This document shows positions 1 to 64,000 of a stretch of 64,000 bases of DNA, in pieces. How positions within the stretch are numbered: position 1 is the stretch's first letter; each line of letters opens with the position of its first letter. Origin of the DNA: Selenomonadales bacterium. Lineage in GTDB: Bacteria > Bacillota > Negativicutes > Sporomusales > UBA7701. Position numbers and translations under genes: made by a program. A model generated the notes under the pieces. It was not told where the DNA came from and ran no database searches. It saw only the letters and a list, made by a program, of their open reading frames with translations. The stretch spans positions 124,001 to 188,000 of the forward strand of contig JARKPR010000088.1 of NCBI GenBank assembly GCA_029975165.1. Direction: 5' to 3'.

Positions 1-93
1 AAGCACAGCCACCAATACGGCCATATGCAGCAGGAGACGCTTCACGCCGGCGGCGAATTCCTGTTCGGCGCCGGCCGGCCCGCCGCTATTCAT
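1..93 (-). CDS. atpI: ATP synthase subunit I (AtpI-like), N-terminal fragment
   Basis: Only the first 31 codons are in the window; the gene runs off the left edge. The start ATG at 91-93 lies inside the 3' end of the preceding atpZ-like gene, an 8-nt overlap typical of translational coupling. The visible residues are a short polar N-terminus (MNSGGPAGAEQ) followed by the beginning of a hydrophobic helix (LLLHMAVLVAVL). The position directly after AtpZ is where subunit I, a small membrane protein aiding c-ring assembly, is normally found. The call rests mainly on context, because too little protein is visible for a family match. Confidence 0.55.
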   Translation of the reverse strand, partial: MNSGGPAGAEQEFAAGVKRLLLHMAVLVAVL

Positions 94-301
94 CCCCGGC
101 AACTCGCTTGTAGGCCGACCAAAGCCCGGAAACGAGACCGAGCAAGGTGCCTATAACGGTCGCCCACGGGCTGGTGTCGAGCCAGTTGTCGATAAACCGT
201 CCGCCGAATAGGCCGACAGCCGCCGCCACCGCCATGCTGATGCCGACGTTGCCCACCGTCCCGAGCGCCGCGAGCAGCTGGCGCTTGTCATCCTGTTTCA
301 C
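86..301 (-). CDS. atpZ: AtpZ/AtpI family small membrane protein
   Basis: A 71-residue protein with a GTG start at 299-301, chosen because a GGGGGTGG ribosome site lies just upstream and the family is about 70-80 residues; an upstream in-frame start would add an unlikely tail. After a short charged N-terminus (KQDDKRQ) there are two hydrophobic segments, about residues 10-32 and 42-62, separated by a short loop with FIDNWLDTSPW. This is the two-helix AtpZ pattern. These proteins sit at the head of Firmicute F1Fo ATP synthase operons and are thought to assist ion (Mg/Ca) handling or rotor assembly. The next gene overlaps its end. Confidence 0.8.
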   Translation of the reverse strand: MKQDDKRQLLAALGTVGNVGISMAVAAAVGLFGGRFIDNWLDTSPWATVIGTLLGLVSGLWSAYKRVAGDE

Positions 302-423
302 CAGCCCACCCCCGTCCGTCCATGCAGATATTATCCCCGGCTTAACCGTAGCGGATGCGAACGGATGATATAAACAATATTTATGGCGCTCCCTTTGTGA
401 TAATGCTAACAATATAAGCAATA

Positions 424-453
424 TTTATACTTTTTCGCACGAAATCCTGCCAA
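424..453 (-). promoter_or_regulatory. Candidate sigma-A promoter for the atp operon
   Basis: On the minus strand TTGGCA (448-453) is followed after 18 bases by TATAAA (424-429), within an A+T-rich stretch unlike its surroundings. The rest of 302-577 holds no convincing gene. The box is about 120 bases upstream of atpZ. Confidence 0.5.
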
Positions 454-577
454 TCCAGCCAAATTAAAGATGGATTTTTGCCACCGAGACAATAGGCGGA
501 AATTTCTGTGATTTTCTGGCCGTTTCTTTCATTTACCCTGGCATATTTCTGACGATCGCCCGACCGCCGCCGGAGCC

Positions 578-1738
578 TCACCCGGAGGTGTAGGGCTCCG
601 GCTTGGCGGCCGCCAGGCCGTGTTTCCAGAGGAGGAAGTCGACGATGCGCCGGGCGGCCCGGCCGTCGCCGTACGGGTTGCAGGCGCTGGCCATCCGCCG
701 GTACTCGGCCTGGTCGACCAGCAGGCGGCGCGTCTCGTCGTAAACCCGCCGCCGGTCGGTGCCGACGAGCTTGACCGTCCCGGCGGCGAGCGCCTCGGGG
801 CGTTCGGTGGTGTCGCGCAGCACGAGGACGGGCTTGCCGAGCGAAGGGGCCTCCTCCTGGATGCCGCCGGAGTCGGTGAGCACCAGGTGGGAGCGGGCGA
901 TGAGGTTGGCGAACGGCTGATAGTCGAGCGGGTCGATGAGGTGGACCCGCGCCAGTCCGCCCAGCTCGGCGTTCACCACCTCGCGCACGCGGGGGTTCCT
1001 ATGTACGGGGAAGACGACCTCGACGTCGGCGAACTCGCCGACGATGTCCCTGAGCGCCTGGTAAACGTGGCGGAGCGGTTCGCCGAGGTTTTCGCGGCGG
1101 TGGGTCGTGACGAGGATAACCCGCCGGGAGCGGTAGTCGATGTCGGCCAGCGGCGGGACGGCGAATTCGTACCGGTCGTCGACCGTCGCCAGCAGGGCGT
1201 CGATGACGGTGTTGCCGGTGACGAAGACGGCGGCGGGGTCGACCGCTTCGGCCAGCAGGTTGTCGCGGGCGGTGGCCGTAGGGGCGAAGTGCAGGTCGGT
1301 CAGCGACCCGGTCAGCTTGCGGTTCATCTCCTCCGGGAAGGGGGAGAATTTGTTCCCCGTTCGCAGGCCGGCCTCGACGTGGCCGACGGCGATCCGGTGG
1401 TAGAAGGCGGCCAGCGAGCCGGCGAACGTCGTGGTCGTGTCGCCGTGGACGAGGACGATGTCGGGGCGCTCCGCGGCCAGCACGGTATTGAGGCCCTGCA
1501 GGGAACGGCAGGTGATGTCGAACAGTGTCTGCCCCTGGGCCATGATATCCAGGTCGTGGCCGGGGACGATGCCGAAGAGCTGCAGCACCTGGTCGAGCAT
1601 CTCGCGGTGCTGGGCGGTGACGGCGACGACCGGGGTTATCAGCCCCGGATGGCGGGAGAGCTCTAGCACCACCGGCGCCATCTTGATGGCCTCCGGGCGG
1701 GTGCCGAACACGGTCATGATCTTTAGCGGCGCAGCCAT
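578..1738 (-). CDS. wecB: UDP-N-acetylglucosamine 2-epimerase (non-hydrolysing)
   Basis: A 386-residue cytosolic enzyme that interconverts UDP-GlcNAc and UDP-ManNAc, supplying ManNAc units for surface glycans. Family motifs are visible in order: GTRPEAIKMA near residue 12, HGDTTTT near 98, HVEAGLRTG at 120, PFPEEMNR at 133, THRRENLGEP in the middle, and DSGGIQEEAPSLGKP with TERPE near the C-terminus. Length is normal for the family. The ATG is preceded by AGGAGGT at ideal spacing. It follows wecA by about 55 bases on the same strand, so the pair is probably co-transcribed for teichoic-acid-like or O-antigen/enterobacterial-common-antigen-like glycan synthesis. Confidence 0.93.
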   Translation of the reverse strand: MAAPLKIMTVFGTRPEAIKMAPVVLELSRHPGLITPVVAVTAQHREMLDQVLQLFGIVPGHDLDIMAQGQTLFDITCRSLQGLNTVLAAERPDIVLVHGDTTTTFAGSLAAFYHRIAVGHVEAGLRTGNKFSPFPEEMNRKLTGSLTDLHFAPTATARDNLLAEAVDPAAVFVTGNTVIDALLATVDDRYEFAVPPLADIDYRSRRVILVTTHRRENLGEPLRHVYQALRDIVGEFADVEVVFPVHRNPRVREVVNAELGGLARVHLIDPLDYQPFANLIARSHLVLTDSGGIQEEAPSLGKPVLVLRDTTERPEALAAGTVKLVGTDRRRVYDETRRLLVDQAEYRRMASACNPYGDGRAARRIVDFLLWKHGLAAAKPEPYTSG

Positions 1739-1763
1739 AATACCTCCTGTTAAATAGTGAGAA

Positions 1764-1783
1764 GGCAGGCCCTGCGGCCTGCC
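1764..1783 (-). terminator. GC-rich intercistronic hairpin between wecA and wecB
   Basis: Perfect 8-bp stem GGCAGGCC/GGCCTGCC with a 4-base loop. On the minus strand it is followed only by a weak pyrimidine run (TTCTC), so it may attenuate rather than end transcription into wecB. Confidence 0.4.
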
Positions 1784-1793
1784 CGATATTATC

Positions 1794-2822
1794 TTAATTG
1801 CTTCGCAGCGAACCGGTGTCCTTGAGGACGCCCACTTTTTTGGCTCCGAAAAAGGCCAGCGCCAACAGGAACAGGATAATCAACGCCCCGTATCCCTTGT
1901 TCACTTCCGTCAGCGCAATGGCGCTCAGCCCCAGGCAGCCGCTGATCACGTACATGAGCAGCACGGCCTGTTTCTGGGTGAGGCCCATCTCCAGCAGCCG
2001 GTGATGCAAGTGCCCTTTGTCGGGCTTGAAGATCGGCCGGCCGTTGGTGTAGCGGCGGATGATCGCGAAGGCGGTGTCCATGATCGGCAGCCCGAGGGCC
2101 ACGATCGGCACGACCAGCGCGATGGTGGCAGCGCTTTTCACCGTGCCGAGGATGGACACGGCCGCCAGCATGTACCCGAGGAACATGCTGCCGGTATCGC
2201 CCATGAAGATTTTCGCCGGGTTGAAGTTGTGCTGCAGAAAGCCGAGGGCGCTGCCGGCGAGGGCGGCGGTCAGGATAGCCACCGTCCAGAAGTTCTGCTG
2301 CAGGGCCACCAGCAGGATGGTGACGGAGGCGATCGTCGAAACGCCGGCCGCCAGGCCGTCCAGGCCGTCGATGAGGTTGAGGGTGTTGGTGAGGCCCACG
2401 ACCCACAGCACGGTGAGGGGAATGGACCAGTAGTGCAGGTAGATCATGTCGCCGAACGGGTTGGTGATCCACTCGATGCGCACGTTGAACAGCACCAGGA
2501 CCATCGCGGCGATGATCTGGCCGCCGAGCTTGGTCTTGGCCGACAGTTGCTTCATGTCGTCGATGATGCCGACAATCAGGATGAAGGTGCCGCCGACGAG
2601 CAGGCCGGCGATTTCATGGCTGATATGCATGCTGGCCAGCACAGCCAGGACGAAGGCCAAATAAATTGCCAGACCGCCCATACGGGGGATCGGTCTGGTA
2701 TGGACCTTGCGGGCGTCGGGAGCGTCGAGCGCCCCGGCTCTTATGGCGAAGTCCTTGACATGAGGCGTGATGAAATAAGCCACAATCAAGGCGACGGTAA
2801 AAGCGAAAACATAGATTTGCAT
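1794..2822 (-). CDS. wecA: Undecaprenyl-phosphate GlcNAc-1-phosphate transferase (MraY/WecA/TagO family)
   Basis: A 342-residue polytopic membrane protein that transfers a sugar-1-phosphate from a UDP-sugar to undecaprenyl phosphate, the first lipid-linked step of surface glycan synthesis. Visible motifs are the DD pair at residues 88-89 (IIDDMKQL), NLIDGLDGLAAG at 149-160, NPAKIFMGDTGSMFLGY in the middle, and KGHLHHRLLEMGL, whose His-rich loop marks the WecA/TagO branch rather than MraY. Roughly ten hydrophobic helices are apparent. The start ATG has GAGGTGAT just upstream. A strong promoter lies at 2890-2918. GlcNAc as substrate is inferred from the family and from the neighbouring wecB. 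Confidence 0.9.
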   Translation of the reverse strand: MQIYVFAFTVALIVAYFITPHVKDFAIRAGALDAPDARKVHTRPIPRMGGLAIYLAFVLAVLASMHISHEIAGLLVGGTFILIVGIIDDMKQLSAKTKLGGQIIAAMVLVLFNVRIEWITNPFGDMIYLHYWSIPLTVLWVVGLTNTLNLIDGLDGLAAGVSTIASVTILLVALQQNFWTVAILTAALAGSALGFLQHNFNPAKIFMGDTGSMFLGYMLAAVSILGTVKSAATIALVVPIVALGLPIMDTAFAIIRRYTNGRPIFKPDKGHLHHRLLEMGLTQKQAVLLMYVISGCLGLSAIALTEVNKGYGALIILFLLALAFFGAKKVGVLKDTGSLRSN

Positions 2823-2889
2823 GCTTCATCACCTCATTTTCCGGGGAAAAAATTTATTAATTAGTACTTGCACGCAAACATCATTAGCT

Positions 2890-2918
2890 ATTTTATCTCA
2901 GTATGAAAAACTTGTCAA
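2890..2918 (-). promoter_or_regulatory. Strong sigma-A promoter for wecA
   Basis: Minus strand TTGACA (2913-2918), 17-base spacer, TAAAAT (2890-2895). It is about 70 bases upstream of the wecA start. A weaker TTGACA-17-CATATC pair lies at 2973-3001. Confidence 0.75.
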
Positions 2919-3197
2919 ACACCATATAAGGGGAAAACGCCTGGTATCTTTAGTATTTTCCACGCCACACAGGATATGCATGGAATACAACAATATGTCA
3001 AGCCCGTTCGGCCTGTAAGGCCCAATAGCCCTCGCGGCCGGGCCCGGCGAGCGCCTTTCCGCATGTGGCCCCAAGTCCCCGGCCCGGTAGCGGATATACT
3101 TTCGGGCGATATAAAGCATTCGCCCCCGTGGGCCGATTTTCCTCTTTATGTTGACCAATTTATGTTGACAAAGCACTGGCGAATTCTTGCCGGGCGT

Positions 3198-3232
3198 AAA
3201 AAAGAAAGCGGCCGGCGCTAGCCGCACCGGCC
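3198..3232 (-). terminator. Intrinsic terminator after the leuD operon
   Basis: Stem GGCCGGTGC/GCGCCGGCC (one wobble) with a 5-base loop, followed on the minus strand by GCTTTCTTTTTT. It lies beyond repeat copy A, about 220 bases after the leuD stop. Confidence 0.75.
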
Positions 3233-3250
3233 CTGTAGTGCTTTTTATAC

Positions 3251-3434
3251 GGGCCGCTCAGAAGGCCCCAGATGCAAGGCGCACCGGAAGAGCGCGGTAC
3301 CGTTTCCTCCGCGACCAAGTATGTATACCTGGTTTGCAGAGGCACGGTGTAACAGCATCGCAAGCGTACTGCGGGGTGTACGCAAGCAAGCGCTCTGAGG
3401 AGCAACGCCGCAGATGGGGCCTTATGGGCGGCCC
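3251..3434. repeat. Dispersed structured repeat, copy A
   Basis: Outer arms GGGCCGCTCAGAAGGCCCC (3251-3269) and GGGGCCTTATGGGCGGCCC (3416-3434) pair at 17 of 19 positions. Inside are the family-conserved blocks CAGATGCAAGGCGCACCGG, AGAGCGC/GCGCTCT, a GTACGC hairpin and GAGCAACGCCGCAGATGGG, shared almost identically with copy B. Relative to copy B it carries about 65 extra bases (about 3297-3363) with its own dyads (ACCGT/ACGGT and a GTATGTATAC core). It begins about 20 bases after the leuD stop. Confidence 0.8.
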
Positions 3435-3453
3435 CCCAGTAACCGAGATAAGC

Positions 3454-3954
3454 TTATTGGCCGTATTGCTCCTTGATCATCGGCTTTATCCCGCCGCTGG
3501 CCAGTATTTCCATCACATACGGCGACAGCGGCTGGGCCGTGGCGCCCTTGCCGGTCGTGTCGTTCGTGACGTCGCCGGTGGTAAGGTCGATCTTGACGGT
3601 GTCGCCCTGCTTGACCATGTCGGCGATGCCGGGGCAGACCACGAGGGGTATCCCGAGGTTGATGGCGTTGCGGTAGAAGATGCGGCCGAACGAGTCGGCG
3701 AGGATGGCCCCCACCCCGACGGTCTTCAAGGTGACGGCGGCGTGCTCGCGGCTGGAGCCGCAGCCGAAGTTGGCAGCGGCGACGATGATGTCGCCCGGCT
3801 TGACTTCCTTGACGAACGAGGGGTCGGCGCCCTGCATGGCATGCTCGGCCACCTTGTCGGGGTCGGTGAGGTCGAGGTACTGGCCGGGATAAATCTGGTC
3901 GGTGCTGATGTTGGTCCCGAAGACGAAGGCTTTACCGCGGATGACGTTTTGCAT
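3454..3954 (-). CDS. leuD: Aconitase-superfamily hydro-lyase, small subunit (LeuD/DmdB type)
   Basis: A 166-residue small (swivel-domain) subunit that pairs with the preceding LeuC-type protein. The substrate-recognition loop GCGSSREHA is at residues 64-72, and length matches the archaeal/clostridial LeuD class. The family isomerises or dehydrates 2-/3-alkylmalates (isopropylmalate, citramalate, 2,3-dimethylmalate) or hydrates maleate. It is last in an operon with a dicarboxylate carrier and a LarA racemase under a sigma-54 promoter, with no leuA or leuB nearby, so a catabolic hydroxyacid substrate is more likely than leucine synthesis. That is inference. The symbol marks the family, not a proven reaction. 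Start follows a GGGGGGAGA-type ribosome site. Confidence 0.8.
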   Translation of the reverse strand: MQNVIRGKAFVFGTNISTDQIYPGQYLDLTDPDKVAEHAMQGADPSFVKEVKPGDIIVAAANFGCGSSREHAAVTLKTVGVGAILADSFGRIFYRNAINLGIPLVVCPGIADMVKQGDTVKIDLTTGDVTNDTTGKGATAQPLSPYVMEILASGGIKPMIKEQYGQ

Positions 3955-3966
3955 GTTCTCTCCCCC

Positions 3967-5220
3967 CTACTCCAGGTAGTCTGCCGGATTGACGATTTTG
4001 CCCTTCAGGGCGGCGGCGGCGACGGAGGCCGGCGAGGCGACGAAAATCTCCGCCTTGTTGTGGCCCATCCGTCCGGGGAAGTTGCGGCTCGACGCCGTGA
4101 TGCACGTTTCGCCGTTGGCCAGCATCCCCTGGTGGGTGCCGAGGCAGGCGGCGCAGCCGGGCGTCACGAACGTCGCCCCTGCTTCGACAAGCGTCTGGAT
4201 GTAGCCTTTGGCCATCGCTTCGAGGAATACGCCTTTCGAGGCCGGCACGACGATGAAGCGGGTGCGGGGGTTGATATGCTTGCCCTTGAGGATGCGGGCC
4301 GCCACGGCGATGTCTTCCACCCGGCCGCCGGTACAGGTGCCGAGGAAAGCCTGGTTGACGGGCTTGCCGGCGTATTCGGTGACGTCGAAGACGTTGTCGA
4401 CGCTGTGGGGGGCGGCGACTTGCGGCTTGAGGCCGGAGACGTCGAAGGTATGCTCGGCGGCGTACTTGTAGCCGGGGTCGGTGGTGAAGATTTCGTAGTC
4501 CTGTTTGACCTTGTCCTTGAGGAAGGCGAGGGTGATCTCGTCCGGCTGGATATAGGCGGTCTTGGCACCCATCTCGGTGGTCATGTTGCACAGCGCCATG
4601 CGCTCGGAAATGTTGAGCTCCTTGAGCACCGGGCCGGTGAATTCCACGCCGCGGTATACGCCGTAGTCGGCGCCGAGCATGCCGATGACCTTGAGGATGA
4701 CGTCCTTGGCGAACACGCCCTTGGGCAGCTTGCCCTCGAGGTTGATGCGGATTATTTCCGGCACCCGGAACCACAGCTGGCCGGTCATCATGATGATCGC
4801 GCAGTCGGTGGCCCCCACGCCGGTGCCGAAGGCGCCGAACGCGCCGTGGGTGGTGGTGTGGGAGTCGGTGACGACCAGCACCATGCCGGGGCGAACGAGC
4901 CCTTTATCCGCCAGTATCTGGTGGCATACCCCCTGGTCGACGTCCATCAGCAAGTCGATGCCCTGGTCCCAGCAGAATTCGCGGAATTGCTTCTGGTTGT
5001 CGGCCTGCATGATCGTCGAGGCGGGGGCATAGTGGTCCAGAAACATGACGATCTTGCTCGGGTCGTACACCTTTTTGCCGCCCATCTCGAAGAAGGAGCG
5101 GACGGTCTGCAGGTACAGATCGTTGATGCCGGCCAGGTCAACCTTGCAGTTGACGATTTCGCCGGTCGTCACGGTTGTCTTGCCGGCCGCCTTGGCGAGG
5201 ATCTTCTCTATCGCATGCAT
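3967..5220 (-). CDS. leuC: Aconitase-superfamily hydro-lyase, large subunit (LeuC/DmdA type)
   Basis: A 417-residue catalytic subunit binding a [4Fe-4S] cluster. The three cluster cysteines are visible at about residues 296 (GTCTGGR), 356 and 359 (GCAACLG). The active-site segment TDSHTTTHGAFGAFGTG is at about 118-134. Length fits the short archaeal-type LeuC/DmdA class rather than the about 470-residue E. coli LeuC. It ends 12 bases before leuD and starts 16 bases after the larA-like gene, so the genes are one unit. Known relatives act on isopropylmalate, homoaconitate, citramalate, 2,3-dimethylmalate or maleate. The sequence alone does not choose among them. Confidence 0.82.
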   Translation of the reverse strand: MHAIEKILAKAAGKTTVTTGEIVNCKVDLAGINDLYLQTVRSFFEMGGKKVYDPSKIVMFLDHYAPASTIMQADNQKQFREFCWDQGIDLLMDVDQGVCHQILADKGLVRPGMVLVVTDSHTTTHGAFGAFGTGVGATDCAIIMMTGQLWFRVPEIIRINLEGKLPKGVFAKDVILKVIGMLGADYGVYRGVEFTGPVLKELNISERMALCNMTTEMGAKTAYIQPDEITLAFLKDKVKQDYEIFTTDPGYKYAAEHTFDVSGLKPQVAAPHSVDNVFDVTEYAGKPVNQAFLGTCTGGRVEDIAVAARILKGKHINPRTRFIVVPASKGVFLEAMAKGYIQTLVEAGATFVTPGCAACLGTHQGMLANGETCITASSRNFPGRMGHNKAEIFVASPASVAAAALKGKIVNPADYLE

Positions 5221-5236
5221 TGCTCTCTCTCCCCCG

Positions 5237-6499
5237 TTATTTGTTGATCGGCACGGTGATGCTGCCCTGCGGCATGAGGATGACCCGCGGATTGGGCCCT
5301 AGCTTGGCCGTAGCCATGCGGATGGCCTCGTCGATGCTTGCGGCCGGGGTGAAGAGGAGGGTCTTGGCCAGTTCGGGCTTCAGGCAGGAGACGAGGATGA
5401 ATTCCGCCCTCTTCATCAGCCTGGTGACGGCGTACGCTTTGTGGGCGCCGATTTCGAAGTTGGCTCTGAGGGCCTGCTCCACCTCGTCCGGCGTCCGGTA
5501 CTTGCACATCGTTTCTTCGTACATCGCCGAGCCGCTGCCTTCGATGCACTCGCCGAGGATGATGACGACCCCGCCCTGGCGCACCGCCCCCCAGGCGTTG
5601 TCCATCGTCTTTTGCAGCTGGTAGACGTTGATGTCCTTGGGGTAGCCGCCGCAGGTAGCGATGACGAGGTCGGCCGGCTCGGGCACCGCCGTGCCGTACA
5701 CGCTGTCCACGAACGCGCATGCTTCGAGGTGGGCTTTGACGTAGTCGCCGGCGAAGACGCCGAGGAATTCGAATTTCTCGTTGAGGACGACGTTGAGCAG
5801 GAAGTCGGGCCGGCACATCTCCGCCCCTTCCACCTGGTCGTGATAGACGGGGTTGCCCTCCAGCCGGCCGATGACGGCGTTCTCGTCGAACATCATGCTG
5901 TGGTTCTTGCGGATGGTCTCGTGCTTGGCCACGCCGGGCAGCATCGCCTTGCGGCCGCCGCCAAAGCCGGAAAAGAAGTGGTGGACGACGCTGCCGGTGC
6001 AGACGATGCGGTCGGCGTCGACGACGCGTTTGTTGAACGCCACCGGCGTGCCGCGGGCGGTGGTGCCCATTTCGACGAACTCGTCCTTTTTGGCGTTGCT
6101 GTTGTACATTTTCACCCGCTTGGCGACGTCGGCGCCCACGGCCTCGGCCATCTCGGCCTCGGTCATGTCGCGGTGGGTGCCGAGGGCGAAGACGATGAAC
6201 ATGTCTTTGTCAGGCACGCCGACGGCGTTGAGCTCGTCGAGGAGGATGGGCATGAAGACGTGGCTGTTGGCCACCCTGGTCGGGTCGTTGACGATGAAGC
6301 ACACCGTTTCGCCGGGTTTGACGATTTCCCTGAGCGGCGCCGAGGCGATCGGCTTGCGGATGGCCTCGCGGATGACGGCCGCCGGGTCGGGAAGCACCGG
6401 AGCGGTCTTGATCTTCAGCTCGCCGATGACGAGTGAAGGATCGAGGGGGAATTTGACGTACTCTTTACCGTACTTCATGCTGTATTCCTTGGTTGCCAC
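5237..6499 (-). CDS. larA: Nickel-dependent 2-hydroxyacid racemase, LarA family
   Basis: A 420-residue DUF2088/LarA protein starting at GTG (6497-6499), chosen because GGGAG lies 7 bases upstream; a longer in-frame start would read into the previous intergenic gap. LarA enzymes invert 2-hydroxyacids with the nickel-pincer nucleotide cofactor. The key residues line up with Lactobacillus plantarum LarA: GTHR (His109), VVHHFFSGFG (His173/174) and GGRKAMLPGV (Lys184, pincer attachment). Homologues act on lactate, malate, phenyllactate and other hydroxyacids, so the substrate is open. The cofactor-making LarB, LarC and LarE are not in this window and must be encoded elsewhere. Same operon as the DASS carrier and LeuCD-like pair. 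Confidence 0.85.
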   Translation of the reverse strand: MATKEYSMKYGKEYVKFPLDPSLVIGELKIKTAPVLPDPAAVIREAIRKPIASAPLREIVKPGETVCFIVNDPTRVANSHVFMPILLDELNAVGVPDKDMFIVFALGTHRDMTEAEMAEAVGADVAKRVKMYNSNAKKDEFVEMGTTARGTPVAFNKRVVDADRIVCTGSVVHHFFSGFGGGRKAMLPGVAKHETIRKNHSMMFDENAVIGRLEGNPVYHDQVEGAEMCRPDFLLNVVLNEKFEFLGVFAGDYVKAHLEACAFVDSVYGTAVPEPADLVIATCGGYPKDINVYQLQKTMDNAWGAVRQGGVVIILGECIEGSGSAMYEETMCKYRTPDEVEQALRANFEIGAHKAYAVTRLMKRAEFILVSCLKPELAKTLLFTPAASIDEAIRMATAKLGPNPRVILMPQGSITVPINK

Positions 6500-6533
6500 T
6501 TTATCACTCCCTTTATTTTTTGGCGGTCGCCGC

Positions 6534-7940
6534 TTACCAGAGGCCGGCAACCTTCCACCAGATACTGCCGAGGCCGACGAAGATGATGAGGTTGATGACC
6601 GACATGATAAAGCCGATTTTCCACCAGTCTCCCTGGGTGATGTAGCCTGCGCCGAAGAAGATGGGCGCCGGGCCGGTCGCGTAGTGGGTCAGGCCGCCGA
6701 ACAGGGCGGAGATGACGCCGAGGCTCATGGCCGCGAGGAAGGGCGGCGCGCCGGCGGCGACGGACACGGCCAGGAAGGCGGCGTACATGGCGGTGACGTG
6801 GGCCGAGAGGCTGGCGAAGGCGTAGTGGGAGTACATGTAGACGAGCAGCAGGACGATGAGGGCCGCCTCCCAGGAGAAGCCGGCCAGCGAGGCGCCGATG
6901 AGCTTGGCGAACCAGCCGATGAAGCCGACTTTGTCGAGGGCCCCGGCAAGGCTGATCAGGCCGCCCATCCAGATGAGGGTGTCCCAGGCGCCTTTTTCCT
7001 CAAGCACGTCTTTCCATTCGAGCGCCTGGCCGAGCAGCATGATGCCGACGCAGACAATGGCGGCGACGGTGGCGTCGATTTTCGTGTAGGACGAGGTGCT
7101 CCAGAGCAGCAGGGCGAGGATGAAGGTGCCGGCGACCACTTTTTCGCCCCAGGAGGTCGGACCCATCTTTTCAATTTCCTCATGGGCGATGACTTTGGCT
7201 TGCGGGGTCTTGGTGATTTCCGGCGGGTAAAGCTTGTAGATGATCCAGGGGGCGATGGCCAGGGCGAGCAGGCCGGGCAGGACGCCGGCGAGGGCCCACG
7301 TGCCCCAGCTGATCTGCACCTTGGAGGTCTGCAGGGCGAGCGCGGCGACGAGCGAGTTGGGGGCGACCGAGGTCAGGAACATCGCCGAGGTGATGGTGTT
7401 GGCCTGGAAGGTGCTCTTCATGAGGTAAGCGCCGATCTTGCGGGAGGTGTCGCCCGGCTCGGAGCCGAAGGCCGACGACAGGCTGCGGACGATGGGGTAG
7501 AGGATGCCGCCGCCGCGGGCGGTGTTCGAGGGCGTGGCTGGCGAGATGATGAAGTCGCTGAGGGCCAGGGCGTAGGCCAGCTTGAGCGAGCTGTCGCCGA
7601 TGGCGGCCATGATCTTGTAGGCGATGCGGCGGCCGAGGCCTGTTTTTACGAAGCCTTTGGCAAAAATGAAGGCCGATACGATCAACCACATGGTGGTGTT
7701 GCCGAAGCCGGCGAGGATTTCGGCCGGCTTGAGCACGCCGAGCAGGCCGGCGAGGCCGAGGCCGATGAAGGCGATGGCGCCGATCGGCAGGGGCTGGAGA
7801 ATGAAGCCGAGGATGGTGGCGACGAAGATGGCGAAAAGATGCCACGCGGGCAGCTTGAGGCCGGCGGGAACGGGCAGGAACCAGATAACGACGCCTACTG
7901 CGACGGCAATTAATCCATTGCGTAAATTTTTGTTCATCAT
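6534..7940 (-). CDS. DASS (SLC13/CitT) family di-/tricarboxylate carrier
   Basis: A 468-residue inner-membrane carrier with about 12 hydrophobic segments. The SNT signature (ATPSNTARGG, residues 136-143) of divalent-anion:sodium symporters is present, and the second repeat carries YATGPAPIFFG near residue 420. The family imports malate, succinate, citrate, tartrate or 2-oxoglutarate, by sodium symport or exchange. It is the first gene of the operon with larA and leuCD, 35 bases downstream of the predicted transcription start of a sigma-54 promoter, so it probably brings in the substrate for these enzymes. Two adjacent ATG codons follow AGGAGG; either could be used. Confidence 0.88.
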   Translation of the reverse strand: MMNKNLRNGLIAVAVGVVIWFLPVPAGLKLPAWHLFAIFVATILGFILQPLPIGAIAFIGLGLAGLLGVLKPAEILAGFGNTTMWLIVSAFIFAKGFVKTGLGRRIAYKIMAAIGDSSLKLAYALALSDFIISPATPSNTARGGGILYPIVRSLSSAFGSEPGDTSRKIGAYLMKSTFQANTITSAMFLTSVAPNSLVAALALQTSKVQISWGTWALAGVLPGLLALAIAPWIIYKLYPPEITKTPQAKVIAHEEIEKMGPTSWGEKVVAGTFILALLLWSTSSYTKIDATVAAIVCVGIMLLGQALEWKDVLEEKGAWDTLIWMGGLISLAGALDKVGFIGWFAKLIGASLAGFSWEAALIVLLLVYMYSHYAFASLSAHVTAMYAAFLAVSVAAGAPPFLAAMSLGVISALFGGLTHYATGPAPIFFGAGYITQGDWWKIGFIMSVINLIIFVGLGSIWWKVAGLW

Positions 7941-7985
7941 ATTCCCTCCTCTTTAATCTTATTATTGGCCCCCCCTGTTGATTAA

Positions 7986-8001
7986 TGCAAATGCCGTGCC
8001 A
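7986..8001 (-). promoter_or_regulatory. Sigma-54 (-24/-12) promoter of the DASS-larA-leuCD operon
   Basis: Minus strand TGGCACGGCATTTGCA: GG and GC are exactly 10 bases apart and the flanking bases match the TGGCAC-N4-TTGCA consensus. Transcription would start near 7975, ahead of the DASS start at 7940. The divergent neighbour encodes a sigma-54 activator. Confidence 0.88.
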
Positions 8002-8037
8002 AAAACAGCGGCGCGGATTCAGGCGGCTTTGGGCCGG

Positions 8038-8064
8038 ACAATGTTGCACGATTCGCAACATTGT
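8038..8064. promoter_or_regulatory. Perfect inverted repeat, likely activator binding site (UAS)
   Basis: ACAATGTTGC - 7 bases - GCAACATTGT, a perfect 10-bp-arm palindrome. It lies about 63-89 bases upstream of the predicted sigma-54 start, the usual place for an enhancer-binding protein. It is also 47 bases ahead of the activator gene, so it could serve autoregulation. A possible extra half-site AACGTTGC is at about 8091. Confidence 0.75.
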
Positions 8065-8110
8065 CTTAAAATTGTTTTAGAACGTTGCAGTATGTTTCAG
8101 GAGGTATGCC

Positions 8111-9973
<1,863 letters not shown>

Positions 9974-9986
9974 ATCTTTCCACCTC

Positions 9987-10014
9987 TGGACTGATTAGTC
10001 AATTTTGGGTATAA
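9987..10014 (+). promoter_or_regulatory. Candidate promoter of the serine hydrolase gene, inside a dyad
   Basis: TGGACT (9987-9992), 16 bases, TATAAT (10009-10014). The inverted repeat CTGGACTG (9986-9993) / CAGTCCAG (10021-10028) brackets the -10 box. It could be an operator or a 5' stem. Confidence 0.5.
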
Positions 10015-10044
10015 TATAACCAGTCCAGGCAAGAGGTGGTAATC

Positions 10045-10806
10045 TTGTATAAAAAAGTAGCCGTGTTGCTGACCGGATTGATGCTCTTCTCCGCCCTCGC
10101 CGCCGCGAACACCCCGCGGGAAATCACCGCCGACGCCAAGAAATTCGCCGGCACGGTCGGCGTCTACGCCAAGAATCTGCGGACCGGCAAAACGTTTGCC
10201 TACAACCAGGACGCCGTCTTCCCGGCCGCCTCGACCGCCAAGCTGGTCGTCTCCGCGGCCCTCTACAAGTACCTTTACCCCGCCGCCGGCCCCGCCAAAA
10301 AGGCGCTTTACGACCAGAGCGTCGACGACATGATCATCGTCAGCGGCAACGACTCGTACAGCGACATGCTCGCCGAAATCGACGCCGTCCGTCCCGACGC
10401 CCTGCAGAGGGTGGAGAAGGACCTGCGCCTGCGCAAAACCCTCGTCCACAGCAAGGAAGCCTATAAGCGCTACAACTACCACAGCGTCACCACCCCTTAC
10501 GAAATGGCCAAGGTGATGGAAGAAATCTACCGCGGCCGCTACCTCGGCAAACAGAAGTCGGACGAACTCAAGGGCAGGCTGGCCAACACCATCTTCCGCG
10601 ACGAGATTCCCCGCTACATGGAAACGCCGGTGATGCACAAGGTCGGCGCGCTCGACAACCTGCTGTGCGACGTCGGCATCGTCGACGACGGCCGGGACCA
10701 GATCCTCATCAGCGTCTACACCCTGACCGAGCAGCCGGAGGCATATGCGAGCGATTATATCGCCAAGACGGCCGCGAAGGCGTATAATGCTCTCAGGCGA
10801 AAATAG
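10045..10806 (+). CDS. Secreted class A beta-lactamase-fold serine hydrolase
   Basis: A 253-residue exported protein. The TTG start at 10045 is chosen because AGAGGTGG lies 5 bases upstream; an earlier GTG would sit inside that ribosome site. A signal peptide spans about residues 1-21 (KK, hydrophobic core, AAA-N). The serine hydrolase signature STAK (63-66) and the SxN-like SGN (100-102) are present; a KTG-like triad may be represented by HKVG. The fold is beta-lactamase-related (PF13354-like). The divergent motifs mean it may act on peptidoglycan peptides or be a carboxypeptidase-like protein rather than an antibiotic-hydrolysing enzyme. Its own promoter lies just upstream, and it ends in hairpins and repeat copy B. 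Confidence 0.75.
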   Translation: MYKKVAVLLTGLMLFSALAAANTPREITADAKKFAGTVGVYAKNLRTGKTFAYNQDAVFPAASTAKLVVSAALYKYLYPAAGPAKKALYDQSVDDMIIVSGNDSYSDMLAEIDAVRPDALQRVEKDLRLRKTLVHSKEAYKRYNYHSVTTPYEMAKVMEEIYRGRYLGKQKSDELKGRLANTIFRDEIPRYMETPVMHKVGALDNLLCDVGIVDDGRDQILISVYTLTEQPEAYASDYIAKTAAKAYNALRRK

Positions 10807-10826
10807 GGGAAAGAGTTGCAAACACC

Positions 10827-10853
10827 AAAGGCGCTTCCCGCGGGAAACGCTTT
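10827..10853. terminator. Palindromic hairpin left of repeat copy B
   Basis: AAAGGCGCTTCCCG followed by CGGGAAACGCTTT, a near-perfect palindrome 20 bases after the serine hydrolase stop. On the minus strand it ends in CGCCTTTGG, on the plus strand in CGCTTTGCTT. It nearly duplicates the hairpin at 10995-11016. Confidence 0.55.
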
Positions 10854-10868
10854 GCTTGTAGAAAAGGT

Positions 10869-10994
10869 CAGACTGGTGAGAAAGGTCCAGATGCAAGGCG
10901 CACCGGAAGAGCGCGCCGCGCTGCGTACTGCGGGATGTACGCAAGCAAGCGCTCTGAGGAGCAACGCCGCAGATGGGCCTTTATCGCCAGTCTG
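10869..10994. repeat. Dispersed structured repeat, copy B
   Basis: The outer arms, starting CAGACTGG at 10869 and ending CCAGTCTG at 10994, pair over 20 positions with two wobbles and one mismatch. The conserved core has CAGATGCAAGGCGCACCGG, AGAGCGC, the hairpin GCGTAC-TGCGGGAT-GTACGC, GCGCTCT and GAGCAACGCCGCAGATGGG. It sits between two near-identical palindromes and between convergent genes. Compare copies A (3251-3434) and C (18330-18380). Confidence 0.85.
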
Positions 10995-11023
10995 GGCGCT
11001 TCCCGCGGGAAGCGCCTTTTTTT
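10995..11023 (+). terminator. Intrinsic terminator right of repeat copy B
   Basis: Perfect stem GGCGCTTCCCG/CGGGAAGCGCC followed by seven T. This is the effective plus-strand terminator for the serine hydrolase gene. Confidence 0.85.
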
Positions 11024-11047
11024 ACCGCCGATTGTCCACTAAGGCGA

Positions 11048-12186
11048 TCACGATTTCTTATCAATAAGTGCCGGTTTTTTGCTAAGCGTCGCCCCTACCA
11101 ATACGCAAAACCGGTTATAAGGCATTCGTATCTGTTCTCGGACCCAGGGTTCGATATAGGCGGCGACAAGCCATCCCAGGCCAACAACTGCGGCCATCGG
11201 CAATACCGGCATTAGAATATTGTGCACCGACGGCATTTGTTGCCCTGTTTTACTTATCATTGCCACCATCATATTCTCATGGACGAGGTACAAAGGATAG
11301 CTGATAAAGCCGAAAAACAGCAGCGCCGGATAGGCTAACAGCGCCTGGACGCGAGCATTTGTGACCGCCAGCGTGAATAAGGCGGCAACGGCAACATTAG
11401 AAAGCGTCGTCAACTGCCGGTCGTAAGGCAAGGGAGTCCAGCCGGCTTCCGCCAATGCCGCGGACAATGCAATCATCATGGCGATTATAAGCGTTGTCTT
11501 TCTCTGCTCACGGAAGTATTTGTAATAAAGGGCCCCGGCTGCGAACCACCCAAAGTAGCGGGCGCCGGATTAACTGACAACTCCCTTTAGCAGCCGTATG
11601 TCGGCGGCAGGGGCAATCATCCCGAAAGCCAAGACGACCGTTGCCAATAAAAAAAGCCCGATTAAAGCTGCAACGGCTTTCCGCCAGCCGGCGGCAAAAT
11701 ACATTATCCCGAAAATAACGTAAAACTTAACTTCCACAAATAATGACCAAAATGTTGACTCCAGGCTTTTCACATCAACGCCGAGCAGTTTCGCCCACAC
11801 GCCCGGACCAAGAAAGGTTATCCCCGGAATAAGTCCTTCAAGAATCCCGGTCCGAGAAACCTGTCGGGAAACAGCGGAACAGTCAGATAAATTATCAGCG
11901 AGCACATCAGCATCGCGGGGAACAGGCGCAACCACCTGCGGCAAATAAACTCCTGAAAATTACGGCACTTCTCCAGGGTCATAAAAATTACAAAGCCCGA
12001 AATCATGAAGAACAGCTGCACTCCTACCCACCCGTAGGAAATCACTCCGGCGAACGTATCTCCATACGGATACCGGCCAAACTGATACGGATTTCCATAC
12101 GCATGAAAAAAGACGACTAGTATGATAGCTACGCCCCTCAAGCCGTCTAAAAACGAAATTCTCCGTTTGTCAGCAATGCTATGCAT
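11048..12186 (-). pseudogene. Acyltransferase 3 family membrane protein, disrupted
   Basis: The reading begins at ATG 12186 (MHSIADKRRISFLDGLRG, after GGAGG) and shows the acyltransferase-3 hallmarks: FLDGLRGVAIILVVFFHAYG, WVGVQLFFMISGFVIF, and later FWSLFVEVKFYV and FGFISYPLYLVHE. Reading shifts frame near 11820-11860: one frame stops after LKDLFRG while the next continues LEGLIPGITFLGPG. A second lesion is an in-frame TAA at 11570-11572, after which the same frame resumes (SGARYFGWFAAGALYY) and runs to 11048. Two lesions make a functional full-length protein unlikely, although assembly errors cannot be excluded. Base use is visibly more A+T-rich than in neighbours, suggesting transfer. Intact relatives O-acylate surface glycans. 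Confidence 0.75.
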
Positions 12187-12369
12187 TACCCGATTACCTC
12201 CAACGATGAACGCCACCCCCGAAAGCCCGGCCCTCGCTGTATGGCATACAATCGGGAGAGCGCGCTCACGCTGCGTTATGCAGATAATTTTACCACGATT
12301 ATATCTATTTTACAATTTATTACACAAAGCGCGGGCCCTGTCGAAAACCGTCGTAACCGAACGCACAGA

Positions 12370-12403
12370 AAAGGGCGCTTCCTGCCTGCAGGAAGCGCCC
12401 TTT
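12370..12403 (-). terminator. Terminator after comEB
   Basis: Perfect 15-bp stem AAAGGGCGCTTCCTG/CAGGAAGCGCCCTTT with a 4-base loop, starting 8 bases past the comEB stop. The stem resembles those around repeat copy B (shared GGCGCTTCC). The rest of 12187-12369 holds no gene. Confidence 0.8.
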
Positions 12404-12410
12404 CGGAAGA

Positions 12411-12860
12411 CTATTTTCCGTCGAAGCATACGCATTCGATATCCGTGCCGGTCAAGAGCTCGGTCGCCAGCTCGTCCGGGTAGGGGGCGAGGTAAACGAT
12501 GCGCTTGATGCCGGCGTTGATGATCATTTTCGTGCAGACGGAGCACGGCTGGTGGGTGCAGTAGAGGGTCGCCCCCGCGATGGCCACGCCGTGGAGGGCG
12601 GCCTGGACGATGGCGTTCTGCTCGGCATGGGTGCCGCGGCACAGCTCGTGCCGCTCGCCGGACGGTATGGCCTTCTCCATGCGCAGGCACCCCGCCTGGC
12701 CGCAGTGGGGCAGGCCCTGCGGCGCGCCGTTGTAGCCGCTCGTCAGCAGGCGCTTGCCCTTGACGATCACCGCTCCCACCTGGCGACGCAGGCAGGTCGA
12801 GCGGGTGGCCACCACCTTGGTTATATCCATGAAATACTGGTCCCATGTCGGCCGTTCCAT
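12411..12860 (-). CDS. comEB: dCMP deaminase family protein (ComEB-like)
   Basis: A 149-residue zinc-dependent deaminase converting dCMP to dUMP for thymidylate synthesis. The zinc site is visible as HAE (78-80) and PCSVC (105-109). The additional Cys/His-rich segment around 53-78 (HCGQAGC, HELC) is usual for this family. Length matches ComEB/Dcd proteins. The start ATG follows GGGGGTACC. The sirtuin gene ends about 20 bases upstream, so the two may be co-transcribed. A strong terminator follows. Confidence 0.9.
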
Positions 12861-12883
12861 CGAGGTACCCCCTGTCCAAATCC

Positions 12884-13690
12884 TTAAGCCTTATCTTCCA
12901 CGCCTGGCGGAAAAATCCTCTCCCGCACCGCCGTCAGCACGCCGGCGGCCTTGTCGCGGAACACCCACGCCGCCCGGCCGTCGAGCGAGGTGGCCTCCTG
13001 GTTGATGATCGCCAGCCGCGCCCCGCCCGCCAGGGCGAACTCGGGGCAGAGGTTGGCCGGCCCCACGGCCAGCGACGAGCCGACGACCACGAAGAGATCG
13101 GCCGCCTTGCTGGCGTTGACCGCCTCGTCCCAGGCCGCCGGGGGCAGCGCTTCGCCGAACAGCACGACATCCGGCCTGAGGCTGCCGCCGCAGGCGGGAC
13201 AAGCGCATTCCCGGCCGGGGAGGTACCGTCCGGCCTGGTAAGCTTCCTCCCAGCCCGGCGCCGCGGGCAGCAGGCGCCGGCTGTCGTAGGCGGCGCCGCA
13301 CCGCAGGCAGCTTACCGTCCGCAGCGTGCCGTGCAGCTCGGTCGCCTCGCTGCCGGCCCGCTGATGGAGGCCGTCGACATTCTGGGTTATCAGCCGCCTG
13401 ACGAGGCCGGCGTCCGCCAGCGCGGCCAGCGCTTCGTGCCCGGCATTGGGCGCCGCCGCCCACAGGCGGGCGATCCGCCACTGGTAGAAAAAATAGAATT
13501 CAGCCGGGATGCGCTGCAGGGCGTCCAGCGTGGCCAGGCTCTCCGGCCGCCGTTTCCACAGGCCCCGGGCCGAGCGGAAGTCGGGCAGCCCCGATTCGGT
13601 GCTCATCCCCGCGCCGGTGAAGACCACCGGACATCCGGCGTTTTGCCAGGCGGCCGCAAAATCGTCGACCAGTTCTATCCGCTCCCTCAT
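12884..13690 (-). CDS. NAD-dependent protein deacylase, Sir2 family
   Basis: A 268-residue sirtuin. The ATG at 13690 is chosen because GGAGGGGAC precedes it; the upstream in-frame extension is low-complexity. NAD-binding motifs are [15 protein letters not shown] (26-40) and TQNVD (102-106). The catalytic His is in ELHG (120). The structural zinc is held by Cys128, Cys131, Cys164 and Cys167 (CLRC and CPAC). The insertion between the zinc pairs (about 135-160) is somewhat long. It removes acetyl or related acyl groups from lysines in the cytosol. The acyl preference cannot be called. Confidence 0.9.
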
Positions 13691-13761
13691 TTTGTCCCCT
13701 CCGCCCATAACCGATACTGTAAATATTATGCCGCCCGGCCGCCGACCCCTGCCCGGCGCCG

Positions 13762-13794
13762 AAAAAAACAAAGCGCCGGGCATCGGCCCGGCGC
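13762..13794 (-). terminator. Terminator after the YhcH gene
   Basis: Stem GCGCCGGG/CCCGGCGC with a 6-base loop, followed on the minus strand by TTTGTTTTTTT, 10 bases after the YhcH stop. Confidence 0.8.
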
Positions 13795-13803
13795 AAGTCG
13801 CCG

Positions 13804-14277
13804 CTATTTCAGTCGGTCGGCCCTGACCTTCACGACCACCTTCCGCACCGGGGAAGGGTCGCCGGCCGCACAGCCGGGGCGGTGGACATCCCAGGGGAAA
13901 AAGACGGCGTACATGCCGGCCGCGAGCGTGAAATCGGTTTCGTCGGGCACGGCCTGATAGAAAATGACATCCTTTTCCGCCAGCCTGTCTTCCACGACCG
14001 CCAGGCCGGGCGCCAAGTCGCCGTAGCCGACGGTCTCCGTACCGCTGATCACGTACTGGATGTCGACGTATTTGACGTGGGCTTCGGGTTTCTTGCTCTC
14101 TTTCCGGTCGGTGGTATACTCGGACAGCGACGCGTAGCTGTCGCTGCCGGCGATTTCGTACTTGCCCGGCGCCATGGCCGTGAAATCGGTCTTCGCCAGA
14201 TATTCCAGCCCCGTCTGCAGGGCCGGGGCGAACAAGCCCCTTTCCTGCTGCAGATTCTTGATATGCCCGAGAATCAT
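13804..14277 (-). CDS. YhcH/YjgK/YiaL (DUF386) family cupin
   Basis: A 157-residue single-domain beta-barrel protein. The ATG at 14277 follows GGGAGGGGAGCGC; an upstream start would lie in that site. Family hallmarks are KPEAHVKYVDIQYVISG in the middle and FFPWDVHRPGC near the C-terminus, with His and Asp/Glu residues placed to bind a metal. Relatives are implicated in sialic acid or sugar-acid catabolism, possibly as anomerases. No partner sugar genes are adjacent here. It appears to be a single-gene unit with its own terminator. Confidence 0.85.
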   Translation of the reverse strand: MILGHIKNLQQERGLFAPALQTGLEYLAKTDFTAMAPGKYEIAGSDSYASLSEYTTDRKESKKPEAHVKYVDIQYVISGTETVGYGDLAPGLAVVEDRLAEKDVIFYQAVPDETDFTLAAGMYAVFFPWDVHRPGCAAGDPSPVRKVVVKVRADRLK

Positions 14278-14393
14278 GCGCTCCCCTCCCAAATCGTTTT
14301 CCTGCCTAAATTATACATCAACCAAGACGGTGGATAAACACGCCTGCCCACACTTTCCCATCATATGGAATAATTATCCTATGCCGCATAAGG

Positions 14394-14460
14394 GCAAAAA
14401 AATCTCCCCGTGGGGGTCCGTCTGACTTCATGGATGAGCAAAAAAATCTCCCCGCGGGGG
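14394..14460. repeat. Two tandem copies of a 23-base A-tract/G-C palindrome motif
   Basis: GCAAAAAAATCTCCCCG(T/C)GGGGG occurs at 14394-14416 and 14438-14460, 44 bases apart, differing at one position. On the minus strand each reads as a short C/G dyad followed by seven T. The stems are too short for a confident terminator. They lie immediately upstream of the aminotransferase promoter. Confidence 0.6.
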
Positions 14461-14461
14461 G

Positions 14462-14490
14462 TTGCGCCGCCGGGCAATTTGAGCTATAAT
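14462..14490 (+). promoter_or_regulatory. Sigma-A promoter of the aminotransferase gene
   Basis: TTGCGC (14462-14467), 17 bases, TATAAT (14485-14490), about 50 bases ahead of the start codon. Confidence 0.7.
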
Positions 14491-14538
14491 GTCTTTCTGT
14501 AAAGTCCAATTGTATTTGCTTAGAGGATGGTGCCAATC

Positions 14539-15717
14539 ATGAAACAACTCTCCGCTCTCACCGCCGGCCTGGTCGGCCAGCCGATGCTCGAAATCCTCGA
14601 CATCGCGAACGCTCTCGCCGCCACCGGCCGCACGATCTACCGCTTCGAAGTGGGCGACTCGGATTTCGACGCTTACCCCCATGTCGTCGCGGCGACCAAA
14701 CGGGCCCTCGACGAGGGGAACACGAAGTATGTCGCCGCCAACGGCATCGAGCCCCTCCGCCAGGCCATCCGCGACTACACCTTCGGGAAGGTAGGCTTCA
14801 AGCCCGACCTCAACCAGCTCGTCATCATGCCGGCCAACAGCATTATCGACTTCGTCATCCGCTGCGTCGCCGACCCCGGCGACGAGGTCATAACCGCCGA
14901 CCCCTTTTTCCCCACCTACCAGGCGGTTACGAGCTACACGGGCGTCAAACAGGTGACCGTGCCGATGCGCGAAGGCTTCCGCATCGACGCCGGCGACCTG
15001 GAGGCGCGCATCACCCCCAAGACCCGCCTCATCGTCATCAATACCCCCTGCAACCCCACCGGCGTCGTGATGAGCGAGCAGGAGGTCCGCGACGTGGCCG
15101 CCGTGGCCGCCAAGCACGACATCTACCTGCTGAGCGACGAGATCTACGCCGAGAATATCTACGACGGCCGCCACTTCTCGCCGAGCTTCGCCGACCAGTG
15201 CCGCGAGCGCACCATCATCCTCAGCGGCTTTTCCAAGGGCCACTCCATGTCCGGCTGGCGGCTGGGCTATGCGATCGGCCCGGCGGAGCTCATCGGCAAA
15301 ATGGGGCTGATGTTCAACACCATCTACACCTGCCTGCCGCCGTTCATCCAGCACGCCGGCATCGCCGCCCTCGCCACCGACCGCAGCCTCATGGCAGAGC
15401 GCATGGCCCATTACCGCCGGCTGCGCGACCTGATGGTCAGCCAGCTCAACGAGATCCCCGGCGTCCACTGCGCTCCCCCGTCGGGCGCCATCTACGCCTT
15501 CCCCGACATCTCCGGCACCGGCATGACGAGCGTGGAATTCGCCCGCTTCGTCCTCGAGCAGGCCGGCGTCGCCCTCTCCCCCGGCTCGTTCTTCGGCTCC
15601 CGCGGCGAAGGCTATGTCCGCCTCTGTTACGCCCGCAGCGAGGAAACGATCGCCGCCGCCTGCGCGGGGATGAAAAGAGCGCTGGGCGGGAACAAACGGG
15701 AAGTGAAATTCGCATAA
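14539..15717 (+). CDS. Class I/II PLP-dependent aminotransferase
   Basis: A 392-residue fold-type I aminotransferase. The ATG at 14539 follows AGAGGATGG at a proper distance; an ATG at 14527 overlaps that site. Recognisable are NTPCNPTG (168-175), LLSDEIYAENIY (197-208) with the PLP-contacting Asp200 and Tyr203, and SGFSKGHSMSGWRLGYA with the PLP lysine at 233. The family includes aspartate, alanine and broad-range aminotransferases, and the substrate cannot be read from sequence. It is a single-gene unit between a promoter and a bidirectional terminator. Confidence 0.88.
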   Translation: MKQLSALTAGLVGQPMLEILDIANALAATGRTIYRFEVGDSDFDAYPHVVAATKRALDEGNTKYVAANGIEPLRQAIRDYTFGKVGFKPDLNQLVIMPANSIIDFVIRCVADPGDEVITADPFFPTYQAVTSYTGVKQVTVPMREGFRIDAGDLEARITPKTRLIVINTPCNPTGVVMSEQEVRDVAAVAAKHDIYLLSDEIYAENIYDGRHFSPSFADQCRERTIILSGFSKGHSMSGWRLGYAIGPAELIGKMGLMFNTIYTCLPPFIQHAGIAALATDRSLMAERMAHYRRLRDLMVSQLNEIPGVHCAPPSGAIYAFPDISGTGMTSVEFARFVLEQAGVALSPGSFFGSRGEGYVRLCYARSEETIAAACAGMKRALGGNKREVKFA

Positions 15718-15731
15718 GCGGCGCAAATACT

Positions 15732-15761
15732 GAGGCCCGGGCAGCTGCCCGGGCCTCTTTT
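15732..15761. terminator. Bidirectional terminator between aminotransferase and upp
   Basis: Perfect palindrome with arms GAGGCCCGGGCAG/CTGCCCGGGCCTC followed by TTTT on the plus strand. It lies between convergent genes. Confidence 0.85.
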
Positions 15762-15768
15762 GGTATTT

Positions 15769-16395
15769 CTATTTCGTGCCAAAGATGCGGTCGCCGGCGT
15801 CGCCGAGGCCGGGGACGATGTAGCCGTGGTCGTTGAGGCGCTCGTCGACCGAGGCGGTGTAGATCTCGACGTCGGGATGGCGGGCGTTCACGTGCAGCAC
15901 GCCCTCCGGCGCGGCTACGAGGCACATGAGCTTGATGCTCCGGCCGCCCCTGGCCTTGATCATGTCGATGGCCGCCGCCGCCGAGCCGCCGGTGGCCAGC
16001 ATCGGGTCGATGATGACGATCTCCCGCTCGGCCACGTCGGTGGGCAGCTTGCAGTAGTACTCCACCGGCTTGAGGGTCATCGGGTCGCGGTATACGCCGA
16101 TATGGCCGACCTTGGCCGCGGGGATGAGGCGGATTACGCCGCTCACCATGCCGAGCCCGGCGCGCAGGATGGGCACGACGCCCAGCTTCTTGCCGCACAG
16201 CACCTTGCAGCGGCACTGGGCCACCGGCGTTTCGATGACCGTCTCCTCCAGCGGCAAGTTGCGGGTGATTTCATAGGCCATCAGCATGGCGATTTCTTCG
16301 AGGAGTTCGCGGAACTCCTTCGTCCCGGTCCGGATGTCGCGGATAAGCGACAGCTTGTGCTGAATGAGGGGATGGTCGATGATTCTTACCTGCAT
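15769..16395 (-). CDS. upp: Uracil phosphoribosyltransferase
   Basis: A 208-residue enzyme making UMP from uracil and PRPP (pyrimidine salvage). The PRPP-binding loop [12 protein letters not shown] is at 128-139 and the C-terminal uracil-binding segment [17 protein letters not shown] is intact. Length is exactly that of the family. The start ATG (16393-16395) follows GGGAGAGTG. It lies downstream of glyA as in Bacillus subtilis, where upp precedes the atp operon. Here comEB, wec and accessory genes separate upp from atp. Confidence 0.95.
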
Positions 16396-16439
16396 TAGCC
16401 ACACTCTCCCGTCGTTGTATTTACCCCGGTCGGCGCTAG

Positions 16440-17684
16440 CTAGCCCAGGTCGGCGTACAGGGGATACTTCTTCGTCAGCTTGGCGACCATGCCGGTCGCT
16501 TTCGTTTTGGCGAGGGCGTCTTCGGGATTGTTCAGCACCGTGGCGAGAATCTCGCCGATGACGAGCATGGCGTCCTCCTGCATGCCGCGGGAGGTGACCG
16601 CCGGCGTGCCGATACGGATGCCGCTGGTGACGAACGGGCTCTCGGGGTCGAAGGGGATGGCGTTCTTGTTGACCGTCACCCCGATGTCGTCGAGCAGTTT
16701 TTCCGCCACCTTGCCGGTGAGATTCTTGTTCCTGAGGTCGAGCAGCAGCAGGTGGTTGTCCGTTCCGCCCGACACAAGGTTGAAGCCGTCGTTCATCAGT
16801 TTTTCCGCCAGAACGGCGGCGTTTTTGATTATCTGGGCCTGATAGGCCTGGAATTCTTCGCCCATCGCCTCTTTCAAGGCCACCGCCTTGGCGGCGATGA
16901 CATGCATCAGCGGTCCCCCCTGGGTGCCGGGGAAGATCGCCTTGTCGATCGCCTTGGCGTGCTCGGCCTTGCAGAGGATCATGCCGCCCCGCGGGCCGCG
17001 CAGCGTCTTGTGGGTGGTCGTGGTGACGACGTCGGCGTGGGGCACGGGGGAAGGATGCAGGCCGGCGGCCACAAGGCCGGCGATGTGGGCCATGTCGACC
17101 ATGAGCAGCGCCCCAGACTCGCGGGCGATAGCCGCCATCCGTTCGAAATCGATGATCCGCGGATAGGCGCTGGCGCCGGCGACCAGGATCTTCGGCCGGT
17201 GCTCCATGGCCAGCCGCCGCAGCTCGTCGTAATTGATGCGGTGGCTGACGGCGTCGACCCCGTAGGGGACCACCTTGAAATACTTGCCGGAAATATTGAC
17301 CGGGCTGCCGTGGGTAAGATGGCCGCCGTGGGCGAGGTTCATCCCCAGGATGGTATCGCCGGGCTGCAGGAAGGCGAAATAAACCGCCATGTTGGCCTGG
17401 GCGCCGGAGTGCGGCTGGACGTTGGCGTGCTCTGCCGCGAATAATGTCTTGGCCCGCTCGATGGCCAGGTTCTCGGCAATGTCGACGCACTCGCAGCCGC
17501 CGTAGTAACGGTGTCCCGGGTAGCCTTCGGCGTATTTGTTGGTCAGCACCGAGCCCTGCGCCTGCAGCACCGCCTTGGAAACGAAATTCTCCGAGGCGAT
17601 GAGCTCGATCTTGCTTTGCTGGCGCTTGCATTCCAGGTCGATGGCCCGCGCCACCTCCGGGTCAATTCTGGCAAGGATGTTCAT
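16440..17684 (-). CDS. glyA: Serine hydroxymethyltransferase
   Basis: A 414-residue PLP enzyme interconverting serine and glycine with tetrahydrofolate, the main source of one-carbon units. The PLP lysine is K226 in the family motif [14 protein letters not shown]. Other signatures are IELIASENF near 26 and [13 protein letters not shown] at 51-63. The ATG at 17684 lies 6 bases after AGGAGG; a TTG directly before it is less likely. It is in the conserved ywlG-glyA-upp order, on the same strand as its neighbours. Confidence 0.96.
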
Positions 17685-17732
17685 CAAGTCCCTCCTAAAT
17701 TTATTATTAGTGCGATGTCAATGTGGACTGCT

Positions 17733-18296
17733 TCACGTACAGGGGGGGAGCTCGTATACCGCCCGCGCGCCGCCGATCAGCCTGGGGCGGGTGCGGGCCG
17801 CTGTCACCGGCGCCTGGCCGACGAACTTCGTCGCCAGCCGGACCGGGACCGCCACCCTTTTCACGTGCATGCCGATCAGCGTCGCCCCGATGTCGAGCGC
17901 GGCATGGGCCTGGATGGTCTCGACAACGGCCGGGGCGGCGAATGCGCGCATCGCCCGGGCCGCCAGCGCTCCGCCGGCCTTGGGCACAGGCACGACGCCG
18001 ACTTCTTCGAGGCCATAGCTCTCCGCCGCCGGCCGCTCGACGACGAGCGCCCGGTTGAGGTGCTCGCAGCACTGGACGGCCAGGTGCACCCCCTGGGCCC
18101 GGCAGCTCGCCAGCAGCGCGTCCAAAATGGCGGCCGCCACCTCCGTCGAGCCGAACGAGCCGATCTTCGCGCCCCGCACCTCGCTCGTGCTGCAGCCGAC
18201 CACCATGATCTGTCCCGGCTTCAGGCCGGCCACGGCCAGCAGCTCGTCGGCCGCCGCCGCCGCCTGCCGCCCGATTTCGGCAAGGTCAGCATCCAT
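17733..18296 (-). CDS. ywlG: UPF0340/TIGR01440 family protein (YwlG-like)
   Basis: A 187-residue protein of unknown function, recognised by the family segments MVVGCSTSEVRGAKIGSFGS (about 31-50) and QCCEHLNRALVVE, and by its place between rpiB and glyA as in B. subtilis ywlF-ywlG-glyA. Several conserved Cys and His residues suggest a small-molecule or metal site, but no reaction is established. No membrane segment or signal peptide is evident. Repeat copy C lies between it and rpiB. Confidence 0.88.
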   Translation of the reverse strand: MDADLAEIGRQAAAAADELLAVAGLKPGQIMVVGCSTSEVRGAKIGSFGSTEVAAAILDALLASCRAQGVHLAVQCCEHLNRALVVERPAAESYGLEEVGVVPVPKAGGALAARAMRAFAAPAVVETIQAHAALDIGATLIGMHVKRVAVPVRLATKFVGQAPVTAARTRPRLIGGARAVYELPPCT

Positions 18297-18329
18297 TATT
18301 CGCTACGCCTCCCAAAAACGATTAACGTT

Positions 18330-18380
18330 GCGATTGTGGATAAAGAGCAACGCCGCAGATGGGCCCTTAGCCGCAATCGC
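18330..18380. repeat. Dispersed structured repeat, copy C (internally deleted)
   Basis: Arms GCGATTGTGGATAA (from 18330) and TTAGCCGCAATCGC (to 18380) pair, and between them only the right-hand family block GAGCAACGCCGCAGATGGG remains. The left half of the core found in copies A and B is missing. It begins 5 bases after the rpiB stop on that strand. Confidence 0.75.
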
Positions 18381-18385
18381 CTCCG

Positions 18386-18823
18386 TTATATCTCCAGCTC
18401 GGAGATCTTGCATACCCGCCGGGCATGCCTGCCGCCGGCGAACTCCGTCGCCAGCCACTTCTCCACGATGGCCCGCGCCAGGCCGCAGCCGATGACCCGT
18501 TCGCCCATCGTCAGCACGTTGGCATCGTTGTGCTCCCGCGACATCTGGGCGGAAAAAGTATCGTGGCAGAGGGCCGCGCGGACGCCTTTGACCTTGTTGG
18601 CAGCGATGCATACGCCGATGCCTGTCCCACATATAATAATGCCCCGGTCACATTTCGCGCTGGCCACCGCCTCGGCCACCGCGCGGGAAATGTCGGGGTA
18701 ATCGACGGAATCGGTGGAATGGGTGCCGAAATCGCGGAACTCGATCCCCTGCTCCGTCAAAAACTGCTTGATATCTTCCTTCATCCGGAAACCGCCGTGG
18801 TCGCTGCCTATGCCTACAAGCAC
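18386..18823 (-). CDS. rpiB: Ribose-5-phosphate isomerase B
   Basis: A 145-residue RpiB/LacAB-family isomerase linking ribose-5-P and ribulose-5-P. Visible motifs are IGSDHGGFRMK at 5-15, the catalytic cysteine in IIICGTGIGVCIAANK (Cys65), and SREHNDANVLTMGERVIG. Length is typical. The start lies in the common firmicute order between the YwlE phosphatase and YwlG. Repeat copy C follows its stop. Confidence 0.93.
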   Translation of the reverse strand: MLVGIGSDHGGFRMKEDIKQFLTEQGIEFRDFGTHSTDSVDYPDISRAVAEAVASAKCDRGIIICGTGIGVCIAANKVKGVRAALCHDTFSAQMSREHNDANVLTMGERVIGCGLARAIVEKWLATEFAGGRHARRVCKISELEI

Positions 18824-18863
18824 GTTATCGCCTCCCTAGCATTTCGGGAAGTTTTTTCGACAT

Positions 18864-19334
18864 CTAAGCGCTATTTCCTGCTAAATGGTTAATTTTTTGC
18901 CAAACCTTGTCCACGAGGCGTTCCATTTCGGCCGCGCAGGCCTCATAAAGTTCCGCGCTGCCGCCGAAGGGGTCGGCGACATCCCCTGCTTCGCCGGCAT
19001 ACTCGGCCAGGGTATGCACCTTGCCGGCCGCTTCCGGGACCATGCCGGCCACCGCCCGTTTGTGGGCCGCCGTCATGGTCAGAATGACGTCGGCCGCCTT
19101 GGCGAACTCCGGCAGCAGCTGGCGCGAACGGTGAGCGGCAATGTCGAGGCCGCGCGTGGCCATCGCCGTCCGCGCGTGGGCCGACGGCGGCGACGCTCCG
19201 TAGGCCGCCAGCCCGGCCGACAGCACCTTGACCTTGTCCTCGAGGCCGCCGGCCTTGACCCTGGCCGCCAGCATCGCCTCGGCCATCGGGCTGCGGCAGG
19301 TATTGCCGGTACAAATAAGCAAAACGCGCACCAT
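18864..19334 (-). CDS. ywlE: Low-molecular-weight phosphatase, probable protein arginine phosphatase (YwlE type)
   Basis: A 156-residue cytosolic phosphatase. The P-loop CTGNTCRS is at residues 8-15 with catalytic Cys8 and Arg14, and the general-acid Asp is in VADPFGG near the C-terminus. The Thr in the loop (CTGNT) is the residue that in B. subtilis YwlE favours phospho-arginine over phospho-tyrosine, so arginine phosphatase is the better call. Its place next to rpiB and upstream of the sua5 region matches B. subtilis. The start at 19334 is somewhat far (12 bases) from GGAGG. An ATG at 19346 is possible but too close. Confidence 0.88.
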   Translation of the reverse strand: MVRVLLICTGNTCRSPMAEAMLAARVKAGGLEDKVKVLSAGLAAYGASPPSAHARTAMATRGLDIAAHRSRQLLPEFAKAADVILTMTAAHKRAVAGMVPEAAGKVHTLAEYAGEAGDVADPFGGSAELYEACAAEMERLVDKVWQKINHLAGNSA

Positions 19335-19482
19335 TGACGCATCCATCCTCCCCATAGTATGTCCGCGTATGGCATTATTTTACCATAGATGCGGCGGCGG
19401 ATGAACGCAGGATTGACAAAAGCGGCAGGAAAGGCCGGCCGGGGAGCCAATTAATGAATGACACTATTTTCCGGAGGTTGCC

Positions 19483-19800
19483 ATGAACATCTTCGCCATC
19501 CCCGCCCCCTTGCCGGCCGAGGAGCTGGCCGAGCCGCTCCACGCCGGCGGCGGCGTTCTCATCGAGCGGATCATATCTCGCGGCCAGGCCTCGCCCCCCG
19601 GCTTCTGGTACGACCAGGACCGGGACGAATGGGTCGTCCTCCTGCAGGGCAGGGCGGAAATCTCCTGGCCCGATGGCCGGCTGGCCAGGCTCGCGGCCGG
19701 TGAATGGCTTTTTCTGCCCGCTCACGAAAAACACCGCGTCGATTTTACCTCCGCCGACCCGCCCTGCCTGTGGCTGGCCGTGCACGGCAACCTGAAGTAG
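19483..19800 (+). CDS. Small cupin-domain protein
   Basis: A 105-residue single cupin barrel starting at ATG after CCGGAGG. The core has WVVLLQGRAEISW, LAAGEWLFLPAHEKHRV and a C-terminal LWLAVHG. The His residues in EKHRV and the acidic DEWVV are placed like the metal ligands of cupin motifs 1 and 2, although motif 1 is divergent. Function is unknown. Such proteins often bind small acids or act as accessory sensors. It is the first plus-strand gene of the accessory block and is divergent from ywlE. Confidence 0.8.
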   Translation: MNIFAIPAPLPAEELAEPLHAGGGVLIERIISRGQASPPGFWYDQDRDEWVVLLQGRAEISWPDGRLARLAAGEWLFLPAHEKHRVDFTSADPPCLWLAVHGNLK

Positions 19801-19893
19801 CCTAGTTTGTAGACAACCTGGCGGCATGGATTTTTCTGCAAGGTATACCGGCCCGGCTTTTACAGACAATAAAGCGGAAGATGCTCCGCACCA

Positions 19894-19930
19894 GACGTCG
19901 GCCGGAAGCTTCGCCCGTGTGGCCGACGTC
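19894..19930. other. Perfect stem-loop ahead of a small gene
   Basis: GACGTCGGCC (19894-19903) and GGCCGACGTC (19921-19930) pair perfectly around a 17-base loop. The stem ends 10 bases before the ribosome site of the gene at 19954. There is no T-run, so it is more likely a leader structure or operator than a terminator. Confidence 0.55.
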
Positions 19931-19953
19931 AGGGCATAATGGGAGGTGATGTC

Positions 19954-20100
19954 ATGGGAGGCAGGACTTTCGACCAGTTCATCAGCCGTCAGCGAGCCAG
20001 GGCCCAGGATCGGCACGAACCCAAGAACCAGTCGCCCGCCCTGCGGGAAAGCGAGCAGGAGAAACTCCCCGGCCGCCAGCCCCTTCCCGCAAAAAAGTAA
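19954..20100 (+). CDS. Small basic hypothetical protein (48 aa)
   Basis: A short gene too small for most callers but well supported: ATG at 19954 follows a strong site GGGAGGTGAT, a terminator follows 9 bases after the stop, and a perfect stem-loop precedes it. The protein begins MGGRTFDQFISRQRARAQDR and is rich in Arg, Gln, Lys and Glu, with no hydrophobic segment or cysteine. It is hydrophilic and probably disordered or helical. It is not recognised. Such small proteins in spore formers are sometimes spore components, but nothing here shows that. Confidence 0.6.
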   Translation: MGGRTFDQFISRQRARAQDRHEPKNQSPALRESEQEKLPGRQPLPAKK

Positions 20101-20108
20101 CAAAACAC

Positions 20109-20145
20109 GAACCCGGCCTGCTCGACAACGGGGCCGGGTTCCGTT
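20109..20145 (+). terminator. Terminator between the 48-aa gene and mntP
   Basis: Stem GAACCCGGCC/GGCCGGGTTC with a 13-base loop followed by CGTTTGTTCC. It lies between convergent genes. Confidence 0.7.
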
Positions 20146-20152
20146 TGTTCCT

Positions 20153-20758
20153 TCAACTGCTGACCGCCGTCCAGAAAACGTGGGCGCCGAGCAGGATCAG
20201 CACCACGCCGCCCACCAGCCCGGCCCGCCGGCCGATGAGGCGGCCGACGCGCCTCCCCAGGCCGAGGCCGACCACGCCCACGCCAAAGATCACCGCCCCG
20301 AGGATGACGCTCAGCTTCACGAGGTCGACGTCCATCATCCCCATGCTGAATCCTGCCGCCAAGGCGTCCAGGCTGACGCTGACCGCGATGCCCACCAGCG
20401 CCAGCCCCTGCAGCGGATTGCCCAGCGCCGCCCGCCCGCTCACGGCGTGTTCACGGATCATGTGCGCGCCCAGCGCCGCCAGCACGAGGGCGCCGATGGC
20501 GCCCGCCCAGTCCTGGAACGCGGCCGCCGGCCAGTCGATATGGTACGCCCCTACGTGCTCGACCAGCGAGCCCAGCCAATGGCCGACATAATAACCGGTG
20601 AGAATCATCACGATATGGAACAGGGCGAATACGGCCGCCGACCGGAAGATGACCCGCAGCCGCACCCGGCTCATGCCGATGGGGACCGCCACCGAAAACA
20701 GATCCGTGCCCAACGCGGTACTGAGCACGAGCAATTCGAATACGCTCAATCCTCTCAC
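20153..20758 (-). CDS. mntP: MntP-like manganese efflux protein
   Basis: A 201-residue membrane protein with six hydrophobic helices in two repeats. The first repeat carries ALGTDLFSVAVPIGM and the second SVSLDALAAGFSMGM; both Asp-containing helices are MntP hallmarks thought to bind Mn(II). The internal repeat makes an exporter of divalent cations the best call, but the central loop is slightly longer than in E. coli MntP. Start is GTG at 20758 after a G-rich stretch. No Mn riboswitch (yybP-ykoY type) was recognised upstream. Confidence 0.8.
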   Translation of the reverse strand: MRGLSVFELLVLSTALGTDLFSVAVPIGMSRVRLRVIFRSAAVFALFHIVMILTGYYVGHWLGSLVEHVGAYHIDWPAAAFQDWAGAIGALVLAALGAHMIREHAVSGRAALGNPLQGLALVGIAVSVSLDALAAGFSMGMMDVDLVKLSVILGAVIFGVGVVGLGLGRRVGRLIGRRAGLVGGVVLILLGAHVFWTAVSS

Positions 20759-20823
20759 CCCCGCCTGCTAATGTATATGAGGCAAGAGGAGGGCTTAGGA
20801 GGAATAATAATAATTTGCGGCAG

Positions 20824-20853
20824 AAAAGCCGCCCACTGGCTGCGGGCGGCTTT
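20824..20853 (-). terminator. Terminator after the small gene at 20857
   Basis: Stem AAAGCCGCCC/GGGCGGCTTT with a 9-base loop followed by TCTG on the minus strand, just past the stop. Confidence 0.7.
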
Positions 20854-20856
20854 GTG

Positions 20857-21054
20857 TCAGGTCTTGTCAGAACCCTTCTGCTGATTTTCATAATTTTTGC
20901 GGACTGCGTCCTTGGTGAGGTGGCCGGTGGGTTCAAAGGCGGGCGCCGGACGGTCGCCGGCGTTTTTGCCCAGGGTCGTCTCATGGCGGCAGCTGGTTTT
21001 ATCGACGCAAATCTCGTGCACAGGCTTGCCGTAGCTGTCCTTTTTGTCGGTCAA
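20857..21054 (-). CDS. Small hydrophilic hypothetical protein (about 65 aa)
   Basis: Start TTG at 21054 follows a near-consensus site GGGAGGTGAT; a TTG one codon earlier is equally possible. The protein begins TDKKDSYGKPVHEI and contains CVDKTSCRHETTLGKNAG. It is charged and has two cysteines, no membrane helix and no signal peptide. Its C-terminus is Lys/Asn/Gln-rich. It has its own terminator. No family is recognised. The strong ribosome site and flanking signals argue that it is a real gene. Confidence 0.6.
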   Translation of the reverse strand: MTDKKDSYGKPVHEICVDKTSCRHETTLGKNAGDRPAPAFEPTGHLTKDAVRKNYENQQKGSDKT

Positions 21055-21113
21055 CAAAATCACCTCCCGGCTATAGCTTGCCCGGCCGGGCGATAATTAA
21101 CCCCGGCGGCCGC

Positions 21114-21305
21114 TCACTCGATCTCCTTCACCCGGCCGACGACGCCGCTTTCCAGCCTGACCTTTATGCCGCGCGGGTGGACGGCGCTGTTCGTCAGGAT
21201 GTCCCTGACGATGCCGGCGGTAAGCTCGCCGCTGCGCTGGTGCTGCTTCTGCACCACTTTGACCCGCAGCCCCGGCCTGATGTTCTTCCGCTCCGTACCG
21301 TTCAT
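21114..21305 (-). CDS. ywbE: YwbE family (DUF2196) protein
   Basis: A 63-residue basic protein matching the YwbE family: RPGLRVKVVQKQHQRSG, LTAGIVRDILTNSAVHPRG and IKVRLESGVVGRVKEI. Function is unknown. The ATG at 21305 overlaps the stop of the ArsC-like gene by 4 bases (ATGA), and GGGGGCGGGGCG serves as ribosome site. The coupling suggests co-expression with the thioredoxin-fold gene upstream. Confidence 0.88.
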   Translation of the reverse strand: MNGTERKNIRPGLRVKVVQKQHQRSGELTAGIVRDILTNSAVHPRGIKVRLESGVVGRVKEIE

Positions 21306-21652
21306 CGCCCCGCCCCCTTGTCGCTCCAGCCGCCCCATACGTCCGGACAATAGCCGACCGTCGCCCTCGCCCCGTCGCGCACGACCGGCGTCTTTAAAAG
21401 CAGCGGGTTGGCCAGCAGCTCCTCCGCCACGTCGTGGACGATGTACTTGAGGTTGCGGCGGGCGTACTCCTTGCTCTCCTTGTCGATGAGGTTCTCAAGG
21501 CCCACGGCCGCCTGGACCCGGTCGAGCTCCCCGCGGCTCAGGCCGCGCACCGACAGGTCCACGAACTGGTACGGGATGCCCCGTTCCTTGAAGTAGCGTT
21601 CGGCCTTGCGCGTATCCTGGCACTTCTTCGCGCCGAAAATCTGCACGCCCAT
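21302..21652 (-). CDS. ArsC/Spx-family thioredoxin-fold protein
   Basis: A 116-residue protein with the ArsC-like start VQIFGAKKCQDTRKAERYF: a single redox cysteine (Cys10) with no CxxC partner, as in ArsC/YffB-type proteins. FKERGIPYQFVDLSVRGLS and LLLKTPVVRDG also fit the family, although the usual Arg residues of true arsenate reductases are not all evident. It could be a glutaredoxin-like arsenate reductase relative or a redox sensor. Arsenic genes are absent nearby, so a general name is used. Confidence 0.85.
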   Translation of the reverse strand: MGVQIFGAKKCQDTRKAERYFKERGIPYQFVDLSVRGLSRGELDRVQAAVGLENLIDKESKEYARRNLKYIVHDVAEELLANPLLLKTPVVRDGARATVGYCPDVWGGWSDKGAGR

Positions 21653-21876
21653 TTCGTCATCCTTCCTCGCGCTTATATTATCATTTGTTCGCCGCCGCCC
21701 CTATTCGCCCTGCCGGCGCGGCGACAATAAGTCGTCCGTCTCGGGGGTTTACTTTTGTCAGTCCCAATACCGTTTTTTAAATTTATATTAGTTTATTCCT
21801 TTATCGGAATATTTAAAGTATAATGATAAATGTGAATCCGCTGTGGATCGCAAAAATACCGGAGGGGGAGAAAATA

Positions 21877-22854
21877 GTGAAGAAACATGTCTATTTCGTT
21901 CTGTCCGGCCTGGTAATCCTGGCGCTGATCTTCGCCGGCTGCGGCGGCGGCGGCGCACAAAAAGTCGAGAACATCAACATCGCGACCGCCACCACCGGCG
22001 GTGTCTACTATCCGATGGGCAACGCCATGGCGCAGCTCTTCAGCAAAAACATCCCCAACGTCAAGGCCTCGGCCCAGGCCACGGCCGGCACGCCGCAGAA
22101 CGTGCTCCTCATGCAGAAGAAGGAGGCCGAGATCGCCTTTGCCCAGAACGGCGTGGCCTATTACGCGTACGAAGGCAAAGTCATGTTCGACGGCAAGCCC
22201 GTCAAGATGCTGCGCGGCATCACCCACCTCTATCCCAACGTCATGCATATCGTCGTCAAGGCTGACTCGGACATCAAGTCGGTCAAAGACTTCGCCGGCA
22301 AGAAATTCGTCCCCGGCGCCGTCGGCAGCGCCACCGAAGTAAACTCCAAAGAAATTCTCGGCCTCTACGGCCTGGACTACAAAGATAAAAAGAACGTCAA
22401 GGTAGACTACCTCGGCTATTCGGAAGCGGCCGAAGCGCTTAAGGACGGCCGCGTCGACGGCATCTTAATCGCCGGTGGTCTTCCTACCGCCGCCGTGCTC
22501 GACGCCGCCTCGTCGGTCAAGATCCGCATCCTTTCCATCGAGCCCGACATGATGCAACGACTGGTCAAGGAAATGCCTTGGTACTATGAGATCAAGATTC
22601 CCAAGGGGACTTACATCGGCCAGACCGAGGACGTAACCACCGTCGCCGTGGCCAACATCCTCATTTGCCGCGACGACCTCTCCACCGACCTCGTCTACAA
22701 CATAACCAAGGCCCTTTACGACGGACAGAAGGATCTGGTCGCCGCCCACTCGGCCGCCAAGGACATGAAACTCCCCGACGCCACCAAGGGCATGACCGTG
22801 CCCCTCCATCCCGGAGCCGAGAAGTATTATAAGGAAAAAGGCATAGTCAAGTAG
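21877..22854 (+). CDS. TAXI-family TRAP transporter substrate-binding lipoprotein
   Basis: A 325-residue secreted binding protein. GTG at 21877 follows GGAGGGGGAG; an upstream ATG lacks a site. The signal ends in FAGC, a lipobox placing the mature protein on the membrane by its Cys. The TAXI signature is visible as IATATTGGVYYPMGNAMAQL, followed by VKASAQATAGTPQNVLLM and KFVPGAVGSATEVNSKEIL. Members bind glutamate, 2-oxoglutarate or other acids. The fused TRAP permease lies downstream after a perfect hairpin. A TATAAT box is at 21819-21824, but no good -35 was seen. Confidence 0.92.
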   Translation: MKKHVYFVLSGLVILALIFAGCGGGGAQKVENINIATATTGGVYYPMGNAMAQLFSKNIPNVKASAQATAGTPQNVLLMQKKEAEIAFAQNGVAYYAYEGKVMFDGKPVKMLRGITHLYPNVMHIVVKADSDIKSVKDFAGKKFVPGAVGSATEVNSKEILGLYGLDYKDKKNVKVDYLGYSEAAEALKDGRVDGILIAGGLPTAAVLDAASSVKIRILSIEPDMMQRLVKEMPWYYEIKIPKGTYIGQTEDVTTVAVANILICRDDLSTDLVYNITKALYDGQKDLVAAHSAAKDMKLPDATKGMTVPLHPGAEKYYKEKGIVK

Positions 22855-22866
22855 CCTCCGCCTGTT

Positions 22867-22903
22867 CGGAAATCGCAGACAGCCCGCCTGTCTGCGATTT
22901 CCG
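22867..22903 (+). terminator. Perfect 16-bp intercistronic hairpin between TAXI and TRAP permease
   Basis: CGGAAATCGCAGACAG pairs perfectly with CTGTCTGCGATTTCCG around a 5-base loop, 12 bases after the TAXI stop and with no T-run. Such hairpins commonly stabilise the binding-protein mRNA and reduce readthrough into the permease. Confidence 0.75.
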
Positions 22904-22949
22904 TCCGCCCTCCGTCGGGCAAGTCAAGCTGATTTAGGGGGAAACCGCA

Positions 22950-24944
22950 TTGGAGCAAGATAAGAAACCGACGATCGATAAAAAGCAGATCGACGCCTTC
23001 ATCAACGAAGAGCCGTCGGCGACCACGGATGAAGTATTGCGCAAGTACGAGGCCGAGGCCCGCTTCCGCAAGTTCACCGGCCTCCTCGCCAAGATTGTCG
23101 CCGTCATCGCCATCGCCATGTCGCTGTTCCATCTGTATACCGCCGGTCTCGGCGTACTTGAAGCCATCAAGCAGCGCAGCATCCACCTCACCTTCGTGCT
23201 CGTCCTGGTATTCCTTCTCTATCCGGCCAGCAAACGAAGCCCGAAGAACAAGGTCACCCCCCTGGACGTCATGTTGGCCGCCCTCGCGATATTTGTCGGC
23301 GTATATCTCATCACCATCTACGACGACCTGGCCAACGCCGGCGGCGTTTACACCCGCATGGACATCTGGGTCGGCGTCCTCCTCTGCCTGCTGGTGCTCG
23401 AGGCCGCCCGGCGGGCAACCGGCAAGGAGCTGCCGATCATGGCCCTCATCTTCGTCGCCTACGCCTTATTCGGCGACTGGATACCCGGCCAGTTCGGCCA
23501 TCGCGGCTACAGCCTCGAACGCATCATCGAGCACATGTTCCTCACCACCGAGGGAATCTACGGCGTCGCCCTCGGCGTCTCGTCCACGTACATCTTCCTG
23601 TTCATCCTCTTCGGCGCTTTCTTGTCGGAGACAGGCATGGCCAAATTCTTCAACTCCCTGGCCATGGCCGTCGCCGGCGGCTCGCCCGGCGGCCCGGCCA
23701 AGGTGGCCATCTTCGCCAGCGGCCTCCTCGGCACCATCAACGGCAGCGCCGTCGCCAACGTCGCCACCACCGGCGCGTTCACCATCCCGCTCATGAAAAG
23801 CATCGGCTACCGGCCCCAGTTCGCCGGGGCCGTCGAAGCGGTGGCCTCCACGGGCGGCCAGATCATGCCGCCGGTCATGGGGGCGGCCGCCTTCGTCATG
23901 GCCGAATTTCTCGGCATGTCCTACACCCAGATCATGATCGCCGCCATCTTCCCCGCCTTCCTGTATTACCTGGCCTGCTGGGCCATGATCCACCTCGAGG
24001 CGGTCAAGCTGGGCCTGGCCGGCCTGCCCCGGGACCAGCTCCCCAAAGCCGGCGAAGTCATGCGCAAATCCGGCCACCTCACCATCCCCGTCATCGCCAT
24101 CGTCGCCCTGCTGCTCTACGGCTTTACACCTCTTTACGCCGCCTTTTTTACCATCTTGATAACCGTCGCCGCCAGTTATATCAAGAAGGACACCGCCATC
24201 GGCGGCGCCGGCATCCTGAAGGCGCTCGAAGGCGGCGCCCGCTCGGCCGTGGGCGTGGCCATGGCCTGCGCCGTCGTCGGCTTCGTCGTCGGCGTCTGCT
24301 CGCTCACCAGCCTCGGTCTCACCTTCGGCGCCAACATCCTCGACCTGTCGGGCAACAACATGATGCTGATGCTGGTGCTGACCGCCATCACCGCCCTCAT
24401 CCTCGGCATGGGGCTGCCGACCACCGCCTGCTACATCGTCGCCGCCACCATCGCCGCCCCGGCTTTGATCAAGATCGGCGTCCTGCCGCTCGTCGCCCAC
24501 TTCTTCGTCTTCTACTTCGCCTGCCTGTCCAACCTTACCCCGCCGGTCTGCCTGGCCGCCTTCACGGCCGCCGGCATCGCCGGCGCCAGCCCCTACAAGG
24601 TCGGCTGGACCTCCACCCGCCTGGGCGTGGCCGGCTTCCTCGTGCCCGTGCTTGCCGTCTATTCGCCGATGCTCCTGTTCCAGGGCAGCTACAGCACGGC
24701 ATCGCTCATCGAGGCCATCATCACCGCCACTGTCGGCATCATCGCCCTCAGCGCCGCCCTGGAAAACTGGCTGCTGCGCGAATGCTCCCGCATAGAGCGG
24801 CTGGTCCTTTTCTGCGGCTCTATGGGCCTCATCATCCCCGGCTTCTGGACCGACCTGTTCGGCCTGGGCGCCGTCGCCGCCGTCTACGTCTGGCAGAGGC
24901 GGTCCATACCCAAGCCGCCTGCCGTCGGCGCTGCCGGCAACTGA
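22950..24944 (+). CDS. TRAP transporter fused permease (DctQ-DctM type, TAXI system)
   Basis: A 664-residue membrane protein with a small four-helix DctQ-like part (about 45-190) fused to a large DctM-like part, as in TAXI-TRAP systems (TIGR02123-type). Recognisable are FGAFLSETGMAKFFNSLAMA, GGSPGGPAKVAIFASGLLGT, SVATIASTGG-like AVEAVASTGGQIMPPVMGAA and the mirrored GLPTTACYIVAATIAAPAL. The cytosolic N-terminus is highly charged. It uses a sodium or proton gradient to import the ligand delivered by the TAXI lipoprotein. Start is TTG (22950) after AGGGGG. No enzyme or regulator is adjacent, so the substrate is unknown. Confidence 0.93.
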   Translation: MEQDKKPTIDKKQIDAFINEEPSATTDEVLRKYEAEARFRKFTGLLAKIVAVIAIAMSLFHLYTAGLGVLEAIKQRSIHLTFVLVLVFLLYPASKRSPKNKVTPLDVMLAALAIFVGVYLITIYDDLANAGGVYTRMDIWVGVLLCLLVLEAARRATGKELPIMALIFVAYALFGDWIPGQFGHRGYSLERIIEHMFLTTEGIYGVALGVSSTYIFLFILFGAFLSETGMAKFFNSLAMAVAGGSPGGPAKVAIFASGLLGTINGSAVANVATTGAFTIPLMKSIGYRPQFAGAVEAVASTGGQIMPPVMGAAAFVMAEFLGMSYTQIMIAAIFPAFLYYLACWAMIHLEAVKLGLAGLPRDQLPKAGEVMRKSGHLTIPVIAIVALLLYGFTPLYAAFFTILITVAASYIKKDTAIGGAGILKALEGGARSAVGVAMACAVVGFVVGVCSLTSLGLTFGANILDLSGNNMMLMLVLTAITALILGMGLPTTACYIVAATIAAPALIKIGVLPLVAHFFVFYFACLSNLTPPVCLAAFTAAGIAGASPYKVGWTSTRLGVAGFLVPVLAVYSPMLLFQGSYSTASLIEAIITATVGIIALSAALENWLLRECSRIERLVLFCGSMGLIIPGFWTDLFGLGAVAAVYVWQRRSIPKPPAVGAAGN

Positions 24945-24958
24945 CCCCTGCCTTTCCG

Positions 24959-24984
24959 GGCCCGGTTATCCGGGCCTTTTTTTT
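24959..24984 (+). terminator. Terminator after the TRAP permease
   Basis: Stem GGCCCGG/CCGGGCC with loop TTAT followed by eight T. Confidence 0.88.
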
Positions 24985-25028
24985 ATCTGCGGCCCGCTGC
25001 CGAGGAAACATATCGTCAAAATTTTAAT

Positions 25029-25038
25029 GTGATATCAC
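25029..25038. promoter_or_regulatory. Palindrome upstream of the YheO-type regulator
   Basis: GTGATATCAC is a perfect 10-base palindrome in an A+T-rich stretch 83 bases before the regulator start, a candidate operator. No strong promoter boxes could be fixed in 24985-25120; TATGAT (25046-25051) is the best -10. Confidence 0.4.
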
Positions 25039-25120
25039 GAATTTTATGATAATATATTGGCGTTAAGTAAAATTTTGCCATAGCATCAGTGAATTTTCTT
25101 CAGAAAGGAGGTGCCGCGAA

Positions 25121-25771
25121 ATGCCGTCGCCCTCCGTGGCCGGCGGTCTCGCCGCCGTCGTCCGCGGCCTGAGCGCCATGCTGGGCAGCGATTACTGCAT
25201 CGTGCTGTACTCTGCGGCCGGCGGGCAGCAGGAACAGGTGCTCGCCGTGGCCAACGGCCATTTGGCCGGCATCGTCCCCGGCGGCCGCCCCATCGCCGCC
25301 GACCGGTCGGCGATCGACAACGTCCGGCTCCACTGCGCGGACTACGTCGCCAACTACTTTTCCCGCACCGACGCCGGCCGCCGCCTGCGCTCCTGCCTCA
25401 TGCGGGCCGCCGCCGCCGGGGAGCCGGCCGGCTATCTCGCCGTCCACTACGATCTGACCCAGGCCGAGATCCTCAAAGACATGGTCGCCGGGATGCTCGA
25501 CGGCAACCCGGCCGCAGATCCGCCGGCCGGAGAACCGAAAGCGCGGCTCGACGACCTCATCGGCGAGGGGCTGCGCCGGGCCCGCCAGTATCTCGGCAAA
25601 CCGCTGGCCTTCGCCGGCAAGCAGGAGAAGATCCAGCTCGTCGAACGGCTGGACCATGAAGGGTTTTTCCTGCTGAAAGGTTCGATCGAGGCTCTGGCGC
25701 AAGAGATGGGCAACACCAAGTACACCGTCTACTCCTATTTGCGGGAGAACAGGATCCGCGTCGCCGACTGA
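25121..25771 (+). CDS. YheO/DauR-type PAS-HTH transcriptional regulator
   Basis: A 216-residue protein: an N-terminal YheO-like PAS domain (about 5-115, with LSAMLGSDYCIVLYS, VANGHLAGI and GEPAGYLAVHYDLT) and a C-terminal helix-turn-helix (about 165-216) containing FLLKGSIEALAQEMGNTKYTVYSYLRE. The architecture matches DauR, which controls D-arginine use, and relatives regulating amino-acid or dipeptide use. It starts after AGGAGGTG and is 57 bases upstream of yjiH, so it probably controls the YjiH-YjiG-M20 genes and itself. Confidence 0.85.
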   Translation: MPSPSVAGGLAAVVRGLSAMLGSDYCIVLYSAAGGQQEQVLAVANGHLAGIVPGGRPIAADRSAIDNVRLHCADYVANYFSRTDAGRRLRSCLMRAAAAGEPAGYLAVHYDLTQAEILKDMVAGMLDGNPAADPPAGEPKARLDDLIGEGLRRARQYLGKPLAFAGKQEKIQLVERLDHEGFFLLKGSIEALAQEMGNTKYTVYSYLRENRIRVAD

Positions 25772-25827
25772 CCGCCGGGGCCAACCCGGCGACGGCCGGA
25801 AAAAATCCATGAAACGGAGGGAAAGAA

Positions 25828-26481
25828 ATGTCCGAAGACCCCAAGAAAAGCACTTCCATCGTCGAGGACTTCAAGGTTCCCTGGTACGGCTACGTAGCCC
25901 TCATCTTCGCGATCATCTTCTTCTCCGGCGTCTTCGCCAAGGAGAAAAGCTGGATCACCGTCCTGGACTTCAACACCATCAACGGCACGTACGGCGTGAT
26001 GAAGGACGCCGCCAAGGCGACCTTCATGGGCCAGGGCGGCACCGGCGCCAGGGACGGCTTCCTGTTCGCCCTGGGTCTGATCCCGGCCGTCATGCTGGCC
26101 CTGGGCGTCGTCGAAGTCGTCGATCACCTCGGCGGCCTCAAAGCCGGCCAGAAGCTGCTCACCCCCGTCCTGCGTCCGCTCCTGGGCATTCCCGGCATCG
26201 CCGGCCTCGCCCTGGTAACAAGCATGCAGAGCACCGATGCCGGCGCCGGCATGACCCGGATGCTGCGGGAGACCAACTTCGTCACCGAAAAAGAAAAGAC
26301 GATTTTCTGCGCCTTCCAGTTCTCCGCCGGCGGCACGATCACCAACTACCTGTCCAGCGGGGCGGCGCTCTTTTCCTTCATGACCGTGCCGATCATCGCC
26401 CCCCTCGTCGTCATCTTCGCCATGAAGATATTCGGCGCCAACGTCATGCGCATGTACCTCAAGCGCGTTAAGGAGGACTGA
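25828..26481 (+). CDS. yjiH: YjiH-like nucleoside-recognition (Gate) domain membrane protein
   Basis: A 217-residue membrane protein with about five helices. The Gate-domain signature is IPGIAGLALVTSMQSTDAGA and FSAGGTITNYLSSGAALFS. In E. coli the pair YjiH-YjiG is encoded next to IadA, an isoaspartyl dipeptidase, and the pair is believed to form a carrier. The next gene starts 3 bases after the stop and is the YjiG partner. The short first loop with FNTINGTYGVMKDAAK is like other YjiH. Substrate is unknown, probably an amino acid or dipeptide derivative. Confidence 0.85.
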   Translation: MSEDPKKSTSIVEDFKVPWYGYVALIFAIIFFSGVFAKEKSWITVLDFNTINGTYGVMKDAAKATFMGQGGTGARDGFLFALGLIPAVMLALGVVEVVDHLGGLKAGQKLLTPVLRPLLGIPGIAGLALVTSMQSTDAGAGMTRMLRETNFVTEKEKTIFCAFQFSAGGTITNYLSSGAALFSFMTVPIIAPLVVIFAMKIFGANVMRMYLKRVKED

Positions 26482-26484
26482 GCG

Positions 26485-26937
26485 ATGGAAAAGAAAACCC
26501 TGGCCGACGTGTTCGTCGACGGCGCCCGCAAAGGCTGGAACGTCGGCGTCAGCAGCATCCTGCCCAACGTCCTGATGGCGTTCGCGCTCATCCAGATCCT
26601 CAAAGTCACCGGTCTGCTCGTCCTCCTGGGCAAACTGTTCGGCCCGGTCATGGCCATCTTCGGCCTGCCCGGCGAGGCCATCACCGTGCTGATGGGGTCG
26701 TGGCTGTCGATGGGCGGCGGCGTCGGCGTGGCCGCGTCGCTCTATACCGCCAAGCTCCTGACCGGCAGCCATCTCAGTATCCTGATCCCGGCCATCTTCC
26801 TCATGGGCTCACAGGTCCAGTACATGGGGCGGCTCCTCGGCACGGCCGCCGTGCAGACCCGCTACTACCCGATGCTGTTCGCCATCTCGATCGTCAACGC
26901 CCTCATCGCCATGCTCATCATGAGGTTCATAGCCTAA
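26485..26937 (+). CDS. yjiG: YjiG-like Gate domain membrane protein
   Basis: A 150-residue partner of YjiH, with about four helices. The motifs MGSWLSMGGGVGVAASLY and LIPAIFLMGSQVQYMGRLLG match the family. Length is nearly that of E. coli YjiG (153). The ATG follows AAGGAGG within the yjiH end. The pair is followed by an M20 hydrolase, replacing E. coli IadA, which suggests uptake of the hydrolase's substrate. Confidence 0.86.
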   Translation: MEKKTLADVFVDGARKGWNVGVSSILPNVLMAFALIQILKVTGLLVLLGKLFGPVMAIFGLPGEAITVLMGSWLSMGGGVGVAASLYTAKLLTGSHLSILIPAIFLMGSQVQYMGRLLGTAAVQTRYYPMLFAISIVNALIAMLIMRFIA

Positions 26938-26965
26938 TCCCGTCATCCTTAAGGAGGTGTCCCGA

Positions 26966-28081
26966 ATGAATATTGTCGCCAGAGTCGAAGAAATCTACCA
27001 TATCCTTCACGCCATGCCCGAGGTGGGCTTCAGCGAGCACCGCACCGCCGCCTACCTGGCCGGCGAGCTCGCCAAGGCCGGCTACGCCGTGCAGACAGGC
27101 ATCGGCGGCAGCACCGGCGTCACCGGCACCCTCGACAGCGGCGTGCCCGGGCCGGTCGTCGGCCTGCGGGCCGATATGGACGCCCTGCTCCATACGGTGG
27201 ACGGCGTGGAAAAATGCGTCCACTCGTGCGGCCACGACGCCCATTCGGCCATGGTGCTCACGGCCGCCGAGGCGCTTGCCGCGGCGCCGCCGGCCAAGGG
27301 CAAGCTCAAGATCGTCTTCCAGCCGGCGGAGGAAAAACTCGACGGCGCGCTGTCGATGATCGACGCGGGGGCGGTCGACGACCTCGACATCCTCGCCGGC
27401 ATCCACCTGCGGCCGATCCAGGAGGCCAGCTTAGGCCAGGCCACCCCGGCCCTTTACCACGGCTCGTCCTACATCGCCCTGGCCGACGTAAAAGGGGTGA
27501 CGGCCCACGGCGCCCGCCCCCATCTCGGCGTAAACGCCATCGACGCCGCCGCGGCCGTGGTCGGCGCCGTCAACGCCATCCGCCTCAATCCGGTCGAGGC
27601 CTGGTCGATCAAGACGACCAAACTGCAGGCCGGCGGCGCCACCCTCAACGCCATCCCCGACCGCGCCGAGATGGCGTTCGATCTCCGCGCCCAAAACAAC
27701 GCGACGATGGACGGCCTCCTGGCCAAGCTGCCGCCGCTCGTCGAGCACGCGGCCGCCGCCGTCGGCGCCACCGCCAGCGTAACCATCAAGGGCGGCGTGC
27801 CGGCGGCCGAATACAATCAGGGCATGGTCGCCATCGCCCGCGAGGCCATTGTCGCCGTGCTCGGCGACCAGGGCCTCCTCGCCCCTATCGTCACCCCCGG
27901 CGGCGAGGATTTCCATTACTTCGTCAAAAAAAACCCCAAGCTGAAGCCGGCTTACATCGGCCTGGGCTGCGACCTCACCCCCGGCCTCCATCACCCGGAC
28001 ATGAAGTTCAACCTCGCCGCCCTCCCCAAAGGGGTGGAAATCCTGTGCGAGTTCGTTAGGCGCGCCGTTGCCGGCGCCTGA
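26966..28081 (+). CDS. M20-family amidohydrolase (M20D, N-acyl-amino-acid/dipeptide hydrolase type)
   Basis: A 371-residue cytosolic zinc hydrolase. The ATG at 26966 follows AAGGAGGTG. Metal ligands and catalytic residues are visible: RADMDALL (71-78), HSCGHDAHSAM (about 89-99), QPAEEK with the general-base Glu, and GEDFHYF near the C-terminus. M20D members (carboxypeptidase Ss1, IAA-amino acid hydrolase, N-acetyl-diaminopimelate and hippurate hydrolases) split amide bonds of N-acyl amino acids. Being the last gene of a YheO-YjiH-YjiG operon, it probably degrades an imported N-acylated or iso-linked amino acid. That is inferred. Confidence 0.88.
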   Translation: MNIVARVEEIYHILHAMPEVGFSEHRTAAYLAGELAKAGYAVQTGIGGSTGVTGTLDSGVPGPVVGLRADMDALLHTVDGVEKCVHSCGHDAHSAMVLTAAEALAAAPPAKGKLKIVFQPAEEKLDGALSMIDAGAVDDLDILAGIHLRPIQEASLGQATPALYHGSSYIALADVKGVTAHGARPHLGVNAIDAAAAVVGAVNAIRLNPVEAWSIKTTKLQAGGATLNAIPDRAEMAFDLRAQNNATMDGLLAKLPPLVEHAAAAVGATASVTIKGGVPAAEYNQGMVAIAREAIVAVLGDQGLLAPIVTPGGEDFHYFVKKNPKLKPAYIGLGCDLTPGLHHPDMKFNLAALPKGVEILCEFVRRAVAGA

Positions 28082-28092
28082 TAAACTGACGA

Positions 28093-28131
28093 AAAACTCC
28101 GGACGCCTACTCTGCGTCCGGAGTTTTTTTT
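28093..28131. terminator. Strong bidirectional terminator between the M20 gene and tctA
   Basis: Perfect stem AAAACTCCGGACGC/GCGTCCGGAGTTTT with a 7-base loop and eight T. It lies between convergent operons. Confidence 0.9.
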
Positions 28132-28159
28132 GTCGTTCGGTCTTCCACCCGGTTACCGG

Positions 28160-29671
28160 CTACATTTCCACGTCGTCGGCCGCAAATTTTTCTTTGAGGC
28201 CGCTGAATACGGAGAACAGCAGGATGAGGATCGCCAGCCCCAGTATCACGCCGGTGATCGGACGCTGGAAGAAGGCGAGGATACTGCCGTTGAAAAGTCG
28301 CAGGGACTGCAGCAGGGCGGTTTCCATCAGCCTGCCGAGCACGAAGGTGAGGATGACCGGCGCCATCGGTATTTCCAGCTTCTTCATAAAATAGCCGGCC
28401 AGACCGCATGCCAGGGCGATGCCGACCCCCCAGACGCTGTTGCTGCTCGTATAAGCGCCCAGGATTGAAATTGCCAGGATTACCGGATAAAGCAGTTTCT
28501 CCGGAATAAGCGTAACCCTAGCCCAGCAGCCCGCCAGCGGCAGGTTCATGATAATCAGCATCACGTTGCCGATGAACATGCTGGCGATGATTGCCCAGAC
28601 GACCTCCGGTTTTTCGGAGAACAAGGTCGGCCCCGGCGTAAGCCCGTGCATGATGAAAGCGCCCATTATAATGGCGATCGTCGGCGAACTCGGAATCCCC
28701 AGCGTGAATAACGGAATCAGGGCTGTTCCGCAATACGCGTTATTCGCCGTTTCCGGCCCCGCCACCCCTTCCAGCGCGCCCTTGCCGAAGCGGGAGGGGT
28801 CTTTGGCCACCTTCTTTTCGAGGGAGTAGGACAGGATGGCCGGAATAACCGAGTTTGTCCCCGGAATAAGGCCGATAAAAGAGCCGATAGCGGTGCCCCG
28901 GCCGATCGCCTTAAGGTTGGGCCACCACTCTTCCTTGCGGGGCAGCACGCCGGTTATCTTATGGGTTATCTTCTTTTGCAGCGACAGGTTCTCCATGCCG
29001 AGCATTATTTCCGAAAGGCCGAACAGTCCCATCGCGACACAGACCAGGTCAAGCCCGCCCATAAGATAAGGCTGGTCGAATATGAACCGGTCCGTCCCGG
29101 AAACAGGATCGGTGCCGATCAACGACAGACTCATGCCGACGGCGGCCGCGATCAGACCCTTGATGAGCGATTTGCCCATCAAGCCTACGACGGTTACCAG
29201 TCCCAACGCCATCAGCGCGAAAAATTCCGGCGGGCCGAACTTCAGCGCGAACTGGGCCAGCGGCGGGCCTACGAACACAAGCGCCAGCAGCGAAATTATG
29301 CCGCCGATAAACGAACCGATGCCGGCTATTCCCAGGGCCGCGCCGGCTCTTCCCTGCTGGGCGAGCGGGTAGCCGTCCAGGCAGGTGATTACCGAAGCCG
29401 ATTCCCCCGGCGTATTTATCAGCACCGAAGTTATCGTACCGCCGTACATCGCCCCGTAATAAATTCCCGACAACATGATGATCGACGCGACCGGCTCCAT
29501 ACCGAAGGACAGGGGCAGCAGCAAAGCGGTAGCGGTCGTAGGTCCAAGCCCGGGCAACACGCCGACCATCATACCCACGAAAACACCGACGAAACAGTAC
29601 AGCAGATTGGCATATGTCATGGCATCCCCGAAGCCGTTAAGCAAATGCCCGACTGATCCGAATATATCCAT
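28160..29671 (-). CDS. tctA: Tripartite tricarboxylate transporter, large permease TctA
   Basis: A 503-residue membrane protein with about 12 helices. The ATG at 29671 follows GAGGAGGAG; an earlier in-frame start is rejected for lack of a site. Family motifs are GVLPGLGPTTATALLLPLSF, YYGAMYGGTITSVLINTPGE and its mirrored second-half copy GTALIPLFTLGIPSSPTIAI. It works with TctB (small permease) and TctC (periplasmic binding protein) to import tricarboxylates or other acids by ion gradient. It is the last gene of the GntR-regulated operon. Confidence 0.95.
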   Translation of the reverse strand: MDIFGSVGHLLNGFGDAMTYANLLYCFVGVFVGMMVGVLPGLGPTTATALLLPLSFGMEPVASIIMLSGIYYGAMYGGTITSVLINTPGESASVITCLDGYPLAQQGRAGAALGIAGIGSFIGGIISLLALVFVGPPLAQFALKFGPPEFFALMALGLVTVVGLMGKSLIKGLIAAAVGMSLSLIGTDPVSGTDRFIFDQPYLMGGLDLVCVAMGLFGLSEIMLGMENLSLQKKITHKITGVLPRKEEWWPNLKAIGRGTAIGSFIGLIPGTNSVIPAILSYSLEKKVAKDPSRFGKGALEGVAGPETANNAYCGTALIPLFTLGIPSSPTIAIIMGAFIMHGLTPGPTLFSEKPEVVWAIIASMFIGNVMLIIMNLPLAGCWARVTLIPEKLLYPVILAISILGAYTSSNSVWGVGIALACGLAGYFMKKLEIPMAPVILTFVLGRLMETALLQSLRLFNGSILAFFQRPITGVILGLAILILLFSVFSGLKEKFAADDVEM

Positions 29672-29716
29672 ATGCTCCTCCTCGCGTTCCAGGCTTGCCG
29701 CCAATCCTCCGTCGGC

Positions 29717-30172
29717 CTAGAATCCGAAACTGTTGGCCGGCAGGGGAATGTCCATCACATATTGGAACAACAGCAGCAGCAAGACCGCCGTGCTTAGGGA
29801 AATACCCAACGCCGCATGCCATTTATACTGGCCGATAAGCGTGATGAACATCATGACGGTGCTGGCAACAACATAACCGGTTATATCGAGCATAAGCATG
29901 AAAATGATTATCGCCGCCACAACCGACAAATGATTCCGCAAAGCTTGGCCGGAAGGGAGGATGTCCTTGAGCATCACGCCTTCTTTTTTCAGCTCCGTCC
30001 ATATGTACGCTGCCGCCAAGACGGCCAGCAGGCCGCTGATCCAGAGGGGAAGAAAGCCGGGTCCAGGGCCGTTCTTCGTATAATAGATAAGAGAGCGCGA
30101 TTCCGAAAGCAGCACAGCCGCATAGAGCAACACGACTACCCCGGCCCAAACGTTAGCCGATGGTCTTTTCAA
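29717..30172 (-). CDS. tctB: Tripartite tricarboxylate transporter, small permease TctB
   Basis: A 151-residue protein with four hydrophobic helices (about 8-26, 42-60, 80-112, 118-140) and the family segment NGPGPGFLPLWISGLL between helices 1 and 2. The TTG start at 30172 follows AAGGATGTGG. It sits between tctC and tctA, the standard TTT arrangement. A hairpin separates it from tctC. Confidence 0.88.
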   Translation of the reverse strand: MKRPSANVWAGVVVLLYAAVLLSESRSLIYYTKNGPGPGFLPLWISGLLAVLAAAYIWTELKKEGVMLKDILPSGQALRNHLSVVAAIIIFMLMLDITGYVVASTVMMFITLIGQYKWHAALGISLSTAVLLLLLFQYVMDIPLPANSFGF

Positions 30173-30232
30173 ACGACCACATCCTTACGGATATTATTTC
30201 TCTCGACCGAAGGCCCGCGAAGCGGGAAAGCT

Positions 30233-30261
30233 CGGCGTTCCCCGGAGACCGGAGAACGCCG
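30233..30261 (-). terminator. Intercistronic hairpin after tctC
   Basis: Stem CGGCGTTC/GAACGCCG extended inward by CCGG/CCGG with a one-base bulge on each side. No T-run. It lies between tctC (stop 30317) and tctB (start 30172), as the hairpin does after the TAXI gene. Confidence 0.55.
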
Positions 30262-30316
30262 CCAATCCGCCCGAAAGCTGCAAAAATCCAACCTCTATGT
30301 GGCAATATTCGGCCGC

Positions 30317-31297
30317 TTACTGGAAAATCTTCGAGAATACCTCGGACTTCAGCAATGCGTTGGTATCCTTGTCCAATTGCTCGGGGCTGCGCTTATCGGC
30401 TATAAACCCGCTTTCTTTGGCCAGCTTCTGATAATCCGGCGACTGGGTAGCCTTGTTGAATATCTCGATCAGTTTGTCGCGGACAGCGGGATCAAGCCCG
30501 GCGGGAGCGACCAAGATGCTCATCTGTTTGAGCGGGGCGCCTTTCCAAAGATCAACGCCGCTTTCGATGAAGGTAGGAACCCCCGGCAGAACATCCATAC
30601 GCTCGCCGTTGATGGCCAGAGCGCGGAACTTGCCTTCTTTTACGTGCTGCACGGCCTCGCTCGGCTTGAGTATAGCGGCATTCACATGGCCCCCCAGGAT
30701 GGCCGGGATGACGAGGGCCGCACCGTCGAACGGCACATGTTTGAACTCCGTGCCCGTAACCTGGCCCATCATCGCCGGCACGGCGTGATTGACGTTGTTC
30801 GTGCCGACCGTCGCCAGGGAAACCGCGTTCGGGTTGGCTTTCATATAGTCGATCAGTTCCTTCAGCGTCTTCCAGGGAGCATCCTTGCTTACGACCAGTA
30901 CGTGAGGATCGTCGGCCATCAACGCGATATTAGTCAGTTTATCGGCCTTGATCTGGGATTTGCCGAGAGCCATAACAGCCAGGGTGGAACTGGTTTGCAC
31001 CCCTACGGTGTATCCGTCTGGCTTCGACGTCATGACTTCGTTGATCCCCATAACCCCGTTGCCGCCAGGTACATTCTTGACGACCGCGGTTATGCCCATG
31101 TCCTTGAAAAGGACCTGAATCTTGCGGGCCATCATGTCGATGCCGCCGCCGGCGTTCCAGGGAACGACTATGGTGATTTCCTTCTTCGGGAAATCCGGTT
31201 TCTTCTGAGCCTGCTGCTGCTGGCCGCCGCCGCACCCCGCCATCACTGCAACGCTGCAAATGACGACAAGCATACCGATTATTTTCCGCAACCTCAT
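30317..31297 (-). CDS. tctC: Tripartite tricarboxylate transporter binding lipoprotein TctC
   Basis: A 326-residue binding protein. The ATG at 31297 follows GAGGGGGG. A lipoprotein signal ends in VMAGC. The TctC/Bug family is recognised by EITIVVPWNAGGGIDMMARKI near the mature N-terminus, NVPGGNGVMGINEV, and FKHVPFDGAALVIPAILGGH. Bug proteins bind carboxylates through water-mediated contacts, so citrate is not implied; relatives bind malate, glutarate, nicotinate, sulfolactate and others. It is the first of the transporter genes and is separated by about 105 bases from the dehydrogenase. Confidence 0.93.
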   Translation of the reverse strand: MRLRKIIGMLVVICSVAVMAGCGGGQQQQAQKKPDFPKKEITIVVPWNAGGGIDMMARKIQVLFKDMGITAVVKNVPGGNGVMGINEVMTSKPDGYTVGVQTSSTLAVMALGKSQIKADKLTNIALMADDPHVLVVSKDAPWKTLKELIDYMKANPNAVSLATVGTNNVNHAVPAMMGQVTGTEFKHVPFDGAALVIPAILGGHVNAAILKPSEAVQHVKEGKFRALAINGERMDVLPGVPTFIESGVDLWKGAPLKQMSILVAPAGLDPAVRDKLIEIFNKATQSPDYQKLAKESGFIADKRSPEQLDKDTNALLKSEVFSKIFQ

Positions 31298-31402
31298 ATT
31301 GACCCCCCTCAATAATTTTTATTTGCTTTGCTTTCAACGACCTACCCGTTGCCTGTAGCTGCCTGCCCTCCCTTCGCAGTCCGCGATTACATCGCCAGTC
31401 TC

Positions 31403-32386
31403 CTACTTGGTCAGCGTCGCCAGAACGTCGCGATTAACCAGATAATCCGGCTTTTCGCCCACCAGCACCTTCAGCAATTGTTCGACCGCGCCCGTCGCCA
31501 TCTTGATTTTCCCGTTCATCGTCAGCGAGGAGGAATGCGGCGTCACAATGACGTTATCCAGGGCAAACAGCTCGTTGTCCGCGGCCGGCGGTTCCTGCGC
31601 GAAGACATCCAGCCCCGCGCCGGCAATCTTCTTGGCCTTGAGGGCGCTGATCAACGCCGCCTCGTCCACCACTTCGCCCCGCGCGCAATTGATGAAATAC
31701 GCCGTAGGCTTCATCGCCGCGAACTGCTCCGCGCCGATCAAGTGGCGGGTTTCCGGCGTCAAGGGCGTATGCACCGATACGAAGTCGGCCGCCGCCAGCA
31801 CTCCCGCCATGGAATCCGCCAGGGAAACACCGATCTTCGCGGCAGCGTCGGGATTTGTATAGGGATCGAAGGCGATGACCTTCATCCCCAGCCCCAGGCA
31901 GCGCTTGGCAACCTCCCGCCCGATGCGCCCCAGGCCGATCAGGCCCAGCGTCTTGGCCTCCACGTCGTCCGGCCCGTACTTGTCTTTTATGGCATAATTG
32001 CCTTTTCTCAGGGCGGCGTCGGCCACCATGACCCGTTTGGCCAGAACCATGATCATCATTACCACATGTTCCGCCACCGAGACGGTAGCCGCATCGGGAG
32101 TGTTGACCACCATGACCCCGTGCTCCGTGGCGGCCTGGAGATCGACGAGCTCCACCCCGATGCCGTGGCGGGCGATGACCTTGAGGTTGGGTGCCTTCTC
32201 GATCAACGCGCGGTTGAAAATGTTATACCTGACGATGACGCCTTCTACCTTTTCATCCAGCAGGGAGGCAAGCGTTTCGGCCTTATCGTCCGGCGCTACA
32301 ACCACCTCTTCGACCGCCGCTTCCAGCATCTTCAGGCCTTTTTCGTGGATCGGCTGCGCAAGCAGCACCTTGGTTTTCAATTTCAT
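31403..32386 (-). CDS. D-isomer-specific 2-hydroxyacid dehydrogenase (SerA/PGDH-like)
   Basis: A 327-residue NAD(P)-dependent dehydrogenase. The ATG at 32386 follows AGGTGAGC, 6 bases after the stop of the DRE-TIM gene. The Rossmann motif GLGRIG is at 151-156, with catalytic Arg236 (NCARGEVVDE), Glu265 (FAQEPP) and His284 (TPHSSS). There is no C-terminal ACT domain, so it is not a regulated SerA. Relatives oxidise phosphoglycerate, glycerate, sulfolactate and other 2-hydroxyacids. Sulfolactate dehydrogenase SlcC is one relative that also neighbours TctABC, but no sulfolactate lyase genes are present. Substrate unknown. Confidence 0.9.
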   Translation of the reverse strand: MKLKTKVLLAQPIHEKGLKMLEAAVEEVVVAPDDKAETLASLLDEKVEGVIVRYNIFNRALIEKAPNLKVIARHGIGVELVDLQAATEHGVMVVNTPDAATVSVAEHVVMMIMVLAKRVMVADAALRKGNYAIKDKYGPDDVEAKTLGLIGLGRIGREVAKRCLGLGMKVIAFDPYTNPDAAAKIGVSLADSMAGVLAAADFVSVHTPLTPETRHLIGAEQFAAMKPTAYFINCARGEVVDEAALISALKAKKIAGAGLDVFAQEPPAADNELFALDNVIVTPHSSSLTMNGKIKMATGAVEQLLKVLVGEKPDYLVNRDVLATLTK

Positions 32387-32391
32387 AATGC

Positions 32392-33600
32392 TCACCTGCA
32401 CGCTTCGACAATTTTCCTGAACTCGTCCAAAGTAACCAGGCCGCGCTTCTGGGCGCCCTTCGCCTTGACCTGGCTCAGCATCTCGGCGACCGCCTCGCTC
32501 GAGGCCTCGATGTTCCACTGATCGAGATAATACTCTACCGACGCCTTGCCGCTCTTCTTGCCGAGAACGATATCGCCCTCGCGGCCGAAAAAGCGGGGGT
32601 CGGTGGCGAACATGGCCAACGGTTCCTTAATGACCAGGTCCACCCCTATGCCCGATTCGCGGGTATAATTGCGGGCTCCGGTCACCGGTTTGTTGGCGGG
32701 CAGAGGGACCCCGGAAATCTGTTCAACCATCTTGCACAAATCCATAAGCTTGTCCAATTTGTAATCGTTATCCGTGCCAAGGAGGATTTTCATCGCAACC
32801 ATCAATTCTTCCGCGGCCGCGTTGCCCGTCCGCTCGCCAAGGCCGTTGACGCAGGAGTGGATAACCTCTGCGCCGGCGGCGACTCCCGCGAGTTCGGTGG
32901 CTACCGCCATGCCGAAATCGTTGTGGGTATGTACCTCGACCGGCAGCCCCCCGGTAAGCTGCTTCATCTTTTTCACCAGGTACTGGATGGTCTGCGGCAG
33001 GGCGCATCCCATCGTATCGACCACCCCTACGGAGTGGGGCGGCGCGTCCTTCATAAGCCCGGCCATCAGATTGGCGAGGTCTTCCTCCCGGGCGCGGGTC
33101 GTGTCATAGGGGAAATAGACGACATATAAGCCTTGGCTCTTGGCATAATTGATGCAGTCCGCACTCTTTTCGAAAACATTCTCCCAGGTCCATTTGAACT
33201 GGTATTTCAGCTTGGGATAACCGATGGGAACCTCGATGACGACGCCATGGGCGCCGCATTCCACCGCTTTGTCGACGTCTTCCCTGATCGACCGGGCGAA
33301 AGTAAAAATCTTGGCCTTGAGATTGCGCCGGCAAATAGCCTTGATCGCCTCGAAATCATCTTTAGATACCGCCGGCATGCCGGCCTCGATGCGCTCTATG
33401 CCGACCTCGTCCAGCTTTTCGGCGATTCTGATCTTATCATCGACCGTGAAGACCACTCCCGGCGTCTGTTCGCCGTCGCGGAGCGTCGCGTCGTGGATTT
33501 CCACTTTGGGCGCCGTCTGCAAAGTTTCGGTCACTTCGGGATAATCGTTATAAAGACTGGCCCACCATGAATTTTCCCGGTAGTGATTCTGTTTTTCCAT
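32392..33600 (-). CDS. DRE-TIM metallolyase, LeuA/homocitrate-citramalate synthase-like
   Basis: A 402-residue HMGL-like TIM-barrel enzyme. The metal/catalytic motif is TLRDGEQTPGV (39-49). The metal ligands HTHNDFG are at 224-230, and the glycine-rich substrate loop NGLGERTGNA is at 252-261. The C-terminal part (about 300-402) is short and lacks the leucine-binding regulatory domain of LeuA. Relatives condense acetyl-CoA with 2-oxoacids (citramalate, homocitrate, Re-citrate synthase) or cleave such adducts. In an operon with TctABC and a 2-hydroxyacid dehydrogenase a catabolic or anaplerotic role is likelier than leucine synthesis. Start ATG follows AAGGAGAG. Confidence 0.88.
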   Translation of the reverse strand: MEKQNHYRENSWWASLYNDYPEVTETLQTAPKVEIHDATLRDGEQTPGVVFTVDDKIRIAEKLDEVGIERIEAGMPAVSKDDFEAIKAICRRNLKAKIFTFARSIREDVDKAVECGAHGVVIEVPIGYPKLKYQFKWTWENVFEKSADCINYAKSQGLYVVYFPYDTTRAREEDLANLMAGLMKDAPPHSVGVVDTMGCALPQTIQYLVKKMKQLTGGLPVEVHTHNDFGMAVATELAGVAAGAEVIHSCVNGLGERTGNAAAEELMVAMKILLGTDNDYKLDKLMDLCKMVEQISGVPLPANKPVTGARNYTRESGIGVDLVIKEPLAMFATDPRFFGREGDIVLGKKSGKASVEYYLDQWNIEASSEAVAEMLSQVKAKGAQKRGLVTLDEFRKIVEACR

Positions 33601-33702
33601 TGTTTTCGCTCTCCTTCGCCTCGATATATTATCCGAACATCCCGATATACCGCACGGGATGATAAGCGGACTGCCTGCGACCGCTCCCGCCTTTGCGGCC
33701 GC

Positions 33703-34377
33703 CTACGGAACGATCCTCTCGTTATTGGTCTTCATGATAACCGCCCGCAGCTGCCTGCCGACCCTAAGCTTCTGTTTCTGCATAATCCTCTGGGCGGTAT
33801 CCGCGTCCTGCGCTTTGATCGCCGCTATAATCTGGTCGTGCTCGATGACGGACTCGAGTATCGTATCCGGCTCCATACCGAAAATCGCTTTGCCGTATTC
33901 GGACTTTTTCCAAAGATCCTTTATCTGCTGGAGTAGTATGGCATGGGGCGTTTTTTCATAAATCAGCATATGCATCTGCCTGTCCAGCAGGGCGTACTGG
34001 GCGTAATTCTTGGCCTCGAAATACCGCTGCATCTGCTCGGAGATAGCGGTGATCTTCGCCAGATGCGCCGCATCGATGTTCGGGGTCGAGGTATAGGTCG
34101 CCATCCCCTCCATCGCCGCCCGCATGACGAATACGTCATAGACCCAGTCCGCGGACGGGGTTATAACGACCGCGCCGATATAGGGCGCTATATGGATCAT
34201 GCCGGTCGCTTCCAGCAGCTTGAGGGCTTCGCGGGCCGGACTATCGCTCACCCCCAGCCGCTCGCAGATATTCTTGACGGTAAGCCTCGTTCCCGGACGG
34301 AGATTGCCGTTCAGGATCTCATCTTCCAAATACCTGTAGACTCGCTCGGTTTTTGTCAAATGCTCTGCTATAAACAA
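33703..34377 (-). CDS. GntR/FadR-family transcriptional regulator
   Basis: A 224-residue regulator: winged helix-turn-helix (about 8-75, with LEDEILNGNLRPGTRLTVKN and LGVSDSPAREALKLLEATG) and a C-terminal FCD ligand domain. The likely metal/ligand residues are in LDRQMHMLIYEKT and EHDQIIAAIKAQDAD. Start is TTG at 34377 after AGGAG. It is the first gene of the operon with the DRE-TIM enzyme, dehydrogenase and TctABC. Its promoter spacer holds a palindrome, so autoregulation and control of the operon by the substrate or a product are likely. Confidence 0.9.
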   Translation of the reverse strand: MFIAEHLTKTERVYRYLEDEILNGNLRPGTRLTVKNICERLGVSDSPAREALKLLEATGMIHIAPYIGAVVITPSADWVYDVFVMRAAMEGMATYTSTPNIDAAHLAKITAISEQMQRYFEAKNYAQYALLDRQMHMLIYEKTPHAILLQQIKDLWKKSEYGKAIFGMEPDTILESVIEHDQIIAAIKAQDADTAQRIMQKQKLRVGRQLRAVIMKTNNERIVP

Positions 34378-34428
34378 TCAAACTGCTCCTTTGCCGAAAA
34401 TATCAAAAAATTCGCGCGTCACAGCTCA

Positions 34429-34457
34429 ATGATAATGCATTATGCATAATGTGTCAA
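34429..34457 (-). promoter_or_regulatory. GntR operon promoter with palindromic operator in its spacer
   Basis: Minus strand TTGACA (34452-34457), 17 bases, TATCAT (34429-34434). The palindrome ATTATGCATAAT (34439-34450) lies within the spacer, with a further ATGCATTAT half overlapping it. This is a repressor-style arrangement. Confidence 0.75.
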
Positions 34458-34477
34458 CGCAGATTTTTCCCGCCATG

Positions 34478-34514
34478 AAAAACCTCCGGTCGCCGTCAGC
34501 TACCGGAGGTTTTT
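34478..34514. terminator. Terminator after the PHP gene
   Basis: Stem AAAAACCTCCGGT/ACCGGAGGTTTTT with an 11-base loop. The PHP stop codon (34500-34502) lies within the loop and stem edge. Confidence 0.85.
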
Positions 34515-35378
34515 CCGTTTACCATCTTGTTCGCTTTTATCAGTCCCCTCTGCCAGCAGCCGTCCCAGGCGGAGCTGCGCCAGGCGGAGCTCCGGCACGC
34601 CCAGGCGGCGGGCCGGGACGAAGGTCCCGTGGCAGTCCGAGCCGCCGGTGATCAGCAGCCCGTGGCGGTCGCACCATTCGACCGCCCGCCGGGTGGTCGC
34701 CGCGTCGTGGCAGAGGTGGAAGCACTCCACCCCTTCGATGCGCTCGGCGGCGAACAGGTTCAGCGTCTCCTCCAGGGCGGGGCCGTGGAATTCGCTGCCC
34801 GGATGGGCCAGCACCGGCACGCCGCCCGCCGCCTTGATGGCGGCGATGGCCGCCGCCGGGCCGGGGAAGACGGGGAAGACTATGCCCCGCTCGGCGGTGA
34901 ACAGCTTGGTGAAGAAGTCGCCCACGCCGGTGCACAAGCCCTTGTCGATGAAGTAGGCCAGCGCCTTCCAGCCGCCGCGCCGCGGGTCGTGCCGGTAGGC
35001 GCAGAACTCGCCGTAGTCGACGGGAAAACCGGCGGCGGCGAGCTTTTTCACGCTGTCGTGATCGACCTCCTCCATGAGGGCGGTATTGGCGGCGAGGATA
35101 TTTTTTAAAACCGCGTGCTCCGGATCGATCCCGTAGCCGAGGATGTGGAAGAGGTGCCCGGATAGCGTCGCCGAGATCTCCACCCCCGGCAGGCAGCCCA
35201 GGCCCGCGGCCGCGGCCAGCCGGCCGGTCTCGGCGACATTCGCCGCCGTATCGTGGTCGGTGACGGCGAACAGGCCGACGCCCGCCGCCTGCACCGCGGC
35301 CACCGTCTCGGCCGGCGACCACGTCCCGTCGGACGCGGTCGTATGGATATGGAGATCGACCCTGGTATCACCGTTCAT
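34500..35378 (-). CDS. PHP-domain phosphoesterase
   Basis: A 292-residue metal-dependent phosphoesterase. The PHP metal motifs are DLHIHTTASDGTW (8-20), FAVTDHDTAA (37-46), the Glu in LPGVEISA (about 67), HPGSEFHG and GGSDCHGTF (about 246-254). The arrangement matches the family of RNase AM/YciV (3'-5' nucleoside bisphosphate phosphatase), which hydrolyses pAp-like nucleotides or trims RNA 5' ends. An insertion of about 90 residues in the middle (residues about 95-185) is normal for that family. The stop lies inside its terminator. Confidence 0.85.
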   Translation of the reverse strand: MNGDTRVDLHIHTTASDGTWSPAETVAAVQAAGVGLFAVTDHDTAANVAETGRLAAAAGLGCLPGVEISATLSGHLFHILGYGIDPEHAVLKNILAANTALMEEVDHDSVKKLAAAGFPVDYGEFCAYRHDPRRGGWKALAYFIDKGLCTGVGDFFTKLFTAERGIVFPVFPGPAAAIAAIKAAGGVPVLAHPGSEFHGPALEETLNLFAAERIEGVECFHLCHDAATTRRAVEWCDRHGLLITGGSDCHGTFVPARRLGVPELRLAQLRLGRLLAEGTDKSEQDGKRKNLR

Positions 35379-35418
35379 CGGTTTTCCCCATTCTAAAAGT
35401 TGCCGGCGGGACAGCCGC

Positions 35419-35826
35419 CTACCGCAGCAGGCCGATGCTCCCCGTCAGTTTGTTGACCTTCTTCAGCGGTCCGTACAGGCACACGCCCAGATAACCGAGC
35501 TCGCCGCCGCCGGCGGCGGCGAGCAGCCCGGCGTAGCTGCCGTAGTCCAGCGACCGCTGGGCGATATTGTTGAAGTCGATCGTCGCGACCGCGGCGAACT
35601 CCTCCTCGTACAGCCTGGCACGGAGGGCCTTCAATTGCTCCCTCGTCCCGCCGAGGATGGGGATGTTCTCGGTCGTGATGCCCCGGTGGACGTTGCCGTC
35701 GGCGTCGGCCAGATCCTCGCCGACCAGGCCGGCGACCATCACCCCCAGGCTCGCCCCCAGGACGGCCGCCGTATTGGCGATCAGCCCCACCGGCAAATCC
35801 TTGTCGATGACCATTACCACTTTCAT
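35419..35826 (-). CDS. DUF2000 family protein
   Basis: A 135-residue single-domain protein beginning MKVVMVIDKDLPVGLIANTA after AGGAGGCG. The family is an alpha/beta fold related to peptidyl-tRNA hydrolase II (PTH2), but no activity is known. There is no signal peptide or membrane helix. The upstream AraC gene is about 70 bases away on the same strand. The pair may be one transcription unit. Confidence 0.85.
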   Translation of the reverse strand: MKVVMVIDKDLPVGLIANTAAVLGASLGVMVAGLVGEDLADADGNVHRGITTENIPILGGTREQLKALRARLYEEEFAAVATIDFNNIAQRSLDYGSYAGLLAAAGGGELGYLGVCLYGPLKKVNKLTGSIGLLR

Positions 35827-35899
35827 TGTCCGCGCCTCCTACCGTTTTTCCTCCCATGATAGTCGGCGCGAATAAAAGCGTATTGTAAAAAGTTGTCCC

Positions 35900-36706
35900 T
35901 TACGGCAAATGAGCCCGGAGATATACCTCGGGCGTGACCCCCACATGGCTGCGGAAGGTCTTCGTGAAATGGCTCTGGTCGTAAAAGCCGGCGTCCTGGG
36001 CGACGGCCGCCAGGTCGCGGCGGCGGCGGAGCTCCTTCTCGGCGTAGTTGACCCGCAGCATGGTCTGGTAGGCGTGGGGCGGCACGCCGTACTCCCGCCT
36101 GAACAGCTTGGCGACGTAATATTTGCTGAGGCCGGACACCGCCTCCAGGTCGGCCAGCGTCACCCGGTCGAGGAAGCGGTTGTGCAGATATTCCCGCACC
36201 TGCTTCAACCGGCCGTGCTCCCCGCCGGCCGCCTCCCGCCGGTCCTGGCCGCCGTCGCCCAGCAGGGCGGCGAACAGGGCCAGCACGCCGCTTTCCTTGG
36301 CCAGCGGCGTAGCGGGGGCCATCAGGCGGCCGGCCGCCTCGGCCATAACCCGCCCGCAGGCCCGCGCCGGCAGGCAGCGGACCCCCTGGCGGAGCGCCGC
36401 CTGTCCCCTGCCGCCCGGTACGGCCGCCGCCACCCAGGCCGGCGCCGCGAACAGCATCTTGTACCGCCAGCGCTCCTTGTCGCGCGGGTTGCAGGCATGG
36501 AAGACGCCGGGCGGGATGAGCACCAGATCCTCGGGAGCCACTTCCCGCTGCCGGCCTTCGTGCCAAACCCTGCTGGCCCCTTTTTCCACCAGCCCCACGG
36601 AAAACTCCTCGTGGTAATGCCTTTTGAAGGCCACATGCCCGGCATCGCAGACCTTGAGCTCGAAAAACGGCACATCGGCGTCGCGGTAGTATGTGATCCC
36701 GGCCAT
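35900..36706 (-). CDS. AraC-family transcriptional regulator
   Basis: A 268-residue regulator with a cupin-type sensing domain (about 1-140; HYHEEFSVGLVEKG and LIPPGVFHACNP) and a double helix-turn-helix (about 165-265) with LADLEAVSGLSKYYVAKLFR and VAQDAGFYDQSHFTKTFR. The GVTPEVYLRAH ending is typical. It probably controls the DUF2000 gene downstream and perhaps others. The ligand is unknown. Start ATG follows GGGGAGG. Confidence 0.88.
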   Translation of the reverse strand: MAGITYYRDADVPFFELKVCDAGHVAFKRHYHEEFSVGLVEKGASRVWHEGRQREVAPEDLVLIPPGVFHACNPRDKERWRYKMLFAAPAWVAAAVPGGRGQAALRQGVRCLPARACGRVMAEAAGRLMAPATPLAKESGVLALFAALLGDGGQDRREAAGGEHGRLKQVREYLHNRFLDRVTLADLEAVSGLSKYYVAKLFRREYGVPPHAYQTMLRVNYAEKELRRRRDLAAVAQDAGFYDQSHFTKTFRSHVGVTPEVYLRAHLP

Positions 36707-36774
36707 GGGTCGCTATCCTCCCCAAAAGAGTTGCCGGAAGCTGCCTGGAAGGCTGCCCTTCTAGGCCGCTTCCC

Positions 36775-37824
36775 CTATTCACAATGCACAATCTTATAAC
36801 CGGAGGCCTTGCGCATGCGGTTCATCACCGCCAGCCCTATGCCGCTCTCGGCCACCCCTTCGGCGAGAATGACGTCCACCGGCACGGCGTCGAAATAGCG
36901 CAGGGCGCTGTAGAGGCCGGCGGCCGCCGCGGCGAGGTCGCCGCGCGCCCCGTACGTCGCCGTCGCCGCTTGCGGCGGCAGCAGCCGGGCCGTCTCGTCC
37001 GCCACCACCGCCCCGACCCGCCGGCCGGCGGCTACCAGCCCGGCGGCCGCGGCGGCGATAGCCGTTGCGACCGCCTCGGTTTCGCCTTCGTACAGGGTCA
37101 TCGGCGCCGCCGGCGCATAGTGGGTGTACTTCATCCCCGGCGCCCGCGGCTTTACGTGTTCGCCGCCCAGGGCCGGGTCCACCTCGACCTCGCCCAGCGT
37201 TTCGGCGAGCATCTCCAGCGTCACGCCCCCCGGCCTGAGCAGCGTCGGCACCGGGGTCGTGCAGTCGACCACCGTCGACTCGACGCCGATGCCGCACGGC
37301 CCGGCGTCGATAACCACCTCGATGCGGCCGGACAAGTCGGCCAGCACGTCGGCGGCCGTCGTCGGGCTGGGCCGCCCGGAGGTGTTGGCGCTCGGCGCCG
37401 CCACCGGCACGCCGGCGAGGCGGATAAGCTCCCGCGCCACCGGCGAATCCGGCAGCCTGATGGCCACGGTGTCCAACCCGCCCGTGGCCGCATCCGGCAC
37501 GAGGCGGGTCCGCTCCAGCACCACCGTCAGCGGCCCCGGCCAGTATTTCGCCATCAGGGCGGCGGCGTTGGCCGTCACCTTCTTGGCCAGTTTTTCCACC
37601 TCGTGAACATCGGCGATATGCAGTATGAGCGGGTTGTCGGCCGGCCGCCCCTTGGCGGCGAAAATTTTTGCCACTGCCCGCGGGTCGAGGCCGTTGGCCC
37701 CCAGTCCGTAGACCGTCTCGGTCGGGAAGGCGACCAGCCCGCCTTGCCTGAGCACGGCGGCCGCCTGGTCGAGGAGGCGGAAATCCGGCTTGTCCTTATC
37801 GACGATATAGTGCCTGGTGTTCAT
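36775..37824 (-). CDS. tsaC: Threonylcarbamoyl-AMP synthase (Sua5/YwlC, with C-terminal Sua5 domain)
   Basis: A 349-residue enzyme making threonylcarbamoyl-AMP from threonine, bicarbonate and ATP for tRNA t6A37 modification. The N-terminal YrdC domain (about 15-210) has GLVAFPTETVYGLGAN, KIFAAKGRPADNPLILH and APSANTSGRPSPT. A C-terminal Sua5 domain (about 225-349) makes it the long Sua5 type rather than TsaC. ATG overlaps the prmC stop by 4 bases. It is in the conserved prfA-prmC-sua5 order. Confidence 0.93.
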   Translation of the reverse strand: MNTRHYIVDKDKPDFRLLDQAAAVLRQGGLVAFPTETVYGLGANGLDPRAVAKIFAAKGRPADNPLILHIADVHEVEKLAKKVTANAAALMAKYWPGPLTVVLERTRLVPDAATGGLDTVAIRLPDSPVARELIRLAGVPVAAPSANTSGRPSPTTAADVLADLSGRIEVVIDAGPCGIGVESTVVDCTTPVPTLLRPGGVTLEMLAETLGEVEVDPALGGEHVKPRAPGMKYTHYAPAAPMTLYEGETEAVATAIAAAAAGLVAAGRRVGAVVADETARLLPPQAATATYGARGDLAAAAAGLYSALRYFDAVPVDVILAEGVAESGIGLAVMNRMRKASGYKIVHCE

Positions 37825-38687
37825 GTAAGCCTCCGTTCCAAGACGACAACCCGTTCGACGCCGGCGTAATCCTTGACGATCGCCAGCGCGGCGAGCCCCG
37901 TCGCGGCCGTCGCCAGCGCCGCCACCGCGCCCGCCTGGCCCGCTCCCACCTCTACGGCCAGGAACCCCCCCGGCTTGAGGTGGGCGGCGCCGCCGGCCGC
38001 AAGGCGGCGGTAAAAGTCGAGCCCGTCGGCGCCGCCGGCCAAGGCGGCCCGCGGCTCGTAGACCAGCTCGGGGGCCAGGCCGGCCATATCCTTGGCGGCG
38101 ATGTAGGGCGGGTTGCTGACGATGGCGTCGAAGGCCCGGCCGGCTACCGGGGCCAGCAGGTCGCCGCGGGCCAATTCGAGACGGTCGGCCACGCCCAGTT
38201 TGGCGGCGTTGCCGGCGGCCACGGCCAGCGCATCGGCGGATATGTCGATCGCCACGGCCCGCGCCGCCGGCAGCTTGTGCAGCAGGCTGATGATTATCGC
38301 CCCGCTGCCGGTGCCGACATCGAGCAGGAACGGGTCCTCCCGCCCCTGCAGGCGGCGGAGCGCCGCCTCCACCAGCACCTCGGTGTCCGGCCGCGGGATG
38401 AGCACCGCCGGGGTGACTGAAAAGGGCAGGCCGAAGAATTCCTTGCGGCCGGTTATGTAGGCGACCGGCACCCGCCTGGCCCGCTGCCTGACCGCCTCGC
38501 GGAAGGCGGCCAGCTCGCCGGCCTCCAGGGGCTGGTCGAAGTTCACGTACAGGTACATCCGGTCCCGGCCCAGAATGTGGGAAAGCAGCACCTCGGCGTC
38601 AAGGCGCGGACTGGCCACGCCCTTGTCGGCGAAGTACTGCTTGGTCCATGTTAAAATCGCCCCGATCGTCCATTGCGGTCCGCCCAT
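37821..38687 (-). CDS. prmC: Peptide chain release factor N5-glutamine methyltransferase
   Basis: A 288-residue SAM-dependent methyltransferase that modifies the GGQ glutamine of release factors. NPPYI, the catalytic signature, is at about 190-194 (VSNPPYIAAKD), and the SAM loop LDVGTGSGAI is at about 121-130. The N-terminal helical domain (about 1-80) is present. It begins 3 bases after prfA, its substrate gene, and its stop overlaps sua5. Confidence 0.94.
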   Translation of the reverse strand: MGGPQWTIGAILTWTKQYFADKGVASPRLDAEVLLSHILGRDRMYLYVNFDQPLEAGELAAFREAVRQRARRVPVAYITGRKEFFGLPFSVTPAVLIPRPDTEVLVEAALRRLQGREDPFLLDVGTGSGAIIISLLHKLPAARAVAIDISADALAVAAGNAAKLGVADRLELARGDLLAPVAGRAFDAIVSNPPYIAAKDMAGLAPELVYEPRAALAGGADGLDFYRRLAAGGAAHLKPGGFLAVEVGAGQAGAVAALATAATGLAALAIVKDYAGVERVVVLERRLT

Positions 38688-38690
38688 CTT

Positions 38691-39758
38691 TCAATCGACC
38701 CGTTTCAGGCGCTCGCTCTGGTCGGCGGTAATGAGGGCGTCGATCAGTTCGTCGAGGTCGCCGTTGAGGATAAAATCGAGCTTGTGGAGCGTCAGGCCGA
38801 TGCGGTGGTCGGTCACCCGCCCCTGGGGGAAATTGTAGGTGCGGATGCGTTCGCTGCGGTCGCCGGTGCCTACCTGGCTCTTGCGCGTCTCGGCCATCTC
38901 GGCCCGCTGGGATTCCTGGGCCAGCTCGAGCAGCTTGGCCCTGAGCACCCGCATCGCCCGGTCGCGGTTCTTGAGCTGGGACTTCTCGTCCTGGCACTGC
39001 ACCACCAGGCCGGTGGGCAGGTGGGTGATGCGCACCGCCGATTCGGTCTTGTTGACGTGCTGGCCGCCGGCGCCGCTGGCGCAGTAGGTGTCGATGCGGA
39101 GGTCGTTCTGGTTGACCTCGATGTCGACATCCTCGGCCTCGGGCAGCACCGCCACCGTCACCGTCGACGTGTGGATGCGGCCGCTGGCCTCGGTATCCGG
39201 CACGCGCTGCACGCGGTGCACGCCGCTCTCGAACTTGAAGCGCGAGTACGCCCCGTCGCCCGACACGGCGAAGACCACTTCCTTGATGCCGCCGAGGTCG
39301 GTGGGGTTGGCATCAAGCACCTCGGTCTTCCAGCCGCGGGTCTCGGCGTAGCGGGTGTACATCCGGAAGAGGTCGCCGGCGAACAGCGCCGCCTCGTCGC
39401 CCCCCGCCCCGCCGCGGATCTCGATGATGACATCCTTGTCGTCGTTGGGGTCGCGGGGCAGCAGCATGACCTTCAGCTCCTCGGCCAGCTTCTCGGCCTT
39501 GGCGGCCGTCGCGGCCAGCTCGCCCTCCACCAGCTCGCGGAAATCGTCGTCGAGCTTGTCCTTCAGCAGTTCCCTGGCGTCGTCGCTGCCCTTGACGGCC
39601 TGCTTGTACTCGCGGTACTTGGCCACCAGCGGGCCGAGCTTGGCGTGGGCCTTGGTGTGCTTCTGCCACACGGACATGTCGGCCATCACCGCCGGGTCGC
39701 TGATCAGGCCCTCAAGTTCCGTATATTTGTCTTCGATCGCCTGCAATTTTTCAAGCAT
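38691..39758 (-). CDS. prfA: Peptide chain release factor 1
   Basis: A 355-residue class I release factor for UAA/UAG. The catalytic GGQ is in [18 protein letters not shown] and the codon-reading tripeptide appears as P-A/S-T-like [40 protein letters not shown] follows. Length is normal. The N-terminal coiled-coil region (1-100) is helical. Start overlaps the end of the DUF1385 gene by 8 bases. Confidence 0.96.
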
Positions 39759-40629
39759 TCGCTTTCACCTCGCCATCCGGTTTAACCGCCTCCAGGGCGC
39801 AGATGGCCACCTCGATCATATCGTCGCTCGGCTCGCGGGTCGTGAGCTTCTGCAGCCACAGGCCGGGGGCGATCGCCGCCGCCACCCACTTCTTGTCGCT
39901 GCGGCCGGCGAAGCGGATCACCTCGTAGCCGATGCCGGCGATGAGGGGCAGCAGCGCCACGCGCGACGCGATGCGCAGCCACAGGTCGGGCCAGCCGAGG
40001 AAGGCGAACACGAACACGCTCACCAGCATGACGATCAGCAGGAAATTCGTACCGCAGCGGGGATGGAGCGTGCTGAACGGGCGGACATGCTCGACGTCCA
40101 GCGGCACCCCCGCCTCGTAGGCGTGGATGGTCTTATGCTCGGCACCATGGTAGGCGAATACCCGCCTGATGTCCTTCATCACCGAGATGCCTGCGACGTA
40201 GGCGAAGAAAATCGCCAGCCGCAGCACGCCCTCGAACAGGTTGAGCAGCATCGGGTCTTCCGTCGCGCTGTGCACGAACTTGGCCGCCCAGGTGGGGATG
40301 ATGACGAACAGCACCACCGCCAGACCGAAGGCGAACACCATCGTCAGGGCGATGTCCCTGGCCGTCAGCTGCTCCTCCTCCTCGCCCGCCGCCTGGGCGG
40401 AAAAGGAGAGGGCCTTGAGACCGTACACCAGGGATTCGGCCAGGGCGACAACGCCGCGCAGCATCGGTTTCTTCAACACGGGATAACGGTCGGTTATCGA
40501 GACGAGCGGCTCCTTCTTGACCGTGATCGTGCCGGACGGTTCCCGCACCGCCGTAGCGATGTGTCCCGGTCCGCGCATCATCACGCCCTCGATCACCGCC
40601 TGCCCGCCGATGTTGGTTTTGGCTTGCAC
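39751..40629 (-). CDS. DUF1385 (YqhQ-like) membrane protein
   Basis: A 292-residue membrane protein, GTG start after AGAGGAG. It begins [20 protein letters not shown], the family signature, with later [15 protein letters not shown] and [15 protein letters not shown]. Four to five hydrophobic helices lie at about 100-270. Function is unknown. The conserved location beside rpmE/prfA is common in Firmicutes. The His/Glu-rich AEHKT and CGTNF motifs suggest a metal site, by inference. Confidence 0.9.
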
Positions 40630-40782
40630 GGTCTTTCTCCTCTCTGAGGGAACTGCATTAAAAACAACCTTTGGGAAAGGCTAAATAAGGCGCAGAAGCC
40701 CCGCAGGCGCTCCCGCGCCTTGGGGTTATAGCCCAAGCAAGGCCCCGCTGCCGCCCGCGCCAAATTCCGGCCGGTACGACTA

Positions 40783-40807
40783 GGGCAGAGCATTTTCTGC
40801 TCTGCCC
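40783..40807 (-). terminator. Hairpin after rpmE
   Basis: Perfect stem GGGCAGAGCA/TGCTCTGCCC with a 5-base loop, 12 bases beyond the rpmE stop. No T-run on either strand, so termination is uncertain. Further left (40680-40780) is a G+C-rich region with short dyads such as GGCGCTCCCGCGCC and no gene. Confidence 0.5.
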
Positions 40808-40819
40808 CTCACTACCCTC

Positions 40820-41023
40820 TTAGCCTTCCTGTCCGTAACGCTTGTTGAATTTCTCGATGCGTCCACGGGCGGTCAGCGTACGCTGCTGACCGGTGAAGAA
40901 CGGGTGGCACTTGGAGCATACGTCGACCCGCAGCTCCTTCTTCACCGAACCGGTGCTGAAGGTGTTGCCGCAGGCGCACACCACGGTGGCTTCGCCGTAC
41001 TTCGGATGAATCTTGTCTTTCAT
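40820..41023 (-). CDS. rpmE: Ribosomal protein bL31 (zinc-binding type)
   Basis: A 67-residue protein starting [19 protein letters not shown], with the four zinc cysteines at 16, 18, 36 and 39 (CAC and CSKC). This is the C+ form made in zinc-replete cells. The ATG at 41023 follows GAGGTGC; a longer in-frame start has no ribosome site. It is placed ahead of DUF1385-prfA-prmC-sua5 as in many Firmicutes. Confidence 0.95.
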
Positions 41024-41114
41024 GTATCTTGCACCTCGCTTTGCTACAGTCGTTGTCACGCTAAATTATTATAGCACAACCGCCCTGGCGGCGCAAACCT
41101 TTCCGGGAAAATAT

Positions 41115-41432
41115 CTACGCCTCGTTATAGACGGCCAGCGCCGCCGGCAGCGCCTGCACCACCACCTGGCCCACCGCCGGCAGGCCCACCAGCACCGCGC
41201 CCACGACCTCGTCGCGGCTGGCCCCCAGCTCCCTGGCCTGCCCGGCATGGAAAGGGATGCCGCTTGTCATCCCGGCCGCGGCCAGCACGCTTATATAGGC
41301 CAGCGTCTTGGTCTTGGCGTCCAGGGCGTTGGCGGCGTCCAGCTTCTGCACCATCTCCATCCAGGTCTTGGAATATTCGGGGGTTTCCTGCAGGAACGCC
41401 ATAAACGCGTCGCTCACCGTTGGCTTGTGCAC
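41115..41432 (-). CDS. Carboxymuconolactone decarboxylase (CMD/AhpD-like) family protein
   Basis: A 105-residue alpha-helical protein. GTG at 41432 is 7 bases after GGAGG, while an ATG two codons earlier is too close to it. Typical segments are KTKTLAYISVLAAAGMTSG and HAGQARELGASRDEVVGAVLVG. The CxxC redox pair of AhpD is absent (the positions read SGIPFH), so a peroxidase function is unlikely. The His may still be a catalytic residue, as in CMD proteins. Function unknown. Confidence 0.8.
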   Translation of the reverse strand: MHKPTVSDAFMAFLQETPEYSKTWMEMVQKLDAANALDAKTKTLAYISVLAAAGMTSGIPFHAGQARELGASRDEVVGAVLVGLPAVGQVVVQALPAALAVYNEA

Positions 41433-41530
41433 TATCATACCTCCGCTTACCGCAATATTATCGCCGGCCGAGACATCGGCCGCTTTCAAAAATGCCCCTC
41501 CTGGCCGCACCGGCCAGAGCTGCCATGCCG

Positions 41531-42211
41531 TTACTTCTTGGGCATATTCTTCATTATATCGCCCATATCCATGATGCGCGTCCCTTCGGGCAGTTTGAAG
41601 GTCTCCGGCGGCACCGGGCCGACCTTCAGGTTCTTATATTCCGTGACCATCACCTTGTTGCCCGCTTCGCTGACCTCGACACGGACCGGTAGGCCGTAAT
41701 CCTCCCGCACCCACATCTTGGTGTCCGTCTTGGTGGCCGTATCCTGCATCAGCAGCACCCTGCACTTGACACCGTCGACGGTCTCCGTCCCCACCACCTT
41801 GTACTTGGGCGCGTCGGCCGCCTGCGTGAAGCTGTCGGGCGACTTCCCCGCCTTGGCCTGGTCGAGGGCGATTTTCATCGCCGTTTTCTGCTCCGGCATA
41901 TAACTATAGGCGACATTGGCGTCGCCGTCCATGATCGAGATCATTTTCTGGTTCTGGGCAGTCATCTCCGTCCGCGTCTTCTTGCCGGCGACCCACATCT
42001 TGCCGTCCATCTTCATTTCCTTGACCGTCGTCACGAAGTCGAACGACATCCCCTGCGCATTCTTGCCCTTGGCGAAAAGATCGGCAACCGATTCCTCCTT
42101 GTCCTTCGCCGGCTCCGGCCCCTTGGCGGTCTCCTTGCCCCCGCCGCAGCCCGCGAACACGAGGCTGGCGGCAACCAGGGCAACGGCAACGAACAAACCC
42201 CCTTTTTTCAT
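41531..42211 (-). CDS. LolA-fold-like exported lipoprotein
   Basis: A 226-residue lipoprotein. ATG at 42211 follows GGAGGGTG. The signal peptide ends in VFAGC. After a charged linker (about 25-45) the body has SFDFVTTVKEMKMDGKMWVAG and VWREDYGLPVR-like MWVREDYGLPVRVEV, typical of DUF4412/LolA-type proteins that bind lipids or other hydrophobic ligands. In a diderm Firmicute it may serve the outer-membrane lipid route. That is inference only. No gene partner is adjacent. Confidence 0.7.
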   Translation of the reverse strand: MKKGGLFVAVALVAASLVFAGCGGGKETAKGPEPAKDKEESVADLFAKGKNAQGMSFDFVTTVKEMKMDGKMWVAGKKTRTEMTAQNQKMISIMDGDANVAYSYMPEQKTAMKIALDQAKAGKSPDSFTQAADAPKYKVVGTETVDGVKCRVLLMQDTATKTDTKMWVREDYGLPVRVEVSEAGNKVMVTEYKNLKVGPVPPETFKLPEGTRIMDMGDIMKNMPKK

Positions 42212-42416
42212 CGCACCCTCCAACCGGAAATATTCCTGAATGCGTTATCCAGGTTTCGCATCTCTCTATTCCACATTTTCCTGCATTTTCCTTTTTACTT
42301 ACAGCAATATTGTGCGCCAGCGCCCGGAAAACGGCGCAAATTACGGGATAGCCGAGTTATCCGCCAATCAGCGCCGCCACCGCTCCCCTATCCCTGCCAG
42401 GCGTCCTCAGTACTTC

Positions 42417-42446
42417 TTGACAAATTTTTCCTATAGTCGGAATATA
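42417..42446 (+). promoter_or_regulatory. Candidate promoter of the cyclopropane synthase gene
   Basis: TTGACA (42417-42422), 18 bases, AATATA (42441-42446), 26 bases ahead of the start. The rest of 42212-42416 shows no gene. Confidence 0.5.
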
Positions 42447-42472
42447 GATATAAGAAAAAGGCGGTGAGGAAT

Positions 42473-43675
42473 ATGAATCTCGGCGGGCAACTCGTGGAAA
42501 AGCACCTCATCAAGGCCATGTTCGCGAAGCTCAAGGACGGCGGCCTGCGGGTCAGGTTCTGGGACGGCGAGGAGGCGGACTACGGGGACAAGGCTCCGGC
42601 GGTGAAGCTCATCTTCCGGCGCAGTCCGCCTTTGGCGGGTTCGATCGGCGACCCGGCGCTCGCGCTGGGCGAGGCGTATATGGACCGGGCGCTGGACTAT
42701 GAAGGGCGCCTGGAAGACCTTCTGTCCCTGCTGGCGGCGAATCAGCCTCCCCCGGACACCAGCTCTCCGCCCGGCGCTGCCGCGCGGGCGATCGACCGCC
42801 TGGCAGCCAGGGTGCAGGCCAAAAAGAACATCCAGCACCATTACGACCTCGGCAACGACTTCTTCACTCTGTGGCTGGACGAGACCATGAGCTACTCGTG
42901 CGCCTATTTCAGGCACGAGGACGACTCCCTGGAGCAGGCCCAGCTGCAGAAGATCGACCACATCCTCCGCAAGCTCGACCTCCATGCCGGCGAACGGCTG
43001 CTCGACATCGGCAGCGGCTGGGGCTGGCTGATAATCAAGGCCGCTCAGGCCTACAACGTGAACGCCGTCGGCATCACCCTCAGCGAGGAACAGTACCGGG
43101 CGACCCGCGAACGGATCGCCGCCCTCGGCCTGGACGACAAAGTGGCGGTGGAGCTTGTCGACTACCTCGACCTGGACGAAAACAGCCGCCGGTTCGACAA
43201 AATCGTCAGCGTCGGCATGTTCGAGCATGTCGGCAAGGAGAACATCCCCCGGTACTTCGAAAAAATATACCGTCTGCTGGCCCCCAAGGGCCTGTCGCTG
43301 CTCCATACCATTACCAGCACCGGCGAGGAGACGTTCGGCGGCGCCTGGATGAAATCCTACATTTTTCCCGGCGGCTACGTGCCCACCCTGCGGGAGATCG
43401 TATGGCAGCTGCCCGACCACGGCTTCGACCTGCTCCACTGCGAGAGCCTGCGCCGGCATTACGCCATGACGCTCGACCGCTGGTACGCGAACTTCTCCAG
43501 GCACGCCGACGCCGTCCGCCGCCAGTTCGACGACCGGTTCTGCCGGATGTGGGAGCTGTACCTCAAGGCCTGCGCCGCCTCCTTCCGCATCTCGGCCCTC
43601 GACATCCACCAACTGCTACTCGCCAAAGGCGGCAACAACGACCTGCCGCTGACCAACGACCACATCTATGTTTAG
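42473..43675 (+). CDS. cfa: Cyclopropane-fatty-acyl-phospholipid synthase family methyltransferase
   Basis: A 400-residue SAM-dependent enzyme that adds a methylene across double bonds of membrane phospholipid acyl chains. Signature segments are NIQHHYDLGNDFFTLWLD, MSYSCAYF, the SAM loop RLLDIGSGWGWL (near 180), GITLSEEQ and MFEHVGKENIPRYF. The C-terminal part includes HAMTL-like HYAMTLDRWYANF. Length is typical. An ATG at 42473 or the in-frame GTG at 42464 is possible. It is a monocistronic unit ending at a bidirectional terminator. Confidence 0.9.
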   Translation: MNLGGQLVEKHLIKAMFAKLKDGGLRVRFWDGEEADYGDKAPAVKLIFRRSPPLAGSIGDPALALGEAYMDRALDYEGRLEDLLSLLAANQPPPDTSSPPGAAARAIDRLAARVQAKKNIQHHYDLGNDFFTLWLDETMSYSCAYFRHEDDSLEQAQLQKIDHILRKLDLHAGERLLDIGSGWGWLIIKAAQAYNVNAVGITLSEEQYRATRERIAALGLDDKVAVELVDYLDLDENSRRFDKIVSVGMFEHVGKENIPRYFEKIYRLLAPKGLSLLHTITSTGEETFGGAWMKSYIFPGGYVPTLREIVWQLPDHGFDLLHCESLRRHYAMTLDRWYANFSRHADAVRRQFDDRFCRMWELYLKACAASFRISALDIHQLLLAKGGNNDLPLTNDHIYV

Positions 43676-43684
43676 CGGTACCGA

Positions 43685-43734
43685 CAAATAAAACCCCCTC
43701 CGCCCGACGAACAAAGGCGAAGGGGTTTTATTTG
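43685..43734. terminator. Bidirectional terminator between cfa and the radical SAM gene
   Basis: CAAATAAAACCCC pairs with GGGGTTTTATTTG and GGCG continues the stem inward. It serves both convergent genes; the radical SAM stop is directly adjacent. Confidence 0.85.
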
Positions 43735-44982
43735 TCATGCTCTGTCGTCCTTGCCGAGGTAGCGGCTGAAGCTGCCGAGGCGGACGCGCGGAAACCGCTC
43801 GGCCAGCCGCCGCAGGAAGACCTTCACCCCCAGGAGCGCGGCCCCTTGGGGCGGCAGCAGCGGCCACACCGCCTCCGGGTCGATGTTGAGGTTGCGGAGC
43901 TGGATCATGTCGACGCCGGTGGCGGCCACGAACTCCTCCCAGGCCGCCGCCTCCTCCGGCCGGTCGTTGAAGCCCGGCAGCAGCAGCATATTCAGCGACA
44001 CGTGCGCGCCGCGGGCCTTGGCGACGGCGATCGACGCCCGCACGTCCGCCAGCGAGTAGCCGCTGCGGTAATAGGCGCGGTGTCCTTCCGGCCGGGCGCT
44101 GATGACGCTCACCCGCATGCTGTCGAGGCCGGCGGCGGCGATCTCCTCGATGCCGGCCGTGTAGCCGGCGTTGGTGTTGATGTTCACCATCCCCCGCTTC
44201 GTTTCCGTCCGTATCTGCCGGATAGCGGCCGCGATCGTGCCCGCCTCCAGCGACGGCTCGCCTTCGCAGCCCTGGCCGAAGCTGATGATCGGCTGCGGCG
44301 CCGTGCGCAGGTGATAGCCGCCGACAGCCGCCACCTCGGCTGCCGTGGGCACGAAGGCTATGCGGCTCTGCGGCGCCGGGCAGCACTCGGCCGGCTGGCG
44401 GGAGATGCAGCCCAGGCAGTCGGCGTTGCAGGCCGGCGACACGGGGATGCCCGCCTCCCAGCGGCGGTAGAAGAGGTTCTGGGCCGTGCAGCAATGCCAT
44501 TCCCGCGAGCAGCGGGCCAGGTGCTCCACGAGGCGGTTGCCGGGCAGGTCATGCCGCACGGCGGCGATGCGGTCCGCCAGGTCGGGCGTGTTGAAGCGGC
44601 GGGGGTCCCATTTGGCGTTGGCGTCGCTCTTGATCGCCGCGGCATAAAAGCGGCCGCGCCGCATGGCTACGGCCGTGTAGCCGTAGAGCGGCAGCGGCGG
44701 CGCCCCTTCCTGGAGGCGGTACGCCGGCAGGTGGGTGCGGGTGTAGCCGGCCGGCAGCATGGCCGCTACCGCCGCCAGCGGGGCGGCGATGGGCGCGACC
44801 GCGCCGTCCTGCGCGGCCAGCGCGCTGCGGCCGGGCAGGAACATCAGGTCGGCTCCCGGCGGCAGGGGGATGAGGTCGGCGGCGGCGAGGACGGCGTCCT
44901 CCCGGCCGTTGCGGCCGACCGCCGCATACCCCGGCGCGTCGTAGATGTTGCCTTTACCGTCCGCGTAAACAGCTGCAAACAT
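43735..44982 (-). CDS. Radical SAM protein with long N-terminal extension
   Basis: A 415-residue enzyme. ATG at 44982 follows GGGGGTAGCC. The [4Fe-4S] motif CNADCLGC (Cys185, 189, 192; CxxxCxxC) is followed by ISFGQGCEGEPSLE and NINTNAGYT, like other radical SAM barrels with a GGEP-like motif. Before it is a 180-residue extension without a known fold and an extra cysteine set (Cys158, 164, 165; then Cys200, 201) that could hold an auxiliary cluster. The substrate is unknown and no partner peptide or tailoring enzyme is adjacent. Similar long radical SAM proteins occur in Negativicutes, from general recollection. Confidence 0.85.
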   Translation of the reverse strand: MFAAVYADGKGNIYDAPGYAAVGRNGREDAVLAAADLIPLPPGADLMFLPGRSALAAQDGAVAPIAAPLAAVAAMLPAGYTRTHLPAYRLQEGAPPLPLYGYTAVAMRRGRFYAAAIKSDANAKWDPRRFNTPDLADRIAAVRHDLPGNRLVEHLARCSREWHCCTAQNLFYRRWEAGIPVSPACNADCLGCISRQPAECCPAPQSRIAFVPTAAEVAAVGGYHLRTAPQPIISFGQGCEGEPSLEAGTIAAAIRQIRTETKRGMVNINTNAGYTAGIEEIAAAGLDSMRVSVISARPEGHRAYYRSGYSLADVRASIAVAKARGAHVSLNMLLLPGFNDRPEEAAAWEEFVAATGVDMIQLRNLNIDPEAVWPLLPPQGAALLGVKVFLRRLAERFPRVRLGSFSRYLGKDDRA

Positions 44983-45062
44983 GGCTACCCCCGTATATCC
45001 ACCGCCGACGCAGGCCTTCGTACCTGCGTTCTCTGTCATTATCTTCTGTCATCTATCTAGCA

Positions 45063-45620
45063 TTATCTGTTATATTCGCTGGCCGCCTTGGCCAGCCCGT
45101 GCTTGAGCACCGCCTCCACCGCGTCGGCCGCCCGTTTGACCGCCTCGACCATCAGCGGCCGCTCTTCGCGGGCAAAACGGCCGAGCACATAGTCGGCCGT
45201 CTCCATGTGTTCCGGCGGCCGGCCGACGCCGATGCGCACGCGGGCGAAGGCGTCGCTGCCGAGATGGTCGAACAGCGACTCGATGCCGCGGTGGCCGCCG
45301 GCGCCGCCTCCCGGGCGCAGCCGCAGCTTGCCGGCCGGCAGGTCGACGTCGTCGTAGACGACGACGAGGTCCTCGGCGGCCAGCTTGTAAAAGCGGACGA
45401 AGGCTCCGACCGCCTGGCCGCTGAGGTTCATATACGTCTGCGGCTTGACCAGCAGGACGGGTTCCGCGCCGCGGTGCTCGGCGAACTGGGCGGCGAACTT
45501 CTCCCGCCAGCCGGTCACGCCCCAGCGGCCGGCCAGCTCGTCCACCGCCATGAACCCGACGTTGTGGCGGGTGGCGCTGTACTCCCGCCCGGGATTGCCC
45601 AGGCCGACAACGATTTTCAC
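45063..45620 (-). CDS. pth: Peptidyl-tRNA hydrolase
   Basis: A 185-residue enzyme recycling tRNA from stalled peptidyl-tRNA. Catalytic residues are visible: Asn9 (GLGNPG), His19 (TRHNVGF) and Asp93-region DDVDLPAGKLRL. GGGAGGHRGIESL and MNLSG match too. GTG start after GGAGGAATG, two bases from the polysaccharide deacetylase stop. Length is normal. Confidence 0.94.
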   Translation of the reverse strand: MKIVVGLGNPGREYSATRHNVGFMAVDELAGRWGVTGWREKFAAQFAEHRGAEPVLLVKPQTYMNLSGQAVGAFVRFYKLAAEDLVVVYDDVDLPAGKLRLRPGGGAGGHRGIESLFDHLGSDAFARVRIGVGRPPEHMETADYVLGRFAREERPLMVEAVKRAADAVEAVLKHGLAKAASEYNR

Positions 45621-45621
45621 G

Positions 45622-46437
45622 TCATTCCTCCGTCTCGAGAATTTCGTCCACGGTGACGAACTTGTAGCCTTGCGCCTTAAGGGCGCGGATGATTTCCCTT
45701 GTTGCGGCCACCGTCTGGGCCCGCGGCGCCGTCCCGGCCACGCCGTCGCCGTCGTGCAGCAGGATGACCGCGCCGCTCTTCACCTTGTTGAGCGTGCGCT
45801 TGACGATCGCTTCCACGCCGGGGTTGGTCCAGTCGCGGCTGAGCACCGACCACTCGACGACCTTGAGGCCGCGCTCGGCCATCACTTCCAGGACGACGGC
45901 GTCGCGAAAGCCGTGCGGCGAGCGCACCACCTTGGCCGGAGAGCCGGTGACGGCCGCGATGGCCTTGTTCGTGCGGTCGACCTCGTCGGCGATCGTCGCC
46001 CGGTCGGCCTTGAGGAGATCGATATGGTTATAGGTATGGTTGCCCACCTGATGGCCTTCGGCGACTTCGCGCCGCACCAGGTCGGGATATTTGGCGACAT
46101 TCCTGCCAATGACGAAAAAGGTGGCCGGCACCCCTTCCTCGCGGAGGATGTCGAGCACCTGGCCGGTGTACGGCGGGTATGGCCCGTCGTCGAACGTCAG
46201 GGCGACGATTTTCTGGCTGGTCTTGACCTCGGAAAAGGTCGGCCCGTAGAAACGGTTGCCCGGCAGCACGGCGTTGAGCGTAAAAACGAAGCCGGCGATG
46301 ATGCCGAGCATGGCCAGCCACAGGCCCAGCCGGGCCGGGCGCCGCAGCAGGCGCAGGTAATCGAGCACCAGGCCGGCGAGCACGACCACGGTCAGCACGG
46401 CGAGGATGCTGATGAGCGGCATCTTTATATCAAACAT
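45622..46437 (-). CDS. Polysaccharide deacetylase (NodB-type)
   Basis: A 271-residue membrane-anchored protein: two N-terminal hydrophobic segments (about 6-28 and 38-58) and a NodB deacetylase domain. Metal and catalytic residues are visible: TFDDGPY (81-87), HTYNH (134-138) and LLHDGDG. It removes acetyl groups from peptidoglycan or another glycan, perhaps cortex or surface polymer. ATG overlaps the end of the GNAT gene. It is one of the row of cell-envelope genes (deacetylase, prs, glmU). Confidence 0.88.
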   Translation of the reverse strand: MFDIKMPLISILAVLTVVVLAGLVLDYLRLLRRPARLGLWLAMLGIIAGFVFTLNAVLPGNRFYGPTFSEVKTSQKIVALTFDDGPYPPYTGQVLDILREEGVPATFFVIGRNVAKYPDLVRREVAEGHQVGNHTYNHIDLLKADRATIADEVDRTNKAIAAVTGSPAKVVRSPHGFRDAVVLEVMAERGLKVVEWSVLSRDWTNPGVEAIVKRTLNKVKSGAVILLHDGDGVAGTAPRAQTVAATREIIRALKAQGYKFVTVDEILETEE

Positions 46438-47071
46438 GGTCCCGCCCCATCTCTTTCATCATTATCAGCCAGGGGCCCTGGGAGTCGTGGGTAAACCCGG
46501 CGGCGGCGAAGCCGCAGTCTTCGTAGACCCTGATCGCCGGCGCGTTGTCCGGGCGCACCTCCAGGCGCACCCGCGCGGCCTTGCGGTCGCGGAAGTAAGC
46601 CAGTGCGGCCGCCATCATCGCCCTGGCCAGGCCCCGGCCCCGCCAGGACGGCGCCACGGCGATCGACAGGATGCGGGCGCTCGCCGCCTTGGTCGGCGCG
46701 GCCGCCGACCGCAGGAAGGCCAGCTTGTTGAGCAATATCACCTTGACCGGATGGAGCCCGAAACCGTACCGGCCGGTCAGCCACCGCCACGCCCACTTGA
46801 AGACATGGCCGCCGGTCACGGCCCGCAGCCATAGGCGCGGCAGCGCCGTAGGGGCAAAACAGTAGCCGACCACCTCGTCGCCGGCGCGGGCCACGATGGC
46901 CGCCGCCGGCTCGGCCTCGTACACGAGGGCGAAGACGTCCTGCATCGCCTGCGGGGCGGGCAGCCGGCCGCAGTGGTGCAGGACGCTGGCCGCGAAGCTG
47001 ACGGTGAACAGCGCGGCGATGGCCGGGATGTCGGCGGCCCGGGCCGCCTCGACACGGTAGGCCCTGTTCAT
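46430..47071 (-). CDS. GNAT-family N-acetyltransferase
   Basis: A 213-residue cytosolic acetyltransferase. The acetyl-CoA motif is VAPSWRGRGLARAMMAAAL (near 141-160), followed by VRLEVRPDNAPAIRVYEDCGF. The N-terminal part has RVEAARAADIPAIAALF. The substrate cannot be named. It is between prs and the deacetylase with an 8-base overlap at its end; its ribosome site is weak, suggesting coupling to prs. Confidence 0.8.
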   Translation of the reverse strand: MNRAYRVEAARAADIPAIAALFTVSFAASVLHHCGRLPAPQAMQDVFALVYEAEPAAAIVARAGDEVVGYCFAPTALPRLWLRAVTGGHVFKWAWRWLTGRYGFGLHPVKVILLNKLAFLRSAAAPTKAASARILSIAVAPSWRGRGLARAMMAAALAYFRDRKAARVRLEVRPDNAPAIRVYEDCGFAAAGFTHDSQGPWLIMMKEMGRDHV

Positions 47072-47078
47072 GATATTC

Positions 47079-48032
47079 TCAGTCGTCGAAAAGTTTGCTT
47101 ACCGACAAGTCGCCGAAAATGCGGATGATCGCTTCGCCGAAGATGGGCGCCACCGACAGCACCTTGAGCTTATCCATATACTTGCCGTCCGGCACGGGGA
47201 TGGTGTTGGTGACGATCAGTTCCTTGATGTTCGACTCCGCCACTTTTTCCACGGCCGGCGGGCTCAGGACAGGGTGGGTGGCGCAGGCGTAGACCTCTCT
47301 GGCGCCGTAGTTGGCGAGCGCCTTGGCGCCCTCGGTCAGCGACCCGGCCGTGTCGACGATGTCGTCCACCACCACGGCCGTCTTGCCGCCAACGTTGCCG
47401 ATGAGGTTCATGACCTCGGCCACGCCCGGCGCCGGCCGGCGTTTCTCGATGATGGCGATCGGACAGTGGAGCCTGTCCGCCAGCAGCCTGGCCCGCGTCA
47501 CGCCGCCAAGGTCGGGCGAGACGACCACCAGGTCCTCCAGCCCCTTGGCGAGGAAGTAATCGGCCAGGATGGGCACCCCGAGCAGGTGATCGACCGGGAT
47601 GTCGAAGAAGCCCTGGATCTGACCGGCGTGCAGGTCCATGGTCACGACCCGCGTGACGCCGGTGACGGTGAGCAGGTTGGCGATCAGCTTGGCCGAGATC
47701 GGCTCCCGGCCCCTGGTTTTGCGGTCCTGGCGGGCGTAGCCGTAATAAGGGATGACGGCGGTGATGTTGGCGGCCGAGGCCCGTTTGACGGCGTCGACCA
47801 TGAACAGCAGCTCCATAATGGTATCGTTCACCGGTTCGCAGGTCGGCTGGACGATGAATACGTCCGCACCGCGCACGCTTTCCTCGATCATCACCTGGGT
47901 TTCCCCGTTGTTGAAGCGGCCGACGAAGGCGTCGCCCAGCGCCAGCCCGAGATAAGCGGCGATTTCCTCCGCCAGCTGACGGTTGGAGTTACCTGAGAAG
48001 ATCCGCAGTCGCTTACCGTTGTCCAATACCAT
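47079..48032 (-). CDS. prs: Ribose-phosphate pyrophosphokinase
   Basis: A 317-residue PRPP synthetase. Motifs: the Mg/ATP segment [39 protein letters not shown], and the PRPP-binding loop [25 protein letters not shown] start after GGGGGAGTAG. It supplies PRPP to purine, pyrimidine, His and Trp synthesis. It forms a cluster with glmU and purR as in B. subtilis. Confidence 0.96.
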
Positions 48033-48047
48033 TTCTACTCCCCCAAA

Positions 48048-49415
48048 TCAACCTTTGTGCTTGATGACCCAGCCTTCGATGTTGGCCTGGCGGGCCCGCG
48101 CCACGCCCAGCGCGTCGGGCGGGACGTCCTTGGTGATCGTCGAGCCGGCGCCGATGAACGAACCGCGGCCGACGGTGACCGGCGCCACCAGGTTGGTGTT
48201 GCAGCCGATGAAGGCGTCGTCCTCAATGACCGTACGGTGCTTCTTCTTGCCGTCGTAGTTCACGGTGATCGTGCCGGAGCCGATGTTGACCCCGGCCCCC
48301 ATATCGGTGTCGCCGATGTAGCTGAGGTGCGGCACCTTGCTGTCGCGGCCGACGGTGCTGTTTTTGATTTCCACGAAATTGCCCACCTTGGCGCCGTCGG
48401 CCAGAACGGTCGCCGGCCGCAGGTGGACATACGGCCCGACGGTGACGCCGTTGCCGACCGTGCACTCGTGGGCGTAGGAAAAATGGATGGTCGTGTTGTC
48501 GCCCAGCACCGTGTCGGCGAGGCGGGTGTTGGGGCCGACGGCGCAGCCGCTGCCGATGCGAGTCGCTCCCTCCAGCCAGGTGAAGGGGTAGACGACGGTG
48601 TCGGCGGCGATGCTTACGCCGGCGTCGATGAAGGTGGAATCGGGGTCCATTATCGTCACGCCGCTGTCCATCAGCTCTTCGAGCTTGCGGCGGCGCAGAA
48701 TCTTCTCCGCTTCGGCCAACTGCCGGCGGGAGTTTATCCCCAGCGTTTCGCGGTCGTCCTCGGCCGTCAGCGCCCACACCTTGGCTCCCTGGGCCACGAA
48801 CATGCCGACAACGTCGGTGAGGTAGTATTCGCCCTGCTTATTGTCGCAGGTCAGGCCGGCGAGCGCCGCCAGCAGCGGCTGGCACTCGAAACAGTATATG
48901 CCGGTGTTGATCTCGTTCACCGCCAGCTCCGCGGGGCTGGCGTCCTTGTGCTCGATGATTTTAGCCACCCGGCCCGCCCTGTCGCGGATCACCCGGCCGT
49001 AGGCGCCGGGGTCGTCCATCCTGGCGGTCAGCACGGTGGCCGCCGCCCCGGCCTCGCGGTGGGCGGCGTACAGGCGGCCCAGGAGGTCGGCAGTCAAGAG
49101 CGGCGTATCGCCGCATAGCACCATGACCGTGCCGGCGTAACCGCCGAGCGCCGCTTGGGCCTGCATGACGGCATGGCCGGTACCGAGCTGCTCGGCCTGG
49201 ATGACGAATTCGCTCGCCGGGCCGATCGCCGCCTCGACCGCGGCGGCGCCGAAGCCGATGACGGTGACGCAGCGGGCTGCGCCGGCCTGCCTGGCGGCTG
49301 CCAGTACATGGGCCAGCATCGGCTCGCCGCCCACCTGGTGCAGCACCTTCGGCAGCGCCGACTTCATCCGCGTTCCTTTGCCGGCGGCAAGCACCACCGC
49401 CACAAATTCTGCCAT
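48048..49415 (-). CDS. glmU: Bifunctional GlmU (GlcN-1-P acetyltransferase / GlcNAc-1-P uridylyltransferase)
   Basis: A 455-residue enzyme making UDP-GlcNAc. The uridylyltransferase half (1-230) starts VVLAAGKGTRMKSALPKVLH; the acetyltransferase half is a left-handed beta helix of hexapeptide repeats (about 250-430), with VNYDGKKKHRT and GSGTITVN. Length is family-typical. ATG follows AAAGGAGG. It sits between ilvA and prs. Confidence 0.96.
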   Translation of the reverse strand: MAEFVAVVLAAGKGTRMKSALPKVLHQVGGEPMLAHVLAAARQAGAARCVTVIGFGAAAVEAAIGPASEFVIQAEQLGTGHAVMQAQAALGGYAGTVMVLCGDTPLLTADLLGRLYAAHREAGAAATVLTARMDDPGAYGRVIRDRAGRVAKIIEHKDASPAELAVNEINTGIYCFECQPLLAALAGLTCDNKQGEYYLTDVVGMFVAQGAKVWALTAEDDRETLGINSRRQLAEAEKILRRRKLEELMDSGVTIMDPDSTFIDAGVSIAADTVVYPFTWLEGATRIGSGCAVGPNTRLADTVLGDNTTIHFSYAHECTVGNGVTVGPYVHLRPATVLADGAKVGNFVEIKNSTVGRDSKVPHLSYIGDTDMGAGVNIGSGTITVNYDGKKKHRTVIEDDAFIGCNTNLVAPVTVGRGSFIGAGSTITKDVPPDALGVARARQANIEGWVIKHKG

Positions 49416-49472
49416 ATTTTCGCCTCCTTTGTCCCAAAGGAAGTTATTTTCGACACCGGGGGCGGTTTTCCT

Positions 49473-50690
49473 CTACAAAATCTCGACGTTATATCCTTCC
49501 TTCCGGAGGGTGGCGAGAATTTCCTCGGTATGCATGGTGTCGCGCGTCTCCAGGCTGATTTCGACGATCGACTGGCCGATGGGCACGTTGCGCTCCACCC
49601 GGTCGTGGTAGACATAGATGACGTTGGCCCGCAGTGCGGCGATGATCGACAGCAGGCGGTGGAGCGCGCCGGGGCGGTCGAGCACCAGCGTGGCGATCTT
49701 CACCCGCCGGCCGGCCTTGACCAGGCCGCGTTCGATGATACGGGAGATCATGTTGACGTCGATGTTCCCGCCGGAGATGACGCACGCCATCTTGCCCCGG
49801 GCGGGGAGCTTGCCGTGGAGCAGCGCGGCGAGGCTCACCGCCCCGGCCCCCTCCACCATCAGCTTGGCCCGCTCCAGCAGCATGAGGATGGTGCTGGCGA
49901 TCGCCTCGTCGTCGATGACCACCATATCGTCCACATATTTATCGATAATGGCGAAGGTTTTATCCCCCGGCGCCTTGACGGCGATGCCGTCGGCCATCGT
50001 CGTCGCGTCGGCTACCGTCTTGAGGGCGTGGCACTGCTTGGACATATACATCGCCGGCGCCCCTTGGGCCTGGACGCCGTAAATTTTGACGTGCGGCGCC
50101 AGTTCCTTGACCGCCAGGGCGATGCCGGCGAGCAGGCCGCCGCCGCCCACCGGCACGACGATGCTCGTCACATCGGTCAATTCCTCGATGATTTCCAGGC
50201 CGATCGTTCCCTGGCCGGCGATGACGGCGTAGTCGTTGAAGGCGTGGATGAAGGTCTGGCCGGTGGCTTTCTGCAGCTCGACGGCCCGGTCGTAGGCCTC
50301 GTCGTACACCGACCCGCACAGGACCACCTCCGCCCCGTAGCCGCGGGTGGCGATGATCTTGGCCAGCGGCGCCACCTCGGGCATCACGATCGTGGCCCGC
50401 GTGCCGGCCGCCGTGGCCGCCGACGCCACTCCCTGGGCGTGGTTGCCGGCCGAGGCGGCGATCACGCCGCAGGCCTTCTCTGCCGGGGTCAGGCTGCGGA
50501 TCTTGTTGTACGCGCCGCGGATCTTGAACGAGCCCGTTTTTTGCATGTTCTCCAGCTTCAGATAAACATCGCAGCCCGCCATCTGGCTGAATGTCCGGCT
50601 GCGGTCGACCGGTGTGGCGTGAACCACGCCCCGCATCGCATCCTTGGCCGCCTGGACGTCGGCCAAGGCGACGCCAACCGATTCCTCCAT
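49473..50690 (-). CDS. ilvA: Threonine ammonia-lyase (IlvA/TdcB type) with C-terminal ACT domain
   Basis: A 405-residue PLP enzyme converting threonine to 2-oxobutyrate. ATG at 50690 follows GGGGGGACAG. The PLP lysine is Lys56 in KTGSFKIRGA; ASAGNHAQGV (about 82-91) and VPVGGGGLLAGIA follow. A single ACT domain (about 325-405) marks the short regulated form found in Firmicutes. It may serve catabolism (2-oxobutyrate to propionyl-CoA) or isoleucine synthesis. Its location between purR and glmU is unusual relative to B. subtilis. Confidence 0.92.
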   Translation of the reverse strand: MEESVGVALADVQAAKDAMRGVVHATPVDRSRTFSQMAGCDVYLKLENMQKTGSFKIRGAYNKIRSLTPAEKACGVIAASAGNHAQGVASAATAAGTRATIVMPEVAPLAKIIATRGYGAEVVLCGSVYDEAYDRAVELQKATGQTFIHAFNDYAVIAGQGTIGLEIIEELTDVTSIVVPVGGGGLLAGIALAVKELAPHVKIYGVQAQGAPAMYMSKQCHALKTVADATTMADGIAVKAPGDKTFAIIDKYVDDMVVIDDEAIASTILMLLERAKLMVEGAGAVSLAALLHGKLPARGKMACVISGGNIDVNMISRIIERGLVKAGRRVKIATLVLDRPGALHRLLSIIAALRANVIYVYHDRVERNVPIGQSIVEISLETRDTMHTEEILATLRKEGYNVEIL

Positions 50691-50715
50691 CGCTGTCCCC
50701 CCGTCTTTCGGCCCG

Positions 50716-51528
50716 TTACAGGGCCGGTCGGATGTCCGTCTTTTTATTATGCTCATCAACCTCGCGGAGGATAAGGAGGGGCAAAAAGCTGTCCACGAGT
50801 TTGGCCGCCGGTTCGGCGGTGGCCACGAGCACGCCGATGCCGGCCACCGTGGCGCCCACCTCCAGGGCCAGGTCCATAAGGCCGCGGGCCGTGCCGCCGG
50901 CCTTCATGAAGTCGTCGATGATCAGCACCCGCGCCCCGGCCGGCACCGCCCGCTTGGGCAGCGACATCGTCTGGATGCGGCGGGAGGAGCCGGTAACATA
51001 GTTTATGCTCACCGCCGTGCCCTCCGTTACCCGGCTGCCCCGCCGCACCGTCACCAGCGGCAGGTTGAACGCCCGGGCGGTGGCGAACGCCAGCGGGATG
51101 CCCTTCGTTTCCACCGTCATGATATGATCGGGAGCGGCGGCCGCGAAGCTGGTCAGGAACACCTCGCCCACCTGCGCCATCAGCCGGGGGGAGAAGAGGA
51201 TGTCCGACATGTAAAGGAAGCCGCCGGGGATGATCCTGTCGGGGGTGGCCAGCTTTTCGGCCAGCCCTGCCAGCAGGTCATGGGTCGCCGCGTCCGTTTT
51301 GACCGGCACCAGCCGCACGCCGCCGGCCGCGCCGGCCACCGTTTCCAGCCGGCCGAGGCCAAAGGCCGCCAGCGCCTGGCGCACAGCCTCGAAGTCTTCC
51401 GACAGCGTCGATTTGGCGACCCCGAACAGGGTACAGAAATGCCCCAGGGAAAACAACTGGCCGGGGTTGTCGGCCAGCATCTTGGTCAGTACGATCCGCC
51501 GTCCCTGCCGGTTAGCAGTCTTGTCCAT
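50716..51528 (-). CDS. purR: Pur operon repressor PurR (PRPP-binding)
   Basis: A 270-residue Gram-positive PurR: a winged-helix N-terminus (about 1-72, with LFSLGHFCTLFGVAKSTLSED) and a PRT domain with the PRPP loop VLIIDDFMKAGGTARGL. In B. subtilis it represses purine genes until PRPP rises. The order ispE-purR-glmU-prs is partly conserved here. A G-rich dyad upstream may be a PurBox. Confidence 0.92.
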   Translation of the reverse strand: MDKTANRQGRRIVLTKMLADNPGQLFSLGHFCTLFGVAKSTLSEDFEAVRQALAAFGLGRLETVAGAAGGVRLVPVKTDAATHDLLAGLAEKLATPDRIIPGGFLYMSDILFSPRLMAQVGEVFLTSFAAAAPDHIMTVETKGIPLAFATARAFNLPLVTVRRGSRVTEGTAVSINYVTGSSRRIQTMSLPKRAVPAGARVLIIDDFMKAGGTARGLMDLALEVGATVAGIGVLVATAEPAAKLVDSFLPLLILREVDEHNKKTDIRPAL

Positions 51529-51542
51529 TCATCCTCCGCGCC

Positions 51543-51564
51543 GGGGGAATACGAACGTTCCCCC
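51543..51564. promoter_or_regulatory. Palindrome with CGAAC core upstream of purR
   Basis: GGGGGAA/TTCCCCC stem around TACGAACG, 15 bases before the purR start. The CGAAC core resembles half of a PurBox, hence a possible autoregulatory site. Weak evidence. Confidence 0.3.
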
Positions 51565-51690
51565 GTCCGTAAACATTTTTATTCACTTTCTCCCGCCGGG
51601 GCGGCAATTCCTGCCCAGAGTCGGAAAGAACCGGCCAAAATATAGCGAAAGCGCGACAACATATCGCGCCTTGGTTATATGCCTATAGTG

Positions 51691-52449
51691 TTACGCCCGC
51701 AGGGAAAAAGTCGCCCGTACCAGTTCCAGGTCGCTCGGCTTGTCGACATCGATGCCCAGTTCGGCGTACGGCGACTTGACCACCGCCCCCCGCACGCCGA
51801 GCAGTTCCGATACCCGCTGCTCCACATCCTTGAGGCCCAGCGCCCCCAGCAGGAAGCGGATGACGAACGACCAGCCCAGCATGCGGCACAGCACCAGGGG
51901 ATGCTTGCGCTCGGCGATAAACCGCTCCGCCACCAGAGCGCACTGGTCGACGATCGCCGGGTTGACCAAAAACAGGTTGCCGCCCGTGTAGACGCCTTCG
52001 CGGAGGCGGACGTAGGTGCGCTTGTTGCCCGGAAAGCGGCGCTCGTTCACCTCTTTGGGCACGATGGGATAGTAGAGATCGGCCTCCGTCCGGCCGCACT
52101 GGATGAGAAAATCGTTCACCGCCTCGGCCGTGAGCAACGGGATATCGGCCGTCGCCACCAGTACGGGGCGGGAATGGCCGATGCCCCGCATACCGATGCG
52201 GATGGTATCGATGATCGTCGGTCCGCTCATCAAGATTTCCGTTCCCGGGGGAAAATCGCACCCTGCCAATTCGGCCACCGGACCGAGTACGAAAATACGC
52301 TCGACATGGCGGGAGGCTGCCAGCGCCTCGGCGACGAACGTCACCATCGGCTTGCCGGCGATGTCAATCAGTGCTTCGTAGCAATGGGGCGTATACTTGC
52401 TCAATTCCTCGCTGTTTTCACCACCCGCCAGGATTATGGCGTCGTACAT
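51691..52449 (-). CDS. MobA-like NTP transferase family protein
   Basis: A 252-residue nucleotidyltransferase: N-terminal IILAGGENSEEL and GKPMVTFVAEALAAS, then LVATADIPLLTAEAVNDFL (metal-binding Asp), matching the MobA/NTP_transf_3 fold. Sugar- or cofactor-NDP synthesis is the likely reaction, but the exact substrate is not visible. It lies between GntR and purR, where B. subtilis has spoVG and yabJ. Confidence 0.85.
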   Translation of the reverse strand: MYDAIILAGGENSEELSKYTPHCYEALIDIAGKPMVTFVAEALAASRHVERIFVLGPVAELAGCDFPPGTEILMSGPTIIDTIRIGMRGIGHSRPVLVATADIPLLTAEAVNDFLIQCGRTEADLYYPIVPKEVNERRFPGNKRTYVRLREGVYTGGNLFLVNPAIVDQCALVAERFIAERKHPLVLCRMLGWSFVIRFLLGALGLKDVEQRVSELLGVRGAVVKSPYAELGIDVDKPSDLELVRATFSLRA

Positions 52450-52479
52450 CGGGGTGCTAACCTCCCTGTATGATTCCGA

Positions 52480-53166
52480 CTAACGCTTCTGCCGGCGTTC
52501 GTTGAGATCGTTGAGCAGCGTCTGTTCGGCATTCTCCATATGCTCGCGGGCATACTGCTGGGCGAGCTCCGGGTCGCGCTGGGCAATGGCCTCCACCAGC
52601 CGGCGGTGCTCTCCGAGCGTATTTATCAGCCGTCCGGGATACGCCATCGAGATCGAACGGAAGCGGGTGATCTGCTCGCGCAGGTTGCTGATGATCCCCA
52701 CCAGCCGGTCGTTGCGGCTGGCGCGGTACAGCACGTCGTGAAACTCGGTGTCGGCGTCGACTATTTTGTCCGCCTGGCCGTTATCAATATATTCGCCGAT
52801 CGTGACCAGCAGACGCTCCATCTGCTCCAGTTCCTCCTCGGTGATCCGCTCGGCGGCCAGCCCGGCCGCAAGCACGTCAAGCGCCGTGCGGATCTCGAAC
52901 ACCTCGTTGATGTCCTTGATCGACAGGTCGGAAACATATGTGCCGCGGCGCGGCACCATCACCAGGAAACCTTCCAGCTCCAGCCGCCTGATCGCTTCCC
53001 GCACCGGGGTGCGGCTGACGCCGAGTTCCTCGGCCATCTGTATCTCCATCAGGCGTTCCCCCGGCTTGAGGATGCCGGTGGTGATCGCCTCCCGCAGCGC
53101 TTCGCTGACGACCTCCCGCAAAGGCTTGTAGGTGTCGAGCTTAATCGGTGGCAGCCGTCGGTCCAT
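52480..53166 (-). CDS. GntR/FadR-family transcriptional regulator
   Basis: A 228-residue regulator: winged HTH (about 15-85, with AITTGILKPGERLMEIQM and LGVSRTPVREAIRRLELEG) and an FCD domain with metal-type residues FHDVLYRAS and EHRRLVEAI. Its start overlaps the ispE 3' end by 26 bases, so it is translationally linked to ispE. The regulated genes are unknown. It may control the NTP transferase downstream. Confidence 0.9.
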   Translation of the reverse strand: MDRRLPPIKLDTYKPLREVVSEALREAITTGILKPGERLMEIQMAEELGVSRTPVREAIRRLELEGFLVMVPRRGTYVSDLSIKDINEVFEIRTALDVLAAGLAAERITEEELEQMERLLVTIGEYIDNGQADKIVDADTEFHDVLYRASRNDRLVGIISNLREQITRFRSISMAYPGRLINTLGEHRRLVEAIAQRDPELAQQYAREHMENAEQTLLNDLNERRQKR

Positions 53167-54037
53167 CTTCCCCTCCCCATTCCCCGGCCGCCTCCGTCAC
53201 CGTAACCCAGGCGGCCGTTCTCTTCAGCGCAGCGGCGATTTTCTCCGCCCGGCGACGGTCGTCGACCAGCCCGAAGACGGTCGGGCCGCTGCCGGACATC
53301 AGGCTGGCCATCGCCCCTTGTTCCAGCATGGCCGCCTTTAGGGCGGCTATCTCGGGATGAGCCGGCACGGTGACCGTTTCCAGCACATTTCCCAGCCGCG
53401 CCGCCACCCCCTGCAGGTCGCCGCCGGCCAGGCAGGCTTTCATCCCGGCCACGTCCGGGCGGACGGCAACCCGTTCGCCGCGGTAATTGCCGTATACCCA
53501 GGCGGTGGAAACGGCGACAGGCGGTTTGGCCAGCACGACCCATACGCGGGGCAGGGCCGGCAGCGGCGCGAGCGCCTCGCCCCGCCCGGTGGCCAGTACG
53601 GTCCCGCCGCGCAGGCAAAAAGGAACGTCCGAGCCCAAGGCGGCGCCGAACTCCTCCAGTTCGGTGGGCGTAAGACTTAAACGCCACAATTCGTTCAACC
53701 CGCGCAGGATGGCGGCGGCATCGGCGCTGCCGCCGGCCAGGCCGGCCGCCAGCGGGATATTCTTTTCCAGCGCGATGCGCACGCCGCGGTCGACGCCGCA
53801 GCGGTCGCGGAGCAGGGCCGCCGCGCGGTAGGCGAGGTTGGACGGCCCGCAGTCGAGGTCGGCGATATCGGCGGTTACGCTTATGTCGGCGGCGGCCGTC
53901 AGCGTGACCTTGTCGGCCAGAGCCACCGACTGCATAACCATCGCTACCTCGTGGTAGCCGTCCGGCCGCCGGCCAAGCACGTCCAGCGCCAGGTTTATCT
54001 TGGCCCTGGCGGCCAGAACCAGTCGGTTGTCAGTCAT
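53141..54037 (-). CDS. ispE: 4-diphosphocytidyl-2-C-methyl-D-erythritol kinase
   Basis: A 298-residue GHMP kinase of the MEP isoprenoid pathway. N-terminal ARAKINLALDVLGRRPDGYHE (10-30) and the ATP loop PLAAGLAGGSADAAA (about 95-109) are typical. The C-terminal SGSGPTVFGL matches too. Position ahead of purR is as in B. subtilis. GntR overlaps its end. Confidence 0.94.
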   Translation of the reverse strand: MTDNRLVLAARAKINLALDVLGRRPDGYHEVAMVMQSVALADKVTLTAAADISVTADIADLDCGPSNLAYRAAALLRDRCGVDRGVRIALEKNIPLAAGLAGGSADAAAILRGLNELWRLSLTPTELEEFGAALGSDVPFCLRGGTVLATGRGEALAPLPALPRVWVVLAKPPVAVSTAWVYGNYRGERVAVRPDVAGMKACLAGGDLQGVAARLGNVLETVTVPAHPEIAALKAAMLEQGAMASLMSGSGPTVFGLVDDRRRAEKIAAALKRTAAWVTVTEAAGEWGGEDGPTAATD

Positions 54038-54039
54038 TA

Positions 54040-54510
54040 TTATTGCTTGATTTCTTTGAGGATTATTTCTTCCTGGCTTGTCAGGATACGGTCGATGTCG
54101 AGCAGGATCAGCAGCCGGTCATCCAGCTTGCCTACGCCGTGAATGTACTGGGCGTCGATGATGAAGGCCGGCGGCGGCGGCTCGATGCTGCCGGCGGCCA
54201 GGCGCACGACCTCGGTCACGGCGTCGACGATCACGCCCACTGTCTGCCCGTTGACCTCGACGATGATGATGCGGTTATCTTCGCTCCGCTCGGCGGCCGC
54301 CAGTTGAAAGCGTTTCCTGAGGTCGATGACCGGGATGACCCGGCCGCGCAGATTGATGATCCCTTCCATGAAGGAGGGTGTCTGCGGCAGCTTGGTGATC
54401 GGGACAAGCCGGTTGATTTCCTGCACCTTGGTTATCGGCAGACCGTATTCTTCCTTGGCGAGGCGAAAAATGACCAACTGTAGCTCTTCGCTGGCTGTGA
54501 TGTTATCCAT
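54040..54510 (-). CDS. cheW: Chemotaxis adaptor protein CheW
   Basis: A 156-residue CheW-domain protein: LVIFRLAKEEYGLPITKVQE, IINLRGRVIPVIDLRKRF and LLILLDIDRIL. It links receptors to CheA. No CheA or receptor is nearby. The stop is two bases before the ispE start. A good promoter lies at 54547-54575. It may be an orphan adaptor (motility, pili or signalling). Confidence 0.9.
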   Translation of the reverse strand: MDNITASEELQLVIFRLAKEEYGLPITKVQEINRLVPITKLPQTPSFMEGIINLRGRVIPVIDLRKRFQLAAAERSEDNRIIIVEVNGQTVGVIVDAVTEVVRLAAGSIEPPPPAFIIDAQYIHGVGKLDDRLLILLDIDRILTSQEEIILKEIKQ

Positions 54511-54546
54511 CGTGATACCCCCAGTCGTAGTGTATTTGGTAATTTT

Positions 54547-54575
54547 ATTCTACACATAAGGGTATTTGCCTGCAA
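54547..54575 (-). promoter_or_regulatory. Sigma-A promoter of cheW
   Basis: Minus strand TTGCAG (54570-54575), 17 bases, TAGAAT (54547-54552). Confidence 0.7.
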
Positions 54576-54609
54576 ATGCCAAGTTATAATTTTCCGGCGC
54601 CGTCAGCCG

Positions 54610-57267
54610 CTACAGCGAATTGGCGCTTACCACCGCCTCCGGCGAGTAGCCGGCCGAGTAGCCTGTCGCCCGCTCCGGCCGGCACTTTTCGAATGCCGCG
54701 ATCACCGCCAGCACGGCTTCGTATTTTTCGTAGAAAACCACGATCAAATCGCCGGGAAGGGCGGCTTCGAGCGCGGCCTGTACGGCCTCGTCCTCGGCCA
54801 GGATGGTCGTAATCCGGTCGGCGGCGATGCCGGCATCCAGCGCCCCCCGGCGGAGAAGCTCGGCCGTCTCGCCGGGCGCCCGCCCCCGCAGATCGCGGTC
54901 CTCCTTGATGAACAGGTAATCGAAGCCGCGCCCGGCCACCCGGCCGACATTCCTGATGACGTCGTCCCGCCGGTCGCCCGGGGCGGCGATCACCCCCACC
55001 AGCCTGGCGGCGCCGAGCCGTTTAACCGTATTCAGAAGCGCCTGGTAGCCGGCCGGGTTGTGGCCATAGTCCACGCAGACCCGGAAGTCGCCGATCTTCA
55101 TCAGGTTCAGGCGGCCGGGGTTCTGGTCGAAGCTCGACAACCCCCGGCGGATGCAGCCCAGCGGCACCTTTAGGCAATAACAGGCCGCCGCGGCGATAAC
55201 CGCGTTCTGGACATTGTGCAGGGCGATGCCCCCCAGCGTGACCGGTACGTCCTTCACCTTGACGACCGCCCGCCCCAGGCTGCCGCTCGCCGCGTATATC
55301 ATCCCGTCCTTGACGAAGAACGCCTTGCCGCCGACGCTCAGGTGCCGGCGGACGAGCAGGTTGTCGGGCTCGGTGCTGAAGTACACCACCTCGCCCTTGG
55401 CCCGGCTCCGCAGGGCGGTTACATAGGGATCGTCGGCGTTGAGCAGCGTGTAGCCCCCCGGCTTGACCACCTCGACCAGCAGCGATTTGATATATACCAG
55501 GTCCTCGATGTCTTCGATACCGTCCTGGCCGAGGTGGTCTTCGCTGACATTGGTAACGACGCTTACGTCGCAGGTGTCGAACCCCAGGCCGCTGCGCTGC
55601 ATCCCGCCCCGGGCGGTCTCCAGCACCGCCACCTCCACCGCCGGGTCGCTGAGCACCATGCGCGCGCTGGCCGGGCCGGTCGTATCCCCGGCCATGATTC
55701 GCCGGCCGCCGATATAGATGCCGTCGGTGGTCGTCATGCCGGCGCAATACCCGGCCGTCTGCCAGATCTGGCCGATCATCCGGCTCACCGTCGTCTTGCC
55801 GTTCGTGCCGGTGATGGCGATGAGCGGGATACGGCCGTTGCCGCCCCGCGGGAAAAGGTAGTCGACGATGCCGGCGGCCACGTCGCGGGCCTTGCCGGCC
55901 GTGGGATAATGGTGCATGCGGATGCCTGGCGCGGCGTTGATCTCGATTACCACACCCCCGTTGCCTCTGATAGGCCGGCCGATGTCCTCCGCCACGACGT
56001 CCACCCCGGCGACGTCGAGGCCGAGGAGGGCCGCCGCCCGCTCGGCGAGCAGCACGTTGTCGGGATGCACGGCATCGGTGACGTCCACCGCCGTGCCGCC
56101 GGTGCTCAAATTGGCGTTTTCGCGGATATAGACGACCCGGCCCGCCGCCGGCACCGCCTGCGGGGTCAGTCCCTGCCTGGCGAGCACCATCACCGCCACC
56201 GGATCGATCGCGATCTTCGTCAGCGGCCGTTCGTGGCCGTCGCCGCGCAGCGGATCACGGTTGACGAGCGCCACCAGCTCGTTGACGCTGTGGACGCCGT
56301 CGCCCAGCACATACGCGGGGATGCGTTCGGCCGCCGCCATCATCTTGCCGTTCACCACGCACAGCCGGTACTGCCGGCCGGGGATGAACTCCTCCACCAG
56401 CACCCGCTTGTCGAAAGCGGCGGCGATGGCGAATGCCCGTTCCACGGCGGCGGGGTCGGTGATATTGAGCGTCACGCCCTTGCCCTGGTTGCTGCCGACC
56501 GGCTTGACCGCCACCGGACAGCCTAGAGCTTCGGCTTCCCGCACCGCGGCGGACGCCGTTTCCACAACCATTCCGTCGGGTACGGGCACCCCGCCCCCGG
56601 CCAGGACATGTTTGGTAAGCGCCTTGTCCCCCGCCAGGTCGACGGCCAGCGCTCCCGTCCGCCCGGTGACCGTGGCCCATACCCGCTGCTGCCGGCAGCC
56701 GTAGCCCAGGATAAGCAAATCCTCGCCCGCCACCCGCGTCACCGGCACGCCGCGGCGCGCGGCCGCGGCGGCGATGGCGGCCGTGCTGGGCCCCAGGTCG
56801 CTGGCTTCGCCCGCCTGCCTGATGCGGGCGGCCGCCGCCGCCGTGTCGCCGTGGCCCCCCGCCAGCAGCGCCGCCAGCAGGCGCCCGGTTTCCTCCACCG
56901 CCGCCGTCGCCGCCGCCAGCACCCGGTATGCGACCACGACCTCGTACAGACCCGCCCGGCCGGCCTGCCGGGCCTTGCCGAAGTTCACTTCATAGCCCGC
57001 CCGGCACTGCAGCTCGAGCACGCAATGCTCGAAGACATGGGGCAAATAGGTGCCTTCCTCCAGCCGTTCGACGAACCCGCCCGGCACGCCGCGGCTGCAG
57101 CCGTGCTCGGCCAGCCCCGGCAGAGCCGCCAGCAGGCGGGGGACGAAATCTCCGAGCTCGCTTGTCGGCACCTCCTCCTCGTCCGTCAGTTCGAGCCTTA
57201 CCCGCAGCACCGGACGGTGGCTGTAAATGTTGGCCCCCGGCAGTGCCTGCATCGAAAGTATCCGCAT
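54610..57267 (-). CDS. cphA: Cyanophycin synthetase
   Basis: An 885-residue enzyme that polymerises Asp and Arg into cyanophycin. ATG at 57267 follows AGGAGGAGC. Order of parts: N-terminal domain (1-165), ATP-grasp (about 215-475, including VKPVGSNQGKGVTLNI), and a Mur-ligase-like domain (about 485-860) with P-loop ITGTNGKTT near 488-495 and the conserved VTNVSEDHLGQDG. Length and order fit CphA. cphB lies immediately upstream, so polymer can be made and degraded from one locus. This is a nitrogen/carbon store, notable in a heterotrophic Firmicute. Confidence 0.94.
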   Translation of the reverse strand: MRILSMQALPGANIYSHRPVLRVRLELTDEEEVPTSELGDFVPRLLAALPGLAEHGCSRGVPGGFVERLEEGTYLPHVFEHCVLELQCRAGYEVNFGKARQAGRAGLYEVVVAYRVLAAATAAVEETGRLLAALLAGGHGDTAAAAARIRQAGEASDLGPSTAAIAAAAARRGVPVTRVAGEDLLILGYGCRQQRVWATVTGRTGALAVDLAGDKALTKHVLAGGGVPVPDGMVVETASAAVREAEALGCPVAVKPVGSNQGKGVTLNITDPAAVERAFAIAAAFDKRVLVEEFIPGRQYRLCVVNGKMMAAAERIPAYVLGDGVHSVNELVALVNRDPLRGDGHERPLTKIAIDPVAVMVLARQGLTPQAVPAAGRVVYIRENANLSTGGTAVDVTDAVHPDNVLLAERAAALLGLDVAGVDVVAEDIGRPIRGNGGVVIEINAAPGIRMHHYPTAGKARDVAAGIVDYLFPRGGNGRIPLIAITGTNGKTTVSRMIGQIWQTAGYCAGMTTTDGIYIGGRRIMAGDTTGPASARMVLSDPAVEVAVLETARGGMQRSGLGFDTCDVSVVTNVSEDHLGQDGIEDIEDLVYIKSLLVEVVKPGGYTLLNADDPYVTALRSRAKGEVVYFSTEPDNLLVRRHLSVGGKAFFVKDGMIYAASGSLGRAVVKVKDVPVTLGGIALHNVQNAVIAAAACYCLKVPLGCIRRGLSSFDQNPGRLNLMKIGDFRVCVDYGHNPAGYQALLNTVKRLGAARLVGVIAAPGDRRDDVIRNVGRVAGRGFDYLFIKEDRDLRGRAPGETAELLRRGALDAGIAADRITTILAEDEAVQAALEAALPGDLIVVFYEKYEAVLAVIAAFEKCRPERATGYSAGYSPEAVVSANSL

Positions 57268-57341
57268 CTGCTTGCTCCTCCTAGTCGCCTTTCCCGCCGG
57301 AAGTAGTTTCCCGGCAGCCGCAAAAATGCCGCGACGCATCC

Positions 57342-58151
57342 TCATTTGCGCTCGTAAGGAACGCGCCGCTTCAGATCGTAGCCGTACCCGCCCGGCAATA
57401 TATGCAGGATGACGTTGGTCAAGGCCAACGGATCATATTGCTGGGATTCGGAGATATTCGAATGGACGACCCGTTTACCGTCGATAACCGTCACTGTCTG
57501 CGAACCGATAACCTCGAAAATCCGCTGCGGCGAAACGATCAGCGCCGTATCCTCGTCAATGCCGACGCCGAGGATATGGGGATTCTGGGCCACCGCTGCC
57601 AGCAGGCGGTTGATCCGGCCGCGCTGGGCGAAATGCTGGTCGATGACCACCTCGGCCAGCAGTCCCATGCCGTGGGCCATGCTCAGCATCGCCTTCTTGG
57701 CCGTCGCGCTCGAGCCGCCATCGACGATCATCGTGTCGCTCATCACCGATGCCCCGGCGCTCGTACCGGCGATCACCACCCCGCGCCGGAAGGCGCGGCG
57801 AATAGCAGCGTCCACCTCCGAGCCGCCGAGAATACTCGTCAGCCGGAGCTGGTCGCCGCCGGTAAAGAAAATCCCTGTGCAATTCGCCAGTTCCTCGTCC
57901 TGATGCCGGCTGTTGGCCGCCTGCCGGTCGGCTACGGCCACGATTGCCACACTGGCCGCGCCCAGTTCGCCAAAGACGGCGCGGTACTCCTCCCCCGCCT
58001 CATGGGGGTGTTCGGTAGCCGTCGTCACCAGCGCGATCCTGGCGTCGCGCCCGCCGGCCAGGGCCACGAACTTGCGCAAAATAACGCACTCGCCCTGCTT
58101 ATCTTCGTTGCCGCCGATAACCAGCAGATTGCCTGCCTGTGTTTCGCTCAT
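57342..58151 (-). CDS. cphB: Cyanophycinase
   Basis: A 269-residue serine exopeptidase that releases beta-Asp-Arg dipeptides from cyanophycin. The nucleophile Ser131 is in GTSAGAS (129-135), GIFFTGGDQLRL is at 93-104, and the ending HILPGGYGYDLKRR is family-like. No signal peptide, so it acts in the cytosol, consistent with internal polymer. About 75 bases ahead of cphA on the same strand. Confidence 0.93.
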   Translation of the reverse strand: MSETQAGNLLVIGGNEDKQGECVILRKFVALAGGRDARIALVTTATEHPHEAGEEYRAVFGELGAASVAIVAVADRQAANSRHQDEELANCTGIFFTGGDQLRLTSILGGSEVDAAIRRAFRRGVVIAGTSAGASVMSDTMIVDGGSSATAKKAMLSMAHGMGLLAEVVIDQHFAQRGRINRLLAAVAQNPHILGVGIDEDTALIVSPQRIFEVIGSQTVTVIDGKRVVHSNISESQQYDPLALTNVILHILPGGYGYDLKRRVPYERK

Positions 58152-58319
58152 CCCGCCTCGCCTAATTCCCGGCGTTTCCGGACATTCCCGGACATTCCCA
58201 CTGCTATTTTTACCCTTCGCCCCCCGCGACTATACAATTATTTCCGGAAAACATCGCCGCTGCCGCCAACATATAATGATTTAGCCAAAATTGCGTCCCG
58301 CACCATAGGAGGTGAAAAC

Positions 58320-58955
58320 ATGCGACTCCGGTTTCTTTACCCGCTCCACCGGCCGCTCGCTGCCTGGCTCGGGGAAGACGAAAGCCGGCCGATCGTCGCC
58401 GAGGTACAGAAGATGCTCGCCGGATACGGCCTGTACGCCGGCGAAGCCCACGGCCGCTACGACGCCGCCACCGCCGAGGCGGTCAGGCGGTTCCAGGAAC
58501 TGCGCGGCCTCAGTCCCACCGGCAGGCTCGACCCCGTCACCTACTGCCTGCTCCTGCCGTCCGCAGCCACCGCCGACATCACGCCCGTCCCGGCGACCGA
58601 CCGCGCCGGCGTCTTGTTGGCCCGCGCCAGCATCCTCATCACCAAATCAGTCCGCAGCCTCACCCTGCTCAACGGCAACACCCCCCTGCGGCAATACCCC
58701 ATAGCCATCGGCAAGCCGGGCACTCCCACCCCCGAAGGCAACTTCGCCATCGCCAGCAAGATCCTCAACCCCGGCGGCGTGCTCGGCAGCCGCTGGATGG
58801 GCCTCAACTTCGACGCCTATGGCATCCACGGCACAAATGCCCCGTGGAAGATCGGCCAGATGGTCTCCAACGGCTGTATCCGCATGCACAACGCCAACGT
58901 CGAGGAGGTTTTCCACCTCGTCGTCGTCGGCACGCCGGTCCTGATCAGAAATTAG
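58320..58955 (+). CDS. L,D-transpeptidase (YkuD) with peptidoglycan-binding domain
   Basis: A 211-residue protein, ATG at 58320 after AGGAGGTG. A PG_binding_1 domain covers about 25-80 (ADAATAEAVRRFQ-like DAATAEAVRRFQELRGL) and a YkuD catalytic domain about 100-211, with His170 (HGTN) and Cys186 (SNGCIRM). No signal peptide is visible, as in some spore L,D-transpeptidases. The upstream region contains CATATAAT at 58270-58277, which resembles a sporulation sigma-E -10 box. Possible role in cortex cross-linking, by inference. Confidence 0.88.
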   Translation: MRLRFLYPLHRPLAAWLGEDESRPIVAEVQKMLAGYGLYAGEAHGRYDAATAEAVRRFQELRGLSPTGRLDPVTYCLLLPSAATADITPVPATDRAGVLLARASILITKSVRSLTLLNGNTPLRQYPIAIGKPGTPTPEGNFAIASKILNPGGVLGSRWMGLNFDAYGIHGTNAPWKIGQMVSNGCIRMHNANVEEVFHLVVVGTPVLIRN

Positions 58956-59029
58956 CAGAGCGCATTGGGTATAGCGGCGCCCCAATGCCGGTAATGGCCC
59001 GTCAGCCTTCGAAACCGTGCCTTAACATA

Positions 59030-59066
59030 AAGAGGCGTCCCGCCGGATCGCCTCTTAATTATTTTT
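59030..59066 (+). terminator. Terminator after the L,D-transpeptidase gene
   Basis: Stem AAGAGGCG/CGCCTCTT with an 11-base loop followed by AATTATTTTT. Confidence 0.8.
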
Positions 59067-59168
59067 ATGCTGATTCGGGCAACGGTCGCCGGTCGAATTT
59101 CCCGCCCATGAGAAGGGACGGCCGGATATTTGTCGAAAATATGTACTATTTTTCATGCGGAGAAAATT

Positions 59169-60290
59169 ATGCAGCGAATCTGGCATTTCCTAACCGAAGC
59201 AATGGATGATCTCGAGCCCCGGTACCGGGCCCATTATCTTGCGGCCGACGCCCGCCAGACAAGCGTCGCTATTTTCGTGTGGCTGTTCCCCGCCGTTTTC
59301 TTCGCCTACGCCGACTATCTCATCTTCGGCTGGGGCCTGACCTTCGCCGCGACTGCGGCCGTACGGCTCGCCTTTTGCGGCGTCTCGCTCTACACCATTG
59401 CCGCCCTGCGGAAAGTCGCCACCGCCCGGGAATACGACCGCATCTTCCTGTGGTGGGCTGCCGCCGCCATTGTTTCCGTACTGTTCTTCAACTACAACTG
59501 GGCTTCCTTCGTCCCCCCCAACGGGGCCATCACCATCCTGGCCCTGTTCAGCGCTTACATGGTTTTTCCCAACCGGCTCGGCGTCCGCCTCATTCCGCCC
59601 CTTGTCCTTTCCGCCGGCAACCTGCTGCTGCAGCTTGTCGTGGAATCTGTAAACCCGGAATCCCTGCTCACCATGACCGTGGCGCTCATAATGGCCAATA
59701 TCCTGGGCATAATCTTCTCGACCTGGCTGCAAAACCACCGGCGCACCGAATTCAAGGCCCGCCTGGAAGAAGCCCGCGTGCGGGAAGAACTGTACCGGCT
59801 GGCGTCCATCGACGACCTCACCGGCATATTTAACCGGCGGAAGCTGATGCGGCTCGCCGCCGAGGAATTCGCGCTGTTCAAACGCGAAAGCAGCCCGCTG
59901 TCCGTCCTGATGATCGACATCGACCATTTTAAACGCTTGAACGATAACTACGGCCATGAAACAGGCGATCTCATCCTCGCCGATTTTACCGCTTACGTGG
60001 CCGCCGGCCTCACGCACAAGAACATCTGGGGCCGGCTGGGCGGCGACGAATTCGTCCTCGTGCTCCCCGGCCTCGCCGCAAAACAAGCCGGCTTCATCGC
60101 CGAGCAACTTCGCCGCGGCTGCGAAGAAAAAGCCCCGCCCCGGCAGACGGCGGGGCCGGGGTTCACCATCAGTATCGGCGTAACCGAGGCGCGGGCCAAG
60201 GACACGAGCTTCGACGGCGTGCTCACACGGGCGGACAAGGCCCTCTACCGCGCCAAACGCAACGGCCGCAACCGCACGGAAACGCTTTAG
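59169..60290 (+). CDS. Membrane GGDEF-domain diguanylate cyclase
   Basis: A 373-residue protein. ATG at 59169 follows GGAG. About five to six hydrophobic helices in residues 30-200 form a membrane sensor without a known class, followed by a GGDEF domain (about 215-373). The catalytic motif GGDEF (about 290-294) is intact and IDDLTGIFNRR and SIGVTEA match the family. It should make c-di-GMP. There is no EAL domain. Its stop overlaps the end of the convergent HipA-like gene. Confidence 0.9.
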   Translation: MQRIWHFLTEAMDDLEPRYRAHYLAADARQTSVAIFVWLFPAVFFAYADYLIFGWGLTFAATAAVRLAFCGVSLYTIAALRKVATAREYDRIFLWWAAAAIVSVLFFNYNWASFVPPNGAITILALFSAYMVFPNRLGVRLIPPLVLSAGNLLLQLVVESVNPESLLTMTVALIMANILGIIFSTWLQNHRRTEFKARLEEARVREELYRLASIDDLTGIFNRRKLMRLAAEEFALFKRESSPLSVLMIDIDHFKRLNDNYGHETGDLILADFTAYVAAGLTHKNIWGRLGGDEFVLVLPGLAAKQAGFIAEQLRRGCEEKAPPRQTAGPGFTISIGVTEARAKDTSFDGVLTRADKALYRAKRNGRNRTETL

Positions 60291-61072
60291 GAACCGTCGC
60301 CGCGCCTGGCTGGGATCACCGCCGTCAGGCAGGTCACGATTTCGGCCGCGAGGTCCCGCCTGGCGGCTAAAAATTTGACCGCCGCCTGCCGCTCGGCGGC
60401 GTGGGGCAGCCACTCCACCGGCACCTCGGCGACCAGCGCGGCGAAGAACTCCTCTGTCCACCCTTCTATCCGGGCCAGGTAAGGGGCGAAATCGGCCGGC
60501 TGCAAATAGTGGCGCAGCAGCGTCCCGTAAACCCCGTGGCTGTTTACCCGTATCCGCGGCGCCAGACGCGCCAGCGTCTCCTCCGTCCACAGGGCCCGCC
60601 GGAAAAAATGCGAATTGTCGATAGCGTAGATCCGCCAGCCCTGCGCCTCGCGACGCAGCAAAAGATTGCGCCTATTGAGCGTCCGGTCCATATTGTGGAC
60701 CAGATGGTCGAGCAGCATTACCCCCGCCATTTCCCGGCGGTTGACCGCCTTGGCGACGTTATGGCGGCACAGATACTCCGCACCGCTCAGGTATCGGCAG
60801 GCGAAATGCCGTCCCGGCGCCACGCCGCGCGCCGCCAGCCGCCGGCTTCTCCGCAGCAGCTCTTCTTCCAGCTTTATTACCTCGCTGGGCGGAAAACAAA
60901 GTTCCAGCGCCTTTCCCAGCCGGGCGCCGATGAACTCGTTGGCCAGGACTTTCGGCCCCAGCCGGTTGTTCTGCAGCTTGACCACATACACCCGGCCGTC
61001 GTCCGCCCGGAAAAGCTGGGGCGACGTCACTCCCAGCCCGGTGGCGCCCAGATGTTCGCGAGCCACAAGCAT
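60287..61072 (-). CDS. HipA-like kinase-fold protein
   Basis: A 261-residue protein resembling the stand-alone HipA-kinase family (PF20613-like). Recognisable are VYVVKLQNNRLGPKVLANEF at about 30-50 (ATP-lysine region), VMLLDHLVHNMDRTLNRRNLLL (catalytic Asp and Asn) and AIDNSHFF (Mg-binding Asp). There is no HipB partner and no fused HipA N-terminal domain, so it is unlikely to be a classic toxin. Start at 61072 after AGGGGGCC. It overlaps GGDEF stop bases convergently. Confidence 0.75.
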   Translation of the reverse strand: MLVAREHLGATGLGVTSPQLFRADDGRVYVVKLQNNRLGPKVLANEFIGARLGKALELCFPPSEVIKLEEELLRRSRRLAARGVAPGRHFACRYLSGAEYLCRHNVAKAVNRREMAGVMLLDHLVHNMDRTLNRRNLLLRREAQGWRIYAIDNSHFFRRALWTEETLARLAPRIRVNSHGVYGTLLRHYLQPADFAPYLARIEGWTEEFFAALVAEVPVEWLPHAAERQAAVKFLAARRDLAAEIVTCLTAVIPARRGDGS

Positions 61073-61138
61073 AAAAAGGCCCCCTTCCTCGGACGCTACA
61101 GTATATGCGCCGCCGCCGCCGAAGTACGGGGCGAAATG

Positions 61139-61167
61139 AAAAATCCCGGACGTTGTCCGGGATTTTC
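61139..61167 (-). terminator. Terminator after the ClpP-fold protease gene
   Basis: Stem AAAATCCCGGAC/GTCCGGGATTTT with a 3-base loop. It also precedes the HipA-like gene. Confidence 0.8.
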
Positions 61168-61173
61168 GTCTTC

Positions 61174-62004
61174 TCACTGTTTTTTGAATGTATCCCGTCC
61201 GTAGGGCACGGGAATATACTGGACCGACGGCCGCCGCTGGGCCGGCTGGGGGTATAGGTCCATCAGGTCGTAGACCTCGCCCGGCAGATCGGGGACGACC
61301 GGCAGTCCCATCTCCTTGAGCCGGTCGCAGGTGATGGGGAAGTCGTGGGTCCAGCGCCCCTCGCTCAGCGTACGGGCCAGGGTTTGGGCAGCCTCGGGCG
61401 GCATTTTGTCGGCCAGCAGGCGGGTCAGGAAATCCTCCACCTGGCGCATCGCCTTGGCGGCCATATCGGCCAGAATCAGCGTATTGTCGTCCACCCTGTT
61501 GATGTTTTTCTGCGCGACCGCCTTGAGGATCGACGCCGCCGGATATTGGCCCAGCTGCGGGTCGACCGGGCCGAGGACCGCGTTGCAATCCATCACGATT
61601 TCGTCGGCGGCCAGGGCGATCATCGTCCCTCCGCTCATGGCATAGTGGGGAACGAACACCGTCACCTTGGCCTTATGGCGCATCAAGGCGTGGGCGATCT
61701 GTTCCGATGCCAGCACCAGGCCGCCGGGGGTATGCAGGACGATATCGAGCGGCATGTCCGCAGGGGTGAGGTAGATCGCCCTAAGCACCTGCTCCGAATC
61801 CTCGATATTTATATAGCGGCTTATCGGCAGACCAAGGAAACTGATGGCTTCCTGGCGGTGGATGAGCGTGATGAGCCTGGAGTGGCGGCGTTCCTCAAGC
61901 AACCGGATCATCTTGAGGCGGGCTCGTCCGATCGCCCGCTGCTGCACCATCGGCCACAGCGAAAACATAACGATCAAAATCCAGAAAAATTGGGTAAAAT
62001 CCAT
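61174..62004 (-). CDS. SDH-family ClpP-fold membrane serine protease
   Basis: A 276-residue protein with an N-terminal membrane helix (about 4-21), then a ClpP/SppA-like domain (SDH_sah, PF01972 type). The nucleophile Ser124 is in YAMSGGTMIA, and PLDIVLHTPGGLVLASEQIA is the oxyanion region. The Lys/His partner can only be guessed. Function: cleaves membrane or exported proteins. Start ATG follows GGAGGCG. Confidence 0.85.
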   Translation of the reverse strand: MDFTQFFWILIVMFSLWPMVQQRAIGRARLKMIRLLEERRHSRLITLIHRQEAISFLGLPISRYINIEDSEQVLRAIYLTPADMPLDIVLHTPGGLVLASEQIAHALMRHKAKVTVFVPHYAMSGGTMIALAADEIVMDCNAVLGPVDPQLGQYPAASILKAVAQKNINRVDDNTLILADMAAKAMRQVEDFLTRLLADKMPPEAAQTLARTLSEGRWTHDFPITCDRLKEMGLPVVPDLPGEVYDLMDLYPQPAQRRPSVQYIPVPYGRDTFKKQ

Positions 62005-62096
62005 CCCTATCGCCTCCTTGGCCTGTTTTATATATTTCTTCCCCGGCGCAGGGCGGATTTCCTCCTTTTAGCTTTTGCGGACCCTCAGCCCGCCAA

Positions 62097-62130
62097 GGAA
62101 AAATAAAAGACCACGGCGATAACCGTGGTC
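62097..62130 (-). terminator. Terminator after the SPOCS operon
   Basis: Stem GACCACGG/CCGTGGTC with a 6-base loop, followed on the minus strand by TTTTATTTTT. Confidence 0.8.
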
Positions 62131-62137
62131 CGTTCGC

Positions 62138-63055
62138 TTAACCTTTCGGCATGCCTGCGCCTACGTCCAACAGCCAGCCGGCTATCCAGCCCGTGGTCGC
62201 GCCGTCGCTCAGCACCACCCTGTACCAGCCGAAAGCCTGATCCTTCAGTGTCACCATCTCCCCTGAGTTCACCTTGGTGACCACCGGGAAATTGGTGCCG
62301 GGACCGGTGCGGACGTTGACATTGGTGCCTGTTACCGTCGCCGTTCCGCCAACTCCCATGCTCACTCCGGCCGTAGGCGCAACGCCCGGACCGGTAACGA
62401 AAACATTGCCCGTGGATGCCACGATGCCGGACGTCAGCTGCGCGGTGGCGGAAGCCGTCGTGACCTCGACCATGCCGATCTCGTCGACCGGCGTCAGCGC
62501 GTACACGTCCATCTCGGTGGTCGTTACCACCCGGACCCAGACTTTAAGTACGATGGTGATATGAACGCGGCGATGATGATGGTGGCGGTGGAAGTCATAA
62601 TCGACAAATTCTACCGCCACATCGGCGGTTGCCTTCATGTCCGGCATGGCGCCGTCAACATCAATATCGCGCGTCCACCGGACGTTGCGCTGCTCGAAGG
62701 CCTGCACAGGCTGATCGGGTTGATCGGACACGTATAATACTTTGACTTCCAGCTTGCCGCGGATAATGACCTTGTTGGGTATCACATCGACGCTGCTGAT
62801 GCACAGATCTTTTACGAAAACGTCGATAACCTGCTCGATATCCGGCCGCGGGTCCGGCACTTCCATGTCGAACTCCACGACCTTCTGAGCCATATTGGCG
62901 CCGAGGACCTGCTCGACCTGGATGGTTTCCGGACCGGGCTCGGGGCAGCCGCACACCACTTCGGCGCTCTGCGCCATCCCGACGCCCGCCGACACCATCA
63001 CGGTATCGGACGTCGAGGCTGTCGAGCCGGAGCTCTGTCTCTTATTGTCAGTCAT
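62138..63055 (-). CDS. SPOCS (DUF3794) domain protein with C-terminal SH3b domain
   Basis: A 305-residue protein. The SPOCS (DUF3794) domain is at about 40-185: KVVEFDMEVPDPRPDIEQVIDVFVKD, VIPNKVIIRGKLEVKVLYV and RWTRDIDVDG. A His patch (DFHRHHHHRRVH, about 154-165) lies at the same place as the large insertion of the upstream paralogue. The C-terminus (about 235-300) is an SH3b domain with NVNVRTGPGTNFPVVTKV and WIAGWL, which binds cell-wall or peptide ligands. SipL, a SPOCS protein, binds SpoIVA in Clostridioides difficile. Here a coat or cortex-anchoring role is inferred. Second gene of a two-gene operon. Confidence 0.85.
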   Translation of the reverse strand: MTDNKRQSSGSTASTSDTVMVSAGVGMAQSAEVVCGCPEPGPETIQVEQVLGANMAQKVVEFDMEVPDPRPDIEQVIDVFVKDLCISSVDVIPNKVIIRGKLEVKVLYVSDQPDQPVQAFEQRNVRWTRDIDVDGAMPDMKATADVAVEFVDYDFHRHHHHRRVHITIVLKVWVRVVTTTEMDVYALTPVDEIGMVEVTTASATAQLTSGIVASTGNVFVTGPGVAPTAGVSMGVGGTATVTGTNVNVRTGPGTNFPVVTKVNSGEMVTLKDQAFGWYRVVLSDGATTGWIAGWLLDVGAGMPKG

Positions 63056-63092
63056 TGTTTTCCCCCCTTCTCCTGGAGTATGCGAACCCGGA

Positions 63093-63797
63093 TCAGCCTT
63101 TCGGGACCGTAGGCATAGTGGCGCCGCCGAATTGTACCTCGCGGTCGGCCAGAACCTTGGCGGTGATCTTCAGGACCACCGATACGTCGAAACGCCTGCA
63201 GTGGTGGTGATGGTGATGATGATGGCCGCAATCGTCGTCGCAGTGGCCGTGATCGTCGTCGCAGTCGTCGTGGTCGTGGCAGTCGTGGTGGTCGTCGCAG
63301 TCGTCGTCGTGCCACTTCTTCATATCGCCGTATTTGTAGCGGTGGGCGTGGGTATGCTCCTCTACGTCGAAATCGACGTATTCCACTACTACGCTGGCGT
63401 CGGCGTCCATCCCCTTGCGGGCGCCGGGAATGGCGATATCCTGCGTCCACCGGTAATGCCGCACTTCAACGGCGTGTACCGCCATTTCGGGCGTATCGGC
63501 GACATAAATGGCCTTAATCTCCAGTTCGCCACGGACAATTACCTTGTCGGGGATGACGTCGACGCTGTTTATCTCCACATCTTTCACAAACACGTCGACA
63601 ATCTGCTCGATGGGCGGTTTTTCGTCAGGGACAACCACGTTGACATCCAAAACTTTCTGCTGTTCCGCCTCGCCGATTACCTGCCGGACAATTATCGGCC
63701 CCGCCTGTACGCCCAACGTGCAAGCGTTGGGATTGACAGCCGCGTACGTTCCTACGGACGAGGCGCTTACCGTCTGCCGCAAGCTTTTGTCGTCCAC
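63093..63797 (-). CDS. SPOCS (DUF3794) domain protein with extreme His/Asp/Cys-rich insertion
   Basis: A 234-residue protein (GTG start after AGGGGGG). The SPOCS domain covers about 35-215, but residues 163-200 are an insertion of only His (15), Asp (15), Cys (6) and Gly (2), including eight consecutive His. The base composition of this stretch is repeat-like (GTG/GAC triplets), consistent with expansion. The paralogue downstream has a smaller His patch at the same place. The loop should bind transition metals. A candidate sporulation promoter lies upstream. The role is not known; a spore-layer metal-binding scaffold is an inference. Confidence 0.88.
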   Translation of the reverse strand: MDDKSLRQTVSASSVGTYAAVNPNACTLGVQAGPIIVRQVIGEAEQQKVLDVNVVVPDEKPPIEQIVDVFVKDVEINSVDVIPDKVIVRGELEIKAIYVADTPEMAVHAVEVRHYRWTQDIAIPGARKGMDADASVVVEYVDFDVEEHTHAHRYKYGDMKKWHDDDCDDHHDCHDHDDCDDDHGHCDDDCGHHHHHHHHCRRFDVSVVLKITAKVLADREVQFGGATMPTVPKG

Positions 63798-63831
63798 ACA
63801 TATTCCCCCCTTTGTGTTTTCTAGTTATATA

Positions 63832-63854
63832 TATGCCTCCATTTTGTCTTATGT
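63832..63854 (-). promoter_or_regulatory. Candidate sporulation-type (sigma-K/E-like) promoter of the SPOCS operon
   Basis: Minus strand AC, 17 bases, CATATATATA, resembling the sigma-K pattern AC-N16-17-CATAnnnTA with one extra base. Located about 35 bases upstream of the GTG start. No strong sigma-A boxes are seen near it. Confidence 0.4.
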
Positions 63855-63861
63855 GACAAAA
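63842..63861. other. Inverted repeat upstream of the SPOCS operon
   Basis: TTTTGTC - 6 bases - GACAAAA, perfect 7-bp arms overlapping the candidate -35 region. It could be an operator. The remaining 63862-64000 shows no gene. Confidence 0.4.
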
Positions 63862-64000
63862 ATAGCCCTCCGCAAAGGCCGCCGCGGAAATTTGCCGCCG
63901 GCGGCGCCACGCGCGTCCAGCGCATCCCGGCCTGAAGACATAACATTTTGACCCCGGAATACATACAATGTAATAGCAAAATTGCCGGCAAAGCCGAGAA

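Follow-up and report, generated by a model that had tools for sequence, protein, structure and literature searches.

Spore-forming Negativicutes carry a small SPOCS protein, here termed group A, in which a single hairpin of the predicted β domain is expanded into a loop rich in His, Asp, and Cys. Across the class, the position and composition of this loop are conserved, whereas its sequence and length vary freely. Comparative sequence evidence makes it very probable that group A, a SPOCS-family member distinct from SipL, belongs to a spore layer and is produced in the mother cell. The SPOCS domain itself, the role of SPOCS proteins in spores, and the yabG neighborhood are already known. No description of the loop, its class-wide conservation, the pairing of group A with a second SPOCS gene (group B), or the group A promoter was found in the literature searched, which comprised mostly non-subscription papers, and the same is true of Negativicutes coat proteins and of a SipL or SpoVID equivalent. 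To our knowledge, coat assembly in the diderm spore formers of this class is almost unstudied.

The Group A Gene and Its Loop

The features of group A and its partner are collected in Table 1, with positions given for the window (the whole stretch of 64,000 nucleotides that was analyzed).

Table 1. Features of the group A and group B SPOCS genes in the window.
Feature	Position	Strand	Details
Putative mother-cell promoter	63826..63857	(-)	-10 CATATATATA at 63826-63835; -35 AC at 63853-63854; spacer 17
Group A SPOCS gene	63797..63093	(-)	GTG start; 234 aa; one SPOCS domain and His/Asp/Cys loop
Pfam PF12673 (SipL/SPOCS) match, residues 63-145	63363..63611	(-)	46.5 bits; cut-off 23.6
His/Asp/Cys/Gly loop, residues 163-200	63198..63311	(-)	Predicted disordered; pLDDT <50
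Last long β-strand of the SPOCS fold, residues 201-221	63135..63197	(-)	3' of the loop; conserved in alignments
C-terminal tail TMPTVPKG of A	63096..63119	(-)	(L/M/V/I)PxxPKG-COOH; near-universal in groups A and C
Group B partner gene	63055..62138	(-)	305 aa; SPOCS domain and C-terminal SH3; beside A throughout the class loci examined
Short hairpin loop of B equivalent to the A loop (HRHHHHRR)	62567..62590	(-)	8-14 residues in group B, often H/C/D
SH3_3 domain of B, residues 245-296	62168..62323	(-)	45.4 bits

The match to PF12673 confirms the preliminary description of the gene product as a SPOCS protein and, together with a ribosome-site-like GGGGGG and the conserved promoter, rules out an antisense or chance open reading frame. 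The translation also agrees with the composition first given for residues 163–200 (HDDDCDDHHDCHDHDDCDDDHGHCDDDCGHHHHHHHHC), which consist of 15 His, 15 Asp, 6 Cys, and 2 Gly and include a run of eight His at residues 192–199. The chance of 38 consecutive His, Asp, Cys, or Gly residues is approximately 1e-24 on a crude background taken from the long frames of the window, in which these four residues make up 23% of positions and His is inflated. The host genome (4.19 Mb, 100 contigs) was also scanned for runs of CAY codons. Six such codons were found in frame within a coding sequence only at the eight-His run; the two further six-CAY sites lie in Arg/Pro/His-rich frames that are apparently non-coding. 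Codon usage within the loop is mixed (13 GAC and 2 GAT; 11 CAC and 4 CAT). The loop DNA contains weak tandem repeats (an 18-bp unit present 3.9 times at 83% match and a 9-bp unit present 5.8 times), showing that slippage contributed to loop length, but it falls short of a perfect microsatellite.

The loop starts 18 residues past the end of the PF12673 match. As the Pfam model stops at residue 145, the loop follows the match rather than interrupting it, and the original placement of the insertion inside the SPOCS domain does not hold by this measure. The placement does hold in the predicted fold, where strands comprising residues 131–145 and 201–221 flank the loop.

Predicted Fold

The fold was modeled with AlphaFold2 from only three sequences, namely the A and B proteins of the window and the group A ortholog of locus L049, with a mean pLDDT of 64. 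The β core of A is predicted mostly at high confidence, with pLDDT values below 50 for residues 148–198, and the model suggests that the loop would be disordered in vivo. Long strands in the A model span residues 35–56, 63–82, 85–100, 109–122, 131–145, and 201–221, and the loop occupies the hairpin joining the fifth and sixth of these. The sixth strand (FDVSVVLKITAKVLADREV) is kept in all paralogs and has counterparts in the SPOCS repeats of SipL, in which the same hairpin contains just a few residues (e.g., EFVQASIEDERRVVVKLVLKV), which identifies the loop as an expansion of a standard hairpin. A Foldseek search with the A model returned nothing at E <0.001. The top structural rows were α-crystallin (small heat-shock) domains with a Z of 4.7, which is below a meaningful level and too weak to support a claim. 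No solved homologous structure emerged: the matches to PDB sequences look like purification His-tags only, and the fold rows are weak and α-crystallin-like.

Conservation of the Loop Across Negativicutes

Every one of the 28 genomes of the order has a group A ortholog, and orthologs also occur in spore-forming members throughout the class. These orthologs exclude a strain-specific expansion or an assembly artifact, the outcome that the preliminary description had set against its own proposal. Its statement that no described SPOCS protein has such a loop stands for the literature searched, but the loop is widespread rather than unique to this genome. Locus L049, for example, is syntenic with the window and encodes a group A ortholog that is approximately 80% identical.

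Inserts, delimited by the end of strand five and the beginning of strand six, were measurable in 51 of 53 group A sequences and have a median length of 61 residues (range 26–155). Across these 51 inserts, His, Asp, and Cys account for 19.5, 25, and 9.2% of residues, respectively, versus 2.0, 9.2, and 0.5% in the domain core. Cys is thus enriched 17-fold and His 10-fold, and Glu is not enriched overall. Every insert contains at least two Cys, and 43 of the 51 contain at least eight His. The inserts of eight orthologs are His-poor and mostly Glu-, Asp-, Pro-, or Cys-rich; these orthologs fall in several parts of the tree, and the inserts of three genomes (G027, G014, and G010) are essentially Glu/Pro/Ala-rich with 3–4 Cys. 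On the tree of group A cores, the His-poor state requires seven changes by parsimony, and the number of His losses is uncertain because just two of these changes are forced by well-supported branches. Cys and acidic residues are thus the constant part of the loop in these alignments.

Link to Sporulation

Three independent lines of evidence connect group A to the spore. Of the 380 genomes of the class, 54 have SPOCS genes and 54 have SpoIVA (51 over the cut-off); the two sets are nearly identical, with few exceptions. SPOCS genes are found without SpoIVA in G010, G100, G112, and G118, with G010 and G100 being 65% and 83% complete, respectively. Full SpoIVA is found without SPOCS in G097 and G122, both of which are fragmented, along with a few weak matches below the cut-off.

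The second line is the promoter. A CATATATAT(A/G) -10 element lies upstream of 52 of 53 group A genes and is preceded by AC at exactly 17 nt in 44 of these, such that the AC-N17-CATATATATA promoter is almost invariant among group A orthologs. This promoter resembles the mother-cell sigma-K/sigma-E type, where the putative sigma assignment is drawn from the consensus sequences of B. subtilis. The sigma-K -10 consensus in B. subtilis is CATANNNTA, and the group A -10 element does not match it exactly.

The third line is the locus. Even distantly related families share the gene order (tatD)-yabG-CAP-small Cys protein-A-B-cyanophycinase-cphA-ispE. The corresponding stretch in Clostridioides difficile reads yabG-veg-sipL (PMC10681294), and comparison of this arrangement with the yabG-A-B-ispE order places A and B in a sipL-like position. 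Because SpoIVA co-occurrence, the sporulation-type promoter, and the yabG neighborhood agree, group A can be assigned to a spore layer with high confidence, and the assignment made in the preliminary description gains strong comparative support. The mother cell would produce the protein, which would then assemble around the forespore.

Several neighboring genes recur at these loci. In most of the loci examined across the class, the SPOCS pair has genes for cyanophycin synthetase and cyanophycinase as neighbors (positions 54610–58151 of the window), an arrangement that may point to a connection between cyanophycin and sporulation. A CAP-domain-like secreted protein and, on the opposite strand, a small Cys-rich zinc-ribbon-like protein (CGLEFDYYGCRGLCPRC) recur between yabG and the SPOCS pair (L050:949–1314 and L049:7452–7745).

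Paralogs and the C-Terminal Tail

At the position of the A loop, group B proteins have a hairpin of 8–14 residues that are often His, Cys, or Asp. A third SPOCS gene, group C, is located elsewhere in the host genome (G000:C49, L003) and encodes a longer loop of the A kind, with a median of 84 and a maximum of 133 residues and at least four Cys in 26 of 26 sequences. Some group C loops are built of tandem units such as DDCDDDWDGHWKHKHHH. In three group C neighborhoods, nothing recurrent was recognized except a LysR-type regulator gene that adjoins two of the three.

The conserved C-terminus listed in Table 1 may be a binding or cross-linking tail common to the SPOCS family. A role as a genome-wide sorting tag was rejected, as within the host genome (F/L/I/M)Pxx-PKG-stop is restricted to two proteins, those of groups A and C. 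A terminal KG is also seen in several SipL-type proteins from outside the class (L136, L140, L144–L146, L152–L153, L155, L157, L159, L161, and L163).

Two irregular loci were also observed. In L049 (8718–9377; G003:C35), the SPOCS-SH3 gene ends prematurely after ...KATADV, where it runs into unrelated sequence that may represent a mobile insertion, and the adjacent His/Asp/Cys gene is intact. Four genomes of genus g11 (G015, G021, G022, and G023; L127, L128) contain, at a separate locus, an additional set of clustered SPOCS genes that are short and divergent.

Possible Roles of the Loop

The most likely role of the loop, at roughly even odds on the sequence evidence, is that of a multivalent bridging element, acting through metal and/or disulfides, in coat assembly. 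In such a mechanism, group A would be made in the mother cell together with the neighboring SPOCS-SH3 protein, and in spore-forming Negativicutes the A and B pair holds the yabG-ispE region where clostridia keep sipL. By extension from SipL and SpoVID, the six-stranded SPOCS β domain would pack against SpoIVA or SPOCS partners at the forespore surface, and the hairpin of its last two strands would extend as a disordered, tentacle-like segment composed of His, Asp, and Cys. Many weak metal-ligand sites (for Zn2+ or another divalent ion) and/or disulfides would then link neighboring molecules. These bridges would form late in coat maturation without a defined sequence; the mother-cell cytosol is reducing, so disulfides would be possible only late. 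Since bridging would need composition and position rather than a fixed sequence, Cys would be universal and His nearly so, and only composition, position, and rough length would be kept. The 8 of 51 orthologs that are His-poor count against bridging, as they indicate that the metal-rich composition is not indispensable.

The loss of His from these eight orthologs, set beside the retention of at least two Cys in all 51, weakens a pure His-metal store and keeps both disulfide/metal bridging and an acidic spacer in play. As a metal store or buffer, the loop would hold several Zn, Ni, Co, Cu, or Fe ions in the coat, either to supply outgrowth or to sequester toxic metals, and would have no structural role. 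The presence of 15 His, 15 Asp, and 6 Cys within 38 residues is consistent with storage, the possible sites would be multiplied by the loops present throughout the class and by the longer ones of group C, and disordered His-rich loops elsewhere bind zinc, as described for PA4063 (PMC8561739). Storage nonetheless appears quite improbable, as the His-poor orthologs keep the gene, promoter, and locus, and no gene for metal transport or regulation was recognized beside group A. A docking spacer that is acidic, flexible, or pH-sensitive would instead exploit charge and disorder (His protonation, Asp/Glu repulsion) in a metal-free manner similar to CotY. Such a role would suit the His-poor orthologs, whose inserts are of comparable length and mostly still acidic (Glu, Asp, Thr, Pro), and CotY offers a precedent. 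CotY carries a His-rich C-terminal tail (KKHHHNG) considered to mediate docking on CotVW at low pH, and the protein associates with CotVW filaments at pH 6 but does not do so at pH 8 (PMC12630357). A charge spacer needs no Cys, however, and Cys is 17-fold enriched and kept in 51 of 51 inserts; moreover, His is enriched 10-fold and Glu is not enriched overall, which makes a docking spacer an unlikely explanation.

It is also conceivable, although very improbable, that the loop is a functionless, near-neutral repeat expansion in a tolerant hairpin that owes its composition to slippage of GAC/CAC/TGC-like triplets. The weak tandem repeats in the loop DNA would fit such an origin, as would close relatives that differ by units such as DN or DH. 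On the other hand, the same residue classes, encoded by mixed synonymous codons, recur in 43 of 51 genomes spanning the class, Cys is never lost (51 of 51), and NAY codons in group A inserts are strongly biased toward Asp (782) and His (549) versus Asn (146) and Tyr (45), or 1331 versus 191.

The bridging reading can be extended to the whole basal coat. It is possible, if on balance doubtful, that SipL gave way in spore-forming Negativicutes to two or three single-SPOCS proteins whose hypervariable His/Asp/Cys tentacle makes the basal coat a metal- and disulfide-crosslinked layer. If true, this would constitute a metal-setting mechanism for endospore coats, for which no earlier description was found in the literature searched. 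Metal coordination would join the known ways of spore-coat hardening, and spore metal content would become approachable by experiment in genera such as Sporomusa. The analysis points to genes at a sipL-like locus, a conserved promoter, and a loop composition that suggests metal or disulfide bridging. The occurrence of the loop at one position throughout the spore-forming Negativicutes makes such bridging in coats a testable idea.

Comparison with Known Systems

SipL of C. difficile contains three DUF3794/SPOCS domains and a C-terminal LysM domain that binds SpoIVA. Similar to SipL, group A has the SPOCS fold, a yabG neighborhood (PMC10681294), and class-wide co-occurrence with SpoIVA. In contrast to SipL, A and B each have one SPOCS domain instead of three, profile searches found no LysM in either protein (B has SH3 instead), and group A has the long His/Asp/Cys hairpin loop. 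No three-SPOCS LysM frame was found among the matches listed for the class, and A and B thus likely stand in for SipL in spore-forming Negativicutes. SPOCS matches were found in 154 of 398 genomes of the phylum sample. The 29 out-of-class loci sampled mostly contain frames of approximately 500–600 residues with several SPOCS repeats and, where visible, a LysM end; no His/Asp/Cys loop was found in these 29 loci, which have at most 8 His, Asp, and Cys per 25 residues. One out-of-class locus (L143) encodes a SipL-type protein with three SPOCS repeats in which SH3 replaces LysM, a possible intermediate to the SPOCS-SH3 proteins of Negativicutes.

SpoVID and CotE of B. subtilis resemble group A as SPOCS-domain coat morphogenetic proteins. 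Group A differs from SpoVID in scoring 12.5 bits against the SpoVID-N model PF20918, under the cut-off of 27.1. PF12673 itself has no match in 14 control genomes, with the presence of B. subtilis among them shown by the SpoIVA control.

Other parallels concern composition. CdeC of C. difficile is likewise a Cys-rich morphogenetic protein of the spore surface; the CdeC model (NCBIfam NF052417) scores 11.8 bits on group A, far under its cut-off of 350, and the weak match falls at the loop and reflects a resemblance in composition only. The CotY/CotVW crust proteins of B. subtilis share with group A a His-rich segment at the spore surface that is thought to mediate assembly (PMC12630357). No sequence relation to group A was seen, however, and the CotY tail is short, basic, and pH-driven; divalent metals fragment CotVW filaments rather than build them (PMC12630357). 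Finally, PA4063, ZnuA, and AdcA resemble group A in having a disordered His-rich loop within a folded domain. These proteins function in zinc acquisition or trafficking rather than in spores, whereas the group A loop is known by its composition, in which Cys is abundant.
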